64,000 nt of DNA, taken from the NCBI GenBank assembly GCA_017942035.1, contig JAGAVG010000037.1:62001-126000 (forward strand), in the 5' to 3' direction. Source of the stretch: a bacterium (GTDB lineage Bacteria; Cyanobacteriota; Vampirovibrionia; Gastranaerophilales; Gastranaerophilaceae). A program made the position numbers and the translations under genes. Under the pieces are notes generated by a model. It saw nothing but the letters and a program-made list of their open reading frames with translations, did no database searches and had not been told where the DNA came from. Shown here one piece after another: positions 1 to 64,000 of this stretch (position 1 is the stretch's first letter; every line of letters starts with the position of its first letter).

Positions 1-1
1 A

Positions 2-703
2 CTTATCAAGACATTTATGCTTAATTCAATCACTGAGATTATAAGGGCCCTTGATGAATCTTTCGGAAAAGAATATTTCACGCTCAAAGATATATTTATT
101 GAAGAACGACGCAAAATTCTTCAAGTTTTACTTAAAGATAAGCTTGAAAAATTCTCTCAAACTTATCAGGATATGTATGACGGCGGAAAAGGTTCTATTT
201 ATCATTTGCAAAGTCTCGGGCTTGCAATTCCTGATGAATTCAAACTTTCAGCAGGTTATGCGCTTAGCCGCAAATTTAACAGAATAGTTTTAGATAATGA
301 TGCATATCTTGACAATGATGCAATCCAACAGGCTATGGATTTGAATTTTGAAGCTAAAAAAATCGGCATAAAATTAAATAAAAAGCCTTCAAATGATTTG
401 TTTGGTAAAAAAATTCTCCAGAATGTCAACAGACTTGTATATAGTTTTGAATATCAGCAAACTGAAATTATACTGGAACTTTTCGATGAAGTTTCTTCTT
501 TGGAATTAGAAGTTGACATCGCGGAGGCTCAGAATATTTATTTTGCTAAAATTTATCATAGAATTTCTGAAATACTTGACAGTGAGCAGATTACAAAGAA
601 AAATCAGGCAAAGAAATTCGTCAACGCGCTATTAGATATAGGTGATAAGTTAAATATTAACACTGAATTTTACAGATTAAAACTTGCGAAAATGAATGTG
701 TAA
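2..703 (+). CDS. C-terminal part of a DUF3536/GH57-associated protein (5' cut by window edge)
   Basis: The reading frame is open to the left edge of the window, so the gene starts outside it; the first internal ATG is at 17. The visible 233 or so residues are soluble and helical. The stretch with ERRKILQVLL, then YDGGKGSIYHLQSLGLAIPD and a helical tail resembles the C-terminal half of DUF3536 proteins, where this region follows a glycoside hydrolase 57-like domain. The catalytic part is not in the window, so no activity can be assigned. The gene ends in TAA at 701-703 and is followed by a repeat-rich spacer. The family assignment rests on remembered pattern similarity and is moderately sure. 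Confidence 0.6.
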   Translation, partial: LIKTFMLNSITEIIRALDESFGKEYFTLKDIFIEERRKILQVLLKDKLEKFSQTYQDMYDGGKGSIYHLQSLGLAIPDEFKLSAGYALSRKFNRIVLDNDAYLDNDAIQQAMDLNFEAKKIGIKLNKKPSNDLFGKKILQNVNRLVYSFEYQQTEIILELFDEVSSLELEVDIAEAQNIYFAKIYHRISEILDSEQITKKNQAKKFVNALLDIGDKLNINTEFYRLKLAKMNV

Positions 704-762
704 GCCGTAAAAGGCACTAAGACGCTAGGATACTAAGTAATCTGTAATGCTGAATTTATTTC

Positions 763-814
763 TCTCTCGCCATTTGTGAGAGAGGGTAAATAGTAGGGTA
801 GACTTTAGTCTACC
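763..814. repeat. Dispersed intergenic repeats (purine/pyrimidine hairpin plus GGTAGACT palindrome)
   Basis: Positions 763-786 form a CTCTCTC..GAGAGAG hairpin like those at 11853, 44974 and 47224. Positions 797-814 are the palindrome GGTAGACTTTAGTCTACC, two 8-base arms around TT, one of six copies in the window. A third motif (aagacgctaggatactaag, 719-737) matches in reverse complement a stretch near 45070-45090. Confidence 0.75.
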
Positions 815-873
815 AGTTAAATTAATTTGGAATCAACTAGCAAAAAAAAAATTTTACAAGTTTTATACCTAAC

Positions 874-2067
874 ATGTTAAATGGTGTAAGTTTATACAAT
901 ACAACTGCCAAAATTCAAGAAAACACTCTTCTTAATCGAGGAATTATTGAAGTTGGCGGTGTCAGTATACCGCAAATTCTGATGTCTAATAATAAAGACG
1001 AAGCAATTGAACGTTCCATTATGCAGGTCTTATACTTTTCAATGTCATTTTTGACGCCTTTTATTTTATTACCGTTTTTCAATAAAAGAGCTCTGAAATC
1101 TACCGGAATTGTTAAAAATTTCAATAATAGCGAAAAGCGCATCTTAGAAGTTTCAAAAAAATATTTGACTGGAACATCAGAAGAAATGGTTTCAGGCATA
1201 CGAAAAACAGCAAAAGAACTTTCAAATAAAGATAAAAATATAACCTCTGATTTTGAAAATGTTTTAAATCGTTTTAATGACAAAGATGAATTAAGACAGA
1301 AACTTATTAAAACTCATGAAAAAATTCTAAGAAATGATTACTTGACTACTACTGCAATGTGGGGGTTAACGCCATGGATTTGTACTGAAATAACTGAGAA
1401 ACGCACTCATAGAAAAGGTTTTTCTGCGGCATATAAACTTAAAAATGATGTAGTTGATGACAAAACATATCAAAAATCTAAAAGAAAAAAATTCAGTGCA
1501 ACAGTTCTCCTTTCTGTATTACAGTCAATGATTTTTCCAAAACTTATTATGAAAGGAATTAAATCAGGAAAATTAAAAAATCATGCAGGGTTATTTGATT
1601 ATACAAAAGCAATGTTTATGTCAAAAACAATTTTTGCAATGATGTGGTTATTATATGATTATCCAAACCAGTTAATTCAATCACGAGATAAAGATGAACT
1701 GAAAGATAGGACTATAAGAATCGGAGCAATGATTGCAATGTTTTTCGGTGGAGATTTTGTGTTAAATAATATTTTAGGTAAAACGAGTGATAAATTATTT
1801 AAAACCAAAATCATGAATGGTTCTTCTTTAAAATCGTTTAAAGATATCGAAAAACTTGAAGGAAATACATTAAAAAAATCAAAAAGTGCGGGAATGATGG
1901 TATATTGGACTTCATTATTAGCTAACTGTCTAATTCTTGGTTTTGGACTGCCGGCTATCTTAAATCGAATGTTAAGAAAAAATATTCAAAAAGAAAACAA
2001 CCTTAAACAAAAACAACCTCATATTGACACTCCAAACGCATTTAAAGATTTTAAAATAAAAACATAA
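874..2067 (+). CDS. Lineage-specific multi-helix membrane protein
   Basis: Not recognised as a named family. The 397-residue product has several hydrophobic segments: roughly residues 48-68, 160-172, 205-222, 252-268, 290-305 and 345-370. They are separated by Lys-rich stretches, so it is a polytopic membrane protein with charged loops. The region around residues 30-75, including SNNKDEAIERS and LPFFNK, loosely resembles the corresponding region of the protein at 7075-8439, and both may belong to one family. No clear Shine-Dalgarno precedes the ATG; the upstream bases read tttatacctaac. A bidirectional hairpin terminator lies between this gene and gap. Confidence 0.7.
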   Translation: MLNGVSLYNTTAKIQENTLLNRGIIEVGGVSIPQILMSNNKDEAIERSIMQVLYFSMSFLTPFILLPFFNKRALKSTGIVKNFNNSEKRILEVSKKYLTGTSEEMVSGIRKTAKELSNKDKNITSDFENVLNRFNDKDELRQKLIKTHEKILRNDYLTTTAMWGLTPWICTEITEKRTHRKGFSAAYKLKNDVVDDKTYQKSKRKKFSATVLLSVLQSMIFPKLIMKGIKSGKLKNHAGLFDYTKAMFMSKTIFAMMWLLYDYPNQLIQSRDKDELKDRTIRIGAMIAMFFGGDFVLNNILGKTSDKLFKTKIMNGSSLKSFKDIEKLEGNTLKKSKSAGMMVYWTSLLANCLILGFGLPAILNRMLRKNIQKENNLKQKQPHIDTPNAFKDFKIKT

Positions 2068-2080
2068 ATAGCTAAAATAT

Positions 2081-2114
2081 AAAAAAGAGCCTGAAATTAA
2101 TCAGACTCTTTTTA
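2081..2114. terminator. Bidirectional Rho-independent terminator
   Basis: AAAGAGCCTGA..TCAGACTCTTT hairpin flanked by A-rich and T-rich tails. It sits between the convergent membrane-protein gene and gap and can serve both strands. Confidence 0.75.
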
Positions 2115-2135
2115 AATGATTTATATTTCTAAAGA

Positions 2136-3236
<1,101 letters not shown>

Positions 3237-3270
3237 TTAAGAAAAAATTAATTATATAATAGCCCTAAAA

Positions 3271-3668
3271 AAAAAAGAGCCGTTTGAGGCTCTAGGAATT
3301 AAGAATAGCTGGAAGTATGAAAAAGATTTAGATTATGTCTAAATTAAAGTAAATAAACATATAAAAATCTATTACCCACTTGTCTATAATTTATATAGGA
3401 ATTTTACAAAAAATCTCATCTTAAATGAACTGTAAAATCCTTAAAAAAAGGGCTGAAATATGATTTTAACTTCTGCCTGATATTTTGTATTCTTTTGTCA
3501 AAGGTTTTAACCGCTAATAATTGAAGAGATATCAATTTAGTACAATAAAATCCACCGGTTGGGTGATGGATTTTTGTTCTTATATCTATTTTAATCTAAA
3601 CATAATCTAAATCTTTTTCATACTTCCAGCTATTCTTAATTCCTAGAGCCCAAGCGGCTCTTTTTTTT
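3271..3668. repeat. Long inverted repeat (about 80-bp arms, 261-bp centre) with outward-facing terminators
   Basis: Positions 3290-3338 and 3600-3648 are perfect reverse complements over 49 bases. Similarity extends on both sides to arms of about 80 bases. The outer end of each arm carries a GAGCC..GGCTC hairpin followed by a run of eight or more T when read outward: leftward at about 3271-3293 and rightward at 3645-3668. The unit separates divergent gap and a methyltransferase gene. Confidence 0.9.
3397..3577 (+). ncRNA. Candidate small structured RNA inside the inverted repeat
   Basis: A TATAAT box at 3385-3390 is followed by AGGAATTTTAC (3397-3407), which can pair with GTAAAATCCT (3432-3441). 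About 140 bases later an AAAATCCA..TGGATTTT hairpin with a T tail (3547-3576) looks like a terminator. No open reading frame with a ribosome-binding site is visible. The size of about 180 nt is in the range of 6S RNA, but I cannot assign a family. Confidence 0.35.
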
Positions 3669-3677
3669 ATAGTAAAA

Positions 3678-3712
3678 TTTCTATTATTTATTATTCATGG
3701 TATAATTATCTC
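3678..3712 (+). promoter_or_regulatory. Extended -10 promoter, leaderless start
   Basis: TGGTATAAT with TATAAT at 3701-3706 ends exactly 6 nt before the ATG at 3713. The -35 region is weak, but the TGn extension is present. No Shine-Dalgarno fits in between. Confidence 0.65.
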
Positions 3713-4417
3713 ATGTTAGAAATTCAAGATAATGACTATAAAGGCACAGAAATTCTTAAATTGATGCGTTATGCAAAAAATTATAACAATTCTGTTATTG
3801 GCCTTGCACTATTAAATTTAGACATTAAATCCGGAAATATTATAGATTTTGGCGCAGGTATAGGAACTTTTTCAAGCATATTAAAGTCTGCGGGTTTTGA
3901 AGTGACCTGTGTTGAAATAGATCCCAAACAGGTAAAAATGCTTGAAGATAATGGATTTAAAACTTTCAATGATATAAATCTAATTGAAGATAATTCTATA
4001 GAAAATATTGTCTCTTTTAATGTATTTGAACATATTAAGAATGATGTACAGACATTGAAAATTATCCATAAAAAATTAGCGAATGATGGTAAACTGTTTA
4101 TTTTTGTCCCTGCGTCTCAAGAATTATATTCAAATTTTGATAAAAAACTTGGACATTACAGAAGATATGAAATGGAAGGATTGCAAAATCTTTTAAAGAC
4201 TTGCGGATATGAAATCTTGTCGGCGCAATATTTTGATTCTGTCGGATATATTCTTGCGAAAATCTATAAGTTTTTAAATATTAGCGGAGGAATAAATCTC
4301 GTCCAAATACAAATTTTCGATAAATTTATATTCAATATTTCAAAGCTTTTGGATAGAATTTTTCGGAAACATTTCGGGAAAAACATTGCCGTTACTGTTA
4401 GAAAAATTTCGTCTTAA
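3713..4417 (+). CDS. Class I SAM-dependent methyltransferase
   Basis: Soluble 234-residue enzyme of the Methyltransf_11/23 type. The SAM-binding motif I DFGAGIGTFSSIL lies at residues 45-57 and the acidic end of beta-2 (VTCVEID) about 20 residues later. SFNVFEHI is the motif IV region, and the LGHYRRYEMEGLQNLL segment is common in methyltransferases acting on quinones, lipids or sugars. The C-terminal 50 residues are hydrophobic and basic and may contact the membrane. Its stop lies 6 bases from that of the convergent membrane protein at 4424-6598, so the two 3' ends nearly touch. The promoter geometry indicates a leaderless message. The substrate is unknown; a role in surface glycan or lipid modification is only suggested by its neighbour. 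Confidence 0.85.
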   Translation: MLEIQDNDYKGTEILKLMRYAKNYNNSVIGLALLNLDIKSGNIIDFGAGIGTFSSILKSAGFEVTCVEIDPKQVKMLEDNGFKTFNDINLIEDNSIENIVSFNVFEHIKNDVQTLKIIHKKLANDGKLFIFVPASQELYSNFDKKLGHYRRYEMEGLQNLLKTCGYEILSAQYFDSVGYILAKIYKFLNISGGINLVQIQIFDKFIFNISKLLDRIFRKHFGKNIAVTVRKISS

Positions 4418-4423
4418 AGCGAT

Positions 4424-6598
4424 TTATTTTTTTGTATAAATTAACCAGGCACCGTTTCCTTCTGGCATTGTTGTTAGGCCGTCAAGCAGAACATTTACCT
4501 GTTTGCTGAATTTAAAGCCGTATTTTTCAAGCAAATCTTTTGACAGACGGCATCTTACATAAACAGGCTTTGCATCATAAGGATTATTAGAAAAATTTAT
4601 TCCGCAGTACAAGCAGCCATTGTCATACGGAGGTATTTTATCCTTATTTTCTAATGTCAGAAGAAATAACGGAGTTTTGCCATTTTCAAATTTATCCAAA
4701 ACATTTGAATATTGCGTTCCATTTTTTATAATTATTACATCATAAACTGAAAAATTAATATCCGAAAAGTTTTCCAGAAGTCTAAAATCTATTTGATAGC
4801 CTTGTAATTTCAGCATGCTAAATGCCAAAAGATTTTCTTCCCCATTAGGAAAATACAAAATTTTGTCCTGTTTGCTAAAATTATTTAAAGTAATATCTCT
4901 CAACTGGCAGTCATTTTCAATAATATTTGATTTTAACATCGGATTTTGCATAAATCTTGAACAGTATGAAACTTCTCTTATACTTGAAATACTGTGGCCG
5001 TATTTTATATAATTAATAACCCTCAAAATCGGTCGTGACCATAAATGTGCTGACACAAAAATTAAATAATATACGGCGAAAAATGACACGATAAATTTAT
5101 AAATATTGTTTTTCTTTGAATATGTGTATACTAAAATTGGTGCTGACATAACGGTAAATGACATGATAAACCTTATACTGTATGGCATAAAGACCAGTAG
5201 TATTGAAATCGAGATAAATGTCATAAGATACATAAATCCAAACATAAAAAGAAATTTAGTTTTATTGTCTTTTCTCAATAATGGTGCAAAAATTGAGATT
5301 ATCCATGCAGGAATTAGAGCTAAAATTCCACACACGCCAAGCCCCATAAGCGGCTCTAATAATGATTGATTAATACCCTCATCACGGTCAAAAAAGACAT
5401 TTTCAATATCCGGCAAATTTAAGAATGTAATAATGCCGTCCCTAAATGCAATAATTTTTTCTCCAAAGTATTCCGCCCATCTGAATCCTGTGAAATCAAT
5501 TAGTAAAAAAGTATGTTTTATTAAATTTGCAAAAAAATTGCCGATTCCGATTTTAATTTTAGTGTGTGTAATAAGCACACTATTGCCTCTTATATCGCCA
5601 AAGTCAATAAAGTTTAAAATGTAATTATAGGAAGAGAACACAATAAAATTCAAAATTCCATAACCTAAAAATATTAAAAACGGCTTATAAAAATCTTTTC
5701 GCCTATAATATATTGAAAGATAAAGCATAAATATTCCGACAGCAGGAATAGCAACTATAGAAGGTGTTTTCGTTCCGATTGCAATGGCATAAGAAAGCGC
5801 GGACATAAATAACGGGATTTTTCTGATTTTTTCTTCTTTTATTGAATACCAATACATTAAAATACTGGAAGAAATTAGTCCTGCAATAATCATATCGGTT
5901 TCTGAACCCGACATTTGGACAATAACAGCAGGGAAAGCGGCAAGAATAAAAATAGTCCATAAACGAGGTCTTGTCGAAATTTTTAGATAATCAAAAAATT
6001 TCCAGATACAAATTATGCTTAAAACATAACCAAAAAATTCGAAAAATCCCAACCCGATAATTTTTCGTACAAAAATTATCAGCCAGGAATACAAAATTTC
6101 AGAGTTTATCGGCATACATAATGCTCTGTAATCTCCTATATCGAAATGATTGAGATTATGATTACTAATCCAAAAAACACTTCTTAATATGTGATAAATT
6201 GAGCCGTCCGGATTCACGGCGGGCAAAATAACAGTCATTGAAAGTGTTACAAAAATCAAAAACAGATATGCACAGCCTAAAACCATTAAATATTTATCTT
6301 TACAGACTGCCAGATAAATTTTCTTAATAACCGGCCGGCAATTCACAGACCAAATTGGAGAACTATTTTTACGCCAGATTATGAAGGAAATAATAAAGGT
6401 GATTAAATTCAACAATAAAACTCCGCCTCTTGATATTGCAGAAAACAGCGACAAAATTTCAAACGTTAATACAATATTTGCAAAACTTATTATAAACATA
6501 TAAATAAGTCCGAATATATTTTTTTCTCTATTTAAACATCCTGCAATCATATATGAAGACAATACAATTGCCAGCATTGAAATCAAAAATAACAACAT
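4424..6598 (-). CDS. Large polytopic membrane protein, GT-C glycosyltransferase-like
   Basis: A 724-residue protein with about 12-14 predicted transmembrane helices in the first 530 residues and a soluble C-terminal domain of about 190 residues. The segment NPDGSIYHILRSVFWISNHN near residues 130-150, with an acidic residue in the first external loop, is typical of GT-C fold transferases that use polyprenyl-phosphate sugars. The later loop PINSEILYSW and the motif SGSETDMIIAG also fit this group. The start ATG is preceded by GGGGATATGAGATT. Substrate and acceptor cannot be read from sequence. A second, unrelated-looking GT-C-type protein is at 33715-35223. Confidence 0.65.
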   Translation of the reverse strand: MLLFLISMLAIVLSSYMIAGCLNREKNIFGLIYMFIISFANIVLTFEILSLFSAISRGGVLLLNLITFIISFIIWRKNSSPIWSVNCRPVIKKIYLAVCKDKYLMVLGCAYLFLIFVTLSMTVILPAVNPDGSIYHILRSVFWISNHNLNHFDIGDYRALCMPINSEILYSWLIIFVRKIIGLGFFEFFGYVLSIICIWKFFDYLKISTRPRLWTIFILAAFPAVIVQMSGSETDMIIAGLISSSILMYWYSIKEEKIRKIPLFMSALSYAIAIGTKTPSIVAIPAVGIFMLYLSIYYRRKDFYKPFLIFLGYGILNFIVFSSYNYILNFIDFGDIRGNSVLITHTKIKIGIGNFFANLIKHTFLLIDFTGFRWAEYFGEKIIAFRDGIITFLNLPDIENVFFDRDEGINQSLLEPLMGLGVCGILALIPAWIISIFAPLLRKDNKTKFLFMFGFMYLMTFISISILLVFMPYSIRFIMSFTVMSAPILVYTYSKKNNIYKFIVSFFAVYYLIFVSAHLWSRPILRVINYIKYGHSISSIREVSYCSRFMQNPMLKSNIIENDCQLRDITLNNFSKQDKILYFPNGEENLLAFSMLKLQGYQIDFRLLENFSDINFSVYDVIIIKNGTQYSNVLDKFENGKTPLFLLTLENKDKIPPYDNGCLYCGINFSNNPYDAKPVYVRCRLSKDLLEKYGFKFSKQVNVLLDGLTTMPEGNGAWLIYTKK

Positions 6599-6660
6599 AA
6601 TCTCATATCCCCGTTTATAAATTATACATTAATAATACCAAATAAAAAATAATTGTATAC

Positions 6661-6688
6661 TTTACAATAAAAATATTTTATATATAAT
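6661..6688 (+). promoter_or_regulatory. Sigma-70-type promoter of the 6.7-kb leader
   Basis: TTTACA (6661-6666), 16-bp spacer, TATAAT (6683-6688). Predicted transcription start is at about 6695. Confidence 0.75.
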
Positions 6689-6694
6689 AAAAAT

Positions 6695-6757
6695 ATGAAC
6701 AGATTAATTGAATTGCGACGTAGATACAGATTGTTTAAAGGCTTGTTGAAAAAATAA
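6695..6757 (+). CDS. Candidate leader peptide (20 residues, Arg-rich)
   Basis: ATG at 6695 lies 6 nt after a TATAAT box, so the message would be leaderless. The peptide MNRLIELRRRYRLFKGLLKK is strongly basic, with four Arg in a five-residue run (RRRYR, 6713-6730 region). Its 3' half overlaps segment A of a possible antiterminator (6734-6752). The length, position and overlap fit a leader peptide of an attenuator. Translation is unproven and the reading frame could be accidental. Confidence 0.35.
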   Translation: MNRLIELRRRYRLFKGLLKK

Positions 6758-6827
6758 GACTTTCTGTTTATTTGCGGAAAAAAGATTTTAACAAGACCTT
6801 TAAAAAATTTAAAGGTCTTGTTTTTTG
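6734..6827 (+). promoter_or_regulatory. Attenuator-like element: alternative antiterminator and terminator
   Basis: Segment A (6734-6752, TTTAAAGGCTTGTTGAAAA) and segment C (6808-6826) are near direct repeats. Segment B (6786-6804) is complementary to both. B with C gives a 15-bp hairpin followed by TTTTTT, a strong terminator. B with A gives an alternative helix of about 17 pairs with two bulges. This is the classic layout of transcription attenuation. Confidence 0.6.
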
Positions 6828-6907
6828 TAAAAAAATCTTAAAAATTCTTGAAATTCAGGCAATTTAAAATCTTGATAGAACTTAATAGAAAGGTGAAGGT
6901 AGAAATA

Positions 6908-7061
6908 ATGTTAATACAGAATATACGACGACGCTCAACCATAAAAGCGAATGCCCCAATCGTAAAATTAATGAACTTAGTATGGGGTCTGTAATACTCT
7001 ATGGTTGAGAGTTTTAATGTTTGTGTTAATAAGTTCGCGCAAAACATAAAACTCCGGAAAG
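6908..7061 (+). promoter_or_regulatory. Highly structured 5' leader of the 7075 gene
   Basis: CTCAACCATA (6934-6943) pairs perfectly with TATGGTTGAG (7000-7009), with an inner CCCCA/TGGGG helix (6954-6958 with 6983-6987). A second hairpin pairs 7009-7022 with 7042-7054 over 13 bases with one bulge and ends next to GGAAAG, the only ribosome-binding-site-like sequence before ATG 7075. A 28-codon frame with three consecutive Arg codons (6908-6994) runs through the first hairpin. No known riboswitch class was recognised. Confidence 0.5.
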
Positions 7062-7074
7062 ATAAAGAAAACAA

Positions 7075-8439
7075 ATGTTACCCGCAATTTTGCCAAGTGC
7101 AAGTAAAATATATTCAACATTAGGAAATAACAACTCGCTGGTTCCGCTGGCTATAAAAGATGTAGCCAATAGTATCGGACTTACAACCGGCTCTTATATT
7201 GTAGGCGACCAAACAGAAGGGAAAGATAGATTTATAGATGAATTTGGTACGCAGGCAATCTGGCTTTTCGGTATTCCGGCTTATAAAAAACTTTTGGATT
7301 TAACGATTTTCAAACCGCTGGGATTTGATTCCGAAATTGACGTTAGAAACCTCAAAAACAAAGATATTTTTGAAAAAGCTAAACAATATGCACCTTCTGA
7401 CAAGATAAAAGCCTCACTTGAAAAAGCAGGTTCAAAACAAAAACTCTTTAAAGGTCTTACTCTTGCGAAGTTTGGAGTTTCAACTCTGATGACAATCTTC
7501 ACATACTGGGGGCTTACAAAATACAGACATAAAACTACCGAAGAAAATATAAAAAAAGAATTGAGAGCAAAAGCTGCCGCTAAAAAGCAGAAAAATGCGG
7601 ATACCACCTTCACCCCGCAAACTGCTCCGCAAAATATTAAGGCTTTCAGTGATGTCCACAAAAAATCACAAAAAAACAATTCAGCCCTTAATTTTACCGG
7701 AAGAATTGAAGATTTCATGTTCTCACCGGTTAAAAATCTTATGATTGTTGACGGAGCAATCACAACCGAAAGACTTGCCGAATCAAGAAACAAGCAGGAT
7801 TTCATAGGTTATGCAATCAAGGAAGGAAGTTTCTGGGCGTTTATGTATTTTGCCGGTCAAAAAATTCAAGAACACTTTGAGAAAAAATCAGAACAGAAAT
7901 ATAACAGATCAATAGACCTTGATGCTAGAGTAATCGAAAGCGAAGAATTGAAAAAAGCATTTAAAGACAAAACTTTGAAAAACAGCCTGAAAGCTTTCGA
8001 AAACGCAAAAACAGATGCGGAAATTTACGAATTTATAATGAAAAATCCTGACAATTTTGTTGTTCAGATGGCTAAAAAGTCTGATATAATAACAACTTTC
8101 AAAAAAGGCGAACTCAAAGGTAAAGTTGATACAAGAAAATATATTGATATAAATGAAGTTAAAGGAATAAAAGAGAAACTTGAAAAATTACACAATCAAT
8201 ATACAAATTCAAAACTTCACAACAGCAAAACAGAAAATGAAGCCCTGGAAACTTTCCTTGCTCAGGTCAAAAAACTCAAACGGATATCAGTAATTAAAAA
8301 TATCGGAGCTTGTATCGGAGCTCTCGGTGTTGCCGCTCCGGCCCTTATGGTTGCAATGAGATACATAGGAAAAGACAACAAAGATTTTCAGGTAAAAAAA
8401 GATATCGAAAAGAAACTTGCCTTTGAATCTGCTGAATAA
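7075..8439 (+). CDS. Lineage-specific membrane protein with internal duplication
   Basis: Not a recognised family. The 454-residue protein has hydrophobic segments near residues 57-75 (TQAIWLFGIPAYKKLLDL), 128-145, 248-262 and 410-430, with long Lys-rich soluble parts between them. Two regions look like copies of one unit: residues 20-110 (GSYIVGDQTEGKDRFIDEFG..) and 205-290 (VDGAITTERLAESRNKQDFIG..). Each has a charged stretch, an aromatic membrane segment and then an acidic helix. The internal motif ALNFTG resembles the F-x-G tags seen in proteins at 54-57 kb. The start is preceded by a long structured leader. It is followed by tandem 50-bp repeats. Confidence 0.7.
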   Translation: MLPAILPSASKIYSTLGNNNSLVPLAIKDVANSIGLTTGSYIVGDQTEGKDRFIDEFGTQAIWLFGIPAYKKLLDLTIFKPLGFDSEIDVRNLKNKDIFEKAKQYAPSDKIKASLEKAGSKQKLFKGLTLAKFGVSTLMTIFTYWGLTKYRHKTTEENIKKELRAKAAAKKQKNADTTFTPQTAPQNIKAFSDVHKKSQKNNSALNFTGRIEDFMFSPVKNLMIVDGAITTERLAESRNKQDFIGYAIKEGSFWAFMYFAGQKIQEHFEKKSEQKYNRSIDLDARVIESEELKKAFKDKTLKNSLKAFENAKTDAEIYEFIMKNPDNFVVQMAKKSDIITTFKKGELKGKVDTRKYIDINEVKGIKEKLEKLHNQYTNSKLHNSKTENEALETFLAQVKKLKRISVIKNIGACIGALGVAAPALMVAMRYIGKDNKDFQVKKDIEKKLAFESAE

Positions 8440-8449
8440 TAAAATAATT

Positions 8450-8548
8450 GTAGGGTAGACTTTAGTCTACCAGCTTAATTGAAAAACATTGTTAAGCTTG
8501 TAGGGTAGACTTCAGTCTACCAGCTTAACTGAAAAACATTGTTAAGTT
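8450..8548. repeat. Tandem duplication of a 50-bp unit carrying the GGTAGACT palindrome
   Basis: Two adjacent copies (8450-8499 and 8500-8548) differ at only a few bases. Each begins tgtagggtagact and contains the palindrome (8454-8471 and 8504-8521) followed by cagctta..tgaaaaacattgttaag. Confidence 0.9.
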
Positions 8549-8643
8549 TTATTAATATTTCCTTTCAAAAAATTAAAGTTTTGACTAAATAAAGCCGTTT
8601 AGAGAAATATAAGTACAAGAAAGGAAAGGGACTTAGCAGAACA

Positions 8644-10143
8644 ATGGGAATGTCAGCATCACAAGCTAGATTTTTAGGCCTGACAGCCAGAAAAAACAAT
8701 GTTGAGTACGAAGGCCAGCAGGTCAACCAACAACGTACAGCATTGTCAAATCAGTCTGCAAATTACTACAACGATTTGTTGGGTATGTCAGTACCTATTC
8801 CTCCATCAGTTGATGATTATACAAAAACTGTTTATACATTTGAAGACGGCGCATTGTCTAATACAATTACAGCGTTGATTCCGAGCAGCAAAAATGACGG
8901 AACTTATTTGGTAAGCTTCTTAAGAGAATTCACAGATGATTTTTCAGTTGTTTCATCTGCTTCAAGCGTAGTTCAAAGACTCAAAGGTGAAAACGGCAAC
9001 ACATATATGATTGGTGCTAACACATTGAGAAAATTAGGAAGTGAAGCATCTATATCTAATACAATCAAAATGGATGACGGAAAAACCTATGAAGTGGGTC
9101 AAGATGCAGGCGGATACTACATTAATAGAACAGAACAAGTTACAAAAGACCCTGAACCTTGGAATGGTGATATCTATACGGATGCAAAATATATGTTCTG
9201 GGATAAAGATTCAAATACTGTATCTGAATATGTCAGAGAACAAGATGAAAACGGTAACGATGTATTTTACTTCATAGATAAGGATGGCAATAAAGCTGAA
9301 ACTCCATCCGGATATACTGAAGATGATCTTTTGATGTTTGAATTTGATATATCAAAACCTCAGTCAGAAGAAGAAAAAGCTACAAGTTGGATAGATCCTG
9401 ATGGTGAGGGCGGTTATAACATTATAAGAGTTGAAGACCAGCCTACAAAAGAATATCTTAACCCTTCACAAGTTGCACAGGTAAATTCAGGATACACCGG
9501 AACAGACCCTTATTTGAGCACTCTTTCGGTTGACGAACTTTCTTCATTAATGCAGGAAGAAATGGAATATTTGCAGCTTCTTGAATCAGAATTTGACACA
9601 AGTGATTGGCTTGTCAGATATATAAAAGATTCTTCTACCGGAAAATATACCCCGTATTTTTATAACGAACAAACTCTTGAAAATACAGTATATGACGATA
9701 AAACAAACAATTCACTGTCATCTGTAAACTGCTACACAATCGGCAGCAAGAAGAAAACAGAAGAAATTAAAAACAGAGGCGGAGTAAAAATCGAACAAGA
9801 TTCAACCGGCCGCTACATAAACATTTCGTTCCCGCAATATGATGCAGATGGTAATGCTGTATCAGGAAGCAAAATGACAACTTACTCACTTACAACTAAT
9901 ACAATGACAGATCAAGATGCCTATGATGATGCAATGAACAAATATGAATTCGAAAAATACGAATACGATCAGGCAATTAATGACATTAATTCAAAAATCG
10001 AAATTGTTCAGGCAGAAGACAAAAATCTTGAACTAAGATTAAAACAACTTGATACAGAACAAAAAGCAATTTCACAAGAAATGGATTCCGTATCAAACGT
10101 AATTCAGAAAAACATCGAAAGTTCATTCAAAACCTTCGGTTAA
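8644..10143 (+). CDS. Protein with conserved MGMSASQAR N-terminus and coiled-coil C-terminus
   Basis: No known family is recognised. The 499-residue product shares its ends with the protein at 45099-46928. The N-terminus here is MGMSASQARFLGLTARK, and both have Gln/Asn-rich helices up to about residue 60. Both also have a C-terminal coiled coil ending in NVIQKNIESSFKTFG here and NVISKNVERSFKAFS there. The middle (residues 65-430) is acidic, with Asp/Gly/Tyr-rich beta-like stretches, and is not similar between the two. There is no signal peptide or membrane segment. Conserved helical ends around a variable centre are also seen in flagellin-like and hook-associated proteins, but no flagellar genes are nearby, so this is only a structural analogy. 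GAAAGGAAAGGG lies upstream of the start. Confidence 0.75.
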   Translation: MGMSASQARFLGLTARKNNVEYEGQQVNQQRTALSNQSANYYNDLLGMSVPIPPSVDDYTKTVYTFEDGALSNTITALIPSSKNDGTYLVSFLREFTDDFSVVSSASSVVQRLKGENGNTYMIGANTLRKLGSEASISNTIKMDDGKTYEVGQDAGGYYINRTEQVTKDPEPWNGDIYTDAKYMFWDKDSNTVSEYVREQDENGNDVFYFIDKDGNKAETPSGYTEDDLLMFEFDISKPQSEEEKATSWIDPDGEGGYNIIRVEDQPTKEYLNPSQVAQVNSGYTGTDPYLSTLSVDELSSLMQEEMEYLQLLESEFDTSDWLVRYIKDSSTGKYTPYFYNEQTLENTVYDDKTNNSLSSVNCYTIGSKKKTEEIKNRGGVKIEQDSTGRYINISFPQYDADGNAVSGSKMTTYSLTTNTMTDQDAYDDAMNKYEFEKYEYDQAINDINSKIEIVQAEDKNLELRLKQLDTEQKAISQEMDSVSNVIQKNIESSFKTFG

Positions 10144-10202
10144 TAACAAACTTATAACAAAAAAATTATAAAATTTCCTTTCCCTTTTTCCTATTGATTT
10201 TC

Positions 10203-10229
10203 CAACGACAGCAATGTCGTTTTTTTTTG
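10203..10229 (+). terminator. Rho-independent terminator
   Basis: AACGACAGCAATGTCGTT hairpin followed by a T run, downstream of the conserved-ends protein gene. Confidence 0.8.
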
Positions 10230-10322
10230 ACTTTGACAATGTAAATTTTCTTTAACATTATCCGTAATTTTCTAAAGTATCAGTGTAAAAATGCCGATAT
10301 TGAGAGTAATAAAGGAGGATTC

Positions 10323-11804
10323 ATGGAAATATCTTCAAATCAACCATTTCTTTCACTTGTTCAAAAACAACAGCAAGAAAAGAAAATACTAGCACAGCCG
10401 CAAACAACAGCGGAAGTTGAAACTACAACACCGGTAAACACCAATGTTGATTACAGCTTGCGTGAACTTGCAGAAATAGCAGGTACCGGAATAAATAGTA
10501 ATAGTATTTCTGTTCCTCTGTCAGAGCCACATCTGGTTGTAATGCGCACAACATCTGATGATTTTGTAGATAAAAGTCAAGAACGTCAGATTAAGCACCT
10601 TATATATTTGTATTTTCACACTGAAGCTCCGCGTCTGGAAAATCCTGATGACTCTAAAGATAAAAAATCGTATATCAGCGAATTTACAGATACAACAACT
10701 ATGTTTAATTTTGTCAACTCTATTGATAATACAATCAATTACAATACAGGAATTTCCAGAACCAAATTGTTAAATTTGATTAAAAGAGAAAACTGGGAAG
10801 ATGCAAACAAAGATTTCTTCGGCTCATTAAACCGTTGTTTTGACAAAATTGATAAAGATCAAGACGGGACTCTCGCATTTAATGAAATATTAGAATTCAT
10901 GGGTGAGGAAGTTGGCGATTTTAATACATATAAAGCCAAAGTTGAGGCTTATGCCGCAGAAATTCAAAATGAATATGAAAAATTAGGCGATCAGGCAAAA
11001 CTGGAATACGCGATTGATAAAACAAGAGAATATCTTGAAGCCGCCGGACTTACCAACCAGCTCAAAGCTCTTGAACGATTGTTGAGTGAAGAAGATACAT
11101 ACAATAAGAAAGTAGGTATTGGTCAAATTACAATAGATAAATTAGATCCCGGTACATTAGGGCAATATGCTCCACTCGGTTGTAGTTTTGATGCTCCATA
11201 TGATTGTTATACCGATCCAGATACGGGAATTAAATATGGATATAGTATATATATCACAGATAAGGATGGTTCAAAAGATAGTGATGGAGTAGCTCATGAT
11301 TTGGGAATAACACTTGATAGCAGTCTATTATCTGCGAAATGGTATGAACTGGTTGATGTCCTTGTACATGAACTTACTCATGCAACAGCATATTTATATT
11401 TTACTCCTGATGAGAATGGGCAACTTGGTAATATTGAAGAAAGTTTAAAGTTAATGTATGAGCAAAAAGTATTAACCAATGAACAGTATAATTATTATAA
11501 AACAAATAGCAATAATCTCACTATAGAGGAACAGGTAAAATTATGTTTTCTTGCCGAAACAATATGGGGAGAATACAGTGCCTATCAAGCTGATGCTGAT
11601 TACATGGACAGTATTGCGGGTGATGTATATGATGCCGGAAGCAACATTGGTATTATTGGTAACGGTAAAGATGAAAAAAGTATAATTATGAATCAGGTTG
11701 ATACGTTCTATGACAACGATTATGATAAAGATGGAAAACCCATACCACATGACAAAAAAGAAGCCTACACCGAAGAATGGCAGTGGTGGACCTGGACAGC
11801 ATAA
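10323..11804 (+). CDS. EF-hand protein with zinc-metalloprotease HExxH motif
   Basis: The 493-residue product has a textbook calcium-binding loop DKDQDGTLAFNE near residues 178-189. It also has a zincin motif VHELTHATAYL near residues 346-356, where the two His and the Glu would bind zinc and activate water. A possible third ligand is the Glu in IWGEYSAYQAD about 65 residues later. A second acidic loop (DNDYDKDGKP) near the C-terminus resembles a degenerate calcium site. No signal peptide is visible; the N-terminus is Ser/Gln-rich (MEISSNQPF). AAAGGAGG lies at ideal distance from the ATG. I infer a calcium-regulated peptidase. Activity is untested and the family is unnamed. Confidence 0.75.
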   Translation: MEISSNQPFLSLVQKQQQEKKILAQPQTTAEVETTTPVNTNVDYSLRELAEIAGTGINSNSISVPLSEPHLVVMRTTSDDFVDKSQERQIKHLIYLYFHTEAPRLENPDDSKDKKSYISEFTDTTTMFNFVNSIDNTINYNTGISRTKLLNLIKRENWEDANKDFFGSLNRCFDKIDKDQDGTLAFNEILEFMGEEVGDFNTYKAKVEAYAAEIQNEYEKLGDQAKLEYAIDKTREYLEAAGLTNQLKALERLLSEEDTYNKKVGIGQITIDKLDPGTLGQYAPLGCSFDAPYDCYTDPDTGIKYGYSIYITDKDGSKDSDGVAHDLGITLDSSLLSAKWYELVDVLVHELTHATAYLYFTPDENGQLGNIEESLKLMYEQKVLTNEQYNYYKTNSNNLTIEEQVKLCFLAETIWGEYSAYQADADYMDSIAGDVYDAGSNIGIIGNGKDEKSIIMNQVDTFYDNDYDKDGKPIPHDKKEAYTEEWQWWTWTA

Positions 11805-11852
11805 GGATTGCCGCGTTGCTAACGCTTTATCGCAATGACGTAACATTACTTA

Positions 11853-11951
11853 CCCTCTCCCGAATTTCTAACATTCGGCTTCGCCTTATGTTGAAATTCA
11901 ACCCTCTCACAAAGAGAGAGGGTAAGCTTGTAGGGTAGACTTTAGTCTACC
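11853..11951. repeat. Composite dispersed repeat
   Basis: Positions 11853-11922 (CCCTCTCCCGAATTTCTAAC.. to ..AGAGAGAGGG) recur with few changes at 44974-45044. They are followed by the GGTAGACT palindrome at 11934-11951. Confidence 0.85.
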
Positions 11952-11953
11952 AT

Positions 11954-12247
11954 CTATATTGGTTTATAATATTCCATTATTTTATGTTTTAGCATTGTTT
12001 TTTGTTGATAATCTTTCAGTTCTGAAAGCATCATTTTTAAAACAAGAGTAACCTCCGGATTCATTGAAACAAAGTAGATTTTCTTTTCCAAATCCTTTAT
12101 TGTTAAGCCGCTGAGAGCATTTTTTATTTCTCTATGGACAAGTTCACCATTTAAGAAAAAGTCAATGTAATCCAATTTGTCATCTTTTACATTAAATTGA
12201 ATTGTGTCGCAAACATTCGGATAATTTTCTATTTTAATAATTTTCAT
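11954..12247 (-). CDS. Small hypothetical protein
   Basis: A 97-residue product without recognised domain. It starts MKIIKIENYPNVCD, is mixed alpha/beta and charged, and has no membrane segment or signal peptide. It sits between two copies of the dispersed palindrome. A TATAAT box (12258-12263) lies 10 nt before the ATG and no Shine-Dalgarno is visible, so the 5' leader would be only a few bases. Coding potential is supported by an ordinary amino-acid composition and a sensible promoter, but the gene could be restricted to this lineage. Confidence 0.55.
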   Translation of the reverse strand: MKIIKIENYPNVCDTIQFNVKDDKLDYIDFFLNGELVHREIKNALSGLTIKDLEKKIYFVSMNPEVTLVLKMMLSELKDYQQKTMLKHKIMEYYKPI

Positions 12248-12299
12248 AATTAAATATATTATACTGTTTTTTTAGATATTTGGCAAGTAATAAATGTCT

Positions 12300-12374
12300 G
12301 GTAGACTAAAGTCTACCCTACAGCTTATTATTCCCTCGCCCCTTGTGGGAGAGGGTTAGGGTGAGGGGTCAAAA
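12300..12374. repeat. Composite dispersed repeat
   Basis: GGTAGACTAAAGTCTACC at 12300-12317 is the palindrome in opposite orientation. Positions 12333-12374 (CCCTCGCCCCTTGTGGGAGA..) recur nearly exactly at 44919-44962. Confidence 0.85.
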
Positions 12375-12420
12375 TAGAGGACCAGATGTCAGGAGGGCAA
12401 GAAGGCAAGCTAATTAACAA

Positions 12421-12453
12421 AAAAGAGCCCGAATGAAATCGGACTCTTTTTGT
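12421..12453 (-). terminator. fusA terminator
   Basis: Read on the minus strand, AAAGAGTCCGATTTCATTCG.. forms a hairpin with GGGCTCTTTTTT just after the fusA stop. Confidence 0.8.
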
Positions 12454-12473
12454 TAATATTGTTGAATTTCAAC

Positions 12474-14561
12474 CTAGGCTTTAGCAGCACCGGCTTTTGA
12501 AATAATTTCTTCTTCAACGTTTTTCGGTACTTGTTCATAGCATTTGAATTCCATTGAGAAAGTACCGCGTCCCTGAGTGTTAGATCTCAAGTCAGTAGCG
12601 TAACCGAACATGTTTCCAAGAGGAACTGTTGCTCTAATGATTACATTACCTGTGTTTCCAACAGGTTCTTGACCTTCAACACGTCCGCGTCTTCTTGAAA
12701 TATCACCGATAATTGTTCCTGTGAATTCATCAGGAATTTCAACTTCAACTTTCATCATCGGTTCAAGAATACAAGGTCTTGCTTTCTTACAACCATCTTT
12801 AATCGCCATAGATCCGGCAATTTTGAAGGCCATTTCAGAAGAGTCAACTTCGTGATATGATCCATCGTAAAGTTCAACTTTAACGTCAATCATCGGATAT
12901 CCGGCTAAGATACCGCCTTCAAGTGCTTCTTCCATACCTTTTCTTGCAGGTTCGATATATTCTTTCGGAATAGCACCACCGACGATTTTGTTTTCAAATA
13001 CAAATCCTGCATTTTCTTCTGCCGGACAAATTCTGATTTTAACGTGACCGTATTGACCTTTACCACCTGACTGACGGATGAATTTAGAATCCTGATCAGC
13101 GTTACCGAGGATAGTTTCACGGTAAGCAACCTGCGGTTTACCAACGTTAGCGTCAACTTTGAACTCTCTAAGAAGTCTGTCTACGATGATATCAAGGTGA
13201 AGTTCACCCATACCGGAAATGATTGTTTGACCGGTTTCAGTATCAGATTTAACACGGAAAGACGGATCTTCTTCTGCAAGTTTCTGAAGAGCAATACCCA
13301 TTTTATCCTGGTCAGCTTTTGTTTTTGGTTCAATAGCAACAGAAATAACCGGTTCAGGGAATTCCATTTTTTCAAGGATAATAGGAGCTTTTTCATCACA
13401 CAATGTATCACCTGTAGTTGTGTCTTTCAAACCAACTGCGGCACAGATATCACCTGCGTGAACTTCATCCTGTTCAATTCTCTGATCAGCATACATTTGA
13501 ACTAAACGGGAAATACGTTCTTTTTTGCCGTTTGTAGCGTTCAAAACGTAAGAACCAGAAGTCAATTTTCCTGAGTAAACTCTTAAGAATGTTAAACGTC
13601 CTACAAACGGGTCTGTCATAACTTTGAAAGCCAAAGCTGAGAACGGTTCATCATCAGAAGAATGACGTTCAGTTTTTGTACCGTCAGGCAATTCACCTTC
13701 GATAGCTTTTACATCAACCGGAGACGGCATATAATCGATTACGGCATCCAACATCAACTGAACACCTTTGTTTTTGAAGGCAGTACCGCAAGTAACAGGA
13801 ACGATCTGGTTGTTGCAAACAGCTTTTCTCAAAGCGGCTTTCAATTCTTCAACTGTAGGTTCTTCACCTTCCATAAATTTCATCATCAAATCGTCATCAG
13901 TTTCAGAAATTTTTTCAATCATTTCTTCTCTGTACTGTTTAGCTTTTTCGAGCATATCAGCCGGAATTTCTTCATCTCTGATATCAGTACCCAAATCGTT
14001 TGTATAAATTTCAGCTCTCATTTTCATCAAATCAACAAGACCTGTGAATTTATCTTCAGCACCGATAGGAAGCTGAATAGGAACAGCGTTTCCGCCCAAA
14101 CGAGTTCTGATTTGTTCAACTACACGGTAGAAGTTAGCACCTGTTCTATCCATTTTGTTAACGAATACCATACGTGGAACTTCATATCTGTTAGCCTGTC
14201 TCCAAACAGTTTCAGACTGAGACTGAACGCCGCCTACAGCACAGAATACTGCAACAACACCGTCTAATACACGAAGTGAACGTTCAACTTCAACTGTAAA
14301 GTCAACGTGACCAGGGGTGTCAATAATGTTAACCTGATGACCTTTCCATTCTGCAGTTACAGCAGCAGACTGAATTGTGATACCACGTTCTCTTTCCTGA
14401 TCCATAAAGTCAGTTACAGCAGCACCATCGTGAACTTCACCGATTTTGTGTGTTTTACCGGTGTAAAACAAAATACGTTCAGTAGTTGTGGTTTTACCGG
14501 CATCGATGTGAGCGGCAATACCAAAGTTTCTGATTTTTTCCAAAGGGACTTTTCTAGCCAT
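12474..14561 (-). CDS. fusA: Translation elongation factor G
   Basis: GTPase that drives ribosomal translocation and, with the recycling factor, ribosome splitting. The 695 residues match the usual length. The G1 motif [17 protein letters not shown] is near residue 17, the switch II motif DTPGHVDF near residue 82 and the G4 motif NKMD near residue 136. Domains II to V follow, including the [14 protein letters not shown] segment. The start ATG is preceded by AAGGAAAATGAAAA. It is encoded alone, without rpsL, rpsG or tuf, so the str operon is split in this genome or this is a relocated copy. A terminator follows. Confidence 0.97.
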
Positions 14562-14678
14562 TTTTCATTTTCCTTTTTATATTGTGTACTTTCGCTATTT
14601 ATAAGTTTTAATATAATTCTAGCTTCACTATAATTATCCCACAAAAAACTTTTTTTTCAAGAAATGGGAAATTATGAG

Positions 14679-15572
14679 TTAACAAGATTTACAATCTATA
14701 GCAATTTGTTTTTTTAATTCCTCAACGGACAAAAATTTTTTCTCTTTTCTTAACATTTTTTTGAAATATACACGAAGTTTTTGCCCGTAAATATCCTCAT
14801 TAAAATCCAGAATGTGAACTTCCAAAACCGGTATATTACCGCCGGAAACAGTAGGTTTAACCCCAAAATTAGCAACACCTTTATATAAATTATTTCTATA
14901 AATTACTTCTGTATGATAAGCTCCGAAAGGCAGATCAATTAATTCCGGCGGATAGTTAAGATTTGCAGTTCTAAACCCTATTTTGCGCCCGATTTTATTT
15001 CCTTCAATCACTGTTCCGGACACAGAAAAATCATGGAGGAGCATTCTATTAGCCTTTTCAATTTCCCCGTGAGAGAGAAAATTTCTTATCGCAGTACTGC
15101 TTATAACCTGATTGTCAAGTTTTTGCGGCGGAATTTTAAAATATTCATACTCGAAAACTGTTTTATTTCTTTCTAATAGTTCCGTATCGCCTGATTTTTT
15201 ACATCCGAAGAAATGATTAAATCCTGTTGTAATTGATTTTGGAGCAAAGTGTTTAACAATAATATTTTCTATATAATCATTACCAGAAAGTTTTGAGACA
15301 TTTTCAAAATCAAGCATGTACAAATAGTCAACGCCTAATTCTTCTATATATTTTATTCTATCTTCTCTTGATAATATATATTTAGGACAAACTCCATAGA
15401 AAAAGCAACAAGGATGATCTTTAAAGGTTACAACTGCAGACTTTGTTCCGTTTACATGCGCAAAATCAACAGCAGATTTAATAACCGCTTTATGACCTTT
15501 ATGCACTCCGTCAAAAAAGCCCAGCGCCAGTGACAAGCCTTTATTTTCTGATAAATTTTCTGATATTTCCAT
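14679..15572 (-). CDS. ribF: Bifunctional riboflavin kinase/FAD synthetase
   Basis: Makes FMN from riboflavin and then FAD. The N-terminal nucleotidyltransferase half has GFFDGVHKGHKAVI near residue 18 (the HxGH-like site) and ISSTAIRNFL. The C-terminal kinase half has GRKIGFRTANL and the FGVKPTV motif. At 297 residues it is full length. The ATG is 6 nt from a TATAAT box (15579-15584) with GTGACA 16 bp further upstream, so the message is probably leaderless. No FMN riboswitch is visible upstream; the GGGGCAGGGTG core is absent. Confidence 0.95.
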   Translation of the reverse strand: MEISENLSENKGLSLALGFFDGVHKGHKAVIKSAVDFAHVNGTKSAVVTFKDHPCCFFYGVCPKYILSREDRIKYIEELGVDYLYMLDFENVSKLSGNDYIENIIVKHFAPKSITTGFNHFFGCKKSGDTELLERNKTVFEYEYFKIPPQKLDNQVISSTAIRNFLSHGEIEKANRMLLHDFSVSGTVIEGNKIGRKIGFRTANLNYPPELIDLPFGAYHTEVIYRNNLYKGVANFGVKPTVSGGNIPVLEVHILDFNEDIYGQKLRVYFKKMLRKEKKFLSVEELKKQIAIDCKSC

Positions 15573-15607
15573 AACTTAATTATAAACAAAAAAATTATAG
15601 TGTCACA
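15573..15607 (-). promoter_or_regulatory. ribF promoter, leaderless
   Basis: On the minus strand GTGACA (15601-15606), 16 bp, TATAAT (15579-15584), 6 nt, ATG. There is no room for a Shine-Dalgarno. Confidence 0.75.
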
Positions 15608-15612
15608 TACCA

Positions 15613-15909
15613 TATAAAAAACGGATTACAAAGCAATCCGTTTATCACAACTATCCTTAAATCTCATTTCAATTTCATATAATCTAAACTTTTCTTATAA
15701 CATTAATCGTTATATTGTAAACCTTTTTTGTCTCCGTCCTAAAAAAATATCCCTAATCTTTTAGCATTTCCTCGACTTAATCTTTTTTCTTAATCTTCTT
15801 AATCTTTTATCGGACCTTTTGCCATCACCTCGTTTTCAACTGTCCTGCTGTCTCTAATACTTAACTATTATCTGGTAACCGTTACTGATTATTTTTTTCG
15901 TTCCCCATA
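15613..15909 (-). ncRNA. Candidate non-coding RNA of about 300 nt upstream of ribF
   Basis: On the minus strand TTGTCA (15939-15944), 17 bp and TACATT (15916-15921) form a good promoter. A hairpin AAACGGATT..AATCCGTTT with six T (15613-15643) forms a terminator. Between them no convincing open frame exists, and there are four copies of aagattaag. It shows no RNase P, tmRNA, SRP or FMN-riboswitch core that I can recognise. Confidence 0.35.
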
Positions 15910-15975
15910 TTTAAAATGTAAAACTAAGTTAAAAATTTGACAAGTAAATTTTAATTCAATAAAATTTACAATTGA

Positions 15976-15996
15976 CCATGCCCCGCCAAAGCATGG
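15976..15996. repeat. Short hairpin
   Basis: CCATGC(15976-15981)..GCATGG(15991-15996) in the otherwise featureless AT-rich spacer between the candidate RNA and the WYL operon. No function is assigned. Confidence 0.4.
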
Positions 15997-16121
15997 CAAA
16001 AATTTCAACTTATGAAATCTTAATGAAGAAAATTTAATGAAATTAGGTAAAGTTTAACTTTTTTTTGATTGACAAATCATATTTTACTAAAGTAATTTTA
16101 AGCATGCTTACAATTAAAATT

Positions 16122-16155
16122 TTGCAATAACGGGATTTTGTTTTATAATAGAAAT
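16122..16155 (+). promoter_or_regulatory. WYL operon promoter, leaderless
   Basis: TTGCAA (16122-16127), 16 bp, TATAAT (16144-16149), 6 nt, ATG 16156. Confidence 0.8.
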
Positions 16156-17097
16156 ATGAAGGAATTTTTGAAGAACAAAAAAGTCACATACAATTTAATG
16201 TCTTTCACGGGTTTCAAGGCTTTGGTTTTATTTTCGTATTTGTTAGAATCTCCAAAGTCGTATAAAGAAATATGCCAGTATTTTTTAGAACATCCGTATT
16301 TGAACGAAAAAATTTCAATAGATACTTTAAGAGTTTATATAACATCACTAAAAAGAGTTGGCTGTGAAGTAAAAAGGGAGAGAATTGACGGAGTCTCAAA
16401 ATATAGTGTTGTGTCTAACCCCTTTGAACTCACTATTGCTCAAGAACAGGTATCCAGCCTTGTGAAAGTTTATAAAATAATTTCTAACGATTTAACGCTT
16501 GAAGAACTTCTTAATATAGAACTTTTCTTAAAACGTTTGTCTTCAAAAATTAAAAATCCTGAAATTTTTGAAGCTTTTTCACGCGTATCCTTGCTAAAAG
16601 GAGTTGATATTGAACTTTTGCAGGAATTAATAACATTAAGTGCCAAGAAAAAGCAGATTATCTTTCAGTATAAATCTCCACGCTCGGGCATTAAAAATAT
16701 TGAAGTTTTGCTTTCAAATGTTGGAATTAATAATTCTAAAATATATCTTTACGGATATAGCAAAGAATACAACCATGATGCCAGCTATTTAGTTTCAAGA
16801 ATAGTCAAAATTTTGGATGTTAAAAATGAGCCGGATATACTTATTCAATCAACCCCGATAGTTGTTGGATTTGAATATATCGGAGACCTTAGCGATTTAG
16901 ACCTGAAAGATAATGAAAAAATTGTGCAGACTTCAGATAGAGGTGTAATCGTTGAGATAACTTCAACAAATGAATTTATGATAAATCAAAGAATTTTGGG
17001 ATTTACGGATAAAGCCAAAGTTCTTTACCCGCAAAGTTATCAAAAACAATTTATTAATATTCTAAAAGACATGAAAGCGGGGATTTATATTGGCTAA
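16156..17097 (+). CDS. WYL-domain transcriptional regulator, first of a tandem pair
   Basis: A 313-residue DNA-binding regulator. Residues 10-75 form a winged-helix region (TGFKALVLFSYLLESPKSYKE..). Residues 160-225 form the WYL-type SH3-like ligand domain, with degenerate WYL residues (KIYLYGYSKEYNHDASYLVSRI), and a C-terminal WCX-like extension follows. The start at 16156 rather than 16138 is set by the promoter, which overlaps the first six upstream codons. The downstream WYL gene overlaps it by 8 bases, which suggests translational coupling and a heterodimer, as in the PafB/PafC pair that activates DNA-damage genes in actinobacteria. The target genes here are unknown. Confidence 0.8.
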   Translation: MKEFLKNKKVTYNLMSFTGFKALVLFSYLLESPKSYKEICQYFLEHPYLNEKISIDTLRVYITSLKRVGCEVKRERIDGVSKYSVVSNPFELTIAQEQVSSLVKVYKIISNDLTLEELLNIELFLKRLSSKIKNPEIFEAFSRVSLLKGVDIELLQELITLSAKKKQIIFQYKSPRSGIKNIEVLLSNVGINNSKIYLYGYSKEYNHDASYLVSRIVKILDVKNEPDILIQSTPIVVGFEYIGDLSDLDLKDNEKIVQTSDRGVIVEITSTNEFMINQRILGFTDKAKVLYPQSYQKQFINILKDMKAGIYIG

Positions 17098-18010
17098 ATT
17101 ATCAGAAAAATATAATGACTCCTGTATCAAAATATTTGAATTTTTAAAGCTTCTATACAATGACGAAGCTACTTATGAGAAAGTAACGCAGTTACTTGCC
17201 GTAAATTATGATGAAAAGATGACAACAGCAGTTCTTTTAAATAAATACCTTAATACTCTTAAAGTATTCGGGATAAAAATAAAAAAGAAGAATCATAAAT
17301 TTCACATGTTAAATTCACCATTTAAAATACCTTTTGATAAAATTGATTTGCAGTCAATTATGCTGTTTAAAAATTCACTAAACTTATTATCAGATGAAAA
17401 AACAAAAAATAAGCTTGAAGAATTATTGTCTAGCCTTTTTATACGTTTTGACGAAAATGCAAAAACATACGTAGAAAGTCTTGATAATAATAGCTATATA
17501 GATCTTTCATTTTTCTATTCTAAATTTGAAACTCAAATAGAATTATGTGAAAAATATATTAAAGAAGGCCAAAAAGTTGAAATAACCTATCAGGAAAAAA
17601 ATAAGCCTGAAATAACTCTTATTGGGATTCCTGTGGAATTAAAATATTATAGAAAAAAAATATGTTATGTTATTCATTCTCAAAAAGATGGTTTTAATAC
17701 AGAAATCCCGATTGATAAAATTATCAACATGAAACAATCTTGTCAGACAGTTTCACAAGGACTTTCAACTACTGTTGTATACAGATTGAAAGGATCGCTG
17801 GCTAAAAGTTATAAACTTAAAGAATACGAATATTTAGAGCGGAGTGAAGCTGGCGGCAGTATTATAGTTGTAAATAAAGGAGAAGATTGTGACATCCTTT
17901 TATCAAGATTAATAAGATATAATGAATGCTGCGAGATTATTTCACCAAAATCTTTAAAAGAAAAATTGAGACAAACAATTGATAGAATGTTAAGCAACTA
18001 TGATAATTAG
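17090..18010 (+). CDS. WYL-domain transcriptional regulator, second of a tandem pair
   Basis: A 306-residue paralogue with the same layout. The helix-turn-helix region covers about residues 10-75. The WYL domain covers about residues 160-220 (EITYQEKNKPEITLIGIPVELKYYRKKICYVI) and the WCX-like C-terminus contains VVYRLKGSLAK. Translation starts at TTG (17090-17092) inside the end of the first gene, with GCGGGG upstream. The overlap implies co-expression. A hairpin terminator (18051-18083) follows. The two proteins have diverged considerably, consistent with distinct subunits rather than a recent duplication. Confidence 0.8.
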   Translation: MAKLSEKYNDSCIKIFEFLKLLYNDEATYEKVTQLLAVNYDEKMTTAVLLNKYLNTLKVFGIKIKKKNHKFHMLNSPFKIPFDKIDLQSIMLFKNSLNLLSDEKTKNKLEELLSSLFIRFDENAKTYVESLDNNSYIDLSFFYSKFETQIELCEKYIKEGQKVEITYQEKNKPEITLIGIPVELKYYRKKICYVIHSQKDGFNTEIPIDKIINMKQSCQTVSQGLSTTVVYRLKGSLAKSYKLKEYEYLERSEAGGSIIVVNKGEDCDILLSRLIRYNECCEIISPKSLKEKLRQTIDRMLSNYDN

Positions 18011-18033
18011 ATTTCAGAAGTAAAAAATTCTGA

Positions 18034-18259
18034 TAAAAATAAAAAATTACGCACCAAATTTTATATTTTGGTGCGAGTTTTTTATAGCCTTATTATACAA
18101 CATTTTCAGACACTTTTCAAGTGGTCTGTTGTCGTTTTTTGTAAAATTTTTGAATTTTGAGAAGGTATGTTTTAGTGAATTTCAGGCCGACATGCACCAA
18201 AATATAAATTATGGTGCATGAATTTAAAGGATAATTTAAGAAAAAAGGAGGATAAAAGT
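18034..18259 (+). promoter_or_regulatory. Duplicated leader module upstream of a pseudopilin gene (copy 1)
   Basis: About 200 bp is nearly identical to the reverse complement of 53079-53300. It contains the terminator-like hairpin, a possible promoter TTGGTG (18068-18073) 17 bp from TATTAT (18091-18096), and a conserved tract around aaggtatgttttagtgaa. A second hairpin CATGCACCA (18191-18199)/TGGTGCATG (18212-18220) and AAAGGAGG before the ATG complete the module. Confidence 0.8.
18051..18083 (+). terminator. Terminator hairpin that is also the 5' end of the duplicated pilin leader
   Basis: GCACCAAA(18051-18058)..TTTGGTGC followed by gagtttttta. The same hairpin occurs at 53261-53290 upstream of another pseudopilin gene, and a degenerate copy is near 35291. 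Confidence 0.8.
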
Positions 18260-18985
18260 ATGAAAATAGAACAAAGAGAGAGCGTAAGTATTAAAGCCGC
18301 GTTCACCTTGGCAGAAGTTTTAATAACTCTCGGAATAATTGGTATTGTAGCGGCGATGACGCTGCCTACCATGGTTAATAACATTCGTCATAAAGAGCTT
18401 GAAACATCATTTAAAAAGGCTTATTCATCAATAAGTCAGGCATTAAAAATGTATGAAGCAGAAAATGGAGTTCCGCTTATGGGAACCGAATTGGCATATT
18501 TAAGCTTAAAACCATCAATAATGCCTTACTTTAAAACTGTAAAAGATTGCGGCTTTGGTCATGGTGATACGACAACTACTCCATGTGTAATAAGTACTGA
18601 GGATTTAGATGACGATGAGAAAAAGAACTATACTGCAACTTACAAAACATTCTCCGGGAATAATGATGTGCACCCAAATTATTTTGACGACGGTCAATTT
18701 GTAATAAATGATGGAATGCTGATTTTATTGGAAAATTATCAAGGACGTGCCTATATTTCAGTTGATGTAAATGGGCATAATAAAAGACCAAACAAATGGG
18801 GGCATGATTTATTTACATTTCAATTGACTAATATTGGTAAACTATTACCTATGGGAGTAGAAGGCACAGATTTTTATAGCAGTGATAATTTATACTGTTC
18901 TAAAACTTCTACGAGTATTGATAATGGTGCCGGTTGTACGGCAAAAGCTTTATCTGATCCAAATTATTTCAAAAATCTGCCGTAA
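18260..18985 (+). CDS. Type IV pilin-like (pseudopilin) protein
   Basis: A 241-residue secreted or pilus-subunit protein. The prepilin N-terminus ends in KAA before FTLAEVLITLGIIGIVAAMT, which gives the methylated Phe, the conserved Glu5 and a long hydrophobic helix for membrane retention and assembly. The residue before the cut is Ala rather than the usual Gly. The C-terminal head has Cys pairs (DCGFGHG, PCVIS, LYCSK, AGCTAK) likely to form disulfides. The ATG at 18260 was chosen for its AAAGGAGG. Two paralogues lie in the window, at 23527 and 52404. No pilus assembly ATPase or peptidase gene is nearby, so the machinery is encoded elsewhere. Confidence 0.85.
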   Translation: MKIEQRESVSIKAAFTLAEVLITLGIIGIVAAMTLPTMVNNIRHKELETSFKKAYSSISQALKMYEAENGVPLMGTELAYLSLKPSIMPYFKTVKDCGFGHGDTTTTPCVISTEDLDDDEKKNYTATYKTFSGNNDVHPNYFDDGQFVINDGMLILLENYQGRAYISVDVNGHNKRPNKWGHDLFTFQLTNIGKLLPMGVEGTDFYSSDNLYCSKTSTSIDNGAGCTAKALSDPNYFKNLP

Positions 18986-19096
18986 TTTGTATTTATAATT
19001 AATTGTTAACTTATGTAACAAAAAGTATCCATGCTGAAATCTGCTTATGTTGAAATACTTTATTAATATGTAAGCACGAGAGACAAAGGAGAGACA

Positions 19097-19468
19097 ATGA
19101 ACGGTATTAATTCAAAATCTTCAGCATCAAGAACTTCAAAGACAAATAAATCAAATATAAGATCAATTGAGACAGCAGGTTCGCTTGCAATGAATAACAG
19201 AAACCCATTTGCAGGAATATTTTCTACTCCGGTATATGATATGTTTTCTTCCTCAAATCCGTTTGCAGTAGATTACAGCCAGTATTCAGAAGATGATTCT
19301 TCATTTATTGCTTGTAATGACGGCGGTTTCTGGGGTGGATTTTATTCAGCATTCTCAAGTGTATCTGATTTTGGCGGATGTTCTGACGGAGGATTCACTG
19401 GCGGAGATTGCGGAGGATGCGCATCATCTTGCTCTTCCGGCGGCGGATGCTTCACATCAGTTTGTTAA
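19097..19468 (+). CDS. Small Ser-rich protein with Gly/Cys-rich C-terminus
   Basis: A 123-residue protein of unknown function. The first 55 residues are polar and Ser/Asn/Thr-rich without a signal peptide. The last 40 residues are built of GG and Cys motifs (GGCSDGGFTGG, then CGGCASSC, SSGGGC and a terminal VC), with seven Cys. A polar leader followed by a Cys/Gly-rich core is reminiscent of ribosomally made, modified peptides or of metal-binding or structural Cys-rich proteins, but no modification enzyme is adjacent. AAAGGAGAG precedes the ATG and a terminator follows at 19512-19541. The EF-hand protein at 31379 also has a Gly/Met/Cys-rich stretch. Confidence 0.7.
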   Translation: MNGINSKSSASRTSKTNKSNIRSIETAGSLAMNNRNPFAGIFSTPVYDMFSSSNPFAVDYSQYSEDDSSFIACNDGGFWGGFYSAFSSVSDFGGCSDGGFTGGDCGGCASSCSSGGGCFTSVC

Positions 19469-19511
19469 TTGTAAATTAGAAGAAATAAAGAAAAGAAATG
19501 AAAATACATTA

Positions 19512-19541
19512 AAAGACGGTTAAAAAAATCGTCTTTTTTTT
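19512..19541 (+). terminator. Rho-independent terminator
   Basis: AAGACG..CGTCTT hairpin with a nine-base T run, ending where the -10 box of the next gene begins. Confidence 0.85.
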
Positions 19542-19553
19542 TATAATCTAAGA

Positions 19554-19811
19554 ATGGACAAAAAATATTATGTTTACATTCTGCTAACTGTACATGACAC
19601 TCTTTACTGCGGATACACTGATGATGTTGAAAAGCGTTTTAAGGCACATATTGAGGGACATGGGGCAAAATATACAAGAGCACATAAGCCTGTCAAAATT
19701 CTATATAGCGCAGAATTTTCCACAAAACAGGATGCAATGAAAGAAGAATGCAGGATAAAGAAACTTCCGCGTGAGAAAAAATTAGAACTAATTGCCGGAA
19801 ACGCTGTCTAA
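19554..19811 (+). CDS. GIY-YIG domain protein (YhbQ/UPF0213-like)
   Basis: An 85-residue stand-alone GIY-YIG nuclease domain. It shows KYYVYILL then LYCGYT (the GIY and YIG halves), followed by the conserved Arg in VEKRFKAH and the Glu region. KAHIEGHGAKYTRAHKP is characteristic of the small YhbQ-type subgroup, whose biological role is unsettled. The -10 box TATAAT (19542-19547) is 6 nt before the ATG, so it is probably leaderless. Its 3' end overlaps the convergent gene at 19788 by 24 bases. Confidence 0.9.
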   Translation: MDKKYYVYILLTVHDTLYCGYTDDVEKRFKAHIEGHGAKYTRAHKPVKILYSAEFSTKQDAMKEECRIKKLPREKKLELIAGNAV

Positions 19812-21167
19812 AGATTGAATTTGTTCATCTATCTGTTTAATTTTATCCTCTAATTCTTGAATTTTTTGAATTTGTTTTTCCAGTTTCATTTCATCAGAGG
19901 TAATTTCTTTTTCAAGCTGTTTAGAACGTACTTCTTTATATTTTTCATAACCGTCGTTAAGGGTTGTAGAACCTTTATATCGCTGAACTCTATTATATTC
20001 GGCGCGATCGAACTTGTATTCAGCATCCATATCTTTTATTGTTTGCTGATACTCTTTTTTCATCTGTTTAACAACTTCTTTATCAGCTTTTTTCGCTTTT
20101 TTAGCTTTGTTTTTTTCGATAATCTTTTGTTGTTTTTCTTCTGATGCAATAACAACCGGCGAAACTACACCATCTTGAATAATTTTAAACCCGTTTGCTC
20201 CGATGTTTACGGAAGTTTTTCTCATTGAAACCAACCTTGATTGAACCCCTGTATAATCAATACTCCAAACCCCGAGCGAAACCGGAGTTTCACCGGTATA
20301 AGCATAAGAATCGACGACAACACGCGCAGGGTCAGTTAAATCAAACCCCAACGGATAAATATCCCACCTTTTATCATCAAGTTCCAAATTTTTATTTTCT
20401 TTCCAGTAATAAGCAATAGCATGCCTTATTTCAACAAGTTCATAAGATGTTTTGTTAGTAAAATCGTAAACCCAGAGTCGTGTCTGCCAGATGCCATCAG
20501 CCGTATTTCCTATTTTTTCTTTGGCAAGAAGTTTTGTACCGTCAACAGAGAAATCAACAGGAGTTAATGTTCTATATGTCCCGAAATTTTGGTTGTCGGC
20601 ATCTGTTGTGAGGATTGCATCAGGATTTTTATGGGAGGTTTTTGCCGTCAGAATTTTATCAAGATTTGATTTATCCTTATCCAGCGGAATCACAAACAAA
20701 TCGCACGCTGTAGAGGCACTGTCCGGATAATAATAAATTGCAGGATAAACAAGCATTGAAAAATCCGGAGACACAATTCCCTGAGCATTAATCTGGCGCT
20801 GTTTATACAATTTTTTACCCAACTTTAGTTCCGGACTTCCAGGTGGATCATTGTAGCGGACAATTTTGTATAGTGGCTGAGGAACGTATTTCATATCGGA
20901 AGGCTTGTCAAATTTAGGAATTTCAACACTTTCCAATGTTTTATCCTTAGGTTCGGATAATTTATTATATTCCTCCATTGTCATCATGCCGGAAGGAACT
21001 CGTTCAAAAACACGTTTTTCATATTTCGTTTTTTCATCTTGTTTTAAAACTTGATGTGTATAATCAGCCTCTCTTTGTCGGGCATCTTTCTTGAATCCCG
21101 CGGCATTCACCGTTTGCATACTAAAAGTTATAAACAATATTAATATTAGAATGCTTTTTATTTTCAT
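19788..21167 (-). CDS. Exported protein with propeller-like domain and coiled-coil tail
   Basis: A 459-residue protein beginning with a signal peptide (MKIKSILILILFITFSMQTVNA, cut after Ala22). Residues 90-330 contain repeated SPDFSMLVYP- and SVDGTKLLAK-type blades like those of WD40/TolB-like propellers. Residues 340-455 are Lys/Glu-rich coiled coil. It follows the NarL-type regulator gene with one base between and is probably co-transcribed with the kinase and regulator. That suggests an envelope protein linked to the signal they sense. Its function is not known and no catalytic motif is seen. Confidence 0.75.
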   Translation of the reverse strand: MKIKSILILILFITFSMQTVNAAGFKKDARQREADYTHQVLKQDEKTKYEKRVFERVPSGMMTMEEYNKLSEPKDKTLESVEIPKFDKPSDMKYVPQPLYKIVRYNDPPGSPELKLGKKLYKQRQINAQGIVSPDFSMLVYPAIYYYPDSASTACDLFVIPLDKDKSNLDKILTAKTSHKNPDAILTTDADNQNFGTYRTLTPVDFSVDGTKLLAKEKIGNTADGIWQTRLWVYDFTNKTSYELVEIRHAIAYYWKENKNLELDDKRWDIYPLGFDLTDPARVVVDSYAYTGETPVSLGVWSIDYTGVQSRLVSMRKTSVNIGANGFKIIQDGVVSPVVIASEEKQQKIIEKNKAKKAKKADKEVVKQMKKEYQQTIKDMDAEYKFDRAEYNRVQRYKGSTTLNDGYEKYKEVRSKQLEKEITSDEMKLEKQIQKIQELEDKIKQIDEQIQSLDSVSGN

Positions 21168-21168
21168 T

Positions 21169-21840
21169 CTAAACGAGACCCTCTTTCATAGCCATAGATA
21201 TGGCTTTTGATCTTGTTCCAACATACAATTTTTGCAGAATGCTATGGACATGAGTTTTTGTGGTTGAAATAGAAATGAATAATTTCTCCGCAATCTGCGG
21301 GTTTGTAAGTCCGTCAACTATCAGCGCCAAAACTTCCATTTCACGCTCTGTTAAGCCGTACAAATCTTTACCGAGGCGGTAATTTATTTCACCTTTTCTT
21401 TCATAAACAGGTTCTGAGCGTTTAAGATTTGTCAAAACAATTTTGGCAATAGCCGGATCAAGCCAGCTTGCACCCTCTGACACGGCAACAACAGCCGCAA
21501 CGGTTTGTTCAGCCGTCGCACCTTTTGTAATATAAGCGTCAGCTCCAGCTCTAAAGGAATCAAATACATCATCTTCACTTTCTCTTGAAGTGTACATCAA
21601 AATTTTAATATCAGGGTTAACTGCTTTAATTTTTGCAGTGGCCTCAATTCCGTCTATAGTCGGAAGTCCGATATCCATAATAACAACGTCAGGGTTAAGT
21701 TCGATACTTTTTTGCGCACCCTCAAGACCGTCCGAAAACATACCGGTAACTTTTATATTAGGGTTGCTGCTCAAAATTACGGAAAGCCCCATTCTCGCCA
21801 TATCATGATCTTCTATTATAACAACCTTTATTTCAGCCAT
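21169..21840 (-). CDS. NarL/FixJ-family response regulator
   Basis: A 223-residue two-component regulator. The receiver domain (residues 4-120) has the acidic pair in IIEDHDMAR, the phospho-acceptor Asp in VVIMDIGLP (near residue 56), Thr/Ser in LMYTSRES and Lys in AYITKGAT. The LuxR-type helix-turn-helix covers residues 155-220 (LTEREMEVLALIVDGLTNPQIAEKLF). Its ATG overlaps the end of the kinase gene by 8 bases and GAGG lies just upstream. The coupling indicates that the hybrid kinase is its partner. Confidence 0.93.
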   Translation of the reverse strand: MAEIKVVIIEDHDMARMGLSVILSSNPNIKVTGMFSDGLEGAQKSIELNPDVVIMDIGLPTIDGIEATAKIKAVNPDIKILMYTSRESEDDVFDSFRAGADAYITKGATAEQTVAAVVAVSEGASWLDPAIAKIVLTNLKRSEPVYERKGEINYRLGKDLYGLTEREMEVLALIVDGLTNPQIAEKLFISISTTKTHVHSILQKLYVGTRSKAISMAMKEGLV

Positions 21841-23437
21841 TTACAACCTCTTTTTTATTTCGTACAACATCCGTTAAAAGGAATACAAATTCACTGCCCT
21901 TATTTAATTTGCTGTCAACCCAAATTTTTCCCTTATGAGCTTCTATTATCTGCCTTGAAAGATATAATCCAAGCCCTGTGCCGGTTGAACGCTTAACCGC
22001 AGTACCTTGAGAAAAACGTTTAAACAGTTTAGGAATATCTTCCGGCGGAATACCGTTTCCGTTATCGCACACAGAGAATATAAAATCGCCGTGTTGAACC
22101 TTTGCAATGATATCAATTTTCCCGTTTTGATTTGTATAATTCAAGGCATTGCCGCACAAATTAGTGATTACACGTTTAATTTCTGCTCTGTCTGCTTCAA
22201 TTTCATAATCTTCAGCATCTTCAAGCTCAAAATTCAAGTTGAATTCAAGTTTTTTGCCGTCGGCAAGCAGCTTTAATTCGTCATAGCTCTGTTGAACAAG
22301 CTGTTTAACAGAAAAAACAGTTTTGCATAAAGTTAACTTGCCGCTTTCAAAGCGGTAAACTTCCAAAAGCGCATTCACAAGCCCTAACAAATCTTCATTA
22401 CTTTGAAGCATAGTCGAAAGAAGAACTTTTTGTTTTTCGTTTAATTCACCAATCGCACCTTCAATAAAAAATTTCAAGGTCTGAATTGCAGCAAGCAGAG
22501 GAGTTCTCATATCATGAGTAAGGGTTGCGATAAAATCTTCTCTGAGTTTTTCGGTTTCTTTCTGCTCGGACACATCACGGATAACCCCGACATATTTTGT
22601 TTCATCAGTAAGATTATCAGAAATAGCCGCAAAGTTAATCTCAACCGGAATTTCGCTGTTACTCAATTTATTTACGATAAAACAATCTTTTACAAGAATT
22701 TCGGATTTATCAGAGCCGAGAGCGAAAATTTCACCGGTAGGGTTATCTTTTGAGTCGTTTAATCTCGCAGATTTTACAAAAGCTATTTCCTGTAATTTTT
22801 TACCGGTAAGAGATTTTTCAGACAAACCTGCCATAAACTCACAGGCCGGATTTACCTGTTCAATATTTCCTTTTGAATCAATAATGATTATTCCGTCCGC
22901 ACAATAATTGATTATTCCTGACAATTTTGCATTGGCAATTTTGAGGTTATTTGTTCTTTCTTCTACTATTTTTTCAAGATTTTTTGAATAATCTTCAAGC
23001 TTTTCATTTGCAAGAGCAAGTTCATCAATCTTCAAGCGCAAGTTTTCAAGAAGATAACTTCTTTCTATACCGTTTTTAATATTTACGATTAAATCGTCAT
23101 TATCCCAAGGTTTTTCTATATATTTATATAACCCGATTTCATTAATTGCCCTTATTGCATTTTCTTTATCTGCATATCCGGTTAAGAGTATCATGCTCAC
23201 TTCCGGACAGAACTTTTTGGCTTCGGTCAAAAATTCCAACCCGTTCATTTCAGGCATCATAAAATCCGAAACTATTAAATCCGGTTTGTTTTCTTTTATA
23301 AAATCAAGCGCTTCTAGCGGATTGTTGAATAAATTTACATCCCTAAAACCTTCAACTTTTAAAAGCATTTTAAAAGCTGAAGTAACCATACTCTCATCGT
23401 CAACAAATACAATTTTCCCTAACATTGAATTCTTCAT
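21833..23437 (-). CDS. Hybrid sensor kinase: receiver-PAS-HisKA-HATPase
   Basis: A 534-residue cytosolic protein without membrane segments. An N-terminal receiver (residues 5-125, IVFVDDESMV and VSDFMMPEMNG) is followed by a coiled coil, a PAS domain (about 190-300, IINYCADGIIIIDSKGNIEQVN), a HisKA domain with the H-box LTHDMRTPLLAA, and an HATPase domain (NALNYT, DNGNGI and GTGLGLYL). The receiver-first order is like that of kinases that read a phosphorelay. The start at 23437 is set by TATTAT (23444-23449) 6 nt upstream and TTGTCG 17 bp before it. It overlaps the response-regulator gene by 8 bases. Confidence 0.92.
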   Translation of the reverse strand: MKNSMLGKIVFVDDESMVTSAFKMLLKVEGFRDVNLFNNPLEALDFIKENKPDLIVSDFMMPEMNGLEFLTEAKKFCPEVSMILLTGYADKENAIRAINEIGLYKYIEKPWDNDDLIVNIKNGIERSYLLENLRLKIDELALANEKLEDYSKNLEKIVEERTNNLKIANAKLSGIINYCADGIIIIDSKGNIEQVNPACEFMAGLSEKSLTGKKLQEIAFVKSARLNDSKDNPTGEIFALGSDKSEILVKDCFIVNKLSNSEIPVEINFAAISDNLTDETKYVGVIRDVSEQKETEKLREDFIATLTHDMRTPLLAAIQTLKFFIEGAIGELNEKQKVLLSTMLQSNEDLLGLVNALLEVYRFESGKLTLCKTVFSVKQLVQQSYDELKLLADGKKLEFNLNFELEDAEDYEIEADRAEIKRVITNLCGNALNYTNQNGKIDIIAKVQHGDFIFSVCDNGNGIPPEDIPKLFKRFSQGTAVKRSTGTGLGLYLSRQIIEAHKGKIWVDSKLNKGSEFVFLLTDVVRNKKEVVNG

Positions 23438-23526
23438 ACTTTTATAATAAAACATTTTACATAAATCGACAAATACATTACAAATTTGCAATAAATATGT
23501 TATAATGATTTTAAAAAGGAGAGAAG

Positions 23527-24261
23527 ATGAAAAAATTTAAAATCGGATTTACTTTGGCGGAAGTTTTAATAACACTCAGCATAATAGGTGTTGTTGCCGC
23601 TGTTACGACACCATCGCTAATTATGAATTATACAAAAAAGACACAGGCTGTGGCTATAAAGAAATTTGTTACTCAGCTTGAAGATGCATTAACAAGATAT
23701 ATGGCTGATAACAGAGCTGATACTCTTATGGAAGCAGGATTTGATACAGCCGCAGGCAGAAATGACTTTTTCACAAATTATTTCAAAATTGAATCAAACT
23801 GCGGCGGTGATAAAGCAAGCTGCTTTGGTTCTACTTATGCAAATATAAACGGAACAAAAAAGACTTTTTCTGAATCACTTAATAACTGGTGTAGTGCCGC
23901 TTATACCTTAAAAAGCGGTGCAAGTTTTTGTATTTCGCAAGCTAATTACATGAATGGCGGCTCTTATATTATAGACGGCAAAACACATAAACTTGACTAT
24001 ATATATATTGACACAAATGGTAAAAAAGGCCCTAATATAGCCGGAAGAGATTATTTTTTGGTCTATATTTTTGAAGATGGTTCTCTTGATGAACAATATG
24101 CAACACCTGAATGCCGAAATAATGCAAATTCAGCAAATTGCAGAGGTAAAGCAACTTTAAAAGCTGCACGTACTGCTGATAACTGTATAGGCAATGCTGA
24201 CGTATGGCCGGCAGGATGTTTAGGAAGGCTTTTGGAAAACAACTGGAAAATGAATTATTAA
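23527..24261 (+). CDS. Type IV pilin-like (pseudopilin) protein
   Basis: A 244-residue prepilin-like protein. The short basic leader MKKFKIG ends in Gly before FTLAEVLITLSIIGVVAAVT, a canonical cleavage and methylation site. The head region has several Cys (NCGGDKASC, NWCSAAY, ASFCIS, PECRN, ANCRG, DNCIG, AGCLG), likely in disulfides, and a YIDTNGKKGPNIAGRDYF motif that also occurs in the paralogue at 52404 (IDVNGLKQPNVVGKDIF). AAAAGGAGAG precedes the start. It is divergent from the kinase gene with 89 bp between. A terminator follows at 24269-24296. Confidence 0.88.
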   Translation: MKKFKIGFTLAEVLITLSIIGVVAAVTTPSLIMNYTKKTQAVAIKKFVTQLEDALTRYMADNRADTLMEAGFDTAAGRNDFFTNYFKIESNCGGDKASCFGSTYANINGTKKTFSESLNNWCSAAYTLKSGASFCISQANYMNGGSYIIDGKTHKLDYIYIDTNGKKGPNIAGRDYFLVYIFEDGSLDEQYATPECRNNANSANCRGKATLKAARTADNCIGNADVWPAGCLGRLLENNWKMNY

Positions 24262-24268
24262 TAAATTA

Positions 24269-24296
24269 AAAAACTCCCTTAAGGGGAGTTTTTTTA
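24269..24296 (+). terminator. Rho-independent terminator
   Basis: AAACTCCC TTAA GGGGAGTTT hairpin followed by T residues, after the pseudopilin gene. Confidence 0.85.
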
Positions 24297-24800
24297 ATAT
24301 TCATGCCTTTTATATTCTCTTTTGGAAAGTTCCCTGTCTATTTGTAAAAGAGCCGCCTTATCACCATTTGCGAATTTAATTCTTTTTACAATATCTGCAA
24401 CTGCATGCTCTTCCTCAACCTGTTCATTTATATACCATTCAATAAATGTTCTTGTTGCCAGATCGCATTCATCCATAGAAAGAATTGTCACATCATTTAT
24501 TGAGGATGTAATACTTTTTTCATGTCTGTAAATATGTTCAAATACATCAAGAACGTTTTCACAATCGCACTGAGGCGGTTTGATTTCGCCAAGGATAATT
24601 TTTCCGTCGCTGTTTAATATGTAATTAAAAATAATCATGCCATGATCAATTTCTTCCTGCGCTTGAATTCTGTTCCAGTGTGCAAATCCGTTGAGGCCTT
24701 TATCTTCAAGATTAGCGGCAATCATCAGATAAAAATAAGCAGAGAAAAATTCTTTATTAATCTGTTCGTTTAAAATGTTTTGTATTTTTTCGTTAATCAT
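24294..24800 (-). CDS. Non-haem bacterial ferritin
   Basis: A 168-residue iron-storage subunit. It has a four-helix ferritin fold with ferroxidase ligands in NKEFFSAYFYL (Glu17), in QAQEEIDHG (Glu and His near residues 50-53) and in the later EWYINEQVEEEH. ATG at 24800 is preceded by GGGAGGGACACA; it overlaps the stop of the superoxide reductase gene by 8 bases (ATGATTAA). The pairing stores iron released under oxidative stress next to an enzyme that removes superoxide, which suits an anaerobe that meets oxygen. The C-terminal KREYKRHEY tail is basic. Confidence 0.92.
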   Translation of the reverse strand: MINEKIQNILNEQINKEFFSAYFYLMIAANLEDKGLNGFAHWNRIQAQEEIDHGMIIFNYILNSDGKIILGEIKPPQCDCENVLDVFEHIYRHEKSITSSINDVTILSMDECDLATRTFIEWYINEQVEEEHAVADIVKRIKFANGDKAALLQIDRELSKREYKRHEY

Positions 24801-25191
24801 TGTGTCCCTCCCAAAGTCCATGAATATTACAAAATTCTTTAGCTGTTGCCTTTGCCCAATCACTTGTCAAGAGCATTTTAGGTTCCTGTTCCGGGTATAA
24901 ATATTGTAATTGCATTTTATTTTTGTCATTTGATATAACTTCAATAAACATAATGTAGTGTTCATTAAGCATCGGATGCGGAAGTTCTCCGACTCTGATT
25001 TCACACATACCTTCGTTTTCTTTAATAAATACAGGAACATGTTTTTCTAAAGATGCACCGTCATTTGAATTCGCAACTAAATGTTTCATCTCCTGACCGC
25101 AGCAGTGCATAACCGGTCCGCCGCCCATTATGACTTGAACAAAGTTTCCGCAGATTTCACAGCGGTAAAACTCGAGTTTTTCTGTTGTCAT
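24793..25191 (-). CDS. dfx: Superoxide reductase (desulfoferrodoxin, two-centre type)
   Basis: Reduces superoxide to hydrogen peroxide without making oxygen. The N-terminal desulforedoxin-like centre has Cys11, Cys14, Cys30 and Cys31 (CEICG and HCC). The catalytic iron site is built from His51 (EKHVP), His72 and His78 (PHPMLNEH), Cys121 and His124 (FCNIH). Glu49 before the Lys-His pair is the usual outer ligand. At 132 residues it is the normal length. AAAGGAG precedes the ATG. It is the first gene of a two-gene operon with ferritin. Confidence 0.96.
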   Translation of the reverse strand: MTTEKLEFYRCEICGNFVQVIMGGGPVMHCCGQEMKHLVANSNDGASLEKHVPVFIKENEGMCEIRVGELPHPMLNEHYIMFIEVISNDKNKMQLQYLYPEQEPKMLLTSDWAKATAKEFCNIHGLWEGHND

Positions 25192-25317
25192 ATATAAACT
25201 CCTTTCAGAATTATATAAACTCGCATAACAAATTTTTACATTCTACATTAGAGCTATTTAAGAAATAAATCTTAATATAATAACAAAATTTTTTTTGATG
25301 AGAGTTAAAATACAAGT

Positions 25318-26088
25318 ATGAAAGTGCAAAAAATCTCTTTTAGTACAAATAATCACAGAACTATTGCTTTTGAAGAAAACAATAGCAGGCCTGATATGCT
25401 AAATAGAAGATTCATGTACATGCCGGCATCACAAAATAATACCGCGCCTTCCGTCGGAAAAATTGCTCTTTATTTTCTTACAATAGCCGCTGCAGCAGTC
25501 GGAATTACTATCAACAATGTAGGATATATGAAAAAACTTCCTAAAAATATTGTTGAATTAGCCGATAAAAATGCAGGATTAAATAAAATAAATAAATATG
25601 AAAATATTGTTGAGGGACTGAAAAAACATGTTCTTTACCCCTCAATGGCAATTCTTAAAAAGAAAGAAGAAACCTTAAATCCTCGAAAATTAAAATCCGG
25701 TATTATATTAACAGGAGACAGTCCGGAAGAATTGCAAAAGCTTACCGATGCATTGATTGAGCACGCGCAAAAATTAGAGATTCCGGTTAAAACTATAAAA
25801 GGTAAAACTAAAGCCGAAAGAGCTAAATGGATTTACAAAAACGTTAAAAGTGCAAATAATCACTACAAAAACACCGGAGCTCCGACAATTATTAACCTTG
25901 AAGATTTATCAAAAATTGCGGAATTACAAATAAACAAGTCAAAAATATCAAAAGTAGAAAATTTTATATCCGGAATTAACAGAAAAGATTATCCGGGTAT
26001 CATCTGGGTATCTTGGACTGACAAATCTAAATCCGTTCCTTGTTTTTATAATAATCTCCCTGTTTCTATTTTCAAATTGTCTGTCTAA
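25318..26088 (+). CDS. AAA-like protein with degenerate nucleotide-binding motifs
   Basis: A 256-residue protein of no named family. The N-terminus is polar (MKVQKISFSTNNHRTIAFEE), followed by one hydrophobic helix at about 43-62 (VGKIALYFLTIAAAAVGITI). The rest has the order of an AAA+ core without its catalytic residues. SGIILTGDSPEEL stands where a Walker A loop would be, PTIINLEDLSKIAEL where Walker B would be and GIIWVSWTDKSKSV where sensor 1 would be. It is therefore probably membrane-anchored and unable to hydrolyse ATP. This is a pattern-based inference. TAAAAT (25306-25311) is 6 nt before the ATG, so it is probably leaderless. Confidence 0.6.
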   Translation: MKVQKISFSTNNHRTIAFEENNSRPDMLNRRFMYMPASQNNTAPSVGKIALYFLTIAAAAVGITINNVGYMKKLPKNIVELADKNAGLNKINKYENIVEGLKKHVLYPSMAILKKKEETLNPRKLKSGIILTGDSPEELQKLTDALIEHAQKLEIPVKTIKGKTKAERAKWIYKNVKSANNHYKNTGAPTIINLEDLSKIAELQINKSKISKVENFISGINRKDYPGIIWVSWTDKSKSVPCFYNNLPVSIFKLSV

Positions 26089-26162
26089 AAATTTTATCTT
26101 CATGTTTTTATAGCCTTTGTAAAAACACCTATAGAGTAAAAGGTGAGAAAGGAAGGTTAAAA

Positions 26163-26708
26163 ATGAAAAACACAGTAGATCCAATTCGCAGCAGAGTGAA
26201 AATTAGATTGGTAGAGCAGTATTTGGCTCAAACATGTATGAGGGACAAGCTTATTTTTGCGTTAGGCATAAATAGCGGACTGAGAGTATCGGACATTTTA
26301 GGCTTAGATGTTAAGGATGTTAAAAACAAAACTCATATTGAGATTAAGGAAAAAAAGACAGGCAAGTTTAAAAGGTTCCCGTTAAATAGAAAAATGGCAA
26401 AACTGTTGAAAGAATATACCAGAGAATGCGAAAATGATGATCCTCTCTTTATGAGTCAAAGAAATTACAGACTTGACAGATCACAGGTTTACAGAAAAAT
26501 AAATCAGGCCTGCCGCGCTGTTGGAATTGGTGGTAACATTGGAACTCACACTATGAGAAAAAGTTTCGGTTATCATCACTATAAGAAATATAAAGATGTT
26601 GCAATGCTTCAATTAATATTCAACCATTCAACTCCGAATATTACTTTAAGATATATTGGAATTGACCAGGACGAAATAGACGATAGTTATAAACATTTTG
26701 AATTATAA
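26163..26708 (+). CDS. Small tyrosine recombinase (catalytic domain only)
   Basis: A 181-residue site-specific recombinase without the usual N-terminal core-binding domain. The catalytic set is complete: Arg in SGLRVSDIL, Lys in EKKTGKF, HTMRKSFGYH (His-x-x-Arg), His in FNHSTPNITLRYIG and the Tyr nucleophile in RYIGI. Short solitary recombinases of this type are common in firmicute phages and plasmids, where they resolve multimers or act with integrative elements. GAAAGGAAGG precedes the ATG and a strong terminator follows at 26747-26772. No attachment repeats or other mobile genes are visible around it. Confidence 0.88.
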   Translation: MKNTVDPIRSRVKIRLVEQYLAQTCMRDKLIFALGINSGLRVSDILGLDVKDVKNKTHIEIKEKKTGKFKRFPLNRKMAKLLKEYTRECENDDPLFMSQRNYRLDRSQVYRKINQACRAVGIGGNIGTHTMRKSFGYHHYKKYKDVAMLQLIFNHSTPNITLRYIGIDQDEIDDSYKHFEL

Positions 26709-26746
26709 CAATCCGCCGGCAGGTTTTCGTATCTGTTGAAACTGGA

Positions 26747-26772
26747 AAGGCGCATCAAAAATGATGCGCCTT
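26747..26772 (+). terminator. Rho-independent terminator
   Basis: AAGGCGCATC/GATGCGCCTT perfect 10-bp stem. It serves the recombinase gene and possibly also the convergent cyclase gene. Confidence 0.8.
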
Positions 26773-26786
26773 AATAAAAAAGTAAA

Positions 26787-28745
26787 TTAAGAAATTTTTA
26801 ACACTTCATAAATATCCATTCTTTTTTCTTTCCCGCGGATTTGAACGTCACTAATCTTAACGGTTTCAACGATATCCGAAACCTTATCATAAGTTGAAGA
26901 GCTTATTAAAAAATGAGTTTTATAAACCTTGTTATAGCTTTCAATACGACTAGCCAAATTTACCATATCGCCGATAACAGTATATTCAAGACGTTTTTCG
27001 GAGCCGATATTTCCAACAAAAGCTTCACCGGTGTTTATTCCAATACCGATTTCAATTTTCGGTTTACCCTCCTTAATCCATTTATCTTGAAGTTCTTCAA
27101 CCTTTTTAAGCATATCATAAGCACATCTTACTGCATTTTGGGCATGATTAATGTCGAAAATAGGCTCGCCGAAAATTGCCATAACCGCATCACCTATAAA
27201 TTTATTTATTACACCGTTATGACGCGTTATTATCGGCTCTATTTCTGAAAAATATTCATTCAATATCAAAGAAACCTCTTCAGCGGTCATTTTTTCGCTC
27301 ATACTTGTAAATCCTCTAATATCCGCAAAAAGAACCGTTACGATTGCTCTTTTACCGCCGAGTTTGATATCATCAATGTTTTTTACAACATTTTTCATAA
27401 TATCTTGAGACAAATATTTTCCCATTGCATTTTTAATTTTTTCTTTATTACGCCCTTCTAAAATGAACCTGTATGAATATGCAAAAACCATCGTTACGAG
27501 CTGCAGGGCAAGAGGTGTGATTACATTAACCGCAAAATTATGTTTGTAACATAAAATTGTATAAAGGTAATACAAAATTCCCATTACAACTATCAGCAAA
27601 AGTGATTTGACAAATGAGAATTTATAAATAAGGAAAAATGTCAGGGCACCGATTAATAATATCGTGAGAAAATCTTGAGTTAGAGAACTCATTTTCATGA
27701 ATTGATTGTTGTTAATATTATCGAAATTAGTAGCCTGAAAATCAACTCCGGGGTGCTTGTCCAGCATCGGAGTCGGAAGAGCATCTTCCAAACCCAGCGC
27801 TGTTGCTTTTGCATTAGCGCCCACAAATACAACTTTCCCATCAAACTCTTTCGGGTTAATAACCGGTTTCTTTCCTGCTTTAATCAATTCAAGAGATTCC
27901 AGAATATCCCCGGCAGAATATTTTTTATGAGTATATTCGCTGTCTCCGATTAATTTGTAATATTTTGTATAGTTTCTATATCCATAGCCGGACAAATCAG
28001 AGGGAATAACCATATTGGTTTCTTTTATATTAATTTTTCCTCCTTCAACTGAAATATTCTCGACCTGATGTCTTAGCATATACATTCTTAGTGCCAGTGA
28101 AGGGTAATATTTGCCTTTAACTTCCGACAAATTAATCGATCGCCTCAAATATCCGTCATCATCTTTAATAACGTTTACTGTACCGGCATTATAAAGGCTA
28201 TTAAAATACCCGTCCGGCATGTAATTCAGGCTGTTATAAAACGTTTTAACGTCAGATTTCTTTGAATCATCAACATTTATTGCATATTTTGCGGCAAATT
28301 TTTCTAAAAACGCATTACCTTTATTCTTATCCGCAAAATCATCATAATAAGGTGTAAATCCGGCAGTTAAATTTTTTATCGGATGAATAGATTTATACAA
28401 ATTTATATCTGATTGAATGTTTTCGAGGTCAGAAGATGCCAGAATTGCGTCAAATCCTATCAAACTCGGAGATGAATATTTATTAAGATATTCAAAAATT
28501 TGGCCGTATAATTCTCTTTTCCAGGGCCATCTGTGTTTGGAGACCGCTTTATCATCAATTACAATCAAAACAGTGCTTTCAGGAGCCGAATCAACTGCCG
28601 AATAGGTTTTGACCATGTGATTGTAAGCTTTCATTTCAACATACTGCCAGAGTGCTATCATCATTACGAACGAAAGAAATAAATACATTAAAAATGAATA
28701 TATGAAAAAAGCCTTTGACTTTACTATTGATTTTAAGCTTGCCAT
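26787..28745 (-). CDS. CHASE2-domain adenylate/guanylate cyclase
   Basis: A 652-residue class III nucleotidyl cyclase. After one N-terminal membrane helix (about 12-35), an extracytoplasmic CHASE2 sensor runs to about residue 350. Three closely spaced helices follow, then the cyclase domain (about 460-640). Metal-binding Asp residues are in LFADIRGFTSM and FIGDAVMAIFGEP, and the substrate-binding part is EKRLEYTVIGDMVNLASRIES. It should make cAMP (or cGMP) in response to an outside signal. The ATG at 28745 was preferred to upstream codons because of AGGAG just before it and because the membrane helix follows directly. It is divergent from the eda operon. Confidence 0.92.
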   Translation of the reverse strand: MASLKSIVKSKAFFIYSFLMYLFLSFVMMIALWQYVEMKAYNHMVKTYSAVDSAPESTVLIVIDDKAVSKHRWPWKRELYGQIFEYLNKYSSPSLIGFDAILASSDLENIQSDINLYKSIHPIKNLTAGFTPYYDDFADKNKGNAFLEKFAAKYAINVDDSKKSDVKTFYNSLNYMPDGYFNSLYNAGTVNVIKDDDGYLRRSINLSEVKGKYYPSLALRMYMLRHQVENISVEGGKINIKETNMVIPSDLSGYGYRNYTKYYKLIGDSEYTHKKYSAGDILESLELIKAGKKPVINPKEFDGKVVFVGANAKATALGLEDALPTPMLDKHPGVDFQATNFDNINNNQFMKMSSLTQDFLTILLIGALTFFLIYKFSFVKSLLLIVVMGILYYLYTILCYKHNFAVNVITPLALQLVTMVFAYSYRFILEGRNKEKIKNAMGKYLSQDIMKNVVKNIDDIKLGGKRAIVTVLFADIRGFTSMSEKMTAEEVSLILNEYFSEIEPIITRHNGVINKFIGDAVMAIFGEPIFDINHAQNAVRCAYDMLKKVEELQDKWIKEGKPKIEIGIGINTGEAFVGNIGSEKRLEYTVIGDMVNLASRIESYNKVYKTHFLISSSTYDKVSDIVETVKISDVQIRGKEKRMDIYEVLKIS

Positions 28746-28807
28746 AACACAATTTCTCCTAATCCTTATTTTATGATATAATAAATTTGTAAAAAAGGAT
28801 AGTTTTA

Positions 28808-29419
28808 ATGAAAGAAAGTTTAATTGAAGTATTATCAAAAGAGAAATTATTTCCGATTGTAAGAAGTTCGGATGCTAAAAAAGCAATAGATACAGCAAAA
28901 GCAATGATAGAAGGTGGAGCAAAAATTGTCGAGGTAAATGTTGAAAATCCGTCTATTTATTCGGCAATTCAAGAAATCTCGAAAGATGCTATTGTATGTG
29001 CAGGCGGAATTATAACATCACTTCAGGCTCAAAGCGCTATTGACTGCGGAGCAGAAGTTTTATCCTCTCCGATATTCCACATGAATTTGGTTAAGCTTTC
29101 AAAGGATAAACATGTTCCATATATTGCAGGAACCTCAACTGCGAACGAGGCTTATAATGCTTGGAAAGCCAGAATTTCGGTTGTTAAAATTTATCCGGTT
29201 ACTCCAATGGGCGGAGTTTTGTATATTAAAGATTTGTTAAGACCCATGCCGTTTTTGAACGTAATTCCGATGGGGAATGTCAAATTAGCTGAAATTCCGC
29301 AATATATAAAAGCCGGTGCGCTTGCAGTCGGTGTCGGCCGGGATTTGTATCAAGATTACAGTTTTAGTGAGATTACAAAACGAACGGCTGAAACTTTAAA
29401 AATTTTGAAGGAACAATAA
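28808..29419 (+). CDS. eda: KDPG/KHG aldolase
   Basis: Splits 2-keto-3-deoxy-6-phosphogluconate into pyruvate and glyceraldehyde-3-phosphate. The 203-residue TIM barrel has the Schiff-base Lys in VVKIYPVTPMGG, Glu in EVNVENPS and the CAGGIIT loop. TATAAT is at 28777-28782, with AAAAAAGGA 5-10 nt before the ATG, so this transcript has a normal leader. It is followed after 2 bases by the KDG kinase gene, giving the complete lower branch of uronate/KDG catabolism. Confidence 0.93.
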   Translation: MKESLIEVLSKEKLFPIVRSSDAKKAIDTAKAMIEGGAKIVEVNVENPSIYSAIQEISKDAIVCAGGIITSLQAQSAIDCGAEVLSSPIFHMNLVKLSKDKHVPYIAGTSTANEAYNAWKARISVVKIYPVTPMGGVLYIKDLLRPMPFLNVIPMGNVKLAEIPQYIKAGALAVGVGRDLYQDYSFSEITKRTAETLKILKEQ

Positions 29420-29421
29420 TT

Positions 29422-30363
29422 ATGGATACAAAGCTTGATATTGTTGCTATTGGCGAAACTTTAGTTGAATTTTCTACCGATTTGAAACTTTCTAAAGCTG
29501 AATGTTTAAACAAATATTATGGCGGAGATTGTCTTGCCGCATCAATATCAGCCTTAAGGCTCGGTTCAAAAGTCGGATTTATTACAAAACTGGGTAATGA
29601 TGCATTTAAGGATTATTTACTTGAAAACTGGCAAAATGAAGGTTTAGACATTTCGCAGATTAAATTTGCAAACGAACAAAACGGGCTTTATGTAATTGCG
29701 CGTCCGACGCTTGAAGAAAAAGAGATTGTTTACTACAGAAAAAAAACAGCCCCTTCAAAACTAACAATAGATGATATTTCGGTTGATTACATAAAAAATG
29801 CGGAGGTTTTATATTCCTCAGGCATTACAAAATCACTTTCTGCATCAGCGGCGGAAAGCGTGGATTATGCGTTTAAAATTGCCAAGGATAACGGAGTAAT
29901 TACTGCATACGATCCTAATTTCTGTTCGGCAATTATGACAGGGGATGATGCGCGTCAGAATTTTGAAAATATTATCCAGTATGTTGATATTTTCTTTGTT
30001 AACACAAAATGCGACACGATAAATGTTCTGGAAATGGATTCGGTTGAAAACATAATAAAAGCCCTTTGGGACAGAGGTGTTTCAACTGTTGTTATAAAAG
30101 CAGAGGATAAGGGCGGGTATTACACAGGATGTAACGGAAACATTGTATTCACAGAATTTTATACAAAAAACATTGTAGATACAACAAGTGCCGGTGATGC
30201 TTTTAACGGAGCCTTTTTACATGGAATAACAAACGGTATGTCAGCGTTTGATGCGTCAAAACTTGCGTCAATCTCTGCCGGTTTGCAGGCTGAAGGTATC
30301 GGGGCAATAAAATCAATACCTTACAAAGATCAAGTTTACTCAATCTTTAAAGAGGGTTATTAA
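29422..30363 (+). CDS. kdgK: 2-keto-3-deoxygluconate kinase (PfkB family)
   Basis: Phosphorylates KDG to KDPG, the substrate of the upstream aldolase. The 313-residue ribokinase fold has the substrate-binding GGDCLAASISALRLGS region near residue 35 and the ATP/catalytic signature DTTSAGDAFNGAFLHG near residue 253, with Asp as catalytic base. The gene starts 2 bases after eda and ends 2 bases before csaB, so all three are one operon. The sugar specificity is inferred from the aldolase neighbour; the PfkB fold alone would allow other sugars. Confidence 0.9.
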   Translation: MDTKLDIVAIGETLVEFSTDLKLSKAECLNKYYGGDCLAASISALRLGSKVGFITKLGNDAFKDYLLENWQNEGLDISQIKFANEQNGLYVIARPTLEEKEIVYYRKKTAPSKLTIDDISVDYIKNAEVLYSSGITKSLSASAAESVDYAFKIAKDNGVITAYDPNFCSAIMTGDDARQNFENIIQYVDIFFVNTKCDTINVLEMDSVENIIKALWDRGVSTVVIKAEDKGGYYTGCNGNIVFTEFYTKNIVDTTSAGDAFNGAFLHGITNGMSAFDASKLASISAGLQAEGIGAIKSIPYKDQVYSIFKEGY

Positions 30364-30365
30364 AA

Positions 30366-31382
30366 ATGTTGAACTTGGTTATATCCGGCTATTACGGATT
30401 TAAAAACTTTGGGGACGAAGCAATTTTATCGGTTCTTACAGAGCATTTAAAAAGTTTAGGTGCAAACGTAACTGTCATCACCTCAAACCCAGCCTACACA
30501 AGTCAAAAGGACAACGTTGAAACCGTAAAAACATTTGATATTAAAAATATAATCAGAGTTTTAAAAAATTCTGATGCCTTAATTTCCGGCGGCGGAAGCC
30601 TATTGCAGGATGTTACAAGTCTAAAAAGCCTTATGTATTACGCTTTTATAATATTTTTAGCGTTAATCTTTAAGAAAAAAGTCCTGATTTTTGCTCAGGG
30701 AATCGGCCCTTTAAATTCCAAATTATCACAATTTATTGTGAAAAATCTATTAAAACAGGCCGCATTTATTTCTGTTCGGGATGAAAAAAGTTTGGAACTA
30801 TTGGCAGATGCCGGAATTTCAGCGAAACTTGTCTGCGATCCGATTTTTTCTGTCGAAATTCCCGAAACTTCAAAAGAAAAAAAATTAGTTATACAGTTGA
30901 GAAGTTTCCCGACACTTAATGATGAATTTCTGAACGAACTTGCACAAAATATCAATAAAAATTTTTCTGATAAAAAAATAGAAATCCTGTCGCTTCAAGA
31001 CAGCCTTGATAAAGATGTTTGTGAAAAATTTAATAACATATTAAAAAATCTAAATCCGAATATTATTACATCAGTAAAAACAGGTTTGCTTCCGCAAGAA
31101 ATAATTAATACGATTGCAAATGCCGAATATCTAATCGGCATGAGATTTCATGCTCTTTTAATCGGTTTAAGGGCGGGAACTAAAACGCTTGCAATAAATT
31201 ACGATATAAAAGTTGAAAATCTGGCAAAAAGCTTTGATTTACCGATGTTAAACCTTTCCCAAAATAACGAGTTTGAAAATGAGTTTGAAATCTTAAAAAA
31301 TTTGGATGTCTCAAAATTAATTGAAACATCCAAATCTAAAGTTTTTGATTGGTCAGAATTTGATAAAAATCTCTGTGATTAA
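30366..31382 (+). CDS. csaB: CsaB-type polysaccharide pyruvyl transferase
   Basis: Adds a pyruvyl ketal to a cell-wall-linked polysaccharide so that SLH-domain proteins can bind. The 338-residue protein has the N-terminal SGYYGFKNFGDEAIL motif, GGGSLLQD, FAQGIGPL and the C-terminal IGMRFHALLIGL motif of the family. The presence of CsaB implies an SLH-anchored envelope, known for cyanobacteria, Negativicutes and relatives. Its place at the end of a KDG catabolic operon is unusual; both steps involve pyruvate, but that may be chance. Its stop overlaps the convergent EF-hand gene by 4 bases. Confidence 0.9.
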   Translation: MLNLVISGYYGFKNFGDEAILSVLTEHLKSLGANVTVITSNPAYTSQKDNVETVKTFDIKNIIRVLKNSDALISGGGSLLQDVTSLKSLMYYAFIIFLALIFKKKVLIFAQGIGPLNSKLSQFIVKNLLKQAAFISVRDEKSLELLADAGISAKLVCDPIFSVEIPETSKEKKLVIQLRSFPTLNDEFLNELAQNINKNFSDKKIEILSLQDSLDKDVCEKFNNILKNLNPNIITSVKTGLLPQEIINTIANAEYLIGMRFHALLIGLRAGTKTLAINYDIKVENLAKSFDLPMLNLSQNNEFENEFEILKNLDVSKLIETSKSKVFDWSEFDKNLCD

Positions 31383-32227
31383 GATTTTTTCTCATCTGAG
31401 CCAAATAATTTTTTCCAGCCTTGCTGCATCAAATCAACCTCTGCTTTTACTGATTCCGGTGTTGACTTCTCTTCATCGCAGGCAATGTTAAACTGGAACT
31501 CTTCAACTCGTTTGGCACTAATATATCCGTCACGTTTTGTTTTGCCGTCTTTTTCATAATCCATTGCATAGAAAGTTGATGACATTTCTTTGTAATCAAT
31601 TACTCCGTCATTATTTATATCTATAGCCTCAAATTGGTTTGACGCCGCTTTCTTGCGATCATCTGTTTTAGCATTTTCTTTCAAATATTCTTCTTTTGAA
31701 ATATATCCGTCTTTATCCGAATCCATTTGCGCTACATAAGATTTGCCTAAAGCTGTAAGATCCTTTTTGTACTGCTCTTCTGATGTAGAGCTTGATATAT
31801 CAACTTTGTCGATTTTTCCTTTTCCTAATTTGTTAAGCTGATCATCCATATCATTGGCTTTATCCGCGCTGGTATTTTTATCAACCGCATCAGCTTTAGG
31901 ATTAGACTTCACGGTATTGTTATAATCTCTCATAAAAGATTCATAACCGGCTTCATACGACATACCTTGTGTTATTTGCGCCATAATTCCGGACATGTCC
32001 ATTCCACCCATATAATTGCCGCATCCTCCCGGCATCCATTGAGTACTTGCCATAGGCATACCGCATCTCATTCCGCCCCAAATAGAGCCCATCATGCTCA
32101 TGTTATTATATCCGCCATAATAACCTCCACAGCAATTACTTTCCTTCATTGCTCGTATTGTTACAGCCATATTTAATAGGTTTTGCCCAAATTTAGTTAA
32201 ACTTTGTCCAAGAGCTGCTTTATCCAT
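31379..32227 (-). CDS. EF-hand calcium-binding protein with Gly/Met/Cys-rich N-terminal region
   Basis: A 282-residue protein. An amphipathic N-terminal helix is followed at about 30-80 by a Gly/Met/Cys-rich stretch (SNCCGGYYGGYNNMSMMG and later GGCGNYMGGMDMSG). Two good EF-hand loops follow in the second half, DSDKDGYISKEE (near 170) and DINNDGVIDYKE (near 206), and a third, degenerate loop DYEKDGKTKRDG with an insertion. No signal peptide is seen. AAAAGGAG precedes the ATG. The product probably binds calcium; partners are unknown. The metallopeptidase-like protein at 10323 also carries an EF-hand. Confidence 0.85.
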   Translation of the reverse strand: MDKAALGQSLTKFGQNLLNMAVTIRAMKESNCCGGYYGGYNNMSMMGSIWGGMRCGMPMASTQWMPGGCGNYMGGMDMSGIMAQITQGMSYEAGYESFMRDYNNTVKSNPKADAVDKNTSADKANDMDDQLNKLGKGKIDKVDISSSTSEEQYKKDLTALGKSYVAQMDSDKDGYISKEEYLKENAKTDDRKKAASNQFEAIDINNDGVIDYKEMSSTFYAMDYEKDGKTKRDGYISAKRVEEFQFNIACDEEKSTPESVKAEVDLMQQGWKKLFGSDEKKS

Positions 32228-32333
32228 GGTTACTCCTTTTTGTAGTATATATATAATAAGTATAAAATATATACAATATTGTCAGGAATATATAATTTTG
32301 TTACAAAAATTAATAATTAATATAATATTAAAA

Positions 32334-32354
32334 AAGACCTCATAAAAGAGGTCT
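32334..32354 (-). terminator. Terminator of tRNA-Leu
   Basis: Minus-strand AGACCTC/GAGGTCT hairpin followed by TTTTTTA, immediately after the tRNA. Confidence 0.85.
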
Positions 32355-32357
32355 GAA

Positions 32358-32447
32358 TGGTGCCCTGGGCCAGACTTGAACTGGCACTGAGGTATAGCCC
32401 CAATTGGATTTTAAGTCCAACGCGTCTACCGATTCCGCCACCAGGGC
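32358..32447 (-). tRNA. tRNA-Leu (anticodon UAA)
   Basis: Acceptor strands GCCCTGG (32441-32447) and CCAGGGC (32362-32368) pair perfectly, with discriminator A and an encoded CCA (32358-32360). The anticodon loop CTTAAAA in a TTGGA/TCCAA stem gives UAA, which reads UUA. The long variable arm (GGGCTATACCTC) and the T-arm GTTCAAGTC fit leucine tRNA. It has its own terminator. Confidence 0.97.
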
Positions 32448-32494
32448 AAAAATATCTTTTAACTAAATCATAATAACGTGAACAGGTATTAATG

Positions 32495-33694
32495 TCAATA
32501 TAATAATGAATTTTTCATGAAAATAGCCAAATCATCGACTTTTTTATCAATTTCGGTTGAAATTTTTGCCAGTTCAGCTTTTACATATTCTTCATTTTTA
32601 AGCTTCACATGCCCCAGTAATCCAAAGAGCATGTTCTCTATTAGAACATCTTTCAGATGTTTTAGTGCAATATAATCACGCTCATCTATAATATTTGAAA
32701 GTTCTGACAAATTAATAAATAAATCGCCGAGCTCGGATTTCACCTTTTTATATTTTTTGAACTTTAAAAATCCATTCATTCTCAAAATATGCCCTTGAAT
32801 TATGCTGTATGCATCCAACAATCCCTTTTTCTTTTGCGGGAGCTTTTCTTTGAAATAGGCCATTGTCTGTTTGTATCCGGAATCAATAAGTTCCTGACGT
32901 TTTTCCTTTGAAAGATTGAAATCTACAACCACGACTTCTCCGGTATTCAATACGATATAATCAAATCTGTCATTTTTGGAAAAAGTTTCTGTTATAAAAG
33001 CTGTGGACATAGCCGTCATACAGCTATATACGGCATTAGCATAAGAAACGCCGTTTTTTGAATTATCATCATATTCACCCTCAAGACGGAATTCCAAAAG
33101 CCGGCTGTTACTTTTAAAGAGATTTTCTGAAAGTTTCCACATCGGAAAACTTTTTTGCAAATCACCATCTACAAGAATTCTTCCGTTATATTCAACCGGC
33201 ACCATTAATCCGGGCATACAAGATGATATACGGATTGCAGATGCAATTTCGTAATCCGGAGTTGTAAATTTTGAAAATTCCTGACACTCAAAGTTTTTCA
33301 AATCCGTAGTTATAATTACCAAATCAGCATCAATATCTTTGAATTTTACAGGCTCGCTTTCACCCTTCCGGTAAGCTTTGCCGTAAAATTTCGTCCCTAT
33401 CAAATCTCTGAGCCATTCCAGAAACAATTCACCTTTACTCAACGCTATAAGAGGGCCAAAACCTAATTTAATATCTCGGAAAAGATCAAAACTTATATTT
33501 ATAAAACTTTCTTTTATTTCTTCAGAAGTATATCCCAGCGCCAAAAGCCCCGCAACGATAGCGCCGACAGACGAGCCGGCTATCATATTGGGTTTAACCC
33601 CTAATTCATCAAGGGCTTTTATTGCCCCAACATAAGCCAGACCGCGGATTGCTCCGCCTCCGAACATATATGTATATTTAATGTCTCTTTTCAT
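32495..33694 (-). CDS. Patatin-like phospholipase
   Basis: A 399-residue lipid acyl hydrolase. The oxyanion loop GGGAIRGLAYVG is at residues 12-23, the nucleophile serine in AGSSVGAIVAG near 42, and the dyad Asp in ILVDGDLQKSF near 175. The N-terminal 280 residues are the catalytic domain; the C-terminal 120 residues are a helical Lys/Glu-rich extension of unknown role. TATAAT (33702-33707) is 7 nt before the ATG with no Shine-Dalgarno, so it is probably leaderless. It follows a GT-C-like membrane gene on the same strand with a 20-bp gap, so it may also be read through from that gene. Confidence 0.92.
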   Translation of the reverse strand: MKRDIKYTYMFGGGAIRGLAYVGAIKALDELGVKPNMIAGSSVGAIVAGLLALGYTSEEIKESFINISFDLFRDIKLGFGPLIALSKGELFLEWLRDLIGTKFYGKAYRKGESEPVKFKDIDADLVIITTDLKNFECQEFSKFTTPDYEIASAIRISSCMPGLMVPVEYNGRILVDGDLQKSFPMWKLSENLFKSNSRLLEFRLEGEYDDNSKNGVSYANAVYSCMTAMSTAFITETFSKNDRFDYIVLNTGEVVVVDFNLSKEKRQELIDSGYKQTMAYFKEKLPQKKKGLLDAYSIIQGHILRMNGFLKFKKYKKVKSELGDLFINLSELSNIIDERDYIALKHLKDVLIENMLFGLLGHVKLKNEEYVKAELAKISTEIDKKVDDLAIFMKNSLLY

Positions 33695-33714
33695 ATTTTT
33701 TATTATACTCTCAA

Positions 33715-35223
33715 TTATAATTTTATATCAGTATCAAAAAGCGTATTTTTATAGTAGTTTAAATCCTTGACCGGAATTATATAACTTTTTTTTATGTCCG
33801 AAGTTCTTATAAACACACCATATCTGTCGCCTTCGAAAATTAAATACCAGCCTTTATATTTTTTCAGTGCGTAAAAAACGGGATAAGTTTTTTCAACAAG
33901 AATAATATCCGGCGGATATTTTTCCAAAATTTCATCCCACCCAGGTTTAACAAGATGAAAATTCTTTAAAAGTTCAATATACTCATCCGGATAGACCTCC
34001 TCATAACGGCCGTCCATAAAGATTTTATTCTGCGGGTAAAGTTTGTACGAAAGGTAACTTCCAATCCCGAAATTAGCAAGCAGATTTCCTTTTAAATTAT
34101 TTATCTTAATAAATTCGACCTCTCGCACCGGATAAACCCCTTCAATAGAAAGCGGAAGCGAAATATTTTTTATTAAAAACGGAAGAATTCCAACAATAAT
34201 CAATACGCCATATATTAATTTATTTTTATATTGAGGCATTTTAATTCGTGATATAAGATTACAAACATCATTATAGCAAAATGCAGCCGCGGAAATTACA
34301 AAAAACGGAATAAGTTTTATATGGCTAAAAGCGAGATACAGCGTCACAACCAGAACAATTAATTTAACTTTATCTAAATTTTTCCATCCGTTTTCTTTTA
34401 TATTTTTGTAAATACAGCCGGCCTCAATTCCTAATATTGTCACCATAAAAATTTTAAACGGAATAAATCCGAACAGGTGAAATTTCGAAAATAACGGCCA
34501 CCATTCGGTAATATCAGCCCTTTGCATTGTGTTTGCCATTAAAAGAAACTTAATATAATCTATTCCCCATGGATTTATAATCAGCGCAATACTTGAAACA
34601 GCACCAATAATTAAATATTTAATCCATATTTTATTATGTCTGTCGTTTAAAAAAGTTCCGAGAGCATACATAAAAATAAGTCCGATACCCGAAACAACTC
34701 CGCCATGCAAATTGTTCCAGAGAATTACAAATATCGGCAATGTATATAGCATCCGCTTTTTCCCATGCCGTGCAAGTTCAAGAACATATAAAAACATAGC
34801 AAATAGGAAAAATGAAAACATGTGACATCTCACAGGCTGAATAAAGTTCCCGAGCAATGCGTAAAGCGCAAAAACATAAAATAATATTTCATACGGCTTT
34901 TCTGAGCGCAATTTTACAAATTTTACTATAAAAACAAATATTCCAAATATGAGTATGGATTGTAAAAATATCAAACTATACGGCCCAAAATATTTCAACA
35001 AAAAATAAAAAACAACTCCTGAGCCCCATTCGTGATCATACCATACGTGAGTTGGAGTGTATGAAAGAAAATCCGATTTTAAGACCTGATGTCCGTCAAT
35101 TACCCCCATACCGGCAATCAACCTTGCCCACAAATCAAAATCAAAAATCTCCGCGCTAAAACAAAAAGCCAGAATTAACAAAAATAAAACTAAGTAAAAT
35201 AAAATCCACACATATCTCTTCAT
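33715..35223 (-). CDS. Polytopic membrane protein, GT-C-like
   Basis: A 502-residue protein with about 10-11 transmembrane helices followed by a soluble C-terminal domain of about 130 residues (NNLKGNLLANFGIGSYLSYKL, FMDGRYEEVYPDEY). The first external loop has FDFDLWARLIAGMGVIDGHQ and YTPTHVWYDHEWGSG. Paired acidic residues and a His there are typical of GT-C-type membrane glycosyltransferases and their uncharacterised relatives. WNNLHGGVVSG is another conserved family motif. The promoter reads TAGACA, 17 bp, TAAAAT (35230-35235), 6 nt, ATG, hence a leaderless start. The substrate is unknown. Confidence 0.7.
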   Translation of the reverse strand: MKRYVWILFYLVLFLLILAFCFSAEIFDFDLWARLIAGMGVIDGHQVLKSDFLSYTPTHVWYDHEWGSGVVFYFLLKYFGPYSLIFLQSILIFGIFVFIVKFVKLRSEKPYEILFYVFALYALLGNFIQPVRCHMFSFFLFAMFLYVLELARHGKKRMLYTLPIFVILWNNLHGGVVSGIGLIFMYALGTFLNDRHNKIWIKYLIIGAVSSIALIINPWGIDYIKFLLMANTMQRADITEWWPLFSKFHLFGFIPFKIFMVTILGIEAGCIYKNIKENGWKNLDKVKLIVLVVTLYLAFSHIKLIPFFVISAAAFCYNDVCNLISRIKMPQYKNKLIYGVLIIVGILPFLIKNISLPLSIEGVYPVREVEFIKINNLKGNLLANFGIGSYLSYKLYPQNKIFMDGRYEEVYPDEYIELLKNFHLVKPGWDEILEKYPPDIILVEKTYPVFYALKKYKGWYLIFEGDRYGVFIRTSDIKKSYIIPVKDLNYYKNTLFDTDIKL

Positions 35224-35229
35224 TTCACA

Positions 35230-35258
35230 ATTTTATCATCAAAAATTATCGTTGTCTA
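35230..35258 (-). promoter_or_regulatory. Promoter of the GT-C-like gene, leaderless
   Basis: On the minus strand TAGACA (35253-35258), 17 bp, TAAAAT (35230-35235), 6 nt, ATG 35223. Confidence 0.7.
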
Positions 35259-35290
35259 TAAAAGAATAATTATTATGTTATCTTGAAAAA

Positions 35291-35320
35291 ATGCACCAAA
35301 TTCTATATTTTGATGCGAGT
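35291..35320 (+). terminator. Degenerate copy of the GCACCAAA hairpin
   Basis: tgcaccaaattctatattttgatgcgagttttt resembles the terminator hairpins at 18051 and 53261. It is followed by a repeat (attctgaaacac..) that recurs at 47253. Confidence 0.55.
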
Positions 35321-35472
35321 TTTTCGTCAAAATTATGAGATTCTGAAACACAGAGGTCAATCTGACATTCAAGGTGCAATGAAAGATGCAGTGGAACAAA
35401 CTTGATTTCCTTCAAATGTATGTGTATAATACTATAGTATAAAATGAATAATAAGATTTTATATGGGGCATA

Positions 35473-36315
35473 ATGAAAAATTACAAATATATTCTTCTTT
35501 TATTAGTTTGCATTATCGTTGTATGCACAGCCTGTGATAATGAATACTCATTTAATAAGAAGTTATCGGAGTGTAAAAATTATAAAGATTTGCGTATGTC
35601 AATTGAATGGGCACCTATATTGCCCATTCCAATGGATTTAATTGTGAGTAAACGGCAAATTAAGCCGCTTCCTAATGGTGATTGTCTTTTGACATTTAAA
35701 TCTAAATCTTTCAATGATAACGATTACTCGTCGACTTTATATTATTTGCCGGGCTTGTACGCAAAAGATTTTGGAAAGTTAAAGTTAGACTATGATAAGT
35801 ATCCAGATGAGCGAATTTCCAGAAAAAAAGCTTTTTGTAAAAAACATCTTATACATTGCAATAACCTTCCAAACCATGAAAATATATCGCAAGACATGGG
35901 TAACTTTTATGAATTGTATTCTAAAAAAAAGTATAAAAATATTTCACAGCAAGATAGAAACAATGATATTGCAGATTGCAAAAGAATGTCGGACACTCTT
36001 ATTAAGGTAACAAATGATCCAAAATTTATAAAAGAGAAATCATATAATCAATATAAAATGATAAGTCAAGCTATTATAGATGATAATTCTAATAGTTTAG
36101 TTTTTGGCGAAAAAGAGTACTACAAGACTAGTGACCAGACAAAAAAGCCAGAATGGGTTGCAGAATATCGAACGAATTATTCAATATGCAAGGCTTATGC
36201 ATATCCGAACGGTAAGGGGTTTTACCTATACCGACCGGTTATACTTGATCCTAACGATAAATGGAGAGGCTGGCGGGGATATCAATATGAAGATTATTTT
36301 ACTCTTGATGAGTAA
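35473..36315 (+). CDS. Hypothetical lipoprotein
   Basis: A 280-residue envelope protein. A signal peptide with a hydrophobic core (YILLLLVCIIVV) ends in the lipobox VCTAC, with the modified Cys near residue 21. The mature part is charged, with several Cys (SECKNY, GDCLL, AFCKKHLIHC, ADCKRM, YSICKAY) and an aromatic C-terminus (WRGWRGYQYEDYF). GGGGCATA precedes the ATG. No family is recognised. It is flanked by 3' remnants of dispersed repeats, and its codon use looks somewhat more AT-rich than that of the housekeeping genes. Confidence 0.75.
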   Translation: MKNYKYILLLLVCIIVVCTACDNEYSFNKKLSECKNYKDLRMSIEWAPILPIPMDLIVSKRQIKPLPNGDCLLTFKSKSFNDNDYSSTLYYLPGLYAKDFGKLKLDYDKYPDERISRKKAFCKKHLIHCNNLPNHENISQDMGNFYELYSKKKYKNISQQDRNNDIADCKRMSDTLIKVTNDPKFIKEKSYNQYKMISQAIIDDNSNSLVFGEKEYYKTSDQTKKPEWVAEYRTNYSICKAYAYPNGKGFYLYRPVILDPNDKWRGWRGYQYEDYFTLDE

Positions 36316-36415
36316 TGGGGATTGAGATAATTAATAATCCGGTCAACAATTTTATATATAATCTATATGGTGCAATTTATTTCACCTTACAAGTGTCAGC
36401 CAAATGTATCGAAAT

Positions 36416-37252
36416 TTAATACTCAATGCTTCTAAGAGTTTTAAATATTTTATCAGTAATAATTTGTATGTATTCCTGACTAACCATACCGTTTATAACC
36501 GCGTCGGATATCGGATACGCCGGACGGATGTACTGCTGGGCAGTTCTATTTACGTCTGCAAATTGAATATCTGCAGCCTGACCGGTTTTTCCGCGGGATG
36601 CAGCCCTTTTATACCAACGATCTTTTATGACTTCCAAAGGAGTAAATACGTAAACTTTTACATCCATAACGTCTCTGACATTATCATTAAGCACGTATAA
36701 ACCTTCTGTTAGAATAACTTTAGCCGGCTTTTTAATTTCACCGTTCGGGTCGGATTCACAGGTTACAAAATTGTATTTAGGCGATATGATTGCTTTTCCG
36801 GCTTTCAAATCTATAAGATGGCTTTTCATCAAATCCAAATCTATAGCATCCGGAATATCGAAACTAAATCCGGTTTTGAAAAGTTCTTCATAACTTCCGG
36901 CTTCTTTTAACTCTTTTGAAGTGTCTTTATAGTAATCATCGCATCTTATTACAGTATAAATGCCTTCCGTTTTATCTTTAACACATGCTTTTATTGTGTT
37001 ATCGACAAAAACAGTTTTACCGGAAGCGCTCTCGCCGGTTATACCGATTAAAAAAGTTTTTTTCTTCTCCAGAACAACTTTTCGCGCAATATTCATAATT
37101 AAATTATCAGAAATCTGCAAAAAGAGCGGTTGTTCCTGTTTTTTATCTTCCTCAAGTATTTTTTTTAAAGCATCAACTATTGTGGAGATAACTTCCATAT
37201 CCCGTCTGCTTGAATAATAATTATAATCTGTTAATTGAAACCCTGACATCAT
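36416..37252 (-). CDS. Uridine kinase-like P-loop kinase
   Basis: A 278-residue cytosolic kinase. A helical N-terminal extension of about 65 residues precedes a Walker A motif GITGESASGKTVF (near 70-82). The uridine kinase/phosphoribulokinase family motifs follow: RCDDYYKD, YNFVTCESDPNGE, the Walker B-like VILTEGLYVL, and the lid with KDRWYKRAASRG. It probably phosphorylates a nucleoside or related small molecule. The N-terminal extension and the lid differ from classical Udk, so the exact substrate is open. ATG codons at 37252 and 37249 are both possible starts; no strong Shine-Dalgarno is visible. Confidence 0.8.
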   Translation of the reverse strand: MMSGFQLTDYNYYSSRRDMEVISTIVDALKKILEEDKKQEQPLFLQISDNLIMNIARKVVLEKKKTFLIGITGESASGKTVFVDNTIKACVKDKTEGIYTVIRCDDYYKDTSKELKEAGSYEELFKTGFSFDIPDAIDLDLMKSHLIDLKAGKAIISPKYNFVTCESDPNGEIKKPAKVILTEGLYVLNDNVRDVMDVKVYVFTPLEVIKDRWYKRAASRGKTGQAADIQFADVNRTAQQYIRPAYPISDAVINGMVSQEYIQIITDKIFKTLRSIEY

Positions 37253-37411
37253 AATTCTACTATTCCCTCATTACCTTTATTTCTACCATTTTACTTTAAA
37301 GTTAAAAAAAAAACTAACATTGCTAAATTTTGTAACAATATTATTGAAAACATTAAAGTATGTTTAAAATTATGCCGTTAATGGAATATGTAGAATATAA
37401 GGAGTATTACA

Positions 37412-37579
37412 TTGCACGACGACATTTTTAAAACGGCATTATCAGAAGCCCGAACCGAAAGTTATGCGGCTTTGAAAGACGAAGTTATTTCAATGGAAAA
37501 GGCTATTGAAAAATTTCTATCCAGTGTGCTTGAATGCACAGGAATTATGTCCGAAAGTGAATTTGGAATGAGGGTATAA
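37412..37579 (+). CDS. Small 55-residue protein with TTG start
   Basis: TTG at 37412 is preceded by AAGGAG at ideal spacing. The frame encodes a helical peptide (HDDIFKTALSEARTESYAAL.., ending in SESEFGMRV) and closes with TAA. A clear terminator follows at 37609-37635. A strong ribosome-binding site, an amphipathic composition and its own terminator support a real small gene. No family is known to me. It is divergent from the uridine-kinase-like gene. Confidence 0.65.
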   Translation: MHDDIFKTALSEARTESYAALKDEVISMEKAIEKFLSSVLECTGIMSESEFGMRV

Positions 37580-37608
37580 ATTCCCGATTTTACCTTTTAA
37601 ACATTATA

Positions 37609-37635
37609 AAAAGCAGCTTGATAGCTGCTTTTTTA
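37609..37635. terminator. Bidirectional terminator
   Basis: AAAAGCAGC TTGATA GCTGCTTTTTT, between the convergent small gene and the glycine-zipper gene. Confidence 0.85.
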
Positions 37636-37644
37636 GTATCGTAA

Positions 37645-38874
37645 TTATGCGGCTGCTTTATTTTGCTTGTCCAATTTTTCCTGCTGTTCTTTCATCCAGT
37701 GCTCTGCAAGAAGATTATATGCTTTCAAAGCTTCCTTAGCATCTTTGCTGTTAGGATTGTCTTTCTGTAGTTTATCTTTAGCCTTTTCTAACAATGCGAG
37801 TTTTGCTTCATCAGAATTTTGAGCTTCTTTAAATATATTTTTAGCTTGTTTTTCTTTATATTTTTGAAGTTCGGATTTCCCTAAGAGAGCTTTTGCTCCG
37901 CTACCAGCAAGATGTCCGGCAAGTATACCGCAACCCATACCGATTAAACCGCCGACAAACGTTCCTACTGCGTTACCGATTCCCGGAACGGCACTTCCTA
38001 TCCAGAAGCCGACCTGTGCACCGGCAATACCGCCTGCTTTCGCTCCGATTGCGAAACCTGCCGTTTCTGCAACCGCAATTGTTGCGGCGCGTCCTAAATC
38101 TTTTGTTCCGGCTGCCGCTCCGAGTGTTTTGTAAGACTCTATAACATTCGGCATTTCCATACCCAACGATATTGCGGCAAACAGTGCATTTCCGCCTATA
38201 CCTTTTAAACAGGTTCTTGCCACCGGCGATTTCGCCAGCCAACTTTTGGTTGCTCCGCTTATCTTTGTGGCACCTGTGTATTTTTTAACTCCGGCCCAAG
38301 CTTTTCCTCTTGTTGTCGTCGGTTTTAGGTTACCGTTAACTTTCGCCTTATGAACTTCAAGATTTGCTTTTGCAACCTTTTCTTCAATTGCGTTAAGAGC
38401 TTTTTTCTGCTCAGCTCCTTTTAAGGTCTTAGCGTTCTCTATATCTGCTCTTATATCTTTATAATATTCGCTTTTTCTTAAATTTTTCAGATATCTTGCT
38501 CTATCGGATGCTTTAGTCATTTTTGCGTAAGCTTCAGGGTTTGCCGTACTTGCACACTTAGCCTCAAGTTGCGACAAGCGGGTAAAACGATCCCTATTCA
38601 TGGCAGTTTCAAAGATATTACCGCCTTTCAAAGAATTCATCTTAGCGTTTTTAGCCATATTTTCGGCTTTTAAATTCGTCCAAGCCTGTGAATAGTTTCC
38701 TCGATTATTGATAAGCCACTTGCTTCCTGAATATACACTCGGAATAGCTTGAAATCCGACCATAATTCCCATGCCCGCAAGCGGATCTTGTTCCATAGTC
38801 TTTAATACTGCTGCACCTGCCGCATAACGCGAAAGTTCAGCGAGCTTCATATTCACTGAAAGATAATCAGCCAA
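37645..38874 (-). CDS. Glycine-zipper protein, long form
   Basis: A 409-residue protein of unknown function. The N-terminal 210 residues are basic, Ala/Lys-rich helices. Residues 255-330 are a glycine-zipper membrane region (IAVAETAGFAIGAKAGGIAG, then IGSAVPGIGNAVGTFVGGLI and GMGCGILAGHLAG). The C-terminus is a charged Lys/Gln/Glu helix. This layout is typical of proteins that insert into membranes or form pores and of some secreted effectors. Translation starts at TTG (38872-38874) with AAGGGG upstream. A shorter protein with the same core follows at 39042. No immunity or secretion gene is adjacent. Confidence 0.7.
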   Translation of the reverse strand: MADYLSVNMKLAELSRYAAGAAVLKTMEQDPLAGMGIMVGFQAIPSVYSGSKWLINNRGNYSQAWTNLKAENMAKNAKMNSLKGGNIFETAMNRDRFTRLSQLEAKCASTANPEAYAKMTKASDRARYLKNLRKSEYYKDIRADIENAKTLKGAEQKKALNAIEEKVAKANLEVHKAKVNGNLKPTTTRGKAWAGVKKYTGATKISGATKSWLAKSPVARTCLKGIGGNALFAAISLGMEMPNVIESYKTLGAAAGTKDLGRAATIAVAETAGFAIGAKAGGIAGAQVGFWIGSAVPGIGNAVGTFVGGLIGMGCGILAGHLAGSGAKALLGKSELQKYKEKQAKNIFKEAQNSDEAKLALLEKAKDKLQKDNPNSKDAKEALKAYNLLAEHWMKEQQEKLDKQNKAAA

Positions 38875-38977
38875 TTTTTTTCCCCTTAATATTCTATTTT
38901 GATTCCTCGTATATATATAAACAATTTTATATACAATTTATTGCTTTTTAATATCAGAAATATTAAGAAATATTAAA

Positions 38978-39001
38978 AGAGGCAGAATGAATTTCTGCCT
39001 C
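38978..39001 (-). terminator. Rho-independent terminator
   Basis: GAGGCAGA/TCTGCCTC hairpin with TTTT on the minus strand, after the short glycine-zipper gene. Confidence 0.75.
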
Positions 39002-39041
39002 AAGATAGGTAAATTATATATTTAAAGGGGATATTAATAAC

Positions 39042-39875
39042 TTATGCACAATATGCCATATTATTGTTAAAATTCATAGCTTCCATCATATAGAGATTTT
39101 TCCAGGCCTGAAGTTCTTGTGGAGAAATTGTCGCACCTGAGGCAAAATTCATAATCGGAATAGTTGACTGAGTCTGACCGTAAGCATTTTGCGGAACTGA
39201 AGGATATGAATTACCTGCGGCAAACGGATTTTGCTGTGCGGCATAAAGTGTTTGTGCGGCCTGCTGTTGTGCATTTTGAGAATTATTCATAGCCTGAGCT
39301 AATTCTTCTTTTTTCTCAGTATAAGTTCTTCCGGTCAACATACCAGTTAGAGAATAACCTATAATACCGCCGAGAAGTCCGCCGACAATCGGTATCGGAC
39401 AAATAGCCTGTCCTATAACCGCTCCGAGAGCGCCGCCTCCTGTTCTTAAACCAGCTTTTGCAGTTTCGACAACACCTGAGACAATACCGTCTTCTGTCGT
39501 TGCTTTAAAAATATTCGGCAATTCAAACACCAGCATCAAACCTGTTCCGATAAGAGGAATACGTTTTCCGAACTGTCCGAGAACTCCTTTTAACTGTTTC
39601 CCTAAACTTGTTTCAGCCTTCCAGGCTTTTGAGATATCTGATGGGAATGATTTTGCGGAGTTGGTTAACCCCTCAAAAACTCCGGTGCTTTTTGTTGCCC
39701 TTTCTGCATCAAGAAAACTGTTTTTAATCTGTTTCCCAAACCCAGAAAAAATACTTTTATCTGCCGCTTTATTAACTTTTACGGCATTTTTCATAGATTT
39801 TTCCATCGCGGTCATATATTCTGCATCAAACAACAGTTTTCCGAAATTCGTAGCGATTCTACCTACAGAAACCAT
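39042..39875 (-). CDS. Glycine-zipper protein, short form
   Basis: A 277-residue paralogue of the 37645 gene. Basic helices at the N-terminus are followed by ELPNIFKATTEDGIVSGVVE (compare EMPNVIESYKTLG in the longer protein). A glycine-zipper hairpin at about 140-185 comes next (TAKAGLRTGGGALGAVIGQA, PIVGGLLGGIIGYSLTGML). The tail is Gln/Asn/Ala-rich, low-complexity (AMNNSQNAQQQAAQTLYAAQ) and ends in Cys-Ala. AAGGTAGG precedes the ATG. The tails differ between the two, so the shared element is the membrane core. Function unknown; pore-forming or membrane-scaffold roles are possible. Confidence 0.7.
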   Translation of the reverse strand: MVSVGRIATNFGKLLFDAEYMTAMEKSMKNAVKVNKAADKSIFSGFGKQIKNSFLDAERATKSTGVFEGLTNSAKSFPSDISKAWKAETSLGKQLKGVLGQFGKRIPLIGTGLMLVFELPNIFKATTEDGIVSGVVETAKAGLRTGGGALGAVIGQAICPIPIVGGLLGGIIGYSLTGMLTGRTYTEKKEELAQAMNNSQNAQQQAAQTLYAAQQNPFAAGNSYPSVPQNAYGQTQSTIPIMNFASGATISPQELQAWKNLYMMEAMNFNNNMAYCA

Positions 39876-40000
39876 TTCTAACCTACCTTAAATTTATAAC
39901 CTACCTTACTTATATAAAGTATTTTTGTTTATAAAAATTGCTAATTATGTAAAGAAATGTTAACAACAAGTTGTTTTTGTTGTTAGATGCGGATTTGTAC

Positions 40001-40029
40001 TTTACAGGAGTTAGAAACAGGTGTATAAT
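40001..40029 (+). promoter_or_regulatory. Near-consensus promoter, leaderless
   Basis: TTTACA (40001-40006), 17 bp, TATAAT (40024-40029), 6 nt, ATG 40036. Confidence 0.85.
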
Positions 40030-40035
40030 TTTATT

Positions 40036-40227
40036 ATGTATTGTCAGGATGGAATGATTTATATAGAGGACGACGATTTGTGCATTACATGCGATAATTA
40101 TGCACATGGGGTTGCCTGTCCGCTGTTGACGGCACTGGGTGAAGGTGCTGTTTATATGGAAGATTGTCTGACGGTTGAGGATTGCGGATTTTACAAAGAA
40201 TTCAAACGAAATCTACATATAGTTTAA
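40036..40227 (+). CDS. Small Cys-rich protein
   Basis: A 63-residue acidic protein with five Cys ([28 protein letters not shown]; six counting both in the last motif). The spacing C-x-x-C plus later Cys could bind a metal or an iron-sulfur cluster. The ATG at 40036 follows the promoter by 6 nt; an upstream GTG overlaps the promoter and is unlikely to be used. It is followed after 10 bases by the isocitrate dehydrogenase gene and is probably co-transcribed with it, with a good Shine-Dalgarno for the second gene. Confidence 0.7.
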
Positions 40228-40237
40228 AGGGGAATTT

Positions 40238-41230
40238 ATGCGAAGAATTACATTGATAAACGGAGACGGTATCGGACCGGAAATTAGCAATGCTGTTGCC
40301 AAAATAATTGAGGCCAGCGGGCTTAAAATTGATTGGGATGTTCAAACCGCAGGGGCAGATGTTATAGAAAAAGAAGGCGTACCGCTGCCTGAAAGGGTTT
40401 TAAATTCAATAAGAGAAAATAAAATAGCTCTTAAAGCACCTGTAACAACTCCAATCGGGAAAGGTTTCCGCTCTGTTAATGTTCAATTGCGCAAAGAACT
40501 TGATTTATACGCAAATCTAAGACCTTGCAAAAATCTTCCGAATGTAGAAACAAAATTCGATAATGTTGATATCGTTGTTGTGAGAGAAAATACCGAAGAT
40601 TTATATGCCGGAATTGAAAATCAAATTGACGAAAACAGAGCAGAAAGCATAAAAATTATTACTCGAGAAGCCTCAATGCGTATTTGCAAATTTGCGTTTG
40701 ATTATGCGGTTAAAAATGGACGGAAAGAGGTTTGTGTAGTAACAAAAGCAAATATTATGAAGCTTTCTGATGGATTGTTTTTAGAATGTTTTAGAAATGT
40801 AGCGGCAAATTATCCGAACATTGAGAAGCGCGAAATTTTAATTGATAACTTGTGCATGCAGCTTGTTCAAAACCCGCAGAAATTTGATGTCTTAGTTTTG
40901 CCTAATCTTTACGGGGATATTGTTTCAGATTTGTGCGCAGGATTAATCGGCGGACTCGGAGTTGCTCAAGGGGCGAATATCGGAAAAGATTACGCCGTAT
41001 TTGAACCTGTTCATGGCTCTGCTCCGGATATTCAGGGACAAAACAAGGCTAATCCGACAGCGCTTTTACTATCTGCGATTGAAATGCTGAAATATATTGG
41101 TGAATTTTCTTACGCTCAAAGAATTGAAAGGGCACTTTTTATGACCCTGAAAGCTGGCATTTGTACTGCAGATTTAGGCGGAGTGTCCACAACTGACGAC
41201 TTTGCAAACGCAATAATCAGGCATTTATAA
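40238..41230 (+). CDS. NAD-type isocitrate dehydrogenase
   Basis: Oxidative decarboxylation of isocitrate to 2-oxoglutarate for glutamate synthesis. The 330 residues have the family start [11 protein letters not shown] and the substrate loop [20 protein letters not shown] (S-x-N-x-x-x-R as in isocitrate rather than isopropylmalate enzymes). [12 protein letters not shown], the metal-binding [10 protein letters not shown] and [13 protein letters not shown] follow. The short single-domain form is like the NAD-dependent mitochondrial and thermophile type rather than the longer NADP Icd of enterobacteria. AAAGGGGAA precedes the ATG. Confidence 0.9.
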
Positions 41231-41261
41231 TCTAAAATTTTAAAATTAGTCAAAATGCCTA

Positions 41262-44200
41262 TTATGCTGGCTGTTTAACGTCAGCATCCATAGATCTGAT
41301 ATCTATATCAACACGGCCTTTAAATCCGTTGTTAAGCTTGTTCACAAGGTCGTTTGAAGATTGAACCCAGAACATTGAAGATGTCAGAATTTTTGTCTCA
41401 ACTCCGTTATCATCAACTTTTATCGTCACCGGGTCAGAACCTTTAAATTCGCACAGAACATTTTTCAGAGCAAAAAGTTCCTCATACTTAAATTCATCCA
41501 GAAGTTTGATTGTGAAAATATTTGAATTGTCTACAGTTTTAACTGTGTCAATCAAAATAACCGGAGGGTCGTCGTCGCTTCTTTTGCTGACTTTTCCGGA
41601 TATGATAACCCTTTGTTCGGCTTCTAAGAAACTTCCGTATTCTGCGATTTTGGAATTAAACGCAAGGCAGTCGATTTTTCCGCTCAAATCCTCAACCGTC
41701 ACAAACCTCAAAAACTTCGTCGGATCTTTCTTTGTCGGAATTTGTCTGGTCATAGTAATAAGACCGCAGATTGTAACAACTGCATCATTTTTTAACTCAG
41801 GAATTTCCGTAATCTTGTGCGTCATCAAAAACGGCAATTTATCTCTAATCGTTGACAACGGATGAGAAGATACATAAAATCCCAAAAATTCTTTCTCAAA
41901 AATTTGCAGCTGTCTTGCGTCAAACTCTTCATCTGAGCCTGCAAGGTGGAACTCGTTAAATCCAGCGTTAACATCGTCCTCCGCAAGCCCTGCAAACAAA
42001 CTGCATTGTCCGAGTTCTTTTGCTTTATTTTCTTTGGCGGCTGTTGCAACGATATATTCAAGATTTTCCAGAAGCTGTTTGCGGCTTTTTTCAATACCCG
42101 AAAACGCACCGGATTTAATCAAACCTTCAAGAACTCTTTTATTTGAACATTTCGGATCAACTCGTTTGCAAAAATCATATATTGATTTATAAGGCCCGTT
42201 TTCCTCGCGCTCTTTAATAATCATCTCTACAACGACTTCACCAACTTGTTTGACAGAAGCAAGTCCGAACCTAATATTACCTTCATCCGGCGTAAATACT
42301 GCCATTGAATGGTTAATATCCGGCGGAAGAACTTTTATTCCTTTTTTCTGTGATTCTTCAATATAAAGCTGAGTTTTTTCCTGATCACTTGATACACTGG
42401 AAAGAAGGGCCGACATATATTCAACCGGAAAATGACATTTCAAGTAAGCTGTTTGATAAGCAACAAAAGCGTACGCAGCCGAATGTGACCGGTTAAAACA
42501 GTATGACGCAAATTTTTCAATCTGTTCAAATAATGCCGCTGCATCTTTCGATTCCATTCCGTGACGGGCCGCACCCTCAATGAATTTGCCTTTCTGTTTT
42601 GCCATTTCATCAAGTTTTTTCTTACCCATCATACGGCGAACCATGTCCGCTTGACCCAGCGAGTAATCGGCAAGAACCTGGAACACCTGCATGATTTGTT
42701 CCTGATAAACAATCGTTCCGTAAGTATCCTTCAATACAGGAATTAGCAAATCATGGGCATAAGTAATCTTTTGGCGTCCGTGTTTCCTTTCTACGAAGTC
42801 GTCGACCATTCCGGAATCCAACGGCCCCGGGCGGAAAAGAGCAACAAGAGCGCCCAAATCTTCAAATACGTCCGGTTTCAATTTTTTAACCAGATTTTTC
42901 ATTCCGGAAGATTCAAGCTGGAAAACCCCATCCGTATCGCCTTCCATAAGCATTTCATAAGTTGGTTTATCATCCAGCGGAATATTATTAATATCAAGCT
43001 CAATACCCTGCTGTTCTTTAATCATAGCAACAGTTTTGTATATAGTTGTAAGGTTCCTTAAGCCCAAAAAGTCCATTTTCAAAAGGCTTAAAACTTCTGT
43101 TACATCATGCGGCGGGTATCCGGTCTGGATAATTCCATCCTTTGACGGCTGAACAGGAAGGATTTCATCCAGCGGAACACGAGAGATAATAACTCCGGCC
43201 GCGTGAGTTCCGGTATTGTTCTTAATTCCCTCGATAGCTTTTGCAAGGTCAATCCATTTTTTAACCCCGATTGTTTTACCTTCTATCGGGTCAATAACGA
43301 TTTGTTCATCGTTATCGTACATCTGACGAAGCTCCATTCCGTCTTGAAGGGCATCGTCTATGTGAGTTTTTGGTTCTGACGGGATAAGTCCGGCGATTTT
43401 GTTACTTTCCGCAAAAGGAATTTTTAATATTCGCGCAACCCCTTTAACAGCAGCTTTTGCAGCATAAGTACCAAACGTAATAATCTGGCAGACTTTATCC
43501 TCGCCGTATTTTTGGGTTACATAATCAATAACTTCCCCACGTCGCTCGATACAAAAGTCGATATCAATATCGGGCATGGTGAAACGTTCAGGGTTCAAAA
43601 ATCTTTCAAACAACAGTTTATGCTTAATCGGGTCAAGGTCTGTGATCTCAAGCGCATAAGCAACAACAGATCCGGCGGCGGAACCTCTTCCCGGCCCGAC
43701 AGGAATTCCGTGAGTTTTCGAATAGTGGATAAAATCCCAAGTAATCAAAAAGTACGCCGCAAACCCCATTTGTTCGATTACACCGAGTTCGTAATCCACA
43801 CGTTCTTTTAAATCTTTTGTAATCTCACCGTAACGCTTTTTTACACCTTCATAAACAAGGTATTCAAGATACGTATCAATTGTGTATCCTGCCGGAACTT
43901 TATAATCCGGAAGCGGACTTTTGCCTAAATCCAGCATCAAATTACATTTATCAGCAACTTCAACGGTGTTTTTAATACATTCATCGAATAAATCCGCATC
44001 CATCCATTTAAACAAATCTCTTAACTGTGACGGAGTTTTTACATAAAATTCATTGCCCGGAAAATGAAAACGGTTCGGGTCATCTTTATCGCTGTTTGTC
44101 TGCATGCAAAGCAAAGTGTCATGCGCGTCCGCATCTTCTTTTCTAAGATAATGGGAGTCGTTTGTAATAACCATTTTTATTCCGAGTTCGTTTGCTATTT

Positions 44201-44777
44201 TGATAAGATCAGGGTTAGTTCTTTTTTGTTCTTCTATACCGTGGTCCTGAAGCTCTATATAGTAATCTTCCCCGAACAAATCCTTATACTGTTTTGCTAC
44301 AGCTTTAGCCTTATCGTAATCGTTTTTCAAAAGGTTTTGTAAAACTTCCCCCCCGAGACACGCAGAAAGACAAATCAAGCCTTCATGATGTCCTTCAATC
44401 AGCTCCCAATTTATACGCGGGTGGACATATCGCCCTTTACACCAAGCCGCAGAAACAAGCTTTACAAGGTTTGCGTAACCTGCCTTATTTTTGGCAAGCA
44501 AAACAAGGTGATAACAAGGGTTGTGCGCTTTATTTCGTTCTTCCAAATCGCCGTCATGGACGTAAAATTCACAGCCCAAAATAGGTTTCACACCTGCTTC
44601 TTTAGCAGTCGTATAAAGTTCCATGTCGCCATACATTACACCGTGGTCTGTCAATGCGACAGCCGGCATGTTATTTTCTTTTGCAAAATTTACTAAATCA
44701 TCAATTCTTATTGCACCGTCCAACAGGGAATATTCACTGTGAACATGCAAAGGAACATATTGAGTATTCTTGTCCAT
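41262..44777 (-). CDS. dnaE: DNA polymerase III alpha subunit
   Basis: Replicative polymerase, 1171 residues, full length. It has an N-terminal PHP domain (VPLHVHSEYSLLDGA, residues 8-22) and a polymerase palm with the catalytic PDIDIDF motif near 405 plus GPGRGSAAGS just before. Thumb and fingers follow, then the C-terminal OB-fold region (VVTICGLITMTRQIPTKK). No intein or split is present. The ATG is preceded by TGTGTTACCAT, a poor -10 box with 6 nt to the start, so it may also be leaderless. It is not linked to other replication genes. Confidence 0.97.
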   Translation of the reverse strand: MDKNTQYVPLHVHSEYSLLDGAIRIDDLVNFAKENNMPAVALTDHGVMYGDMELYTTAKEAGVKPILGCEFYVHDGDLEERNKAHNPCYHLVLLAKNKAGYANLVKLVSAAWCKGRYVHPRINWELIEGHHEGLICLSACLGGEVLQNLLKNDYDKAKAVAKQYKDLFGEDYYIELQDHGIEEQKRTNPDLIKIANELGIKMVITNDSHYLRKEDADAHDTLLCMQTNSDKDDPNRFHFPGNEFYVKTPSQLRDLFKWMDADLFDECIKNTVEVADKCNLMLDLGKSPLPDYKVPAGYTIDTYLEYLVYEGVKKRYGEITKDLKERVDYELGVIEQMGFAAYFLITWDFIHYSKTHGIPVGPGRGSAAGSVVAYALEITDLDPIKHKLLFERFLNPERFTMPDIDIDFCIERRGEVIDYVTQKYGEDKVCQIITFGTYAAKAAVKGVARILKIPFAESNKIAGLIPSEPKTHIDDALQDGMELRQMYDNDEQIVIDPIEGKTIGVKKWIDLAKAIEGIKNNTGTHAAGVIISRVPLDEILPVQPSKDGIIQTGYPPHDVTEVLSLLKMDFLGLRNLTTIYKTVAMIKEQQGIELDINNIPLDDKPTYEMLMEGDTDGVFQLESSGMKNLVKKLKPDVFEDLGALVALFRPGPLDSGMVDDFVERKHGRQKITYAHDLLIPVLKDTYGTIVYQEQIMQVFQVLADYSLGQADMVRRMMGKKKLDEMAKQKGKFIEGAARHGMESKDAAALFEQIEKFASYCFNRSHSAAYAFVAYQTAYLKCHFPVEYMSALLSSVSSDQEKTQLYIEESQKKGIKVLPPDINHSMAVFTPDEGNIRFGLASVKQVGEVVVEMIIKEREENGPYKSIYDFCKRVDPKCSNKRVLEGLIKSGAFSGIEKSRKQLLENLEYIVATAAKENKAKELGQCSLFAGLAEDDVNAGFNEFHLAGSDEEFDARQLQIFEKEFLGFYVSSHPLSTIRDKLPFLMTHKITEIPELKNDAVVTICGLITMTRQIPTKKDPTKFLRFVTVEDLSGKIDCLAFNSKIAEYGSFLEAEQRVIISGKVSKRSDDDPPVILIDTVKTVDNSNIFTIKLLDEFKYEELFALKNVLCEFKGSDPVTIKVDDNGVETKILTSSMFWVQSSNDLVNKLNNGFKGRVDIDIRSMDADVKQPA

Positions 44778-44918
44778 AAATCCATGGTAACACAGATTTA
44801 TTTTAAAACGATGATATGTTAAATAAAATTAAATTCCAAATCATTAATAGAGGGACAGAGGGCAGGAGGGTAAAGAAAGACGCGAGTTACATCATTGAGA
44901 GCAAGAACAAACAGATCT

Positions 44919-45097
44919 CCCTCGCCCCTTGTGGGAGAGGGTTGGGGTGAGGGGTCAAAATCATTACATAAAACCCTCTCCCGAATTTCTAACATTCGGC
45001 TTTCGCCTTATGTTGAAATAATGCCCTCTCACAAAGAGAGAGGGCATTATTACGAAACTTCTTAACGTCTTATCGTCTTAGTATCTTAGTGCCCTTT
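44919..45097. repeat. Cluster of dispersed repeats between dnaE and the conserved-ends protein gene
   Basis: The 321-bp spacer holds two repeat units shared with 11.85-12.37 kb: 44919-44962 and 44974-45044. A third unit (45058-45097) matches 710-737 in reverse complement, and a GGGCAGGAGGGTAAAGAAAG unit near 44850 recurs at 47098. No gene is seen. Confidence 0.85.
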
Positions 45098-45098
45098 C

Positions 45099-46928
45099 TT
45101 AACTAAACGCTTTAAAACTTCTTTCAACGTTTTTGGATATTACATTTTTTACGGATTCGTATTCTGTCTGCAAAGCGTTATGAATTGTGTCTAAATTTTT
45201 CAACTGAATATCATATTCGTTATCTTTGGCCTCAATTTCGCGTGTCGCTTTTTCGTATTTTGCCTGTGCTTTTGTAATTTTTTCGGTATCTTCAACGGTT
45301 TTTATGTCAATCGCGTTTTTGAAACCGACGGATTTCCACATATATCCTGTTGATTCCAATTCAGGAACTTTTCCGGAATCTTCCGACGGGTTAAAATATT
45401 TTGCCTGACGTAGTGAAACAATACCGTTTTCTAACGCATATTGAAGCCAACTTGAATCTTTTGCGGTAATATCATCTATAACCTTGTAATTAGCAGTTTT
45501 TGGATTCTTTTTCTCAGCGCCGTTTACTACAAATAAACCATTCGTGGTTTCGTCTTTGTCATCTGTAACAACGTTTGCGCTCTCCGAACCGTTCATCATG
45601 TACCACAAATTCGTGTACCACTGGGCTTTGTCCTTGTCATCTATAACTATTTTTTCTTCCAAAGGTGGTTCGATTGGTTTTTCCGGTGGCTCCGGCAAAT
45701 TTAACACTGGCTCTTCCGCCAAAGACATTCTTTTCATATCTCCGTCAGTAAAGTTAATTAATATATCAACCATATCATCACGGCTTAAATCTGTTTCAGA
45801 AAATTCCGCTCCTTTGTTTGCAGTCCAATTTCTACTTACATACATTAAATCAATTGCTTTTTGTTTCAGAGATTTTAAACTATATGTACCATCACCGTTA
45901 TCAATATAATCACTAATAAGCTGTTGAAGTTTGTATTGCGTATCAGTTATTTTTCCTGCATCTAAATCATCTTTGGCTTGCTGTAACCTATTTGAGACAC
46001 CTGATATTGCACGTAAATCGTCTGTGTCATCGCATAGTCTTAAATAATTACCATTTTCATCCTTTTCGTTAATAGCATCAGAAACCTCTTTCATAAGGTC
46101 GTTACAGGTATTTCCCATATAACCACAGCTAGCACTATTAATTATAATTTCGTCTCCGGCAGTTGTACTATATCTTCCGCCGTTACCATTATTACCTGAA
46201 GTTTGCCCATTAAAATCAATTAAATGATTTAAGACATGTTCATAACAAGAAGTACTATTTGGATCCTTAGGGAAAAGTGCATGCCAATAACATCCTTGGC
46301 TAGCAGGTCTAGTTCCGGCATTAGGCCCATTATCAGGATCCCCCAATGCTAACAGCTCATCACTGGTTCCAACAGCAGTACTAAACTTATCATAGAGTGA
46401 GTTATCCGCTGTATATGGATTATTTTTCCATTCATTATACGCAATATTATATTCTTCTGTTAAACGCTTACAGTCATTTTCCCATTCATCAAGTAATTTA
46501 TCATAAATCTCTTTATCTTTATCATACTGGGCTTTTGCCGCATCATATTCAGGTGTTGTTACCTTATCTACATTTACGTATCTATTTAGAAAATCGTGCA
46601 GACTGTCAGTCTCTTCAAAATTCTTCGCATCCTGCGCAGAAACAAGGTTAACACCGTTGTTATCCACAATTGAATACTGGCTCTTTAACGGTTCATAAGA
46701 ATATATTACAGACGGCGTCAGGTTGTAATTCATTGCGTCGCCGTTGTCGTTGAAATATTGATATGTCAGTTTTGTAGCGCTTAAGGCATCCATGTATTCA
46801 TCACTTGCCTCCTCGGATTTGGACGCAAGGCGGACTTTACTGTTTGTCAACAATTGAGAGCTCAACTCATTGTTGGTCAAACGAGCTGTTATACTCAATA
46901 ATCTTGCTTGTGATGCTGACATGCCCAT
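45099..46928 (-). CDS. Protein with conserved MGMSASQAR N-terminus and coiled-coil C-terminus, long form
   Basis: A 609-residue paralogue by its ends of the protein at 8644-10143. It begins MGMSASQARLLSITARLTNN and ends in a coiled coil plus NVISKNVERSFKAFS. The central part is acidic and differs completely, with Pro-rich spacers (EPVLNLPEPPEKPIEPPLEE near residue 425) and a Cys-containing segment (SCGYMGNTCND). No signal peptide or membrane helix is seen. The start at 46928 was chosen because GAAAGGAAAAA lies about 12 bases upstream and the N-terminus matches the paralogue. The ends look like assembly or export determinants and the centre like a variable passenger. This is an inference. Confidence 0.75.
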   Translation of the reverse strand: MGMSASQARLLSITARLTNNELSSQLLTNSKVRLASKSEEASDEYMDALSATKLTYQYFNDNGDAMNYNLTPSVIYSYEPLKSQYSIVDNNGVNLVSAQDAKNFEETDSLHDFLNRYVNVDKVTTPEYDAAKAQYDKDKEIYDKLLDEWENDCKRLTEEYNIAYNEWKNNPYTADNSLYDKFSTAVGTSDELLALGDPDNGPNAGTRPASQGCYWHALFPKDPNSTSCYEHVLNHLIDFNGQTSGNNGNGGRYSTTAGDEIIINSASCGYMGNTCNDLMKEVSDAINEKDENGNYLRLCDDTDDLRAISGVSNRLQQAKDDLDAGKITDTQYKLQQLISDYIDNGDGTYSLKSLKQKAIDLMYVSRNWTANKGAEFSETDLSRDDMVDILINFTDGDMKRMSLAEEPVLNLPEPPEKPIEPPLEEKIVIDDKDKAQWYTNLWYMMNGSESANVVTDDKDETTNGLFVVNGAEKKNPKTANYKVIDDITAKDSSWLQYALENGIVSLRQAKYFNPSEDSGKVPELESTGYMWKSVGFKNAIDIKTVEDTEKITKAQAKYEKATREIEAKDNEYDIQLKNLDTIHNALQTEYESVKNVISKNVERSFKAFS

Positions 46929-47089
46929 AAGTGTACCGATTTTTCCTTTCTGTTTCTTTTGTCGGATTTTATGGACAATTTCTTTATGGCACAATCCACC
47001 GCACCGCATAGCATAGCATAGCATAGAGCAAGTCTATCAAGGCTTTCCGACTTTGTAAATTTATTTTTACATTTCTTAACATATCAGAA

Positions 47090-47300
47090 GAGCAGAGGGC
47101 AGGAGAGTAAAGAAAGACGATAGGACGGTAAGACGTTAAGACGTTATGCCATTATGAGTCCGAACGAAGTAAGGACTTGGCAATCCAGTTTTTCCGGTAG
47201 ACTAAAGTCTACCCTACTACTTACCCTCTCTCTCTTTGTGAGAGGGTAAATAGATTCTGAAACACGGAGATCAATCCGACGTTCGTAATGACATGTTATT
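47090..47300. repeat. Cluster of dispersed repeats upstream of the long conserved-ends protein
   Basis: In the 553-bp gene-free region: GCAGAGGGCAGGAGAGTAAA (47095-47114, shared with 44850), direct agacgttaagacgtta units near 47130, and the GGTAGACT palindrome at 47196-47213. A CTCTCTCTTTGTGAGAG hairpin (47224-47247) and attctgaaacacggag (47253-47268, shared with 35337) follow. Confidence 0.8.
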
Positions 47301-47427
47301 ACGTAACTTCTTAGCGCCTTATCGTCTTATCGTCTTAGCGTCTTTTATTAAACAAGATTGCCGCGCTCATTCCATTCGCTCTCAATGACTCTTACATGTC
47401 TTCTTGCCCTCCGGCCTTCCATAAAAA

Positions 47428-47460
47428 AAATAACCCCATCAAACAATGACGAGGTTATTT
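47428..47460 (-). terminator. Terminator of the lytic transglycosylase gene
   Basis: Minus-strand AAATAACC..GGTTATT hairpin followed by eight T, just after the stop. Confidence 0.8.
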
Positions 47461-47481
47461 TGATTTAAACTTTTACATTTG

Positions 47482-48147
47482 CTATATAGAAAGAGTTTCA
47501 GCAGCGGCTTTTACTTCGATTTCAACAGGTTTCTGTTCTATAATTTCTGCCTGAAGTTCTTTTGCCTCCTGAATCTTTGTTTCTATTTTTGCCGGCTGTT
47601 TAACAACCGGTTTAACTACCGGTGTAACCTTTGCCGTATTAACCTTTTGTGATGCGTGTTGTTTTTTTACTGCTGTCACAACAGGATCCGGATTAACCTT
47701 CTGACGGTTATAATCCGTCATAATCTTTGATACAAATCTTCTGGTCTCACCGTATGGAGGAACTGCCCTGTATTTTTTAACATTCCCCGGACCGGCATTG
47801 TATGCCGCAAGGGCCAGTTCTGTAGACCCGAACATTTTGTACATGTTTTTGTAATACATTATACCGCCTCTGATATTATCATTCAAAGAATACGGATTTA
47901 ACCCCATTCTTCTTGCGGTAGATGGCATCAACTGGAATACTCCAACTGCGCCGTGGCAACTTCTGGCTTCATGACGGAAGCCGGACTCCGTTCTTGCAAT
48001 ACTAAGCGCAAGCGCCGGATCAACGCCCAATTCCAGAGCGTGTTTTACTATTGTTGCCTTTACTGTTTTCACGTCACTTGCACTTGATGAATTTTGTGCG
48101 CATAACATTAAGACTAACGTAAAAGTTAATAGTAATAATTTCTTCAA
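47482..48147 (-). CDS. Lytic transglycosylase (SLT domain)
   Basis: Cleaves peptidoglycan glycan strands in the envelope. The 221-residue protein starts at TTG (48145-48147) with AGAGGATT upstream, giving a clean signal peptide (KKLLLLTFTLVLMLCAQNSSSASD). The SLT domain (about 30-150) has the catalytic Glu in ARTESGFRHEA, then GVFQLMPSTARRMG and AAYNAGPGNVKKY. The C-terminal 70 residues are a Lys/Pro/Val-rich linker of low complexity. An upstream promoter implies a leader of about 127 nt. The other in-frame ATG at 48192 would bury the signal peptide. Confidence 0.92.
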   Translation of the reverse strand: MKKLLLLTFTLVLMLCAQNSSSASDVKTVKATIVKHALELGVDPALALSIARTESGFRHEARSCHGAVGVFQLMPSTARRMGLNPYSLNDNIRGGIMYYKNMYKMFGSTELALAAYNAGPGNVKKYRAVPPYGETRRFVSKIMTDYNRQKVNPDPVVTAVKKQHASQKVNTAKVTPVVKPVVKQPAKIETKIQEAKELQAEIIEQKPVEIEVKAAAETLSI

Positions 48148-48331
48148 AATGTAATCCTCTATATTGTAAATTGAAAATCCCCAAAAGCTCAAAATAGAAT
48201 CTGTCGTGAGTGAATTCCATTATTTCTCAATTGCCCCATAATGCCGGTGCAAAGGGCTTTTAGGAATATTTTATACTTCAATTATAGCTCAAAAATTTAA
48301 ATTTTCAAGTCCGAAGTGTATAATATACACT
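48148..48331 (-). promoter_or_regulatory. Promoter, long 5' leader and palindrome of the transglycosylase gene
   Basis: On the minus strand TTGAAA (48303-48308), 16 bp, TATAAT (48281-48286). The predicted start near 48274 leaves a leader of about 127 nt, long enough for a riboswitch. A perfect dyad AGTGTATAATATACACT (48315-48331) lies just upstream of the -35 box and is a candidate operator. No riboswitch class was recognised. Confidence 0.6.
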
Positions 48332-48462
48332 TTTTATATAACCAAAACCCCAATATAGTCATTGAATTGATGAATTGTAAAGATTTTTTTTAGAGCGGTA
48401 TTTTTACAAAATCATTTTCATCTTTGTGGTACAATTTTATTAAAAATAATAAAGGAGAAAAT

Positions 48463-49266
48463 ATGGAAAATAAAAATATTGCAGATATCGGCGTGTTTGG
48501 CGGTTCAGGATTTTACAAGTTTTTAGAAAACATTGAAGAAGTAAAAATTGAAACACCTTACGGAATGCCTAGCGAAAACGTATTTGTCGGCACTATCGGA
48601 GAGCATAAAGTAGCATTTATGCCTCGCCATGGCAGAAATCATACTATTTTACCGCATTTGATAAACTATAGAGCAAACGTTTGGGCTATGAAACATCTCG
48701 GATGTAAAAGGGTTATTTCCCCTTGTGCGGCCGGAAGTTTACAAAAACATGTTAAACCGGGCGACTTTGTAATCTGCGACCAATTTGTCGACTGGACAGA
48801 CGGCAGAAAGTCAACATTCTTTGAAGGCCCTGTTGTAACTCACCCGTCTGCGGCTGAAACTTACTGCCCTGAACTTAGAAAACTGGCAATTGAAACAGGA
48901 AAAGAATTAGGTATTAATATTCATGAAACCGGTACTGTTGTTGTAATCAACGGCCCTAGATTTTCAACAAAAGCAGAATCCAAATTCTTTACAAATCAGG
49001 GCTGGGAAGTCATTAATATGACCGCGTTCCCGGAAGCTTATCTTGTAAAAGAAATGGATATGTGTCCTTTGAACATTTCACTTATCACAGACTACGATGC
49101 CGGACTTGTCGGAGATGTTCCGCCGGTATCTCATCATGAGGTTATTCAGGTATTCAATTCTAACGTCGAAAATCTTAAGAATTTGCTTTTCAAAATGATT
49201 GAAAAAATTCCTGCCGAAAGAAACATTTGTGAATGTGCTAATACAAAGAAAAGTTCTCAGCTGTAG
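48463..49266 (+). CDS. mtnP: S-methyl-5'-thioadenosine phosphorylase
   Basis: Salvages methylthioadenosine from polyamine or SAM metabolism, giving adenine and methylthioribose-1-phosphate. The 267-residue protein has the phosphate-binding GGSGFY at residues 12-17, MPRHGRNH, the central SPCAAGSLQ and the MTA-specific NMTAFPEAYL, followed by SLITDYDAGL. ATG at 48463 is preceded by AAAGGAG. It is followed after 12 bases by a YggT-family gene, starting a four-gene operon. Confidence 0.93.
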   Translation: MENKNIADIGVFGGSGFYKFLENIEEVKIETPYGMPSENVFVGTIGEHKVAFMPRHGRNHTILPHLINYRANVWAMKHLGCKRVISPCAAGSLQKHVKPGDFVICDQFVDWTDGRKSTFFEGPVVTHPSAAETYCPELRKLAIETGKELGINIHETGTVVVINGPRFSTKAESKFFTNQGWEVINMTAFPEAYLVKEMDMCPLNISLITDYDAGLVGDVPPVSHHEVIQVFNSNVENLKNLLFKMIEKIPAERNICECANTKKSSQL

Positions 49267-49278
49267 AAAGGTTAAAAT

Positions 49279-49548
49279 ATGGGATTAATAAACGGATTTA
49301 ACAGTGTATTTAATCTATTTTATTTCTTAATTATTTTAAGAATATTCTTAAGCTGGGTTCCGACAATAAACTGGGAGGCTAATCCCTGGTTTACAATCAG
49401 ACAGGTTACAGATGGCTACCTAAATATTTTCAGGAGAGTAATTCCGCCGTATCGCGGACTGGATTTCTCTCCTATTATTGCAATCATTGCACTGGAAATT
49501 TTAAGGAAAATTGTTATTTTAACACTGTTATTTATATTTAAGGTATAG
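49279..49548 (+). CDS. yggT: YggT-family membrane protein
   Basis: An 89-residue inner-membrane protein with two transmembrane helices (about 8-26 and 66-86). The family features are FLIILRIFLSWVP, NPWFTIRQVTDGYLNIFRRVIPPYRGLDFSPIIA. YggT proteins are linked to cell division and osmotic or potassium physiology in cyanobacteria, chloroplasts and proteobacteria, but the mechanism is unclear. It lies 2 bases before trkA, which supports a role connected with ion uptake. Confidence 0.9.
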   Translation: MGLINGFNSVFNLFYFLIILRIFLSWVPTINWEANPWFTIRQVTDGYLNIFRRVIPPYRGLDFSPIIAIIALEILRKIVILTLLFIFKV

Positions 49549-49550
49549 AA

Positions 49551-50891
49551 ATGAAAATAATTATATATGGCGCAACGGAAGTAGGATGTCTTTTAGCGAC
49601 AGAATTTTTTGAAGACCACGACATCACAATTATTGATAAAGAAGAAAATCGAACTGATGAATTTAATAAGCTGGATATAAGATTTATTCAGGGAAATGCG
49701 TCTAGTATTGAGGTTTTAAATTCTGCTGATATAAAAAATGCGGAAGTTTTTATCGCCTGTACTTCAATTGATGAAGCCAATATAGTTGCCTGTCTTACCG
49801 CAAAAAAAATCAGCGGCATCAGAACTATATGTTTTGTAAGCCGTGAAGAGTACAAAAAAACTTTACGCTGGGGCAAAGGGGATGAAAATCTTTGCGACTT
49901 TTTTATCGACTACATAATCTGGCCGGAAGAGTTGCTGACTCAGGAAATTTTCCGTATTGTAACAGTTGCACAGGCACTTGACGTTGAAAATTTCGCAGAC
50001 GACAGAGCCCGTTTGCTTGAATACAAGGTCAATGAGAATTTGCCTATTGTTAACAAAAAAATCAAAGACTGTAACTTCACAAAAGACACGCTAATCGTAG
50101 GAATAACCAGAAACGGCAGTCTTTTTATCCCTAATGGTGAAACGGTATTGAAAGCTGACGACAAGCTTATTTTTATGGGAACATCGCATTCGCTCGATAT
50201 TTTAGCCGGAACATTTTTCCATGAAAAAGAATATGTTAAATCCGCCGCGATAATAGGCGGAGGCAATGTAGGCTTAATGCTTGCCAAAAGTCTTGAAACT
50301 ATGAAAATTAAGACTAAAATCATTGAAAAAGATTACGACCGATGTCTTTTACTTTCTCAAGAACTTTCAAATACCCTTGTAATTAACGGTGACGGTACAA
50401 ATTTAAAAATTCTGGATGAAGAAGATATTGGAAGTTCTGACGTTGTAATCAGCGTTACAAATAATGACGAAAGAAACCTGCTCTGTTCACTTTTAGCTAA
50501 ACAGCTCGGAGTAAAACGAGTTATAACAAGGGTTGCGAAAGTTTTAAACATCCCGCTTTTTGAAAAAGTCGGGATTGACATTGCGGTTTCCCCTAAAACT
50601 TCAGCGATTAATGAAGTTAAAAATGATTTAGCAGAAAATGATGTTGATATTTTAGCTACAGTAGAGCAGGGACAGGGCGAAGTTTTAGAACTTATCGTTA
50701 CAAAAGATTTTGCCGGCAAAAAGATTATGGAATTAAAATTTCCGGCTCACGCAATAATCGGTATTCTTCAAAGAAAGAAAAATGTTGTTATTCCAAAAGG
50801 AGATACCGAGCTAAAAGAAAATGATATAATGATAATATTTACGACGGCTGAAAATGCTCAGGTACTGAAAGAATATTTTAAGGCAGGATAG
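49551..50891 (+). CDS. trkA: Trk potassium uptake regulatory subunit TrkA
   Basis: Peripheral nucleotide-binding subunit that gates the TrkH channel. The 446 residues contain two RCK_N plus RCK_C halves. The first Rossmann motif is MKIIIYGATEVGCLLATEF (residues 1-19) and the second AAIIGGGNVGLMLAKSLE near residue 230; each is followed by a C-terminal regulatory lobe (for example VVIPKGDTELKENDIMII). The first motif has GATEVG, a slightly altered dinucleotide loop. It is 3 bases upstream of trkH. Confidence 0.95.
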   Translation: MKIIIYGATEVGCLLATEFFEDHDITIIDKEENRTDEFNKLDIRFIQGNASSIEVLNSADIKNAEVFIACTSIDEANIVACLTAKKISGIRTICFVSREEYKKTLRWGKGDENLCDFFIDYIIWPEELLTQEIFRIVTVAQALDVENFADDRARLLEYKVNENLPIVNKKIKDCNFTKDTLIVGITRNGSLFIPNGETVLKADDKLIFMGTSHSLDILAGTFFHEKEYVKSAAIIGGGNVGLMLAKSLETMKIKTKIIEKDYDRCLLLSQELSNTLVINGDGTNLKILDEEDIGSSDVVISVTNNDERNLLCSLLAKQLGVKRVITRVAKVLNIPLFEKVGIDIAVSPKTSAINEVKNDLAENDVDILATVEQGQGEVLELIVTKDFAGKKIMELKFPAHAIIGILQRKKNVVIPKGDTELKENDIMIIFTTAENAQVLKEYFKAG

Positions 50892-50894
50892 AGG

Positions 50895-52379
50895 ATGCGG
50901 TTAAATTACTTAGCGAATGCAATCGGACTTGTGTTGACATATATAGGCGCAGTTATGTTTTTCCCGATTATTGTTGCGATTATATATAAGGATTACAGCT
51001 CAATTTTGCCATTTTTATATGCAATAATTATATCATCCGGAATTGGTTTCGCCTTAAGAAAAATTGTTCCAAACGCGTCACGTCCCGACGGGTTGAATGA
51101 TATTAAAAAGGGTGAAGCGCTTTTTGTAGTAGCCGCCTCCTGGATTATCTTCGGAATTATCGGCGCAATCCCATACTTGAATTACGGTCTAACTCCGATT
51201 GATGCACTTTTTGAAACTGTTTCAGGCATAACAACGACGGGCGCAACTATCCTTACCGGTTATGATTATCCGAAAACTTTCTTTTTCTGGCGATCATTTA
51301 CGCAGTGGCTGGGCGGTTTAGGGATAATCGTACTATTTATTGCAATACTCCCACAATTCGCTGTCGCCGGAAGGCAGATGTTCTTTGCAGAAGCTCCAGG
51401 CCCTACAGAAGATAAATTCACCCCAAGAATCAGAAACACCGCCTCTGCACTATGGAAAGTTTATATCGGATTAACATTGTTATGCATAATACTTTTAAAA
51501 TGGGCAGGAATGCCGGTATTTGACGCCGTTTGCAATTCTTTATCAACCCTTTCGGCCGGAGGATTCTCACCAAATCCGGATAGTATTATGGGATATAATT
51601 CAACCCTCATAATATGGATTGTTATATTCTTTATGTTCTTTTCGGGCGCAAGTTTCCCGCTGCAATACAAAGTAATTACCCAAAGAAAACCTTCCCTGCT
51701 ATTTAAAAGTGAAGAATTCAGATTATACACATTAATGGTAATTGTTATGTCAGCTTTAATCGGAATATCGCTTTATTTGCACAATACAGACACATTTAAA
51801 AGCATCACTGATTCACTTTATCAAGTAATAAGCATTGCAACGACGACCGGAAGCGTAAGCACAGATTACACAAAATGGGACTTCACATCTAAAATATTGC
51901 TATTCCTTGTGGCATTTATGGGTTCCTGCGCAAGCTCAGCGGGCGGCGGCATAAAAATGAGCAGATGGCTTTTAATATTTAAATCAATGAAAAGCGCTTT
52001 GATGAAAATTCTTCACCCAAATGCTGTGATTAACATAAAATTAGACAACACGACAGTTTCAAACGAAATTCTGAACCAAATAGCCGTATTTGTGTTTTTC
52101 TATTTCTTCATATTTGGAGTAAGCGCCGTTTTGATTGCAATTATTGAACAAAACTCCGTCGTAGGTTTATCAACAGCAATATCAGCACTTGGTAATATCG
52201 GTCCTGCATTTGGCCCAGAAACAGGCCCGTTCGGAAGCTATACAAACTTGCATATTATATCAAAATGTATTTACATAGTAAACATGATTGTAGGAAGATT
52301 AGAATTAATCCCGTTTTTAGTACTGTTTCAAGCCGATTTTTGGACAATCGACAGAAAAGCTGTAATTATCAAAAAATAA
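50895..52379 (+). CDS. trkH: Trk potassium uptake channel TrkH
   Basis: Membrane pore of the Trk system, 494 residues, with four M1-P-M2 repeats. Selectivity-filter regions are visible as SGITTTGATIL, TLSAGGFS, ATTTGSVSTDY and SALGNIGPAFG; the conserved Gly in each lines the filter. The RxxxQWLGGLGIIV segment (FTQWLGGLGIIVLF) is typical of TrkH. GGATAGAGG precedes the ATG. The gene ends 25 bases from the convergent pseudopilin gene. Confidence 0.95.
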   Translation: MRLNYLANAIGLVLTYIGAVMFFPIIVAIIYKDYSSILPFLYAIIISSGIGFALRKIVPNASRPDGLNDIKKGEALFVVAASWIIFGIIGAIPYLNYGLTPIDALFETVSGITTTGATILTGYDYPKTFFFWRSFTQWLGGLGIIVLFIAILPQFAVAGRQMFFAEAPGPTEDKFTPRIRNTASALWKVYIGLTLLCIILLKWAGMPVFDAVCNSLSTLSAGGFSPNPDSIMGYNSTLIIWIVIFFMFFSGASFPLQYKVITQRKPSLLFKSEEFRLYTLMVIVMSALIGISLYLHNTDTFKSITDSLYQVISIATTTGSVSTDYTKWDFTSKILLFLVAFMGSCASSAGGGIKMSRWLLIFKSMKSALMKILHPNAVINIKLDNTTVSNEILNQIAVFVFFYFFIFGVSAVLIAIIEQNSVVGLSTAISALGNIGPAFGPETGPFGSYTNLHIISKCIYIVNMIVGRLELIPFLVLFQADFWTIDRKAVIIKK

Positions 52380-52403
52380 TATTAGAATAAAATTGAGTAA
52401 AAT

Positions 52404-53078
52404 CTATTTTTTCAAATAATCCATGTTGCCATTTGATAGTATCCAATCAGCACAACCAAATCCTATGCTATTTTTTGTGCATTGTTCATAATCTTGATAT
52501 GCCTTTACTTTATTTCCTACAAATTCAAATAGAAAAATATCTTTACCAACAACATTTGGCTGTTTTAGACCATTTACGTCAATCCAGAATTCACCTTTTA
52601 ATTTATCATCACCAAAAGCTTGAATAGACAAACTTATTCCATTTGAGAGGATTACATTGTAATAAGTTGTTATTTTATTAAAATCTCTTTCTTTAGAACC
52701 ATTCAGACGTTTTACGTGTTCTGCAAAACAACCATCTTTATCATATCCACAGTTTTTTGCAAGCTTAAGTTTATTTATAATTACATCAATTTTGTACGCA
52801 CGGGTTATTAATGGAGTTTCGTCCCTTCCCTCTAATACATGCCGATTTTCAATAACCTCTTCGGTTTCCCAACCGCTAACATCACCATTTTCAGCAATAG
52901 CAAGATTAATTGCCTGAGACATAATTGAATAAGCCGCCTTAACCTTGTTAACCGTAACCTGTTCTTGATGTTTCTGAATCAATGCCGGCATGGTCATCGC
53001 CGCAACAACGCCGATTATTCCAAGGGTGATTAGAACCTCTGCAAGGGTAAATGCGACCTTCTTGTCCTCTATATTCAT
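52404..53078 (-). CDS. Type IV pilin-like (pseudopilin) protein
   Basis: A 224-residue prepilin-like protein. The leader MNIEDKKVA precedes FTLAEVLITLGIIGVVAAMT; the residue before the cut is Ala, as in the 18260 paralogue. The head carries Cys pairs (KNCGYDKDGCF, EQCTKN, FGCAD), and IDVNGLKQPNVVGKDIF is shared with the 23527 paralogue. ATG at 53078 has TGGAGG upstream. The upstream leader is nearly identical to that of the 18260 gene although the two heads are very different, pointing to duplication or conversion of the 5' part. Confidence 0.85.
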   Translation of the reverse strand: MNIEDKKVAFTLAEVLITLGIIGVVAAMTMPALIQKHQEQVTVNKVKAAYSIMSQAINLAIAENGDVSGWETEEVIENRHVLEGRDETPLITRAYKIDVIINKLKLAKNCGYDKDGCFAEHVKRLNGSKERDFNKITTYYNVILSNGISLSIQAFGDDKLKGEFWIDVNGLKQPNVVGKDIFLFEFVGNKVKAYQDYEQCTKNSIGFGCADWILSNGNMDYLKK

Positions 53079-53300
53079 ACTATTATCCTCCATTTTTCTT
53101 AATTTGCCGTTTAAATTCATGCACCATAATTTATATTTTGATGCATGTCGGCCTGAAATTCACTAAAACATACCTTCTCAAAATTCAAAAATTTCACAAA
53201 AAACAACAAACAACCACTTGAAATGTGGCGGAAAATATTGTATAATAAGGCTATAAAAAACTCGCACCAAAATATAAAATTTGGTGCGAGTTTTTGCTAT
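53079..53300 (-). promoter_or_regulatory. Duplicated leader module upstream of a pseudopilin gene (copy 2)
   Basis: Reverse complement of about 200 bp shared with 18034-18259. It contains the CTCGCACCAAA/TTTGGTGCGAG hairpin (53261-53290), the TTGGTG and TATTAT boxes, the aaggtatgttttagtgaa tract and the hairpin 53118-53147, whose single base change is a G-U wobble on the transcript. Confidence 0.8.
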
Positions 53301-53381
53301 AAATTATTATATACAGTTGGGGCTGAAACCCTAACTTATCTTCTTCTTAAAACATATCAAGAACAAGTATATCAACACGCT

Positions 53382-53909
53382 TTATTCAAATAAATTTAAA
53401 AATTCTGATAAATTTTTAGTAAAACTTCCTAAAACATCTTTTGGTTCTAAATTCAAAACTTCATCTATAGTTGTTTTATAAGCTTTAAAGTCTTCTATAT
53501 CTTCTTTTTTAACCGTACCATTATTAACTGAAACGCTATTATAGTTAGAATTGTAGAACATATCCTGCTGAGTATATTCAGAATCAGATTTTATTGACAT
53601 CGTAATCTCTGCTTGTCTTGGTTTTTCTGAAGAAATAGAAAGGTTTACTCTGCCATCCGGCGTTTTTTTATTAAGTTTTAAATACTTACGGCCAAAGAGG
53701 CTATTCAAACTTGCTTCACAACCCTTGTCAGTAAATTTATTTAATCCCATCGGATTTGTCATTACTGATTCAAAAACATCAACGGCCTTATCCGCTAAAT
53801 CTCTGGTTTCTTTTGTAATAATCGGATTTTTTTTGCCAAGATTCAATGCTGTGAAATTTTGATTATAATTGTTGTTTGTTTGCAAGCTATTAGTTGCTGA
53901 TATACGCAT
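53382..53909 (-). CDS. Hypothetical protein with Asn-rich N-terminus
   Basis: A 175-residue protein of no known family. The N-terminus (MRISATNSLQTNNNYNQNFT) is Asn/Gln/Ser-rich, similar in character to the starts of the neighbouring genes at 54081 and 55351. The body is mixed alpha/beta (TKETRDLADKAVDVFESVMT, VNLSISSEKPRQAEITMSIK) without membrane segments. AAAAGGAG precedes the ATG. It is divergent from the 54081 gene. Confidence 0.65.
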   Translation of the reverse strand: MRISATNSLQTNNNYNQNFTALNLGKKNPIITKETRDLADKAVDVFESVMTNPMGLNKFTDKGCEASLNSLFGRKYLKLNKKTPDGRVNLSISSEKPRQAEITMSIKSDSEYTQQDMFYNSNYNSVSVNNGTVKKEDIEDFKAYKTTIDEVLNLEPKDVLGSFTKNLSEFLNLFE

Positions 53910-54080
53910 GTGTTTTCTCCTTTTATAAAAATTCTCACTTTATTAAAAACCTGTAAAAATATTTTTTGCTATTTGTGTTACATTAAATTGAAATTTACCA
54001 CAATCTGTGTTCAATTGATATATTATAAACTAGCAAATTTTATTTTTACAAGTTTTATAATATAAAAAAGGATTACAAAC

Positions 54081-55307
54081 ATGCAAATAAATTCTATATC
54101 TCAGAATAATATATATTATAACCATTCACAAAAAACAAAAATTAGTGAACCTGTTACTCCTGCATTTACAGGTTTGTTTAGTTTCTTTTCAAAAAACGCT
54201 CCTATTGCAAGATTAGATTCAGATATTGCTATTTATTCACCGAAAGAACTGGCTAAACTTCGTGAATATGCGACGAGAGAGGTTGTCGATATGTTCAAAC
54301 AAGCCCCAACTCCGGGGTTGATTAAACGTATGGATAATATTTTACGCTCACCTTTTGTAGATTATAAAACTGAATATTTTGGTAGTGGCTGTAGTAATCT
54401 TGCTGATCAGATTGCATATAATGTTAGTGCCAAAAAAGATAGTGAATTATACAGGCGTTTTGTGCTAACCTCACTTTCTCAAACTATGCCTATGGAACTC
54501 ATAGAAAAATCTCGAAAAGCGGGCTTAACTATAGAGAATAGGACATTGCATAATATTCTTGACTCTTATTCAAAAATGGATGAAGCAACACCAATGGCGG
54601 CTCAAGTGCGTAAAATGGTGCAGCGGTTAATAGATGCAGAAATTCCTATTCATTATTCAAATTATTTCTGCGCGAAAAGTATTATAAATAATCAGCCTTT
54701 GATGAGCAAAACTTACGTAGATTGTTTAGGTCTAACGCCTCAATCAAGTGTAGGAATTGTACATAATGGAGATATATTAGATACATATTTTTATAAAATT
54801 CATTCGGAGATGGGGAAATCTAAGTTATTAAGAGATGTTGCTGCAAATAATTCATTTTTCTTCATTGCCGACCCGGAAAAATTTTCATTAAATAAGAAGG
54901 ATATGTCGTTATATAATCTTGCCGGATTATCCGAAAATAAAACTATACGGGAAGAAATTTTTGATATAATTCCTTGGATTAAGGCAAACAGGAATAGGCA
55001 CATTACAACCAGAAAAAGATACATAGGTAAAGATGATACTCTCTACAGAACCCTTTATACAGCAGAAAGATATCATCCGGAATTGTTGAAATTGAATTTC
55101 CTTGAAAAATATATAATGTCTTATGATGGTAAGGTTGATATGCATGATATTTTTAGCGAATTTCCGGGGCGTTATACGTTTAGTGAAGATGGAAAATTAT
55201 TAGAAGAAACAACTAAACGAATAAACGAATTAATACAAGAAAATTCTCCTGGCAATTCAGAGCGGATAGAAAAACTTTCAAACTTTTTAGCATATATAAA
55301 TAAGTAG
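54081..55307 (+). CDS. Hypothetical protein with polar N-terminal tag
   Basis: A 408-residue soluble protein of unknown function. The N-terminus MQINSISQNNIYYNHSQK is polar and leads to TPAFTGLFSFF, an F-x-G motif like TPSFQG in the next gene. The body is mainly alpha-helical and rich in Lys, Arg and aromatic residues, without catalytic motifs that I recognise. AAAAAAGGA precedes the ATG. The gap to the radical SAM gene is 43 bases on the same strand, so they may be co-transcribed. Confidence 0.65.
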   Translation: MQINSISQNNIYYNHSQKTKISEPVTPAFTGLFSFFSKNAPIARLDSDIAIYSPKELAKLREYATREVVDMFKQAPTPGLIKRMDNILRSPFVDYKTEYFGSGCSNLADQIAYNVSAKKDSELYRRFVLTSLSQTMPMELIEKSRKAGLTIENRTLHNILDSYSKMDEATPMAAQVRKMVQRLIDAEIPIHYSNYFCAKSIINNQPLMSKTYVDCLGLTPQSSVGIVHNGDILDTYFYKIHSEMGKSKLLRDVAANNSFFFIADPEKFSLNKKDMSLYNLAGLSENKTIREEIFDIIPWIKANRNRHITTRKRYIGKDDTLYRTLYTAERYHPELLKLNFLEKYIMSYDGKVDMHDIFSEFPGRYTFSEDGKLLEETTKRINELIQENSPGNSERIEKLSNFLAYINK

Positions 55308-55350
55308 AATGTGATAATTTCTATTGTAATCTTAGGAGTTTTATATAAGT

Positions 55351-56802
55351 ATGCAAGTAAATAATAATTATACGCTCAATAATAATTGCGGAATCAATAT
55401 TCCACAAAATAATAACCTTAGATTAGTTTATAATAAGGATTCTGTTTGTTTTCAGAAAACTGCGGGAACTCCATCTTTTCAAGGTAATCCGCTTACTGCA
55501 ATAAAAGATTACATTCATTACAAAAAACTCAGATTTTATTTAAAAAGTGTTTCTGAGCAATTGAAGGATAAACCTGAGTATCAATTTCGCAATTTGAGTA
55601 TGGAATATATTGAGGGAATCCAGAGGGACATAAAAGTTTTTAAAGGGCTTTCGATGAAAGATATTCAATATCTTAGCGAAAACTTGCATGTAATTGCGGT
55701 TAAACGCGGCTGTACAAATATGTGCGGATATTGTTATGCGGATGCAAAACCTTCAAATCGTGAAATGAGTTGGGAAGATTTTACGTCAATTACAGGCGGC
55801 TTCAAGGAACTGAAAAAACGTTTGTGTGACTTACCTATATTTGGTGAAAATATGCACCATAATAAGAGCGACACCATTTATAAAACAACAGAATTATTTT
55901 ATGATGCTGATTGTATAGGGCTTGCCATTAAGGATAAAAAAGGAAAAGTTCACGATTTCAGAGATTTGGTAACTGAACTCTATGACGGACTTGGACGCCG
56001 TTCAGCATTTGATACTTCGGGTTGGGCTCCGCAGAATAAACTTCTACAGCAAAGGGCTGAAGACTATGCAGAATATTTTTCAAAACAGGAAAATATGAAT
56101 AAATTAGAAGAGTTTAATTTATCTTTTAATGTATTCAATGCATCAAATGTAGCCGCAGAAAGAGCGATGAGAGCTGGCGACAGAGAAAAAGCATATAGAT
56201 TACGTGAAAAGTATACTGATAAAATAGCAAATGCAATATTCACTTTTACGCCATTACTTAAAAATGAAAAATTTAACATTTTGACAAGAAGTTTTGGTTT
56301 ACAAGCTAAAAATGCGGAAGGGTTTGATGTTCCGACAATGATTACTTATATTAAACGAGTTCAAGAAAAAGTAAAAGCACTCTACGAGGCAGATTTGAAC
56401 GGGGGACAAAAGTATATTAAAACACCGGAAGATTTGGATAAAAATTTGCAACTTTTGTCAAAAAAATTAGAAAGAATAGAAACAGGTTTGAACAGTTCCG
56501 GTCGAATGCTTGAATTTATGAAATCATTTGGCATCAAGGCACCTATGCAAAATCATACAGAGTCTACCAAAATTATGTATCAGGATTTGAAGGAGAATGG
56601 AAGATATCATCGTTTTATTGCCCACAAACTAATTGATACGGACGGACGGGTTTATCACATGGATTATGCAAGATTTTTCCCAACAGAAATTCAACTGAAT
56701 TTGGAAAATAAAACTCCGACTCCAAAACTTGCGAACTTAAGAGAAAATTGCCTGATAACATCTGAAATAATTAATGCCCCTGAAAAAATTTGGTTGAGGT
56801 AA
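55351..56802 (+). CDS. Radical SAM protein with Asn-rich N-terminal tag
   Basis: A 483-residue protein. Residues 1-50 are Asn-rich (MQVNNNYTLNNNCGINIPQN) and end in TPSFQG. The radical SAM iron-sulfur motif C-x-x-x-C-x-x-C is present as KRGCTNMCGYCYA near residues 123-135. It is followed by barrel features such as FDTSGWAPQNKLLQQRAEDY and FNLSFNVFNA. A C-terminal Cys (ENCLITSE) is too sparse for a SPASM domain. It should cleave SAM to make a 5'-deoxyadenosyl radical; the substrate is unknown. Neighbouring genes encode proteins with similar tags, which might be partners or substrates. I know of no described family with this exact layout. Confidence 0.75.
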   Translation: MQVNNNYTLNNNCGINIPQNNNLRLVYNKDSVCFQKTAGTPSFQGNPLTAIKDYIHYKKLRFYLKSVSEQLKDKPEYQFRNLSMEYIEGIQRDIKVFKGLSMKDIQYLSENLHVIAVKRGCTNMCGYCYADAKPSNREMSWEDFTSITGGFKELKKRLCDLPIFGENMHHNKSDTIYKTTELFYDADCIGLAIKDKKGKVHDFRDLVTELYDGLGRRSAFDTSGWAPQNKLLQQRAEDYAEYFSKQENMNKLEEFNLSFNVFNASNVAAERAMRAGDREKAYRLREKYTDKIANAIFTFTPLLKNEKFNILTRSFGLQAKNAEGFDVPTMITYIKRVQEKVKALYEADLNGGQKYIKTPEDLDKNLQLLSKKLERIETGLNSSGRMLEFMKSFGIKAPMQNHTESTKIMYQDLKENGRYHRFIAHKLIDTDGRVYHMDYARFFPTEIQLNLENKTPTPKLANLRENCLITSEIINAPEKIWLR

Positions 56803-56832
56803 ATTGGGATTTACCTCAGTCTACAAGCTAAA

Positions 56833-57309
56833 TTATTTAGTGCCATCTATCCAAATCCACCATTCGTCGGCAGTTTTATGTATTGAAGGTTTTCCCCAAA
56901 AATCTGCCTTCAAGTTGTTACACAAAGGTAATTTTTTAGTAACATGTTTAATTTTGTTTAAAATAGTATCAGCGTTAAGACCTGAAGAATTTATGATTAA
57001 TGCTTCAGGTTTCTTATTATAAGGATTTACAAATGTAGAATACAAAGTTCCTAACAAATTATTACCAGCAGGATCAGCTTTGGACAAAGGTTTTACATCC
57101 ATGTATACAAACACATCTGTTTTTAAATTATCTAAATCTCTAAACAAAGGAGATTCTTTCATGATTTCTTTAGCGGTTTCAAGAGGCTTTTGTTCTATCA
57201 AAAATTTATCTTTCGAAGGATTAATATATTTTAGATTTTGAGGTAATATTGAATACTTCGAATAATAAATACTGCCAAAATAAATGTTGTTATTTGCCCT
57301 TGTTTCCAT
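56833..57309 (-). CDS. Small hypothetical protein with F-G tag
   Basis: A 158-residue protein. It starts METRANNNIYFGSIYYSKYS, again polar with an F-G motif, and continues with mixed alpha/beta structure (LKTDVFVYMDVKPL, PEALIINSSGLNADTILNKI) and a Trp-rich end (TADEWWIWIDGTK). The ATG at 57309 is set by the promoter TTGAAA, 17 bp, TATAAT, 6 nt; upstream in-frame codons overlap it. It is convergent with the radical SAM gene, with 30 bases between the stops. Confidence 0.65.
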   Translation of the reverse strand: METRANNNIYFGSIYYSKYSILPQNLKYINPSKDKFLIEQKPLETAKEIMKESPLFRDLDNLKTDVFVYMDVKPLSKADPAGNNLLGTLYSTFVNPYNKKPEALIINSSGLNADTILNKIKHVTKKLPLCNNLKADFWGKPSIHKTADEWWIWIDGTK

Positions 57310-57315
57310 TGCCAG

Positions 57316-57344
57316 ATTATAGATAAAAAAAATATATATTTCAA
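57316..57344 (-). promoter_or_regulatory. Near-consensus promoter, leaderless
   Basis: On the minus strand TTGAAA (57339-57344), 17 bp, TATAAT (57316-57321), then 6 nt to ATG 57309. Confidence 0.85.
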
Positions 57345-57389
57345 GTTCAAACGACCTTTGATTTCGCATATTTTTATGTTTATATATAG

Positions 57390-57416
57390 AAAGCGGCCGG
57401 TTTTACCGGCCGCTTT
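57390..57416 (-). terminator. clpC terminator
   Basis: AAAGCGGCCGG tttta CCGGCCGCTTT, a perfect 11-bp GC-rich stem after the clpC stop. Confidence 0.9.
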
Positions 57417-57432
57417 GTTGTCTTATATATGA

Positions 57433-59949
57433 TTATTCTGCAGAAACTTCTTGAACTTCATCATCCTGTTTTGCTTTTGATTTTTTTGATGCCTTAGATG
57501 CTTTTTCAAAAGCAATACGGTTATTTTCATCAAGTGTCAACCTAATTATATCTCCTTGAGAATATTTTCCTGAAAGAATTTCTTCGGCAAGGTTATCTTC
57601 GATCCTTCTTTGAATCAATCTTCTCAAAGGTCTTGCACCGTAAGCTTCCGAATAACCTTCTTTTGCAAGATGATCTTTAACCTCATCAGTTACCTCAACT
57701 GCCAATTCTTTTTCTTCAAGACGTTTGAACAAATCTTTAAGCATCAAGTCAACAATCTGTCTGATTTCGTCCTGTGAAAGATGTGCAAATACGATAGTTT
57801 CGTCGATACGGTTAAGGAATTCAGGTCTGAAAGCTTTTTTCATCTCTTCGTTAACTGTTTCTTTTAATTTTTCGTATCTGTCTTTTGATTGATCTTCACT
57901 TGTTGAGAAACCTACTTTAGAAACGTTCTGAATCATACTTGCACCAACGTTTGAAGTCATGATGATTACAGTGTTTTTAAAGTTAATGTGGCGGCCTTTT
58001 GCATCCGTAAGACGTCCGTCATCAAGGATTTGGAGCATAATATTGAATACATCCGGATGAGCCTTTTCAATTTCGTCAAAAAGAACGATTGAATAAGGTT
58101 TCTTTCTGATTTGTTCAGTTAAGTTTCCGCCATCGTCATATCCGACATATCCCGGAGGAGAACCGATAAGTTTTGCAGTTGAATGTTTTTCCATAAATTC
58201 TGACATATCAACTCTTATCATGTTATCTTCAGAACCAAACATAGCTTCCGCCAAAGCTTTTGCAAGTTCTGTTTTACCAACACCGGTAGGTCCGCAGAAG
58301 ATGAAGCTTCCAATCGGTCTATTCGGAGCTTTCAAACCAACTCTTGCACGTCTTATTGCTTTTGATATTGCAACAACGGCATCGTGCTGACCTATAACAC
58401 GCGCATGAAGTGTATCTTCAAGCTTCAACAGTCTTTCATTTTCGCCTTCTGTAAGCTTTGTAACCGGAACACCTGTCATTGTGGCAATTACTTCGGCTAC
58501 ATTTTCCGCAGTTACAGTCGGTTTGTTTGCTTCATGTTCTTCTTTATATTTTTGAGTAACCTCTCTTATTCTGTCTTTCAAATCGGCCTCGTCATCGCGA
58601 AGCGCAGAAGCTTTTTCAAATTCTTGATTTCTGATTGCATCTTCTTTTTCTTTGATAAGCTCACGAAGCTCCTTATCAAGCTCTTTGCCTTCCGGACTGA
58701 GAGTTGAAACCTTCAATCTAACCTTAGAACTTGCCTCGTCAATTACGTCAATTGCTTTATCCGGAAGGAATCTGTCTGTAATATATTTGCTTGACAACTT
58801 AACGGATGAAACAATTGCTTCATCTGAAATATTCAACTGGTGGTGCTCTTCATATTTAGGTCTCAAACCTTTGATTATCTCAATAGATTCCTCAATTGAA
58901 GGTTCATCAATAATTACAGATTGGAAACGTCTTTCTAAAGCAGAATCTTTTTCCACATATTTTCTGTATTCATCAAGGGTTGTCGCACCAATAACTTGAA
59001 TTTCGCCTCTTGAAAGTGCCGGTTTTAGAATGTTTGCGGCATCAATTGCACCTTCTGCGGCGCCGGCGCCGATTAGTGTGTGCATTTCATCAATAACAAG
59101 GATAATATTTCCTGCTTGACGAATTTCATCCATAATTTTTTTCAAGCGTTCTTCAAACTCACCGCGGTATTTTGTACCTGCAACAAGAAGTCCCATATCA
59201 AGCTGGATAACCTTTTTGCCGTCAAGAATATCCGGAACCTCAGCGTTAACAATTCTGATTGCAAGACCTTCTGCAACTGCTGTCTTACCAACACCCGGTT
59301 CTCCGATTAATACCGGATTATTTTTTGTACGGCGTGCAAGAATTTGGATAACACGCTCGATTTCTTTATCTCTTCCGACTACCGGATCAAGTCTTAACTC
59401 TTGAGCGGCAAGTGTTAAATCTCTTCCGAATTCATCAAGGCTCGGAGTTTTTGTTTTTCCGGCGGAAGCTGATGAAGATGATGTTGAACCGGAAGAAACT
59501 GATGTTTGCGGTTTAGATTCTCCGAGCATTTTGACAACATTACTTCTAATTTTATTCAAATCTACGCCTAAATTTTCCAAAACTCTTGCGGCAACACCTT
59601 CACCTTCTCTAATCAAACCTAAAAGCAGGTGTTCAGTGCCGATATAATTGTGACCAAGCTGTCTTGCTTCATCCCAGGATAATTCTAAAACTCTTTTAGC
59701 GCGCGGGGTGAAAGGAATTTCAACCGCGACAAAGCCGGAGCCTCGTCCGATTATTTTTTCAACTTCAGCTCTTGCATCTTTAAGAGTAACCCCCATTGAT
59801 TTAAGTGTTTTTGCCGCAACGCCGGTACCTTCTCCGATAAGTCCGAGAAGAACCTGTTCCGTTCCAACAAAGTTATGCCCAAGACGGCGTGCCTCTTCCT
59901 GAGCCAGCATTATAACCTTAATGGCTTTTTCTGTAAAACGTTCGAACAT
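57433..59949 (-). CDS. clpC: ATP-dependent Clp protease ATP-binding subunit ClpC
   Basis: Unfolds proteins for ClpP or acts as a chaperone, 838 residues. Two N-terminal Clp_N repeats ([20 protein letters not shown] and [20 protein letters not shown]) come first, and then AAA-1 with Walker [20 protein letters not shown]-type middle domain follows ([20 protein letters not shown]), then AAA-2 with [19 protein letters not shown] and the C-terminal domain [24 protein letters not shown] lies at good spacing upstream. ClpC is typical of firmicutes and cyanobacteria. No ctsR or mcsAB is adjacent, so regulation differs from the Bacillus pattern. Confidence 0.97.
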
Positions 59950-60109
59950 TTATATTTCACTCCTATCTCTTCTTATATGATATATATAATACATAAAAAA
60001 ACAAAAAGTTTCAAGGGTTCGGGCAAAATATCAACCGTATTAATTACTATTTTCTTAACTTCAAACATCTGGCGGATTTATTTTTTTCTTATGCTGATAT
60101 AGTAATGCT

Positions 60110-60547
60110 ATGGCCAGAAGAAGGAAAAAGAGTTCGTTTGAAAAATATGTTGTTCCGATTGTGTTGGGTGTGATAGCGTCTATTGCCTACAATGCAACGT
60201 TTTATTTGAATGATATTTCGCTTGATAAGAACAAACCTTACAGGATGAAAGCTGGAATGCTTGAGGGGGATTACGTCAAAAACTGGTGCACTCCAAACGT
60301 TGGCAAGCGCGAGTTTGTCTTGATTGATAACACACGGGTTGACTGCTTAACAAAAGATTACGCAATAGAATTTGATTTTGCGCACAAATGGGCTGAAAGT
60401 ATCGGGCAATCTTTATATTACGGCAAGATGACCGGAAAAACTCCGGCGGTTGCGATTATCAAAAAATCCCCTGCCGATTACAAATACATTATGCGCATAA
60501 AAAAAGTTAACCCTGATTTGAAAATTTACGAAATTAACGCATATTAA
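60110..60547 (+). CDS. Small membrane-anchored protein, possible nuclease-like fold
   Basis: A 145-residue protein. A basic start (MARRRKKSSFEKY) leads to one hydrophobic segment (VVPIVLGVIASIAYNATFYL). A soluble domain follows with the conserved string TRVDCLTKDYAIEFDFAHKW, then AESIGQSLYYGKMTGKTPAV. The D-x14-E/D-x-D..GQ-x-L-Y-Y pattern is found in widespread uncharacterised proteins and loosely recalls PD-(D/E)xK nucleases, but this is uncertain. TGATATAGT gives an extended -10 box 6 nt before the ATG, so it is probably leaderless. Its 3' end overlaps the NIF3 gene by 4 bases. Confidence 0.7.
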   Translation: MARRRKKSSFEKYVVPIVLGVIASIAYNATFYLNDISLDKNKPYRMKAGMLEGDYVKNWCTPNVGKREFVLIDNTRVDCLTKDYAIEFDFAHKWAESIGQSLYYGKMTGKTPAVAIIKKSPADYKYIMRIKKVNPDLKIYEINAY

Positions 60548-61227
60548 GGGTAAATAAAAGGCGAATTTTCGATAGCTTTTATAATTTCTACATTGTCTCC
60601 GATGATTTTTTCAAAGGTTTCGAGCACCGGAATTTCACTTTCAAAATGTCCGATATCAAAAACAACAATCGGGCTTTCTATTGCGGTGTGAAATTTCAAA
60701 TCACCGGTAACAATTGCATCTGCTCCGTTTTGAAACGCTTGATTAATAAAGTCGCTTCCGCTTCCCGCACAAAAGGCTATTTTTTTAAGATTTTTAATTC
60801 CGGAATTATTTGTATAGCGCAAATTCGGCGAGATTTTGCGTAATTTTTCAACGAAATCATCAATTGAAATTTCAGTATTTACATATCTCAAAAACTCTTC
60901 TTTTTCTTTATCAACAGAGCCGAAAAGTTTTGAAATAAGCGTGTCTGTCGTTCCGCCGTCGGCCTTGTCAAGGTTTGTGTGGGCGCAATATATGTCAATA
61001 TTTTTAAATTCCAACGGAACTAAAAAGAGCGGATGATGAGAAATTATCATGTCGCAATCGTTTTCTATTGCTTGATTTAGAACGTTTTCGGTAACAGTCA
61101 GGGCAAGCATTATTTTTGAAATATCCTTCTGTTGGGTTTCAACAAGCCATCCGGAACAATCCCAATTTTCCTGAGAGTCTAAAGGCGCAAATTTTTCTAT
61201 TTTGCCAGTAATTTCATATTTATCCAT
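60544..61227 (-). CDS. NIF3/YbgI-family protein
   Basis: A 227-residue member of the Nif3-like dinuclear metal protein family. Metal ligands are visible in MIISHHPLFLVP and CAHTNLDKADGGTTD, and towards the C-terminus in GDLKFHTAIES and DIGHFESE. The family is widespread, and its enzymatic role is debated (GTP cyclohydrolase I type 2 has been proposed). The ATG at 61227 lies inside the end of coaBC (ATGGATAA, 8-base overlap), so translation is coupled; it is the last gene of the gmk operon. Confidence 0.9.
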   Translation of the reverse strand: MDKYEITGKIEKFAPLDSQENWDCSGWLVETQQKDISKIMLALTVTENVLNQAIENDCDMIISHHPLFLVPLEFKNIDIYCAHTNLDKADGGTTDTLISKLFGSVDKEKEEFLRYVNTEISIDDFVEKLRKISPNLRYTNNSGIKNLKKIAFCAGSGSDFINQAFQNGADAIVTGDLKFHTAIESPIVVFDIGHFESEIPVLETFEKIIGDNVEIIKAIENSPFIYP

Positions 61228-62392
61228 AAATTTCCTCAAAAATTTGCGCCGCAATATCTGATTTTAATGCTTTTTCAAGTTTTTTTACGGAGCCGTCTTT
61301 TTTAAGAATTGAAACCTCATTATATTCGCTTGAAAATCCGATATCTTTTCTTGAAATATCGTTTGCGATTAGATAATCGCAACCTTTTTTTGAAATTTTT
61401 TCCGTCGCATTTTTAAGTAAATTTTCACTTTCTGCACAGAAACCGACGATTAAAGGAGCGGGATTTCCTGCGCGTTTTTCGCATAATGCTTTCAAAATAT
61501 CGGGATTTTTAACCAATGTCAGCGCAATTTCATCTTCGGATGTTTTTTTCATCTTTTGCGGCTGAACTTCTTTGGCTCTGTAATCCGCAACGGCGGCCGC
61601 CATAATCACGCAATCCGCATTATCAATGTTTTCATCAAGGACTTTTTGCATCTCAAGCGCCGATTTAACCTTGATGACATTGTATTTTCTTTTAACATTT
61701 GTTGTTGTGATTAAGGAGACGTCAGCCCCGAAATTTGCTGCATAATCAGCCAGAGCAAGCCCCATTTTGCCGGAAGAGTAATTCGAAATGTACCGTACCG
61801 GATCGATTTCTTCTATTGTGCCGCCTGAGGTGATAACGATTTTTTTACCGGTCAAAGGTCTTCGATTTAATAATTCAATTGTTTTATCAAAAATTTTGTC
61901 TATAGAGCAAAGTCTGCCTTTACCCTCGTAACCACAGGCAAGATAACCGCTTTCAGGCTCTAAAATTGTATAGTGAAGTTTTGCGAGGTTTTCCTGAAAA
62001 ATCGGATTTTCCCACATATTCGTATTCATTGCAGGTGCAATAATAACGGGTTTTGTGAATGCGCAAGCAATTGAGGTTAAAAGGTTGTCGCAAATCCCGC
62101 CGGAAATTTTTGATATAGTATTGGCACTTGCCGGCGCAATAACCATTATATCGGCCTCATCAGCGTAGGAAATGTGTTCGGGGTTGAATTTCTCCACGTT
62201 GAATTCCTCTACCGCAACGTCGTTTTTGCTCAAGTTTTGCAGAGTTAATTTTGTTACGAAATTCAATGCGTTCGGGGTGCAAACCACACGTACATTTGCA
62301 TTTGCGCGTTTATACATTCTGATAAGTTCGCAAATCTTATACGCGGCAATCCCGCCCGTAATCCCTAACAGCACGGTTTTTCCGCTAAGCAT
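61220..62392 (-). CDS. coaBC: Bifunctional CoaBC (PPC synthetase/decarboxylase)
   Basis: Converts 4'-phosphopantothenate and cysteine to 4'-phosphopantetheine for coenzyme A. The N-terminal FMN flavoprotein half (1-180) has GITGGIAAYK, the catalytic His in PEHISYADEAD and PAMNTNMWENP. The C-terminal synthetase half (185-390) has ITSGGTIEEIDPVRYISNYSSGKMG and the conserved KKTSEDEIALTLVKNPDIL segment. At 390 residues it is standard length. It overlaps gmk upstream and the NIF3 gene downstream by 8 bases each. Confidence 0.95.
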   Translation of the reverse strand: MLSGKTVLLGITGGIAAYKICELIRMYKRANANVRVVCTPNALNFVTKLTLQNLSKNDVAVEEFNVEKFNPEHISYADEADIMVIAPASANTISKISGGICDNLLTSIACAFTKPVIIAPAMNTNMWENPIFQENLAKLHYTILEPESGYLACGYEGKGRLCSIDKIFDKTIELLNRRPLTGKKIVITSGGTIEEIDPVRYISNYSSGKMGLALADYAANFGADVSLITTTNVKRKYNVIKVKSALEMQKVLDENIDNADCVIMAAAVADYRAKEVQPQKMKKTSEDEIALTLVKNPDILKALCEKRAGNPAPLIVGFCAESENLLKNATEKISKKGCDYLIANDISRKDIGFSSEYNEVSILKKDGSVKKLEKALKSDIAAQIFEEIYG

Positions 62393-62948
62393 TATTTCTT
62401 TCTCCGTTTATAATCTTTTCAAGATTTTCAATTGCAATCTCAAGATTGTCGTTTACGACCTGATAATCAAACTGTTTTCCGCGTTCAATTTCGGTTTTTG
62501 CCTCATTAAGTCTTTTTTGTATTGTCTCTTCATCCTCTGTATGGCGTCCTCTCAGACGGTTTTCAAGAGCTTCATAAGAAGGCGGGCAAATAAATATCAG
62601 CACAGCCTCCGGCATCTGCTTTTTAACCTGAAGGGCGCCTTTTGTGTCGATTTCAAGAATAATATTTTTACCTTCTTCAAGACATTGTTTTATATATTTT
62701 TTCTTCGTTCCGTAAAAATTTCCGGCAAACTCTGCCCATTCCAAAAATTTGTCATTATCAATACAATCCTGAAAATCTTCTCTGGTCAAAAAGAAGTAAT
62801 TAACGCCATCAATTTCACCTTCGCGCGGTTTTCTTGTTGTACAGGAAATTGAGAGCATAAAGTCAGGATTTTTAGCCATAAATCCTTTTAATACTGTTCC
62901 TTTGCCGACTCCGGAAGAGCCTGATATTACATACAATTTTTTGTTCAT
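62385..62948 (-). CDS. gmk: Guanylate kinase
   Basis: Phosphorylates GMP to GDP. A 187-residue P-loop kinase with GSSGVGKGTVLKGF at residues 9-22, where Lys-Gly replaces the commoner Lys-Ser/Thr. The GMP-binding SCTTRKPREGEIDGVNYFF and the lid RLRGRHTEDEETIQKRL also fit the family. The promoter reads TTTACA, 16 bp, TATAAT (62955-62960), 6 nt, ATG, so the operon gmk-coaBC-NIF3 probably begins with a leaderless message. The usual neighbour rpoZ is absent. Confidence 0.95.
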   Translation of the reverse strand: MNKKLYVISGSSGVGKGTVLKGFMAKNPDFMLSISCTTRKPREGEIDGVNYFFLTREDFQDCIDNDKFLEWAEFAGNFYGTKKKYIKQCLEEGKNIILEIDTKGALQVKKQMPEAVLIFICPPSYEALENRLRGRHTEDEETIQKRLNEAKTEIERGKQFDYQVVNDNLEIAIENLEKIINGERNNA

Positions 62949-62954
62949 ACATCA

Positions 62955-62982
62955 ATTATACAATGAAAATTTTAAATGTAAA
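62955..62982 (-). promoter_or_regulatory. gmk operon promoter, leaderless
   Basis: On the minus strand TTTACA (62977-62982), 16 bp, TATAAT (62955-62960), 6 nt, ATG 62948. Confidence 0.85.
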
Positions 62983-62997
62983 AAGGGAAGATATTAA

Positions 62998-63029
62998 AAA
63001 GCGCAAACCATTTTTCAGGTCTGCGCTTT
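62998..63029 (-). terminator. Terminator of the MFS transporter gene
   Basis: AAAGCGCA..TGCGCTTT hairpin with an inner ACC/GGT pair and a T tail on the minus strand. Confidence 0.85.
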
Positions 63030-63048
63030 GAAAAATAATCTAAAACAC

Positions 63049-64000
63049 TTAGGCTTTTTTCTTTTTGTATTCGTCAATAGCAAGTATTGAACAGATAACA
63101 ATACAAACTACGGCTGAGAACAGCCAGAATGCGATTGCACCGTTCCAGCCGAACTTGTCAACCATAAATCCGGTACCGGTAGCTGAGAAAACAGCACCGA
63201 TATATCCGAAAGTTCCTGTAAATCCGGTTGCAGCAGATGCAACTTTTTTAGAGCTTGATTCAACTGCGCAAAGTCCGCCAATCATCATCTGCGGGCCGTA
63301 AGTAAATGCACCCAGAAGTCCAATTAGTACAAAATCAAGCATGCTGATTGTATTGAATTTTAAAAGTACAAGACAAACGACTACACCTATTAAATAAATG
63401 AGGTTAACCGGTGCACGTTTACCTTTGAACAATTTATCCGAAACCAATCCGGCGCAAATTGTTCCGACAATACCGACAAGCGGCAATGATGAAATTTTGT
63501 TTGTCGCAAGAGCAAGAGAATCACCTTTTGCTTTGCTCAAATACATAATCATCCAATCTTCTGCACCAAATCTTATTATGTATACGAAAATATACGCGAT
63601 TGCAAGCATCCAGATTGTCTTATTGCACAAAATGTATTTTTTGAAGATCTGAACATAAGACATGTCGTCTTCTTCTTTCTTTTCGCCGGATTCGCATTTT
63701 GCAGCCGGTTCCTCTCTGTATTTTTCAACATCAGGCAAACCTAAAGACTGCGGTCTGTCTCTCAATCTGTCAAACAACCATAAAGCAGTCAGCAAAGCCA
63801 ACACGCCCGGAACGAGGAATGCTGCTCTCCAGCCGTAATGAGATGCGATATGACCGGCAATAATGAAGCTCAAGAAAGTTCCGGTCTGGTGTGAGCAAGA
63901 CCACAATGACCATTTAGTTCCGCGTTCGGAATTTGAATACCAGTAAGTCAAACTTTTAGCAACTGCCGGAAATCCTGCGGACTGGAACCATCCGCTTACA
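63049..64000 (-). CDS. MFS transporter, organophosphate:phosphate antiporter type (5' end outside window)
   Basis: The frame stays open to the right edge, so the start is missing; about 317 residues are visible. The edge sequence SGWFQSAGFPAVAKSLTYWY followed by SNSERGTKWSLWSCSHQTG is the family motif of UhpC/UhpT/GlpT-type carriers. Six to eight membrane helices follow, including YIFVYIIRFGAEDWMIMYLS and GALFTYGPQMMIGG-like segments (here LLGAFTYGPQMMIGG). The central loop is acidic and Lys-rich. It probably exchanges a phosphorylated sugar or glycerol-3-phosphate for phosphate, or senses one, as UhpC does. A terminator follows. Confidence 0.88.
   Translation of the reverse strand, partial: VSGWFQSAGFPAVAKSLTYWYSNSERGTKWSLWSCSHQTGTFLSFIIAGHIASHYGWRAAFLVPGVLALLTALWLFDRLRDRPQSLGLPDVEKYREEPAAKCESGEKKEEDDMSYVQIFKKYILCNKTIWMLAIAYIFVYIIRFGAEDWMIMYLSKAKGDSLALATNKISSLPLVGIVGTICAGLVSDKLFKGKRAPVNLIYLIGVVVCLVLLKFNTISMLDFVLIGLLGAFTYGPQMMIGGLCAVESSSKKVASAATGFTGTFGYIGAVFSATGTGFMVDKFGWNGAIAFWLFSAVVCIVICSILAIDEYKKKKA

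Follow-up and report, generated by a model that had tools for sequence, protein, structure and literature searches.

Prepilin leaders in a Gastranaerophilaceae genome form a large family of putative promoter switches

The window, that is the whole stretch of 64,000 nt analysed here, contains two similar leaders with a prepilin gene after each: copy 1 at 18034-18259 (+) and copy 2 at 53079-53295 (-), which are 92% alike. Both lie where the initial annotation had reported two alike leaders before prepilin genes, and the two hairpins, the conserved tract and the lone hairpin near 35291 that it described exist as well. The order of elements within the leader is an A-tract, hairpin 1 (GCACCAAATTTTATATTTTGGTGC), a segment of ~120 bp, hairpin 2 (TGCACCAAAATATAAATTATGGTGCA) and a right flank, which is of type A (GAATTTAAAGG..GGAGG) or type B (GAAAATTTAAACGTCAGTTTATGGCTGG..) and contains a ribosome-binding site in both. 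On the opposite strand hairpin 2 reads GCACCATAATTTATATTTTGGTGC and has GCACCA and TTTATATTTTGGTGC in common with hairpin 1; hence, the two are inverted repeats with an asymmetric centre, which is the form of a putative site-specific recombination site. Sites of this hairpin type consist of the 8-bp arms GCACCAAA and TTTGGTGC around an asymmetric, AT-rich centre and follow the pattern GCACC...TTTATATTTTGGTGC. The features are listed below; where no other basis is given it is the sequence.

18036..18049 (+): A-tract of copy 1 outside hairpin 1 (terminator T-run on the - strand)
18051..18074 (+): hairpin 1 of copy 1, left recombination-type site GCACCAAATTTTATATTTTGGTGC, inverted relative to hairpin 2; the ON junctions on contigs C77 and C1 lie inside such sites
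18092..18120 (-): predicted promoter of copy 1, OFF; -35 TTGAAA at 18115-18120, 17-bp spacer, -10 TATAAT at 18092-18097
18193..18218 (+): hairpin 2 of copy 1, right recombination-type site TGCACCAAAATATAAATTATGGTGCA; pairs of near-identical sites also bound segments in other genera
18247..18259 (+): ribosome-binding site of prepilin gene 1; type-A right flank, common to many loci
18260..18985 (+): prepilin gene 1, leader peptide followed by A|FTLAEVLITLGIIGIVAAMTLP; PF07963 at 19.8 bits, above the cut-off in the whole-genome search
26163..26708 (+): P0001, candidate invertase, a tyrosine recombinase of 181 aa with the catalytic domain only; PF00589
35292..35317 (+): solitary degenerate site of the hairpin-1 type, lacking both a promoter segment and a right-hand site
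52404..53078 (-): prepilin gene 2
53120..53145 (-): hairpin 2 of copy 2, right recombination-type site (G000:C69:115120-115145)
53218..53246 (+): predicted promoter of copy 2, directed away from prepilin gene 2, OFF; -35 TTGAAA at 53218-53223, -10 TATAAT at 53241-53246 (C69:115218)
53264..53287 (-): hairpin 1 of copy 2, left recombination-type site

Immediately upstream of leader copy 1, two neighbouring genes (16138-18010) have weak matches to the WCX domain and are possibly WYL-type regulators.

Distribution of the leader and the prepilin repertoire

The genome that holds the window comprises 1,994,118 bases in 84 contigs (2.0 Mb). A BLAST search of this genome gave 40 near-full leader copies at 89-95% identity, the first 40 being scored. 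A strict pattern for the promoter core matched 103 times genome-wide (reversed-pattern control, 0), and the fetched stretches of the genome contained 110 promoter cores. The ~200-bp leader is thus present in about 110 copies, so that the two loci described initially are real but no mere pair. The genome search with the leader that the initial annotation had suggested hence ended in the opposite of its 'no further copies' case, yet the whole leader was absent from 98 relatives, both congeners included. About 110 copies in one species and none in its congeners indicate that the cassette must have spread between loci, and did so after their split.

Among 100 right flanks, 87 run into a prepilin motif and the remaining 13 reach a contig end within 200 bases; a prepilin gene therefore follows all 87 leader copies that could be scored. 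The leader has a constant position relative to the prepilin start codon. This position argues against a MITE-like transposable element with hairpin ends, which the many dispersed, similar copies with inverted ends might otherwise suggest; moreover, the left A-tract with the terminator and the right ribosome-binding site belong to the conserved context, and no leader copies with target-site duplications were seen away from prepilin genes. We consider such an element extremely improbable. At one locus (L122, C11:1-480), a left-pointing leader adjoins on its other side a prepilin gene that itself lacks a leader.

In the genome, PF07963 matches above cut-off number 112 and identify type IV pilin-like prepilins. 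Across the 109 complete mature products the 30-aa heads are 78% identical on average, while the bodies share a median of 44% identity with their nearest neighbour; the prepilins are a repertoire and not recent duplicates. Their FTLAEVLITLGIIGIVAAMTLP heads presumably resemble those of gut Gastranaerophilales/Melainabacteria. Prepilin expansion is common in the family, with 48-93 PF07963 matches in five genomes (G009, G042, G003, G015 and G059), and the two congeners have 25 and 16. None of the 20 prepilin upstream regions checked in G009 (93 PF07963 hits) had a leader in common; coding heads were shared instead.

In most of the prepilins, palindromic repeats encode insertions that lie after the start codon and before the cleavage motif, e.g. 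NPSPQPSPTRGEG, SRVDFSLPEKLDC..LAMTK and TCHAELVSASHDTEIPKQVRNDM. The leader peptides are 9-135 aa long (median 47). Of 86, 85 keep an open reading frame in phase, whereas stops interrupt every one of the 138 alternative frames of the long ones. Repeat mosaics of this kind, in frame and upstream of the cleavage site, occur genome-wide (e.g. L045, L057, L058 and L065), and in some leader peptides the cleavage motif is preceded by another copy of itself (AFTLAEV-FSSHFAGRRKT-AFTLAEV; L069, L065 at C75:81825 and L015 at C77:47845). The palindrome TAGACTTTAGTCTA, which encodes VDFSLP in leader peptides, is also present at window positions 799, 8456, 11936, 12315 and 47211. Prepilin peptidase should remove the part before the cleavage site from the mature protein, which may be why repeats are tolerated there. 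Rickettsia palindromic elements are likewise palindromic repeats in frame within coding sequences; here, by contrast, the repeats stand before a peptidase cleavage site, in a part expected to be absent from the mature prepilin.

Promoter direction and orientation of the segment

The initial annotation had pointed to a conserved promoter-like pair. A promoter is indeed predicted in the segment, but the best one, TTGAAA-N17-TATAAT, lies on the opposite strand and reads away from the pilin. With the copies anchored only on the downstream AAGGCTATA, the positions of its -35 and -10 hexamers are 97-100% conserved among 110 copies, several spacer positions falling to 42-79%, and the spacer is 17 nt long in 89 of 90 copies. 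Scanning the whole genome collection, which may omit the records of this genome, for this promoter gave only scattered matches, in unrelated genomes. In the common orientation a weaker pair, TTGGTG-N17-TATTAT, faces the pilin; were it the working promoter, the labels ON (promoter towards the prepilin gene) and OFF (promoter away from it) used here would be wrong. We rejected it for being weaker than the reverse promoter and fitting the junction data less well.

Beyond hairpin 1, at least 4 T follow on the promoter strand in 95 of 98 outer left flanks, and the 3′ end of the OFF transcript from a representative copy folds at -16 kcal/mol, as against -4.5 for shuffled sequences (z -5.4). The fixed flank of the right site has no T-run. 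Judged by the predicted promoter direction and terminator, both copies in the window are in the OFF state.

The promoter lies between the inverted repeats, as in an inverton, and the assembly contains the segment in both orientations relative to its flanks. Promoter-proximal ends were joined to the left terminator flank in 98 cases and to the flank with the ribosome-binding site in two (C1 and C77), with three not placed. On C77 (56.7-57.1 kb, at 57.0 kb) the segment is completely and exactly inverted, the A-tract and ribosome-binding-site flanks are in place and the promoter faces the prepilin gene (ON). Left-hand ON junctions were found on C77, C47 and C82, and right-hand ones also at the ends of C1 and C27, the latter being the third. 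The endpoints of the inversions are exactly at the centre of the site.

Two further cases come from contig ends of an assembly made with k = 141, where a true inverted duplication or two loci with a common segment would look similar. On C82, bases 1-136 are the reverse complement of bases 256-391 (136/136), such that both segment ends, and with them both junction types, are on the same left flank; most simply, the sample therefore contained both orientations. Contigs C17 and C1 end in an identical 141-bp segment that is joined to opposite flank types. Since copies differ at a median of 16 in 130 positions, the two contigs share either one segment or one that had only just been copied; a reading as one locus was not retained, as a segment common to two loci would give the same picture. 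The TATAGAAAACTCGC variant occurs at five places, so that C27 can be placed only tentatively as the right flank of the C82 locus.

Hairpin 1 is almost invariant (81 full copies), whereas the arms of hairpin 2 vary. The initial annotation had noted a change in hairpin 2 that keeps pairing through G-U and had proposed a test for covariation. In 84 copies the combinations of inner and outer arms were 36/18/16/14, without covariation (Fisher p = 0.25); because the arms vary independently, G-U pairing is no evidence of RNA structure. Together with the lack of any Rfam match at the leader this led us to reject an RNA element. The earlier idea of a regulatory module of a pilin regulon fares better in its outline, about 110 copies with all scorable ones before prepilin genes, than in its mechanism of terminator plus RNA hairpin, which is unsupported. 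A cis-regulatory leader that does not invert, with an upstream terminator, a pilin-facing promoter and a 5′UTR hairpin kept by selection, would agree with the high conservation, the good terminator formed by hairpin 1 and the forward promoter-like pair. It is very unlikely in view of the complete inversion on C77 and the ON junctions on four other contigs, of the better promoter pointing away from the pilin, and of the hairpin-2 and Rfam results.

The second idea of the initial annotation, 5′-end swapping by a conversion cassette, goes beyond what the pattern requires, although the cassette must have spread between loci. Formulated as a rival, conversion or duplication would spread promoter and 5′ end among pilin genes, and the inverted copies would be due to incidental recombination at palindromes. 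The absence from congeners beside about 110 copies here and the identical or near-identical segments at different loci fit this, as does a relative (G030) in which leader and pilin head are common to two places. Conservation of the leader stops, however, at the hairpins and the flank with the ribosome-binding site and not within the pilin body, and the exact position of the inversion endpoints also speaks against it. We regard this explanation on its own as improbable; cassette spread and inversion are not mutually exclusive. The leader is, very probably, an inverton, i.e. a phase-variable promoter switch that recombines between hairpins 1 and 2.

Conservation of the site and candidate recombinase

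Among 194 genomes, the site alone was found in four more, all of other genera, while a reversed control gave no match. In G030, near-identical sites ahead of a prepilin gene enclose a 247-bp segment of unrelated sequence; this segment has opposite orientations in two contigs, which may be two loci since the left flanks differ. In G104 and G123, pairs of sites 166 and 145 bp apart precede other genes. It is the site and not the segment that is common to genera, as expected of the predicted recombination site.

Among the enzymes that might act on these sites is P0001, a tyrosine recombinase matching PF00589 with 96.7 bits, in which the residues R, K, H, R, H and Y are present as read by eye. It has the size of FimB but missed the cut-offs of the NCBIfam models NF007371 and NF007370 for FimB/FimE-type tyrosine DNA invertases (48 and 30.9 bits vs 222 and 221). 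Homologues are common in the family, though not universal; in the congener G002, matches do not exceed the Xer level. In relatives, about 12 of the 29 loci with homologues have a pair of inverted repeats, mostly 93-160 nt apart, that starts 6-80 nt downstream of the recombinase gene, and at two of the closest loci the arms, ATGCACCC and AT(G/A)CA(A/C)CAAA, resemble the TGCACCA found here. These adjoining repeats and their arms make P0001 the leading candidate for the invertase, an assignment towards which we lean slightly. GCACC palindromes near enzymes of the P0001 type numbered 3 against 0.34 expected, with a shuffle maximum of 3, a link that is not clear-cut and was set aside.

It is quite possible that the switch is real and flipped by another enzyme, namely a serine recombinase, a prophage integrase or XerC/D. 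The genome encodes five serine-recombinase loci and four other tyrosine recombinases, two XerC/D-like and two of prophage size, and no inverton adjoins the P0001 gene in this genome. P0001 is, on the other side, the only small tyrosine recombinase that is neither Xer-like nor of prophage size, and it is its relatives that form modules of recombinase and inverted repeats, two of the closest with ATGCACC-like arms.

Two observations concern such modules and the surroundings of the gene. Just upstream of the recombinase gene (26100-26125 of the window), TTTTTATAGCCTT matches the end of the leader segment over 13 bases, which may be a remnant or chance. In the relative G015, a module of recombinase and inverted repeats (L177, 2073-2258) precedes a DNA methyltransferase-like gene and is a possible phase-variable restriction-modification system.

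Proposed mechanism and relation to known systems

In the mechanism that we propose, hairpins 1 and 2 would be inverted copies of one site-specific recombination site, and recombination between them would flip the ~120-bp segment with its TTGAAA-N17-TATAAT promoter. In the common orientation the promoter would fire away from the pilin and be stopped at once by hairpin 1 and the T-run of the left flank (OFF), whereas after inversion it would read through the right site into the ribosome-binding site and the prepilin gene (ON). As the about 110 switches share one family of sites, one recombinase, most likely the 181-aa enzyme of the window, could act on all of them, and each cell would express a small, changing subset of the diverse pilin repertoire. 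We infer from the DNA that an enzyme inverts the segment and still does so, and likewise the identity of this enzyme, the activity of the promoter and the effect on pili.

Promoter inversion is an already known form of phase variation. The fimS element of E. coli is an invertible pilus-gene promoter served by the tyrosine recombinases FimB/FimE of ~200 aa, and thus resembles the proposed switch and its candidate enzyme; it differs in being a single locus with adjacent recombinases and in controlling chaperone-usher fimbriae instead of type IV-like prepilins. The Mpi system of Bacteroides fragilis reportedly has one serine invertase and multiple promoters. Like the proposal made here it has a single trans-acting enzyme that serves many surface-structure promoters, but these belong to capsule operons at far fewer loci and the enzyme is a serine recombinase, in contrast to the pilins and the tyrosine recombinase candidate of the present genome. 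The Mpi system is cited (as Coyne 2003) in PMC12632263. Among gut bacteria, invertons of the PhaseFinder type number 181 in one Mitsuokella genome, and the largest homologous inverton group of a 125-strain survey has 72 members over all strains (PMC11892184). As in the leaders, their promoter lies between short inverted repeats before genes for surface structures, and tyrosine recombinases are among the candidate invertases; unlike them, about 110 switches in a single genome have one site and one promoter segment, all before prepilin genes. An incomplete search of the literature showed invertons to be widespread but yielded no comparable family of pilin switches.

Pilin contigs break at switches in assemblies of such lineages. 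In a genome of 2 Mb, a family of about 110 switches that have a single site and all control pilin-like genes would be an extreme case of phase variation. Pilus coats in this lineage would then be combinatorial, which would explain its capacity for many diverged pilins, and the means by which a genome withstands more than 200 recombination sites would become open to experiment. Because nearly all switches point away from the pilin-like gene and a handful towards it, the cell apparently maintains a very large stock of different pili, most of it silent. More speculatively, and in our view rather doubtful, one trans-acting tyrosine recombinase might use the more than 200 near-identical sites for flipping about 110 promoters, swapping segments between loci and rearranging chromosome arms, amounting to a programmed combinatorial pilus coat together with genome shuffling, with the leader peptides as a landing ground for palindromic repeats.
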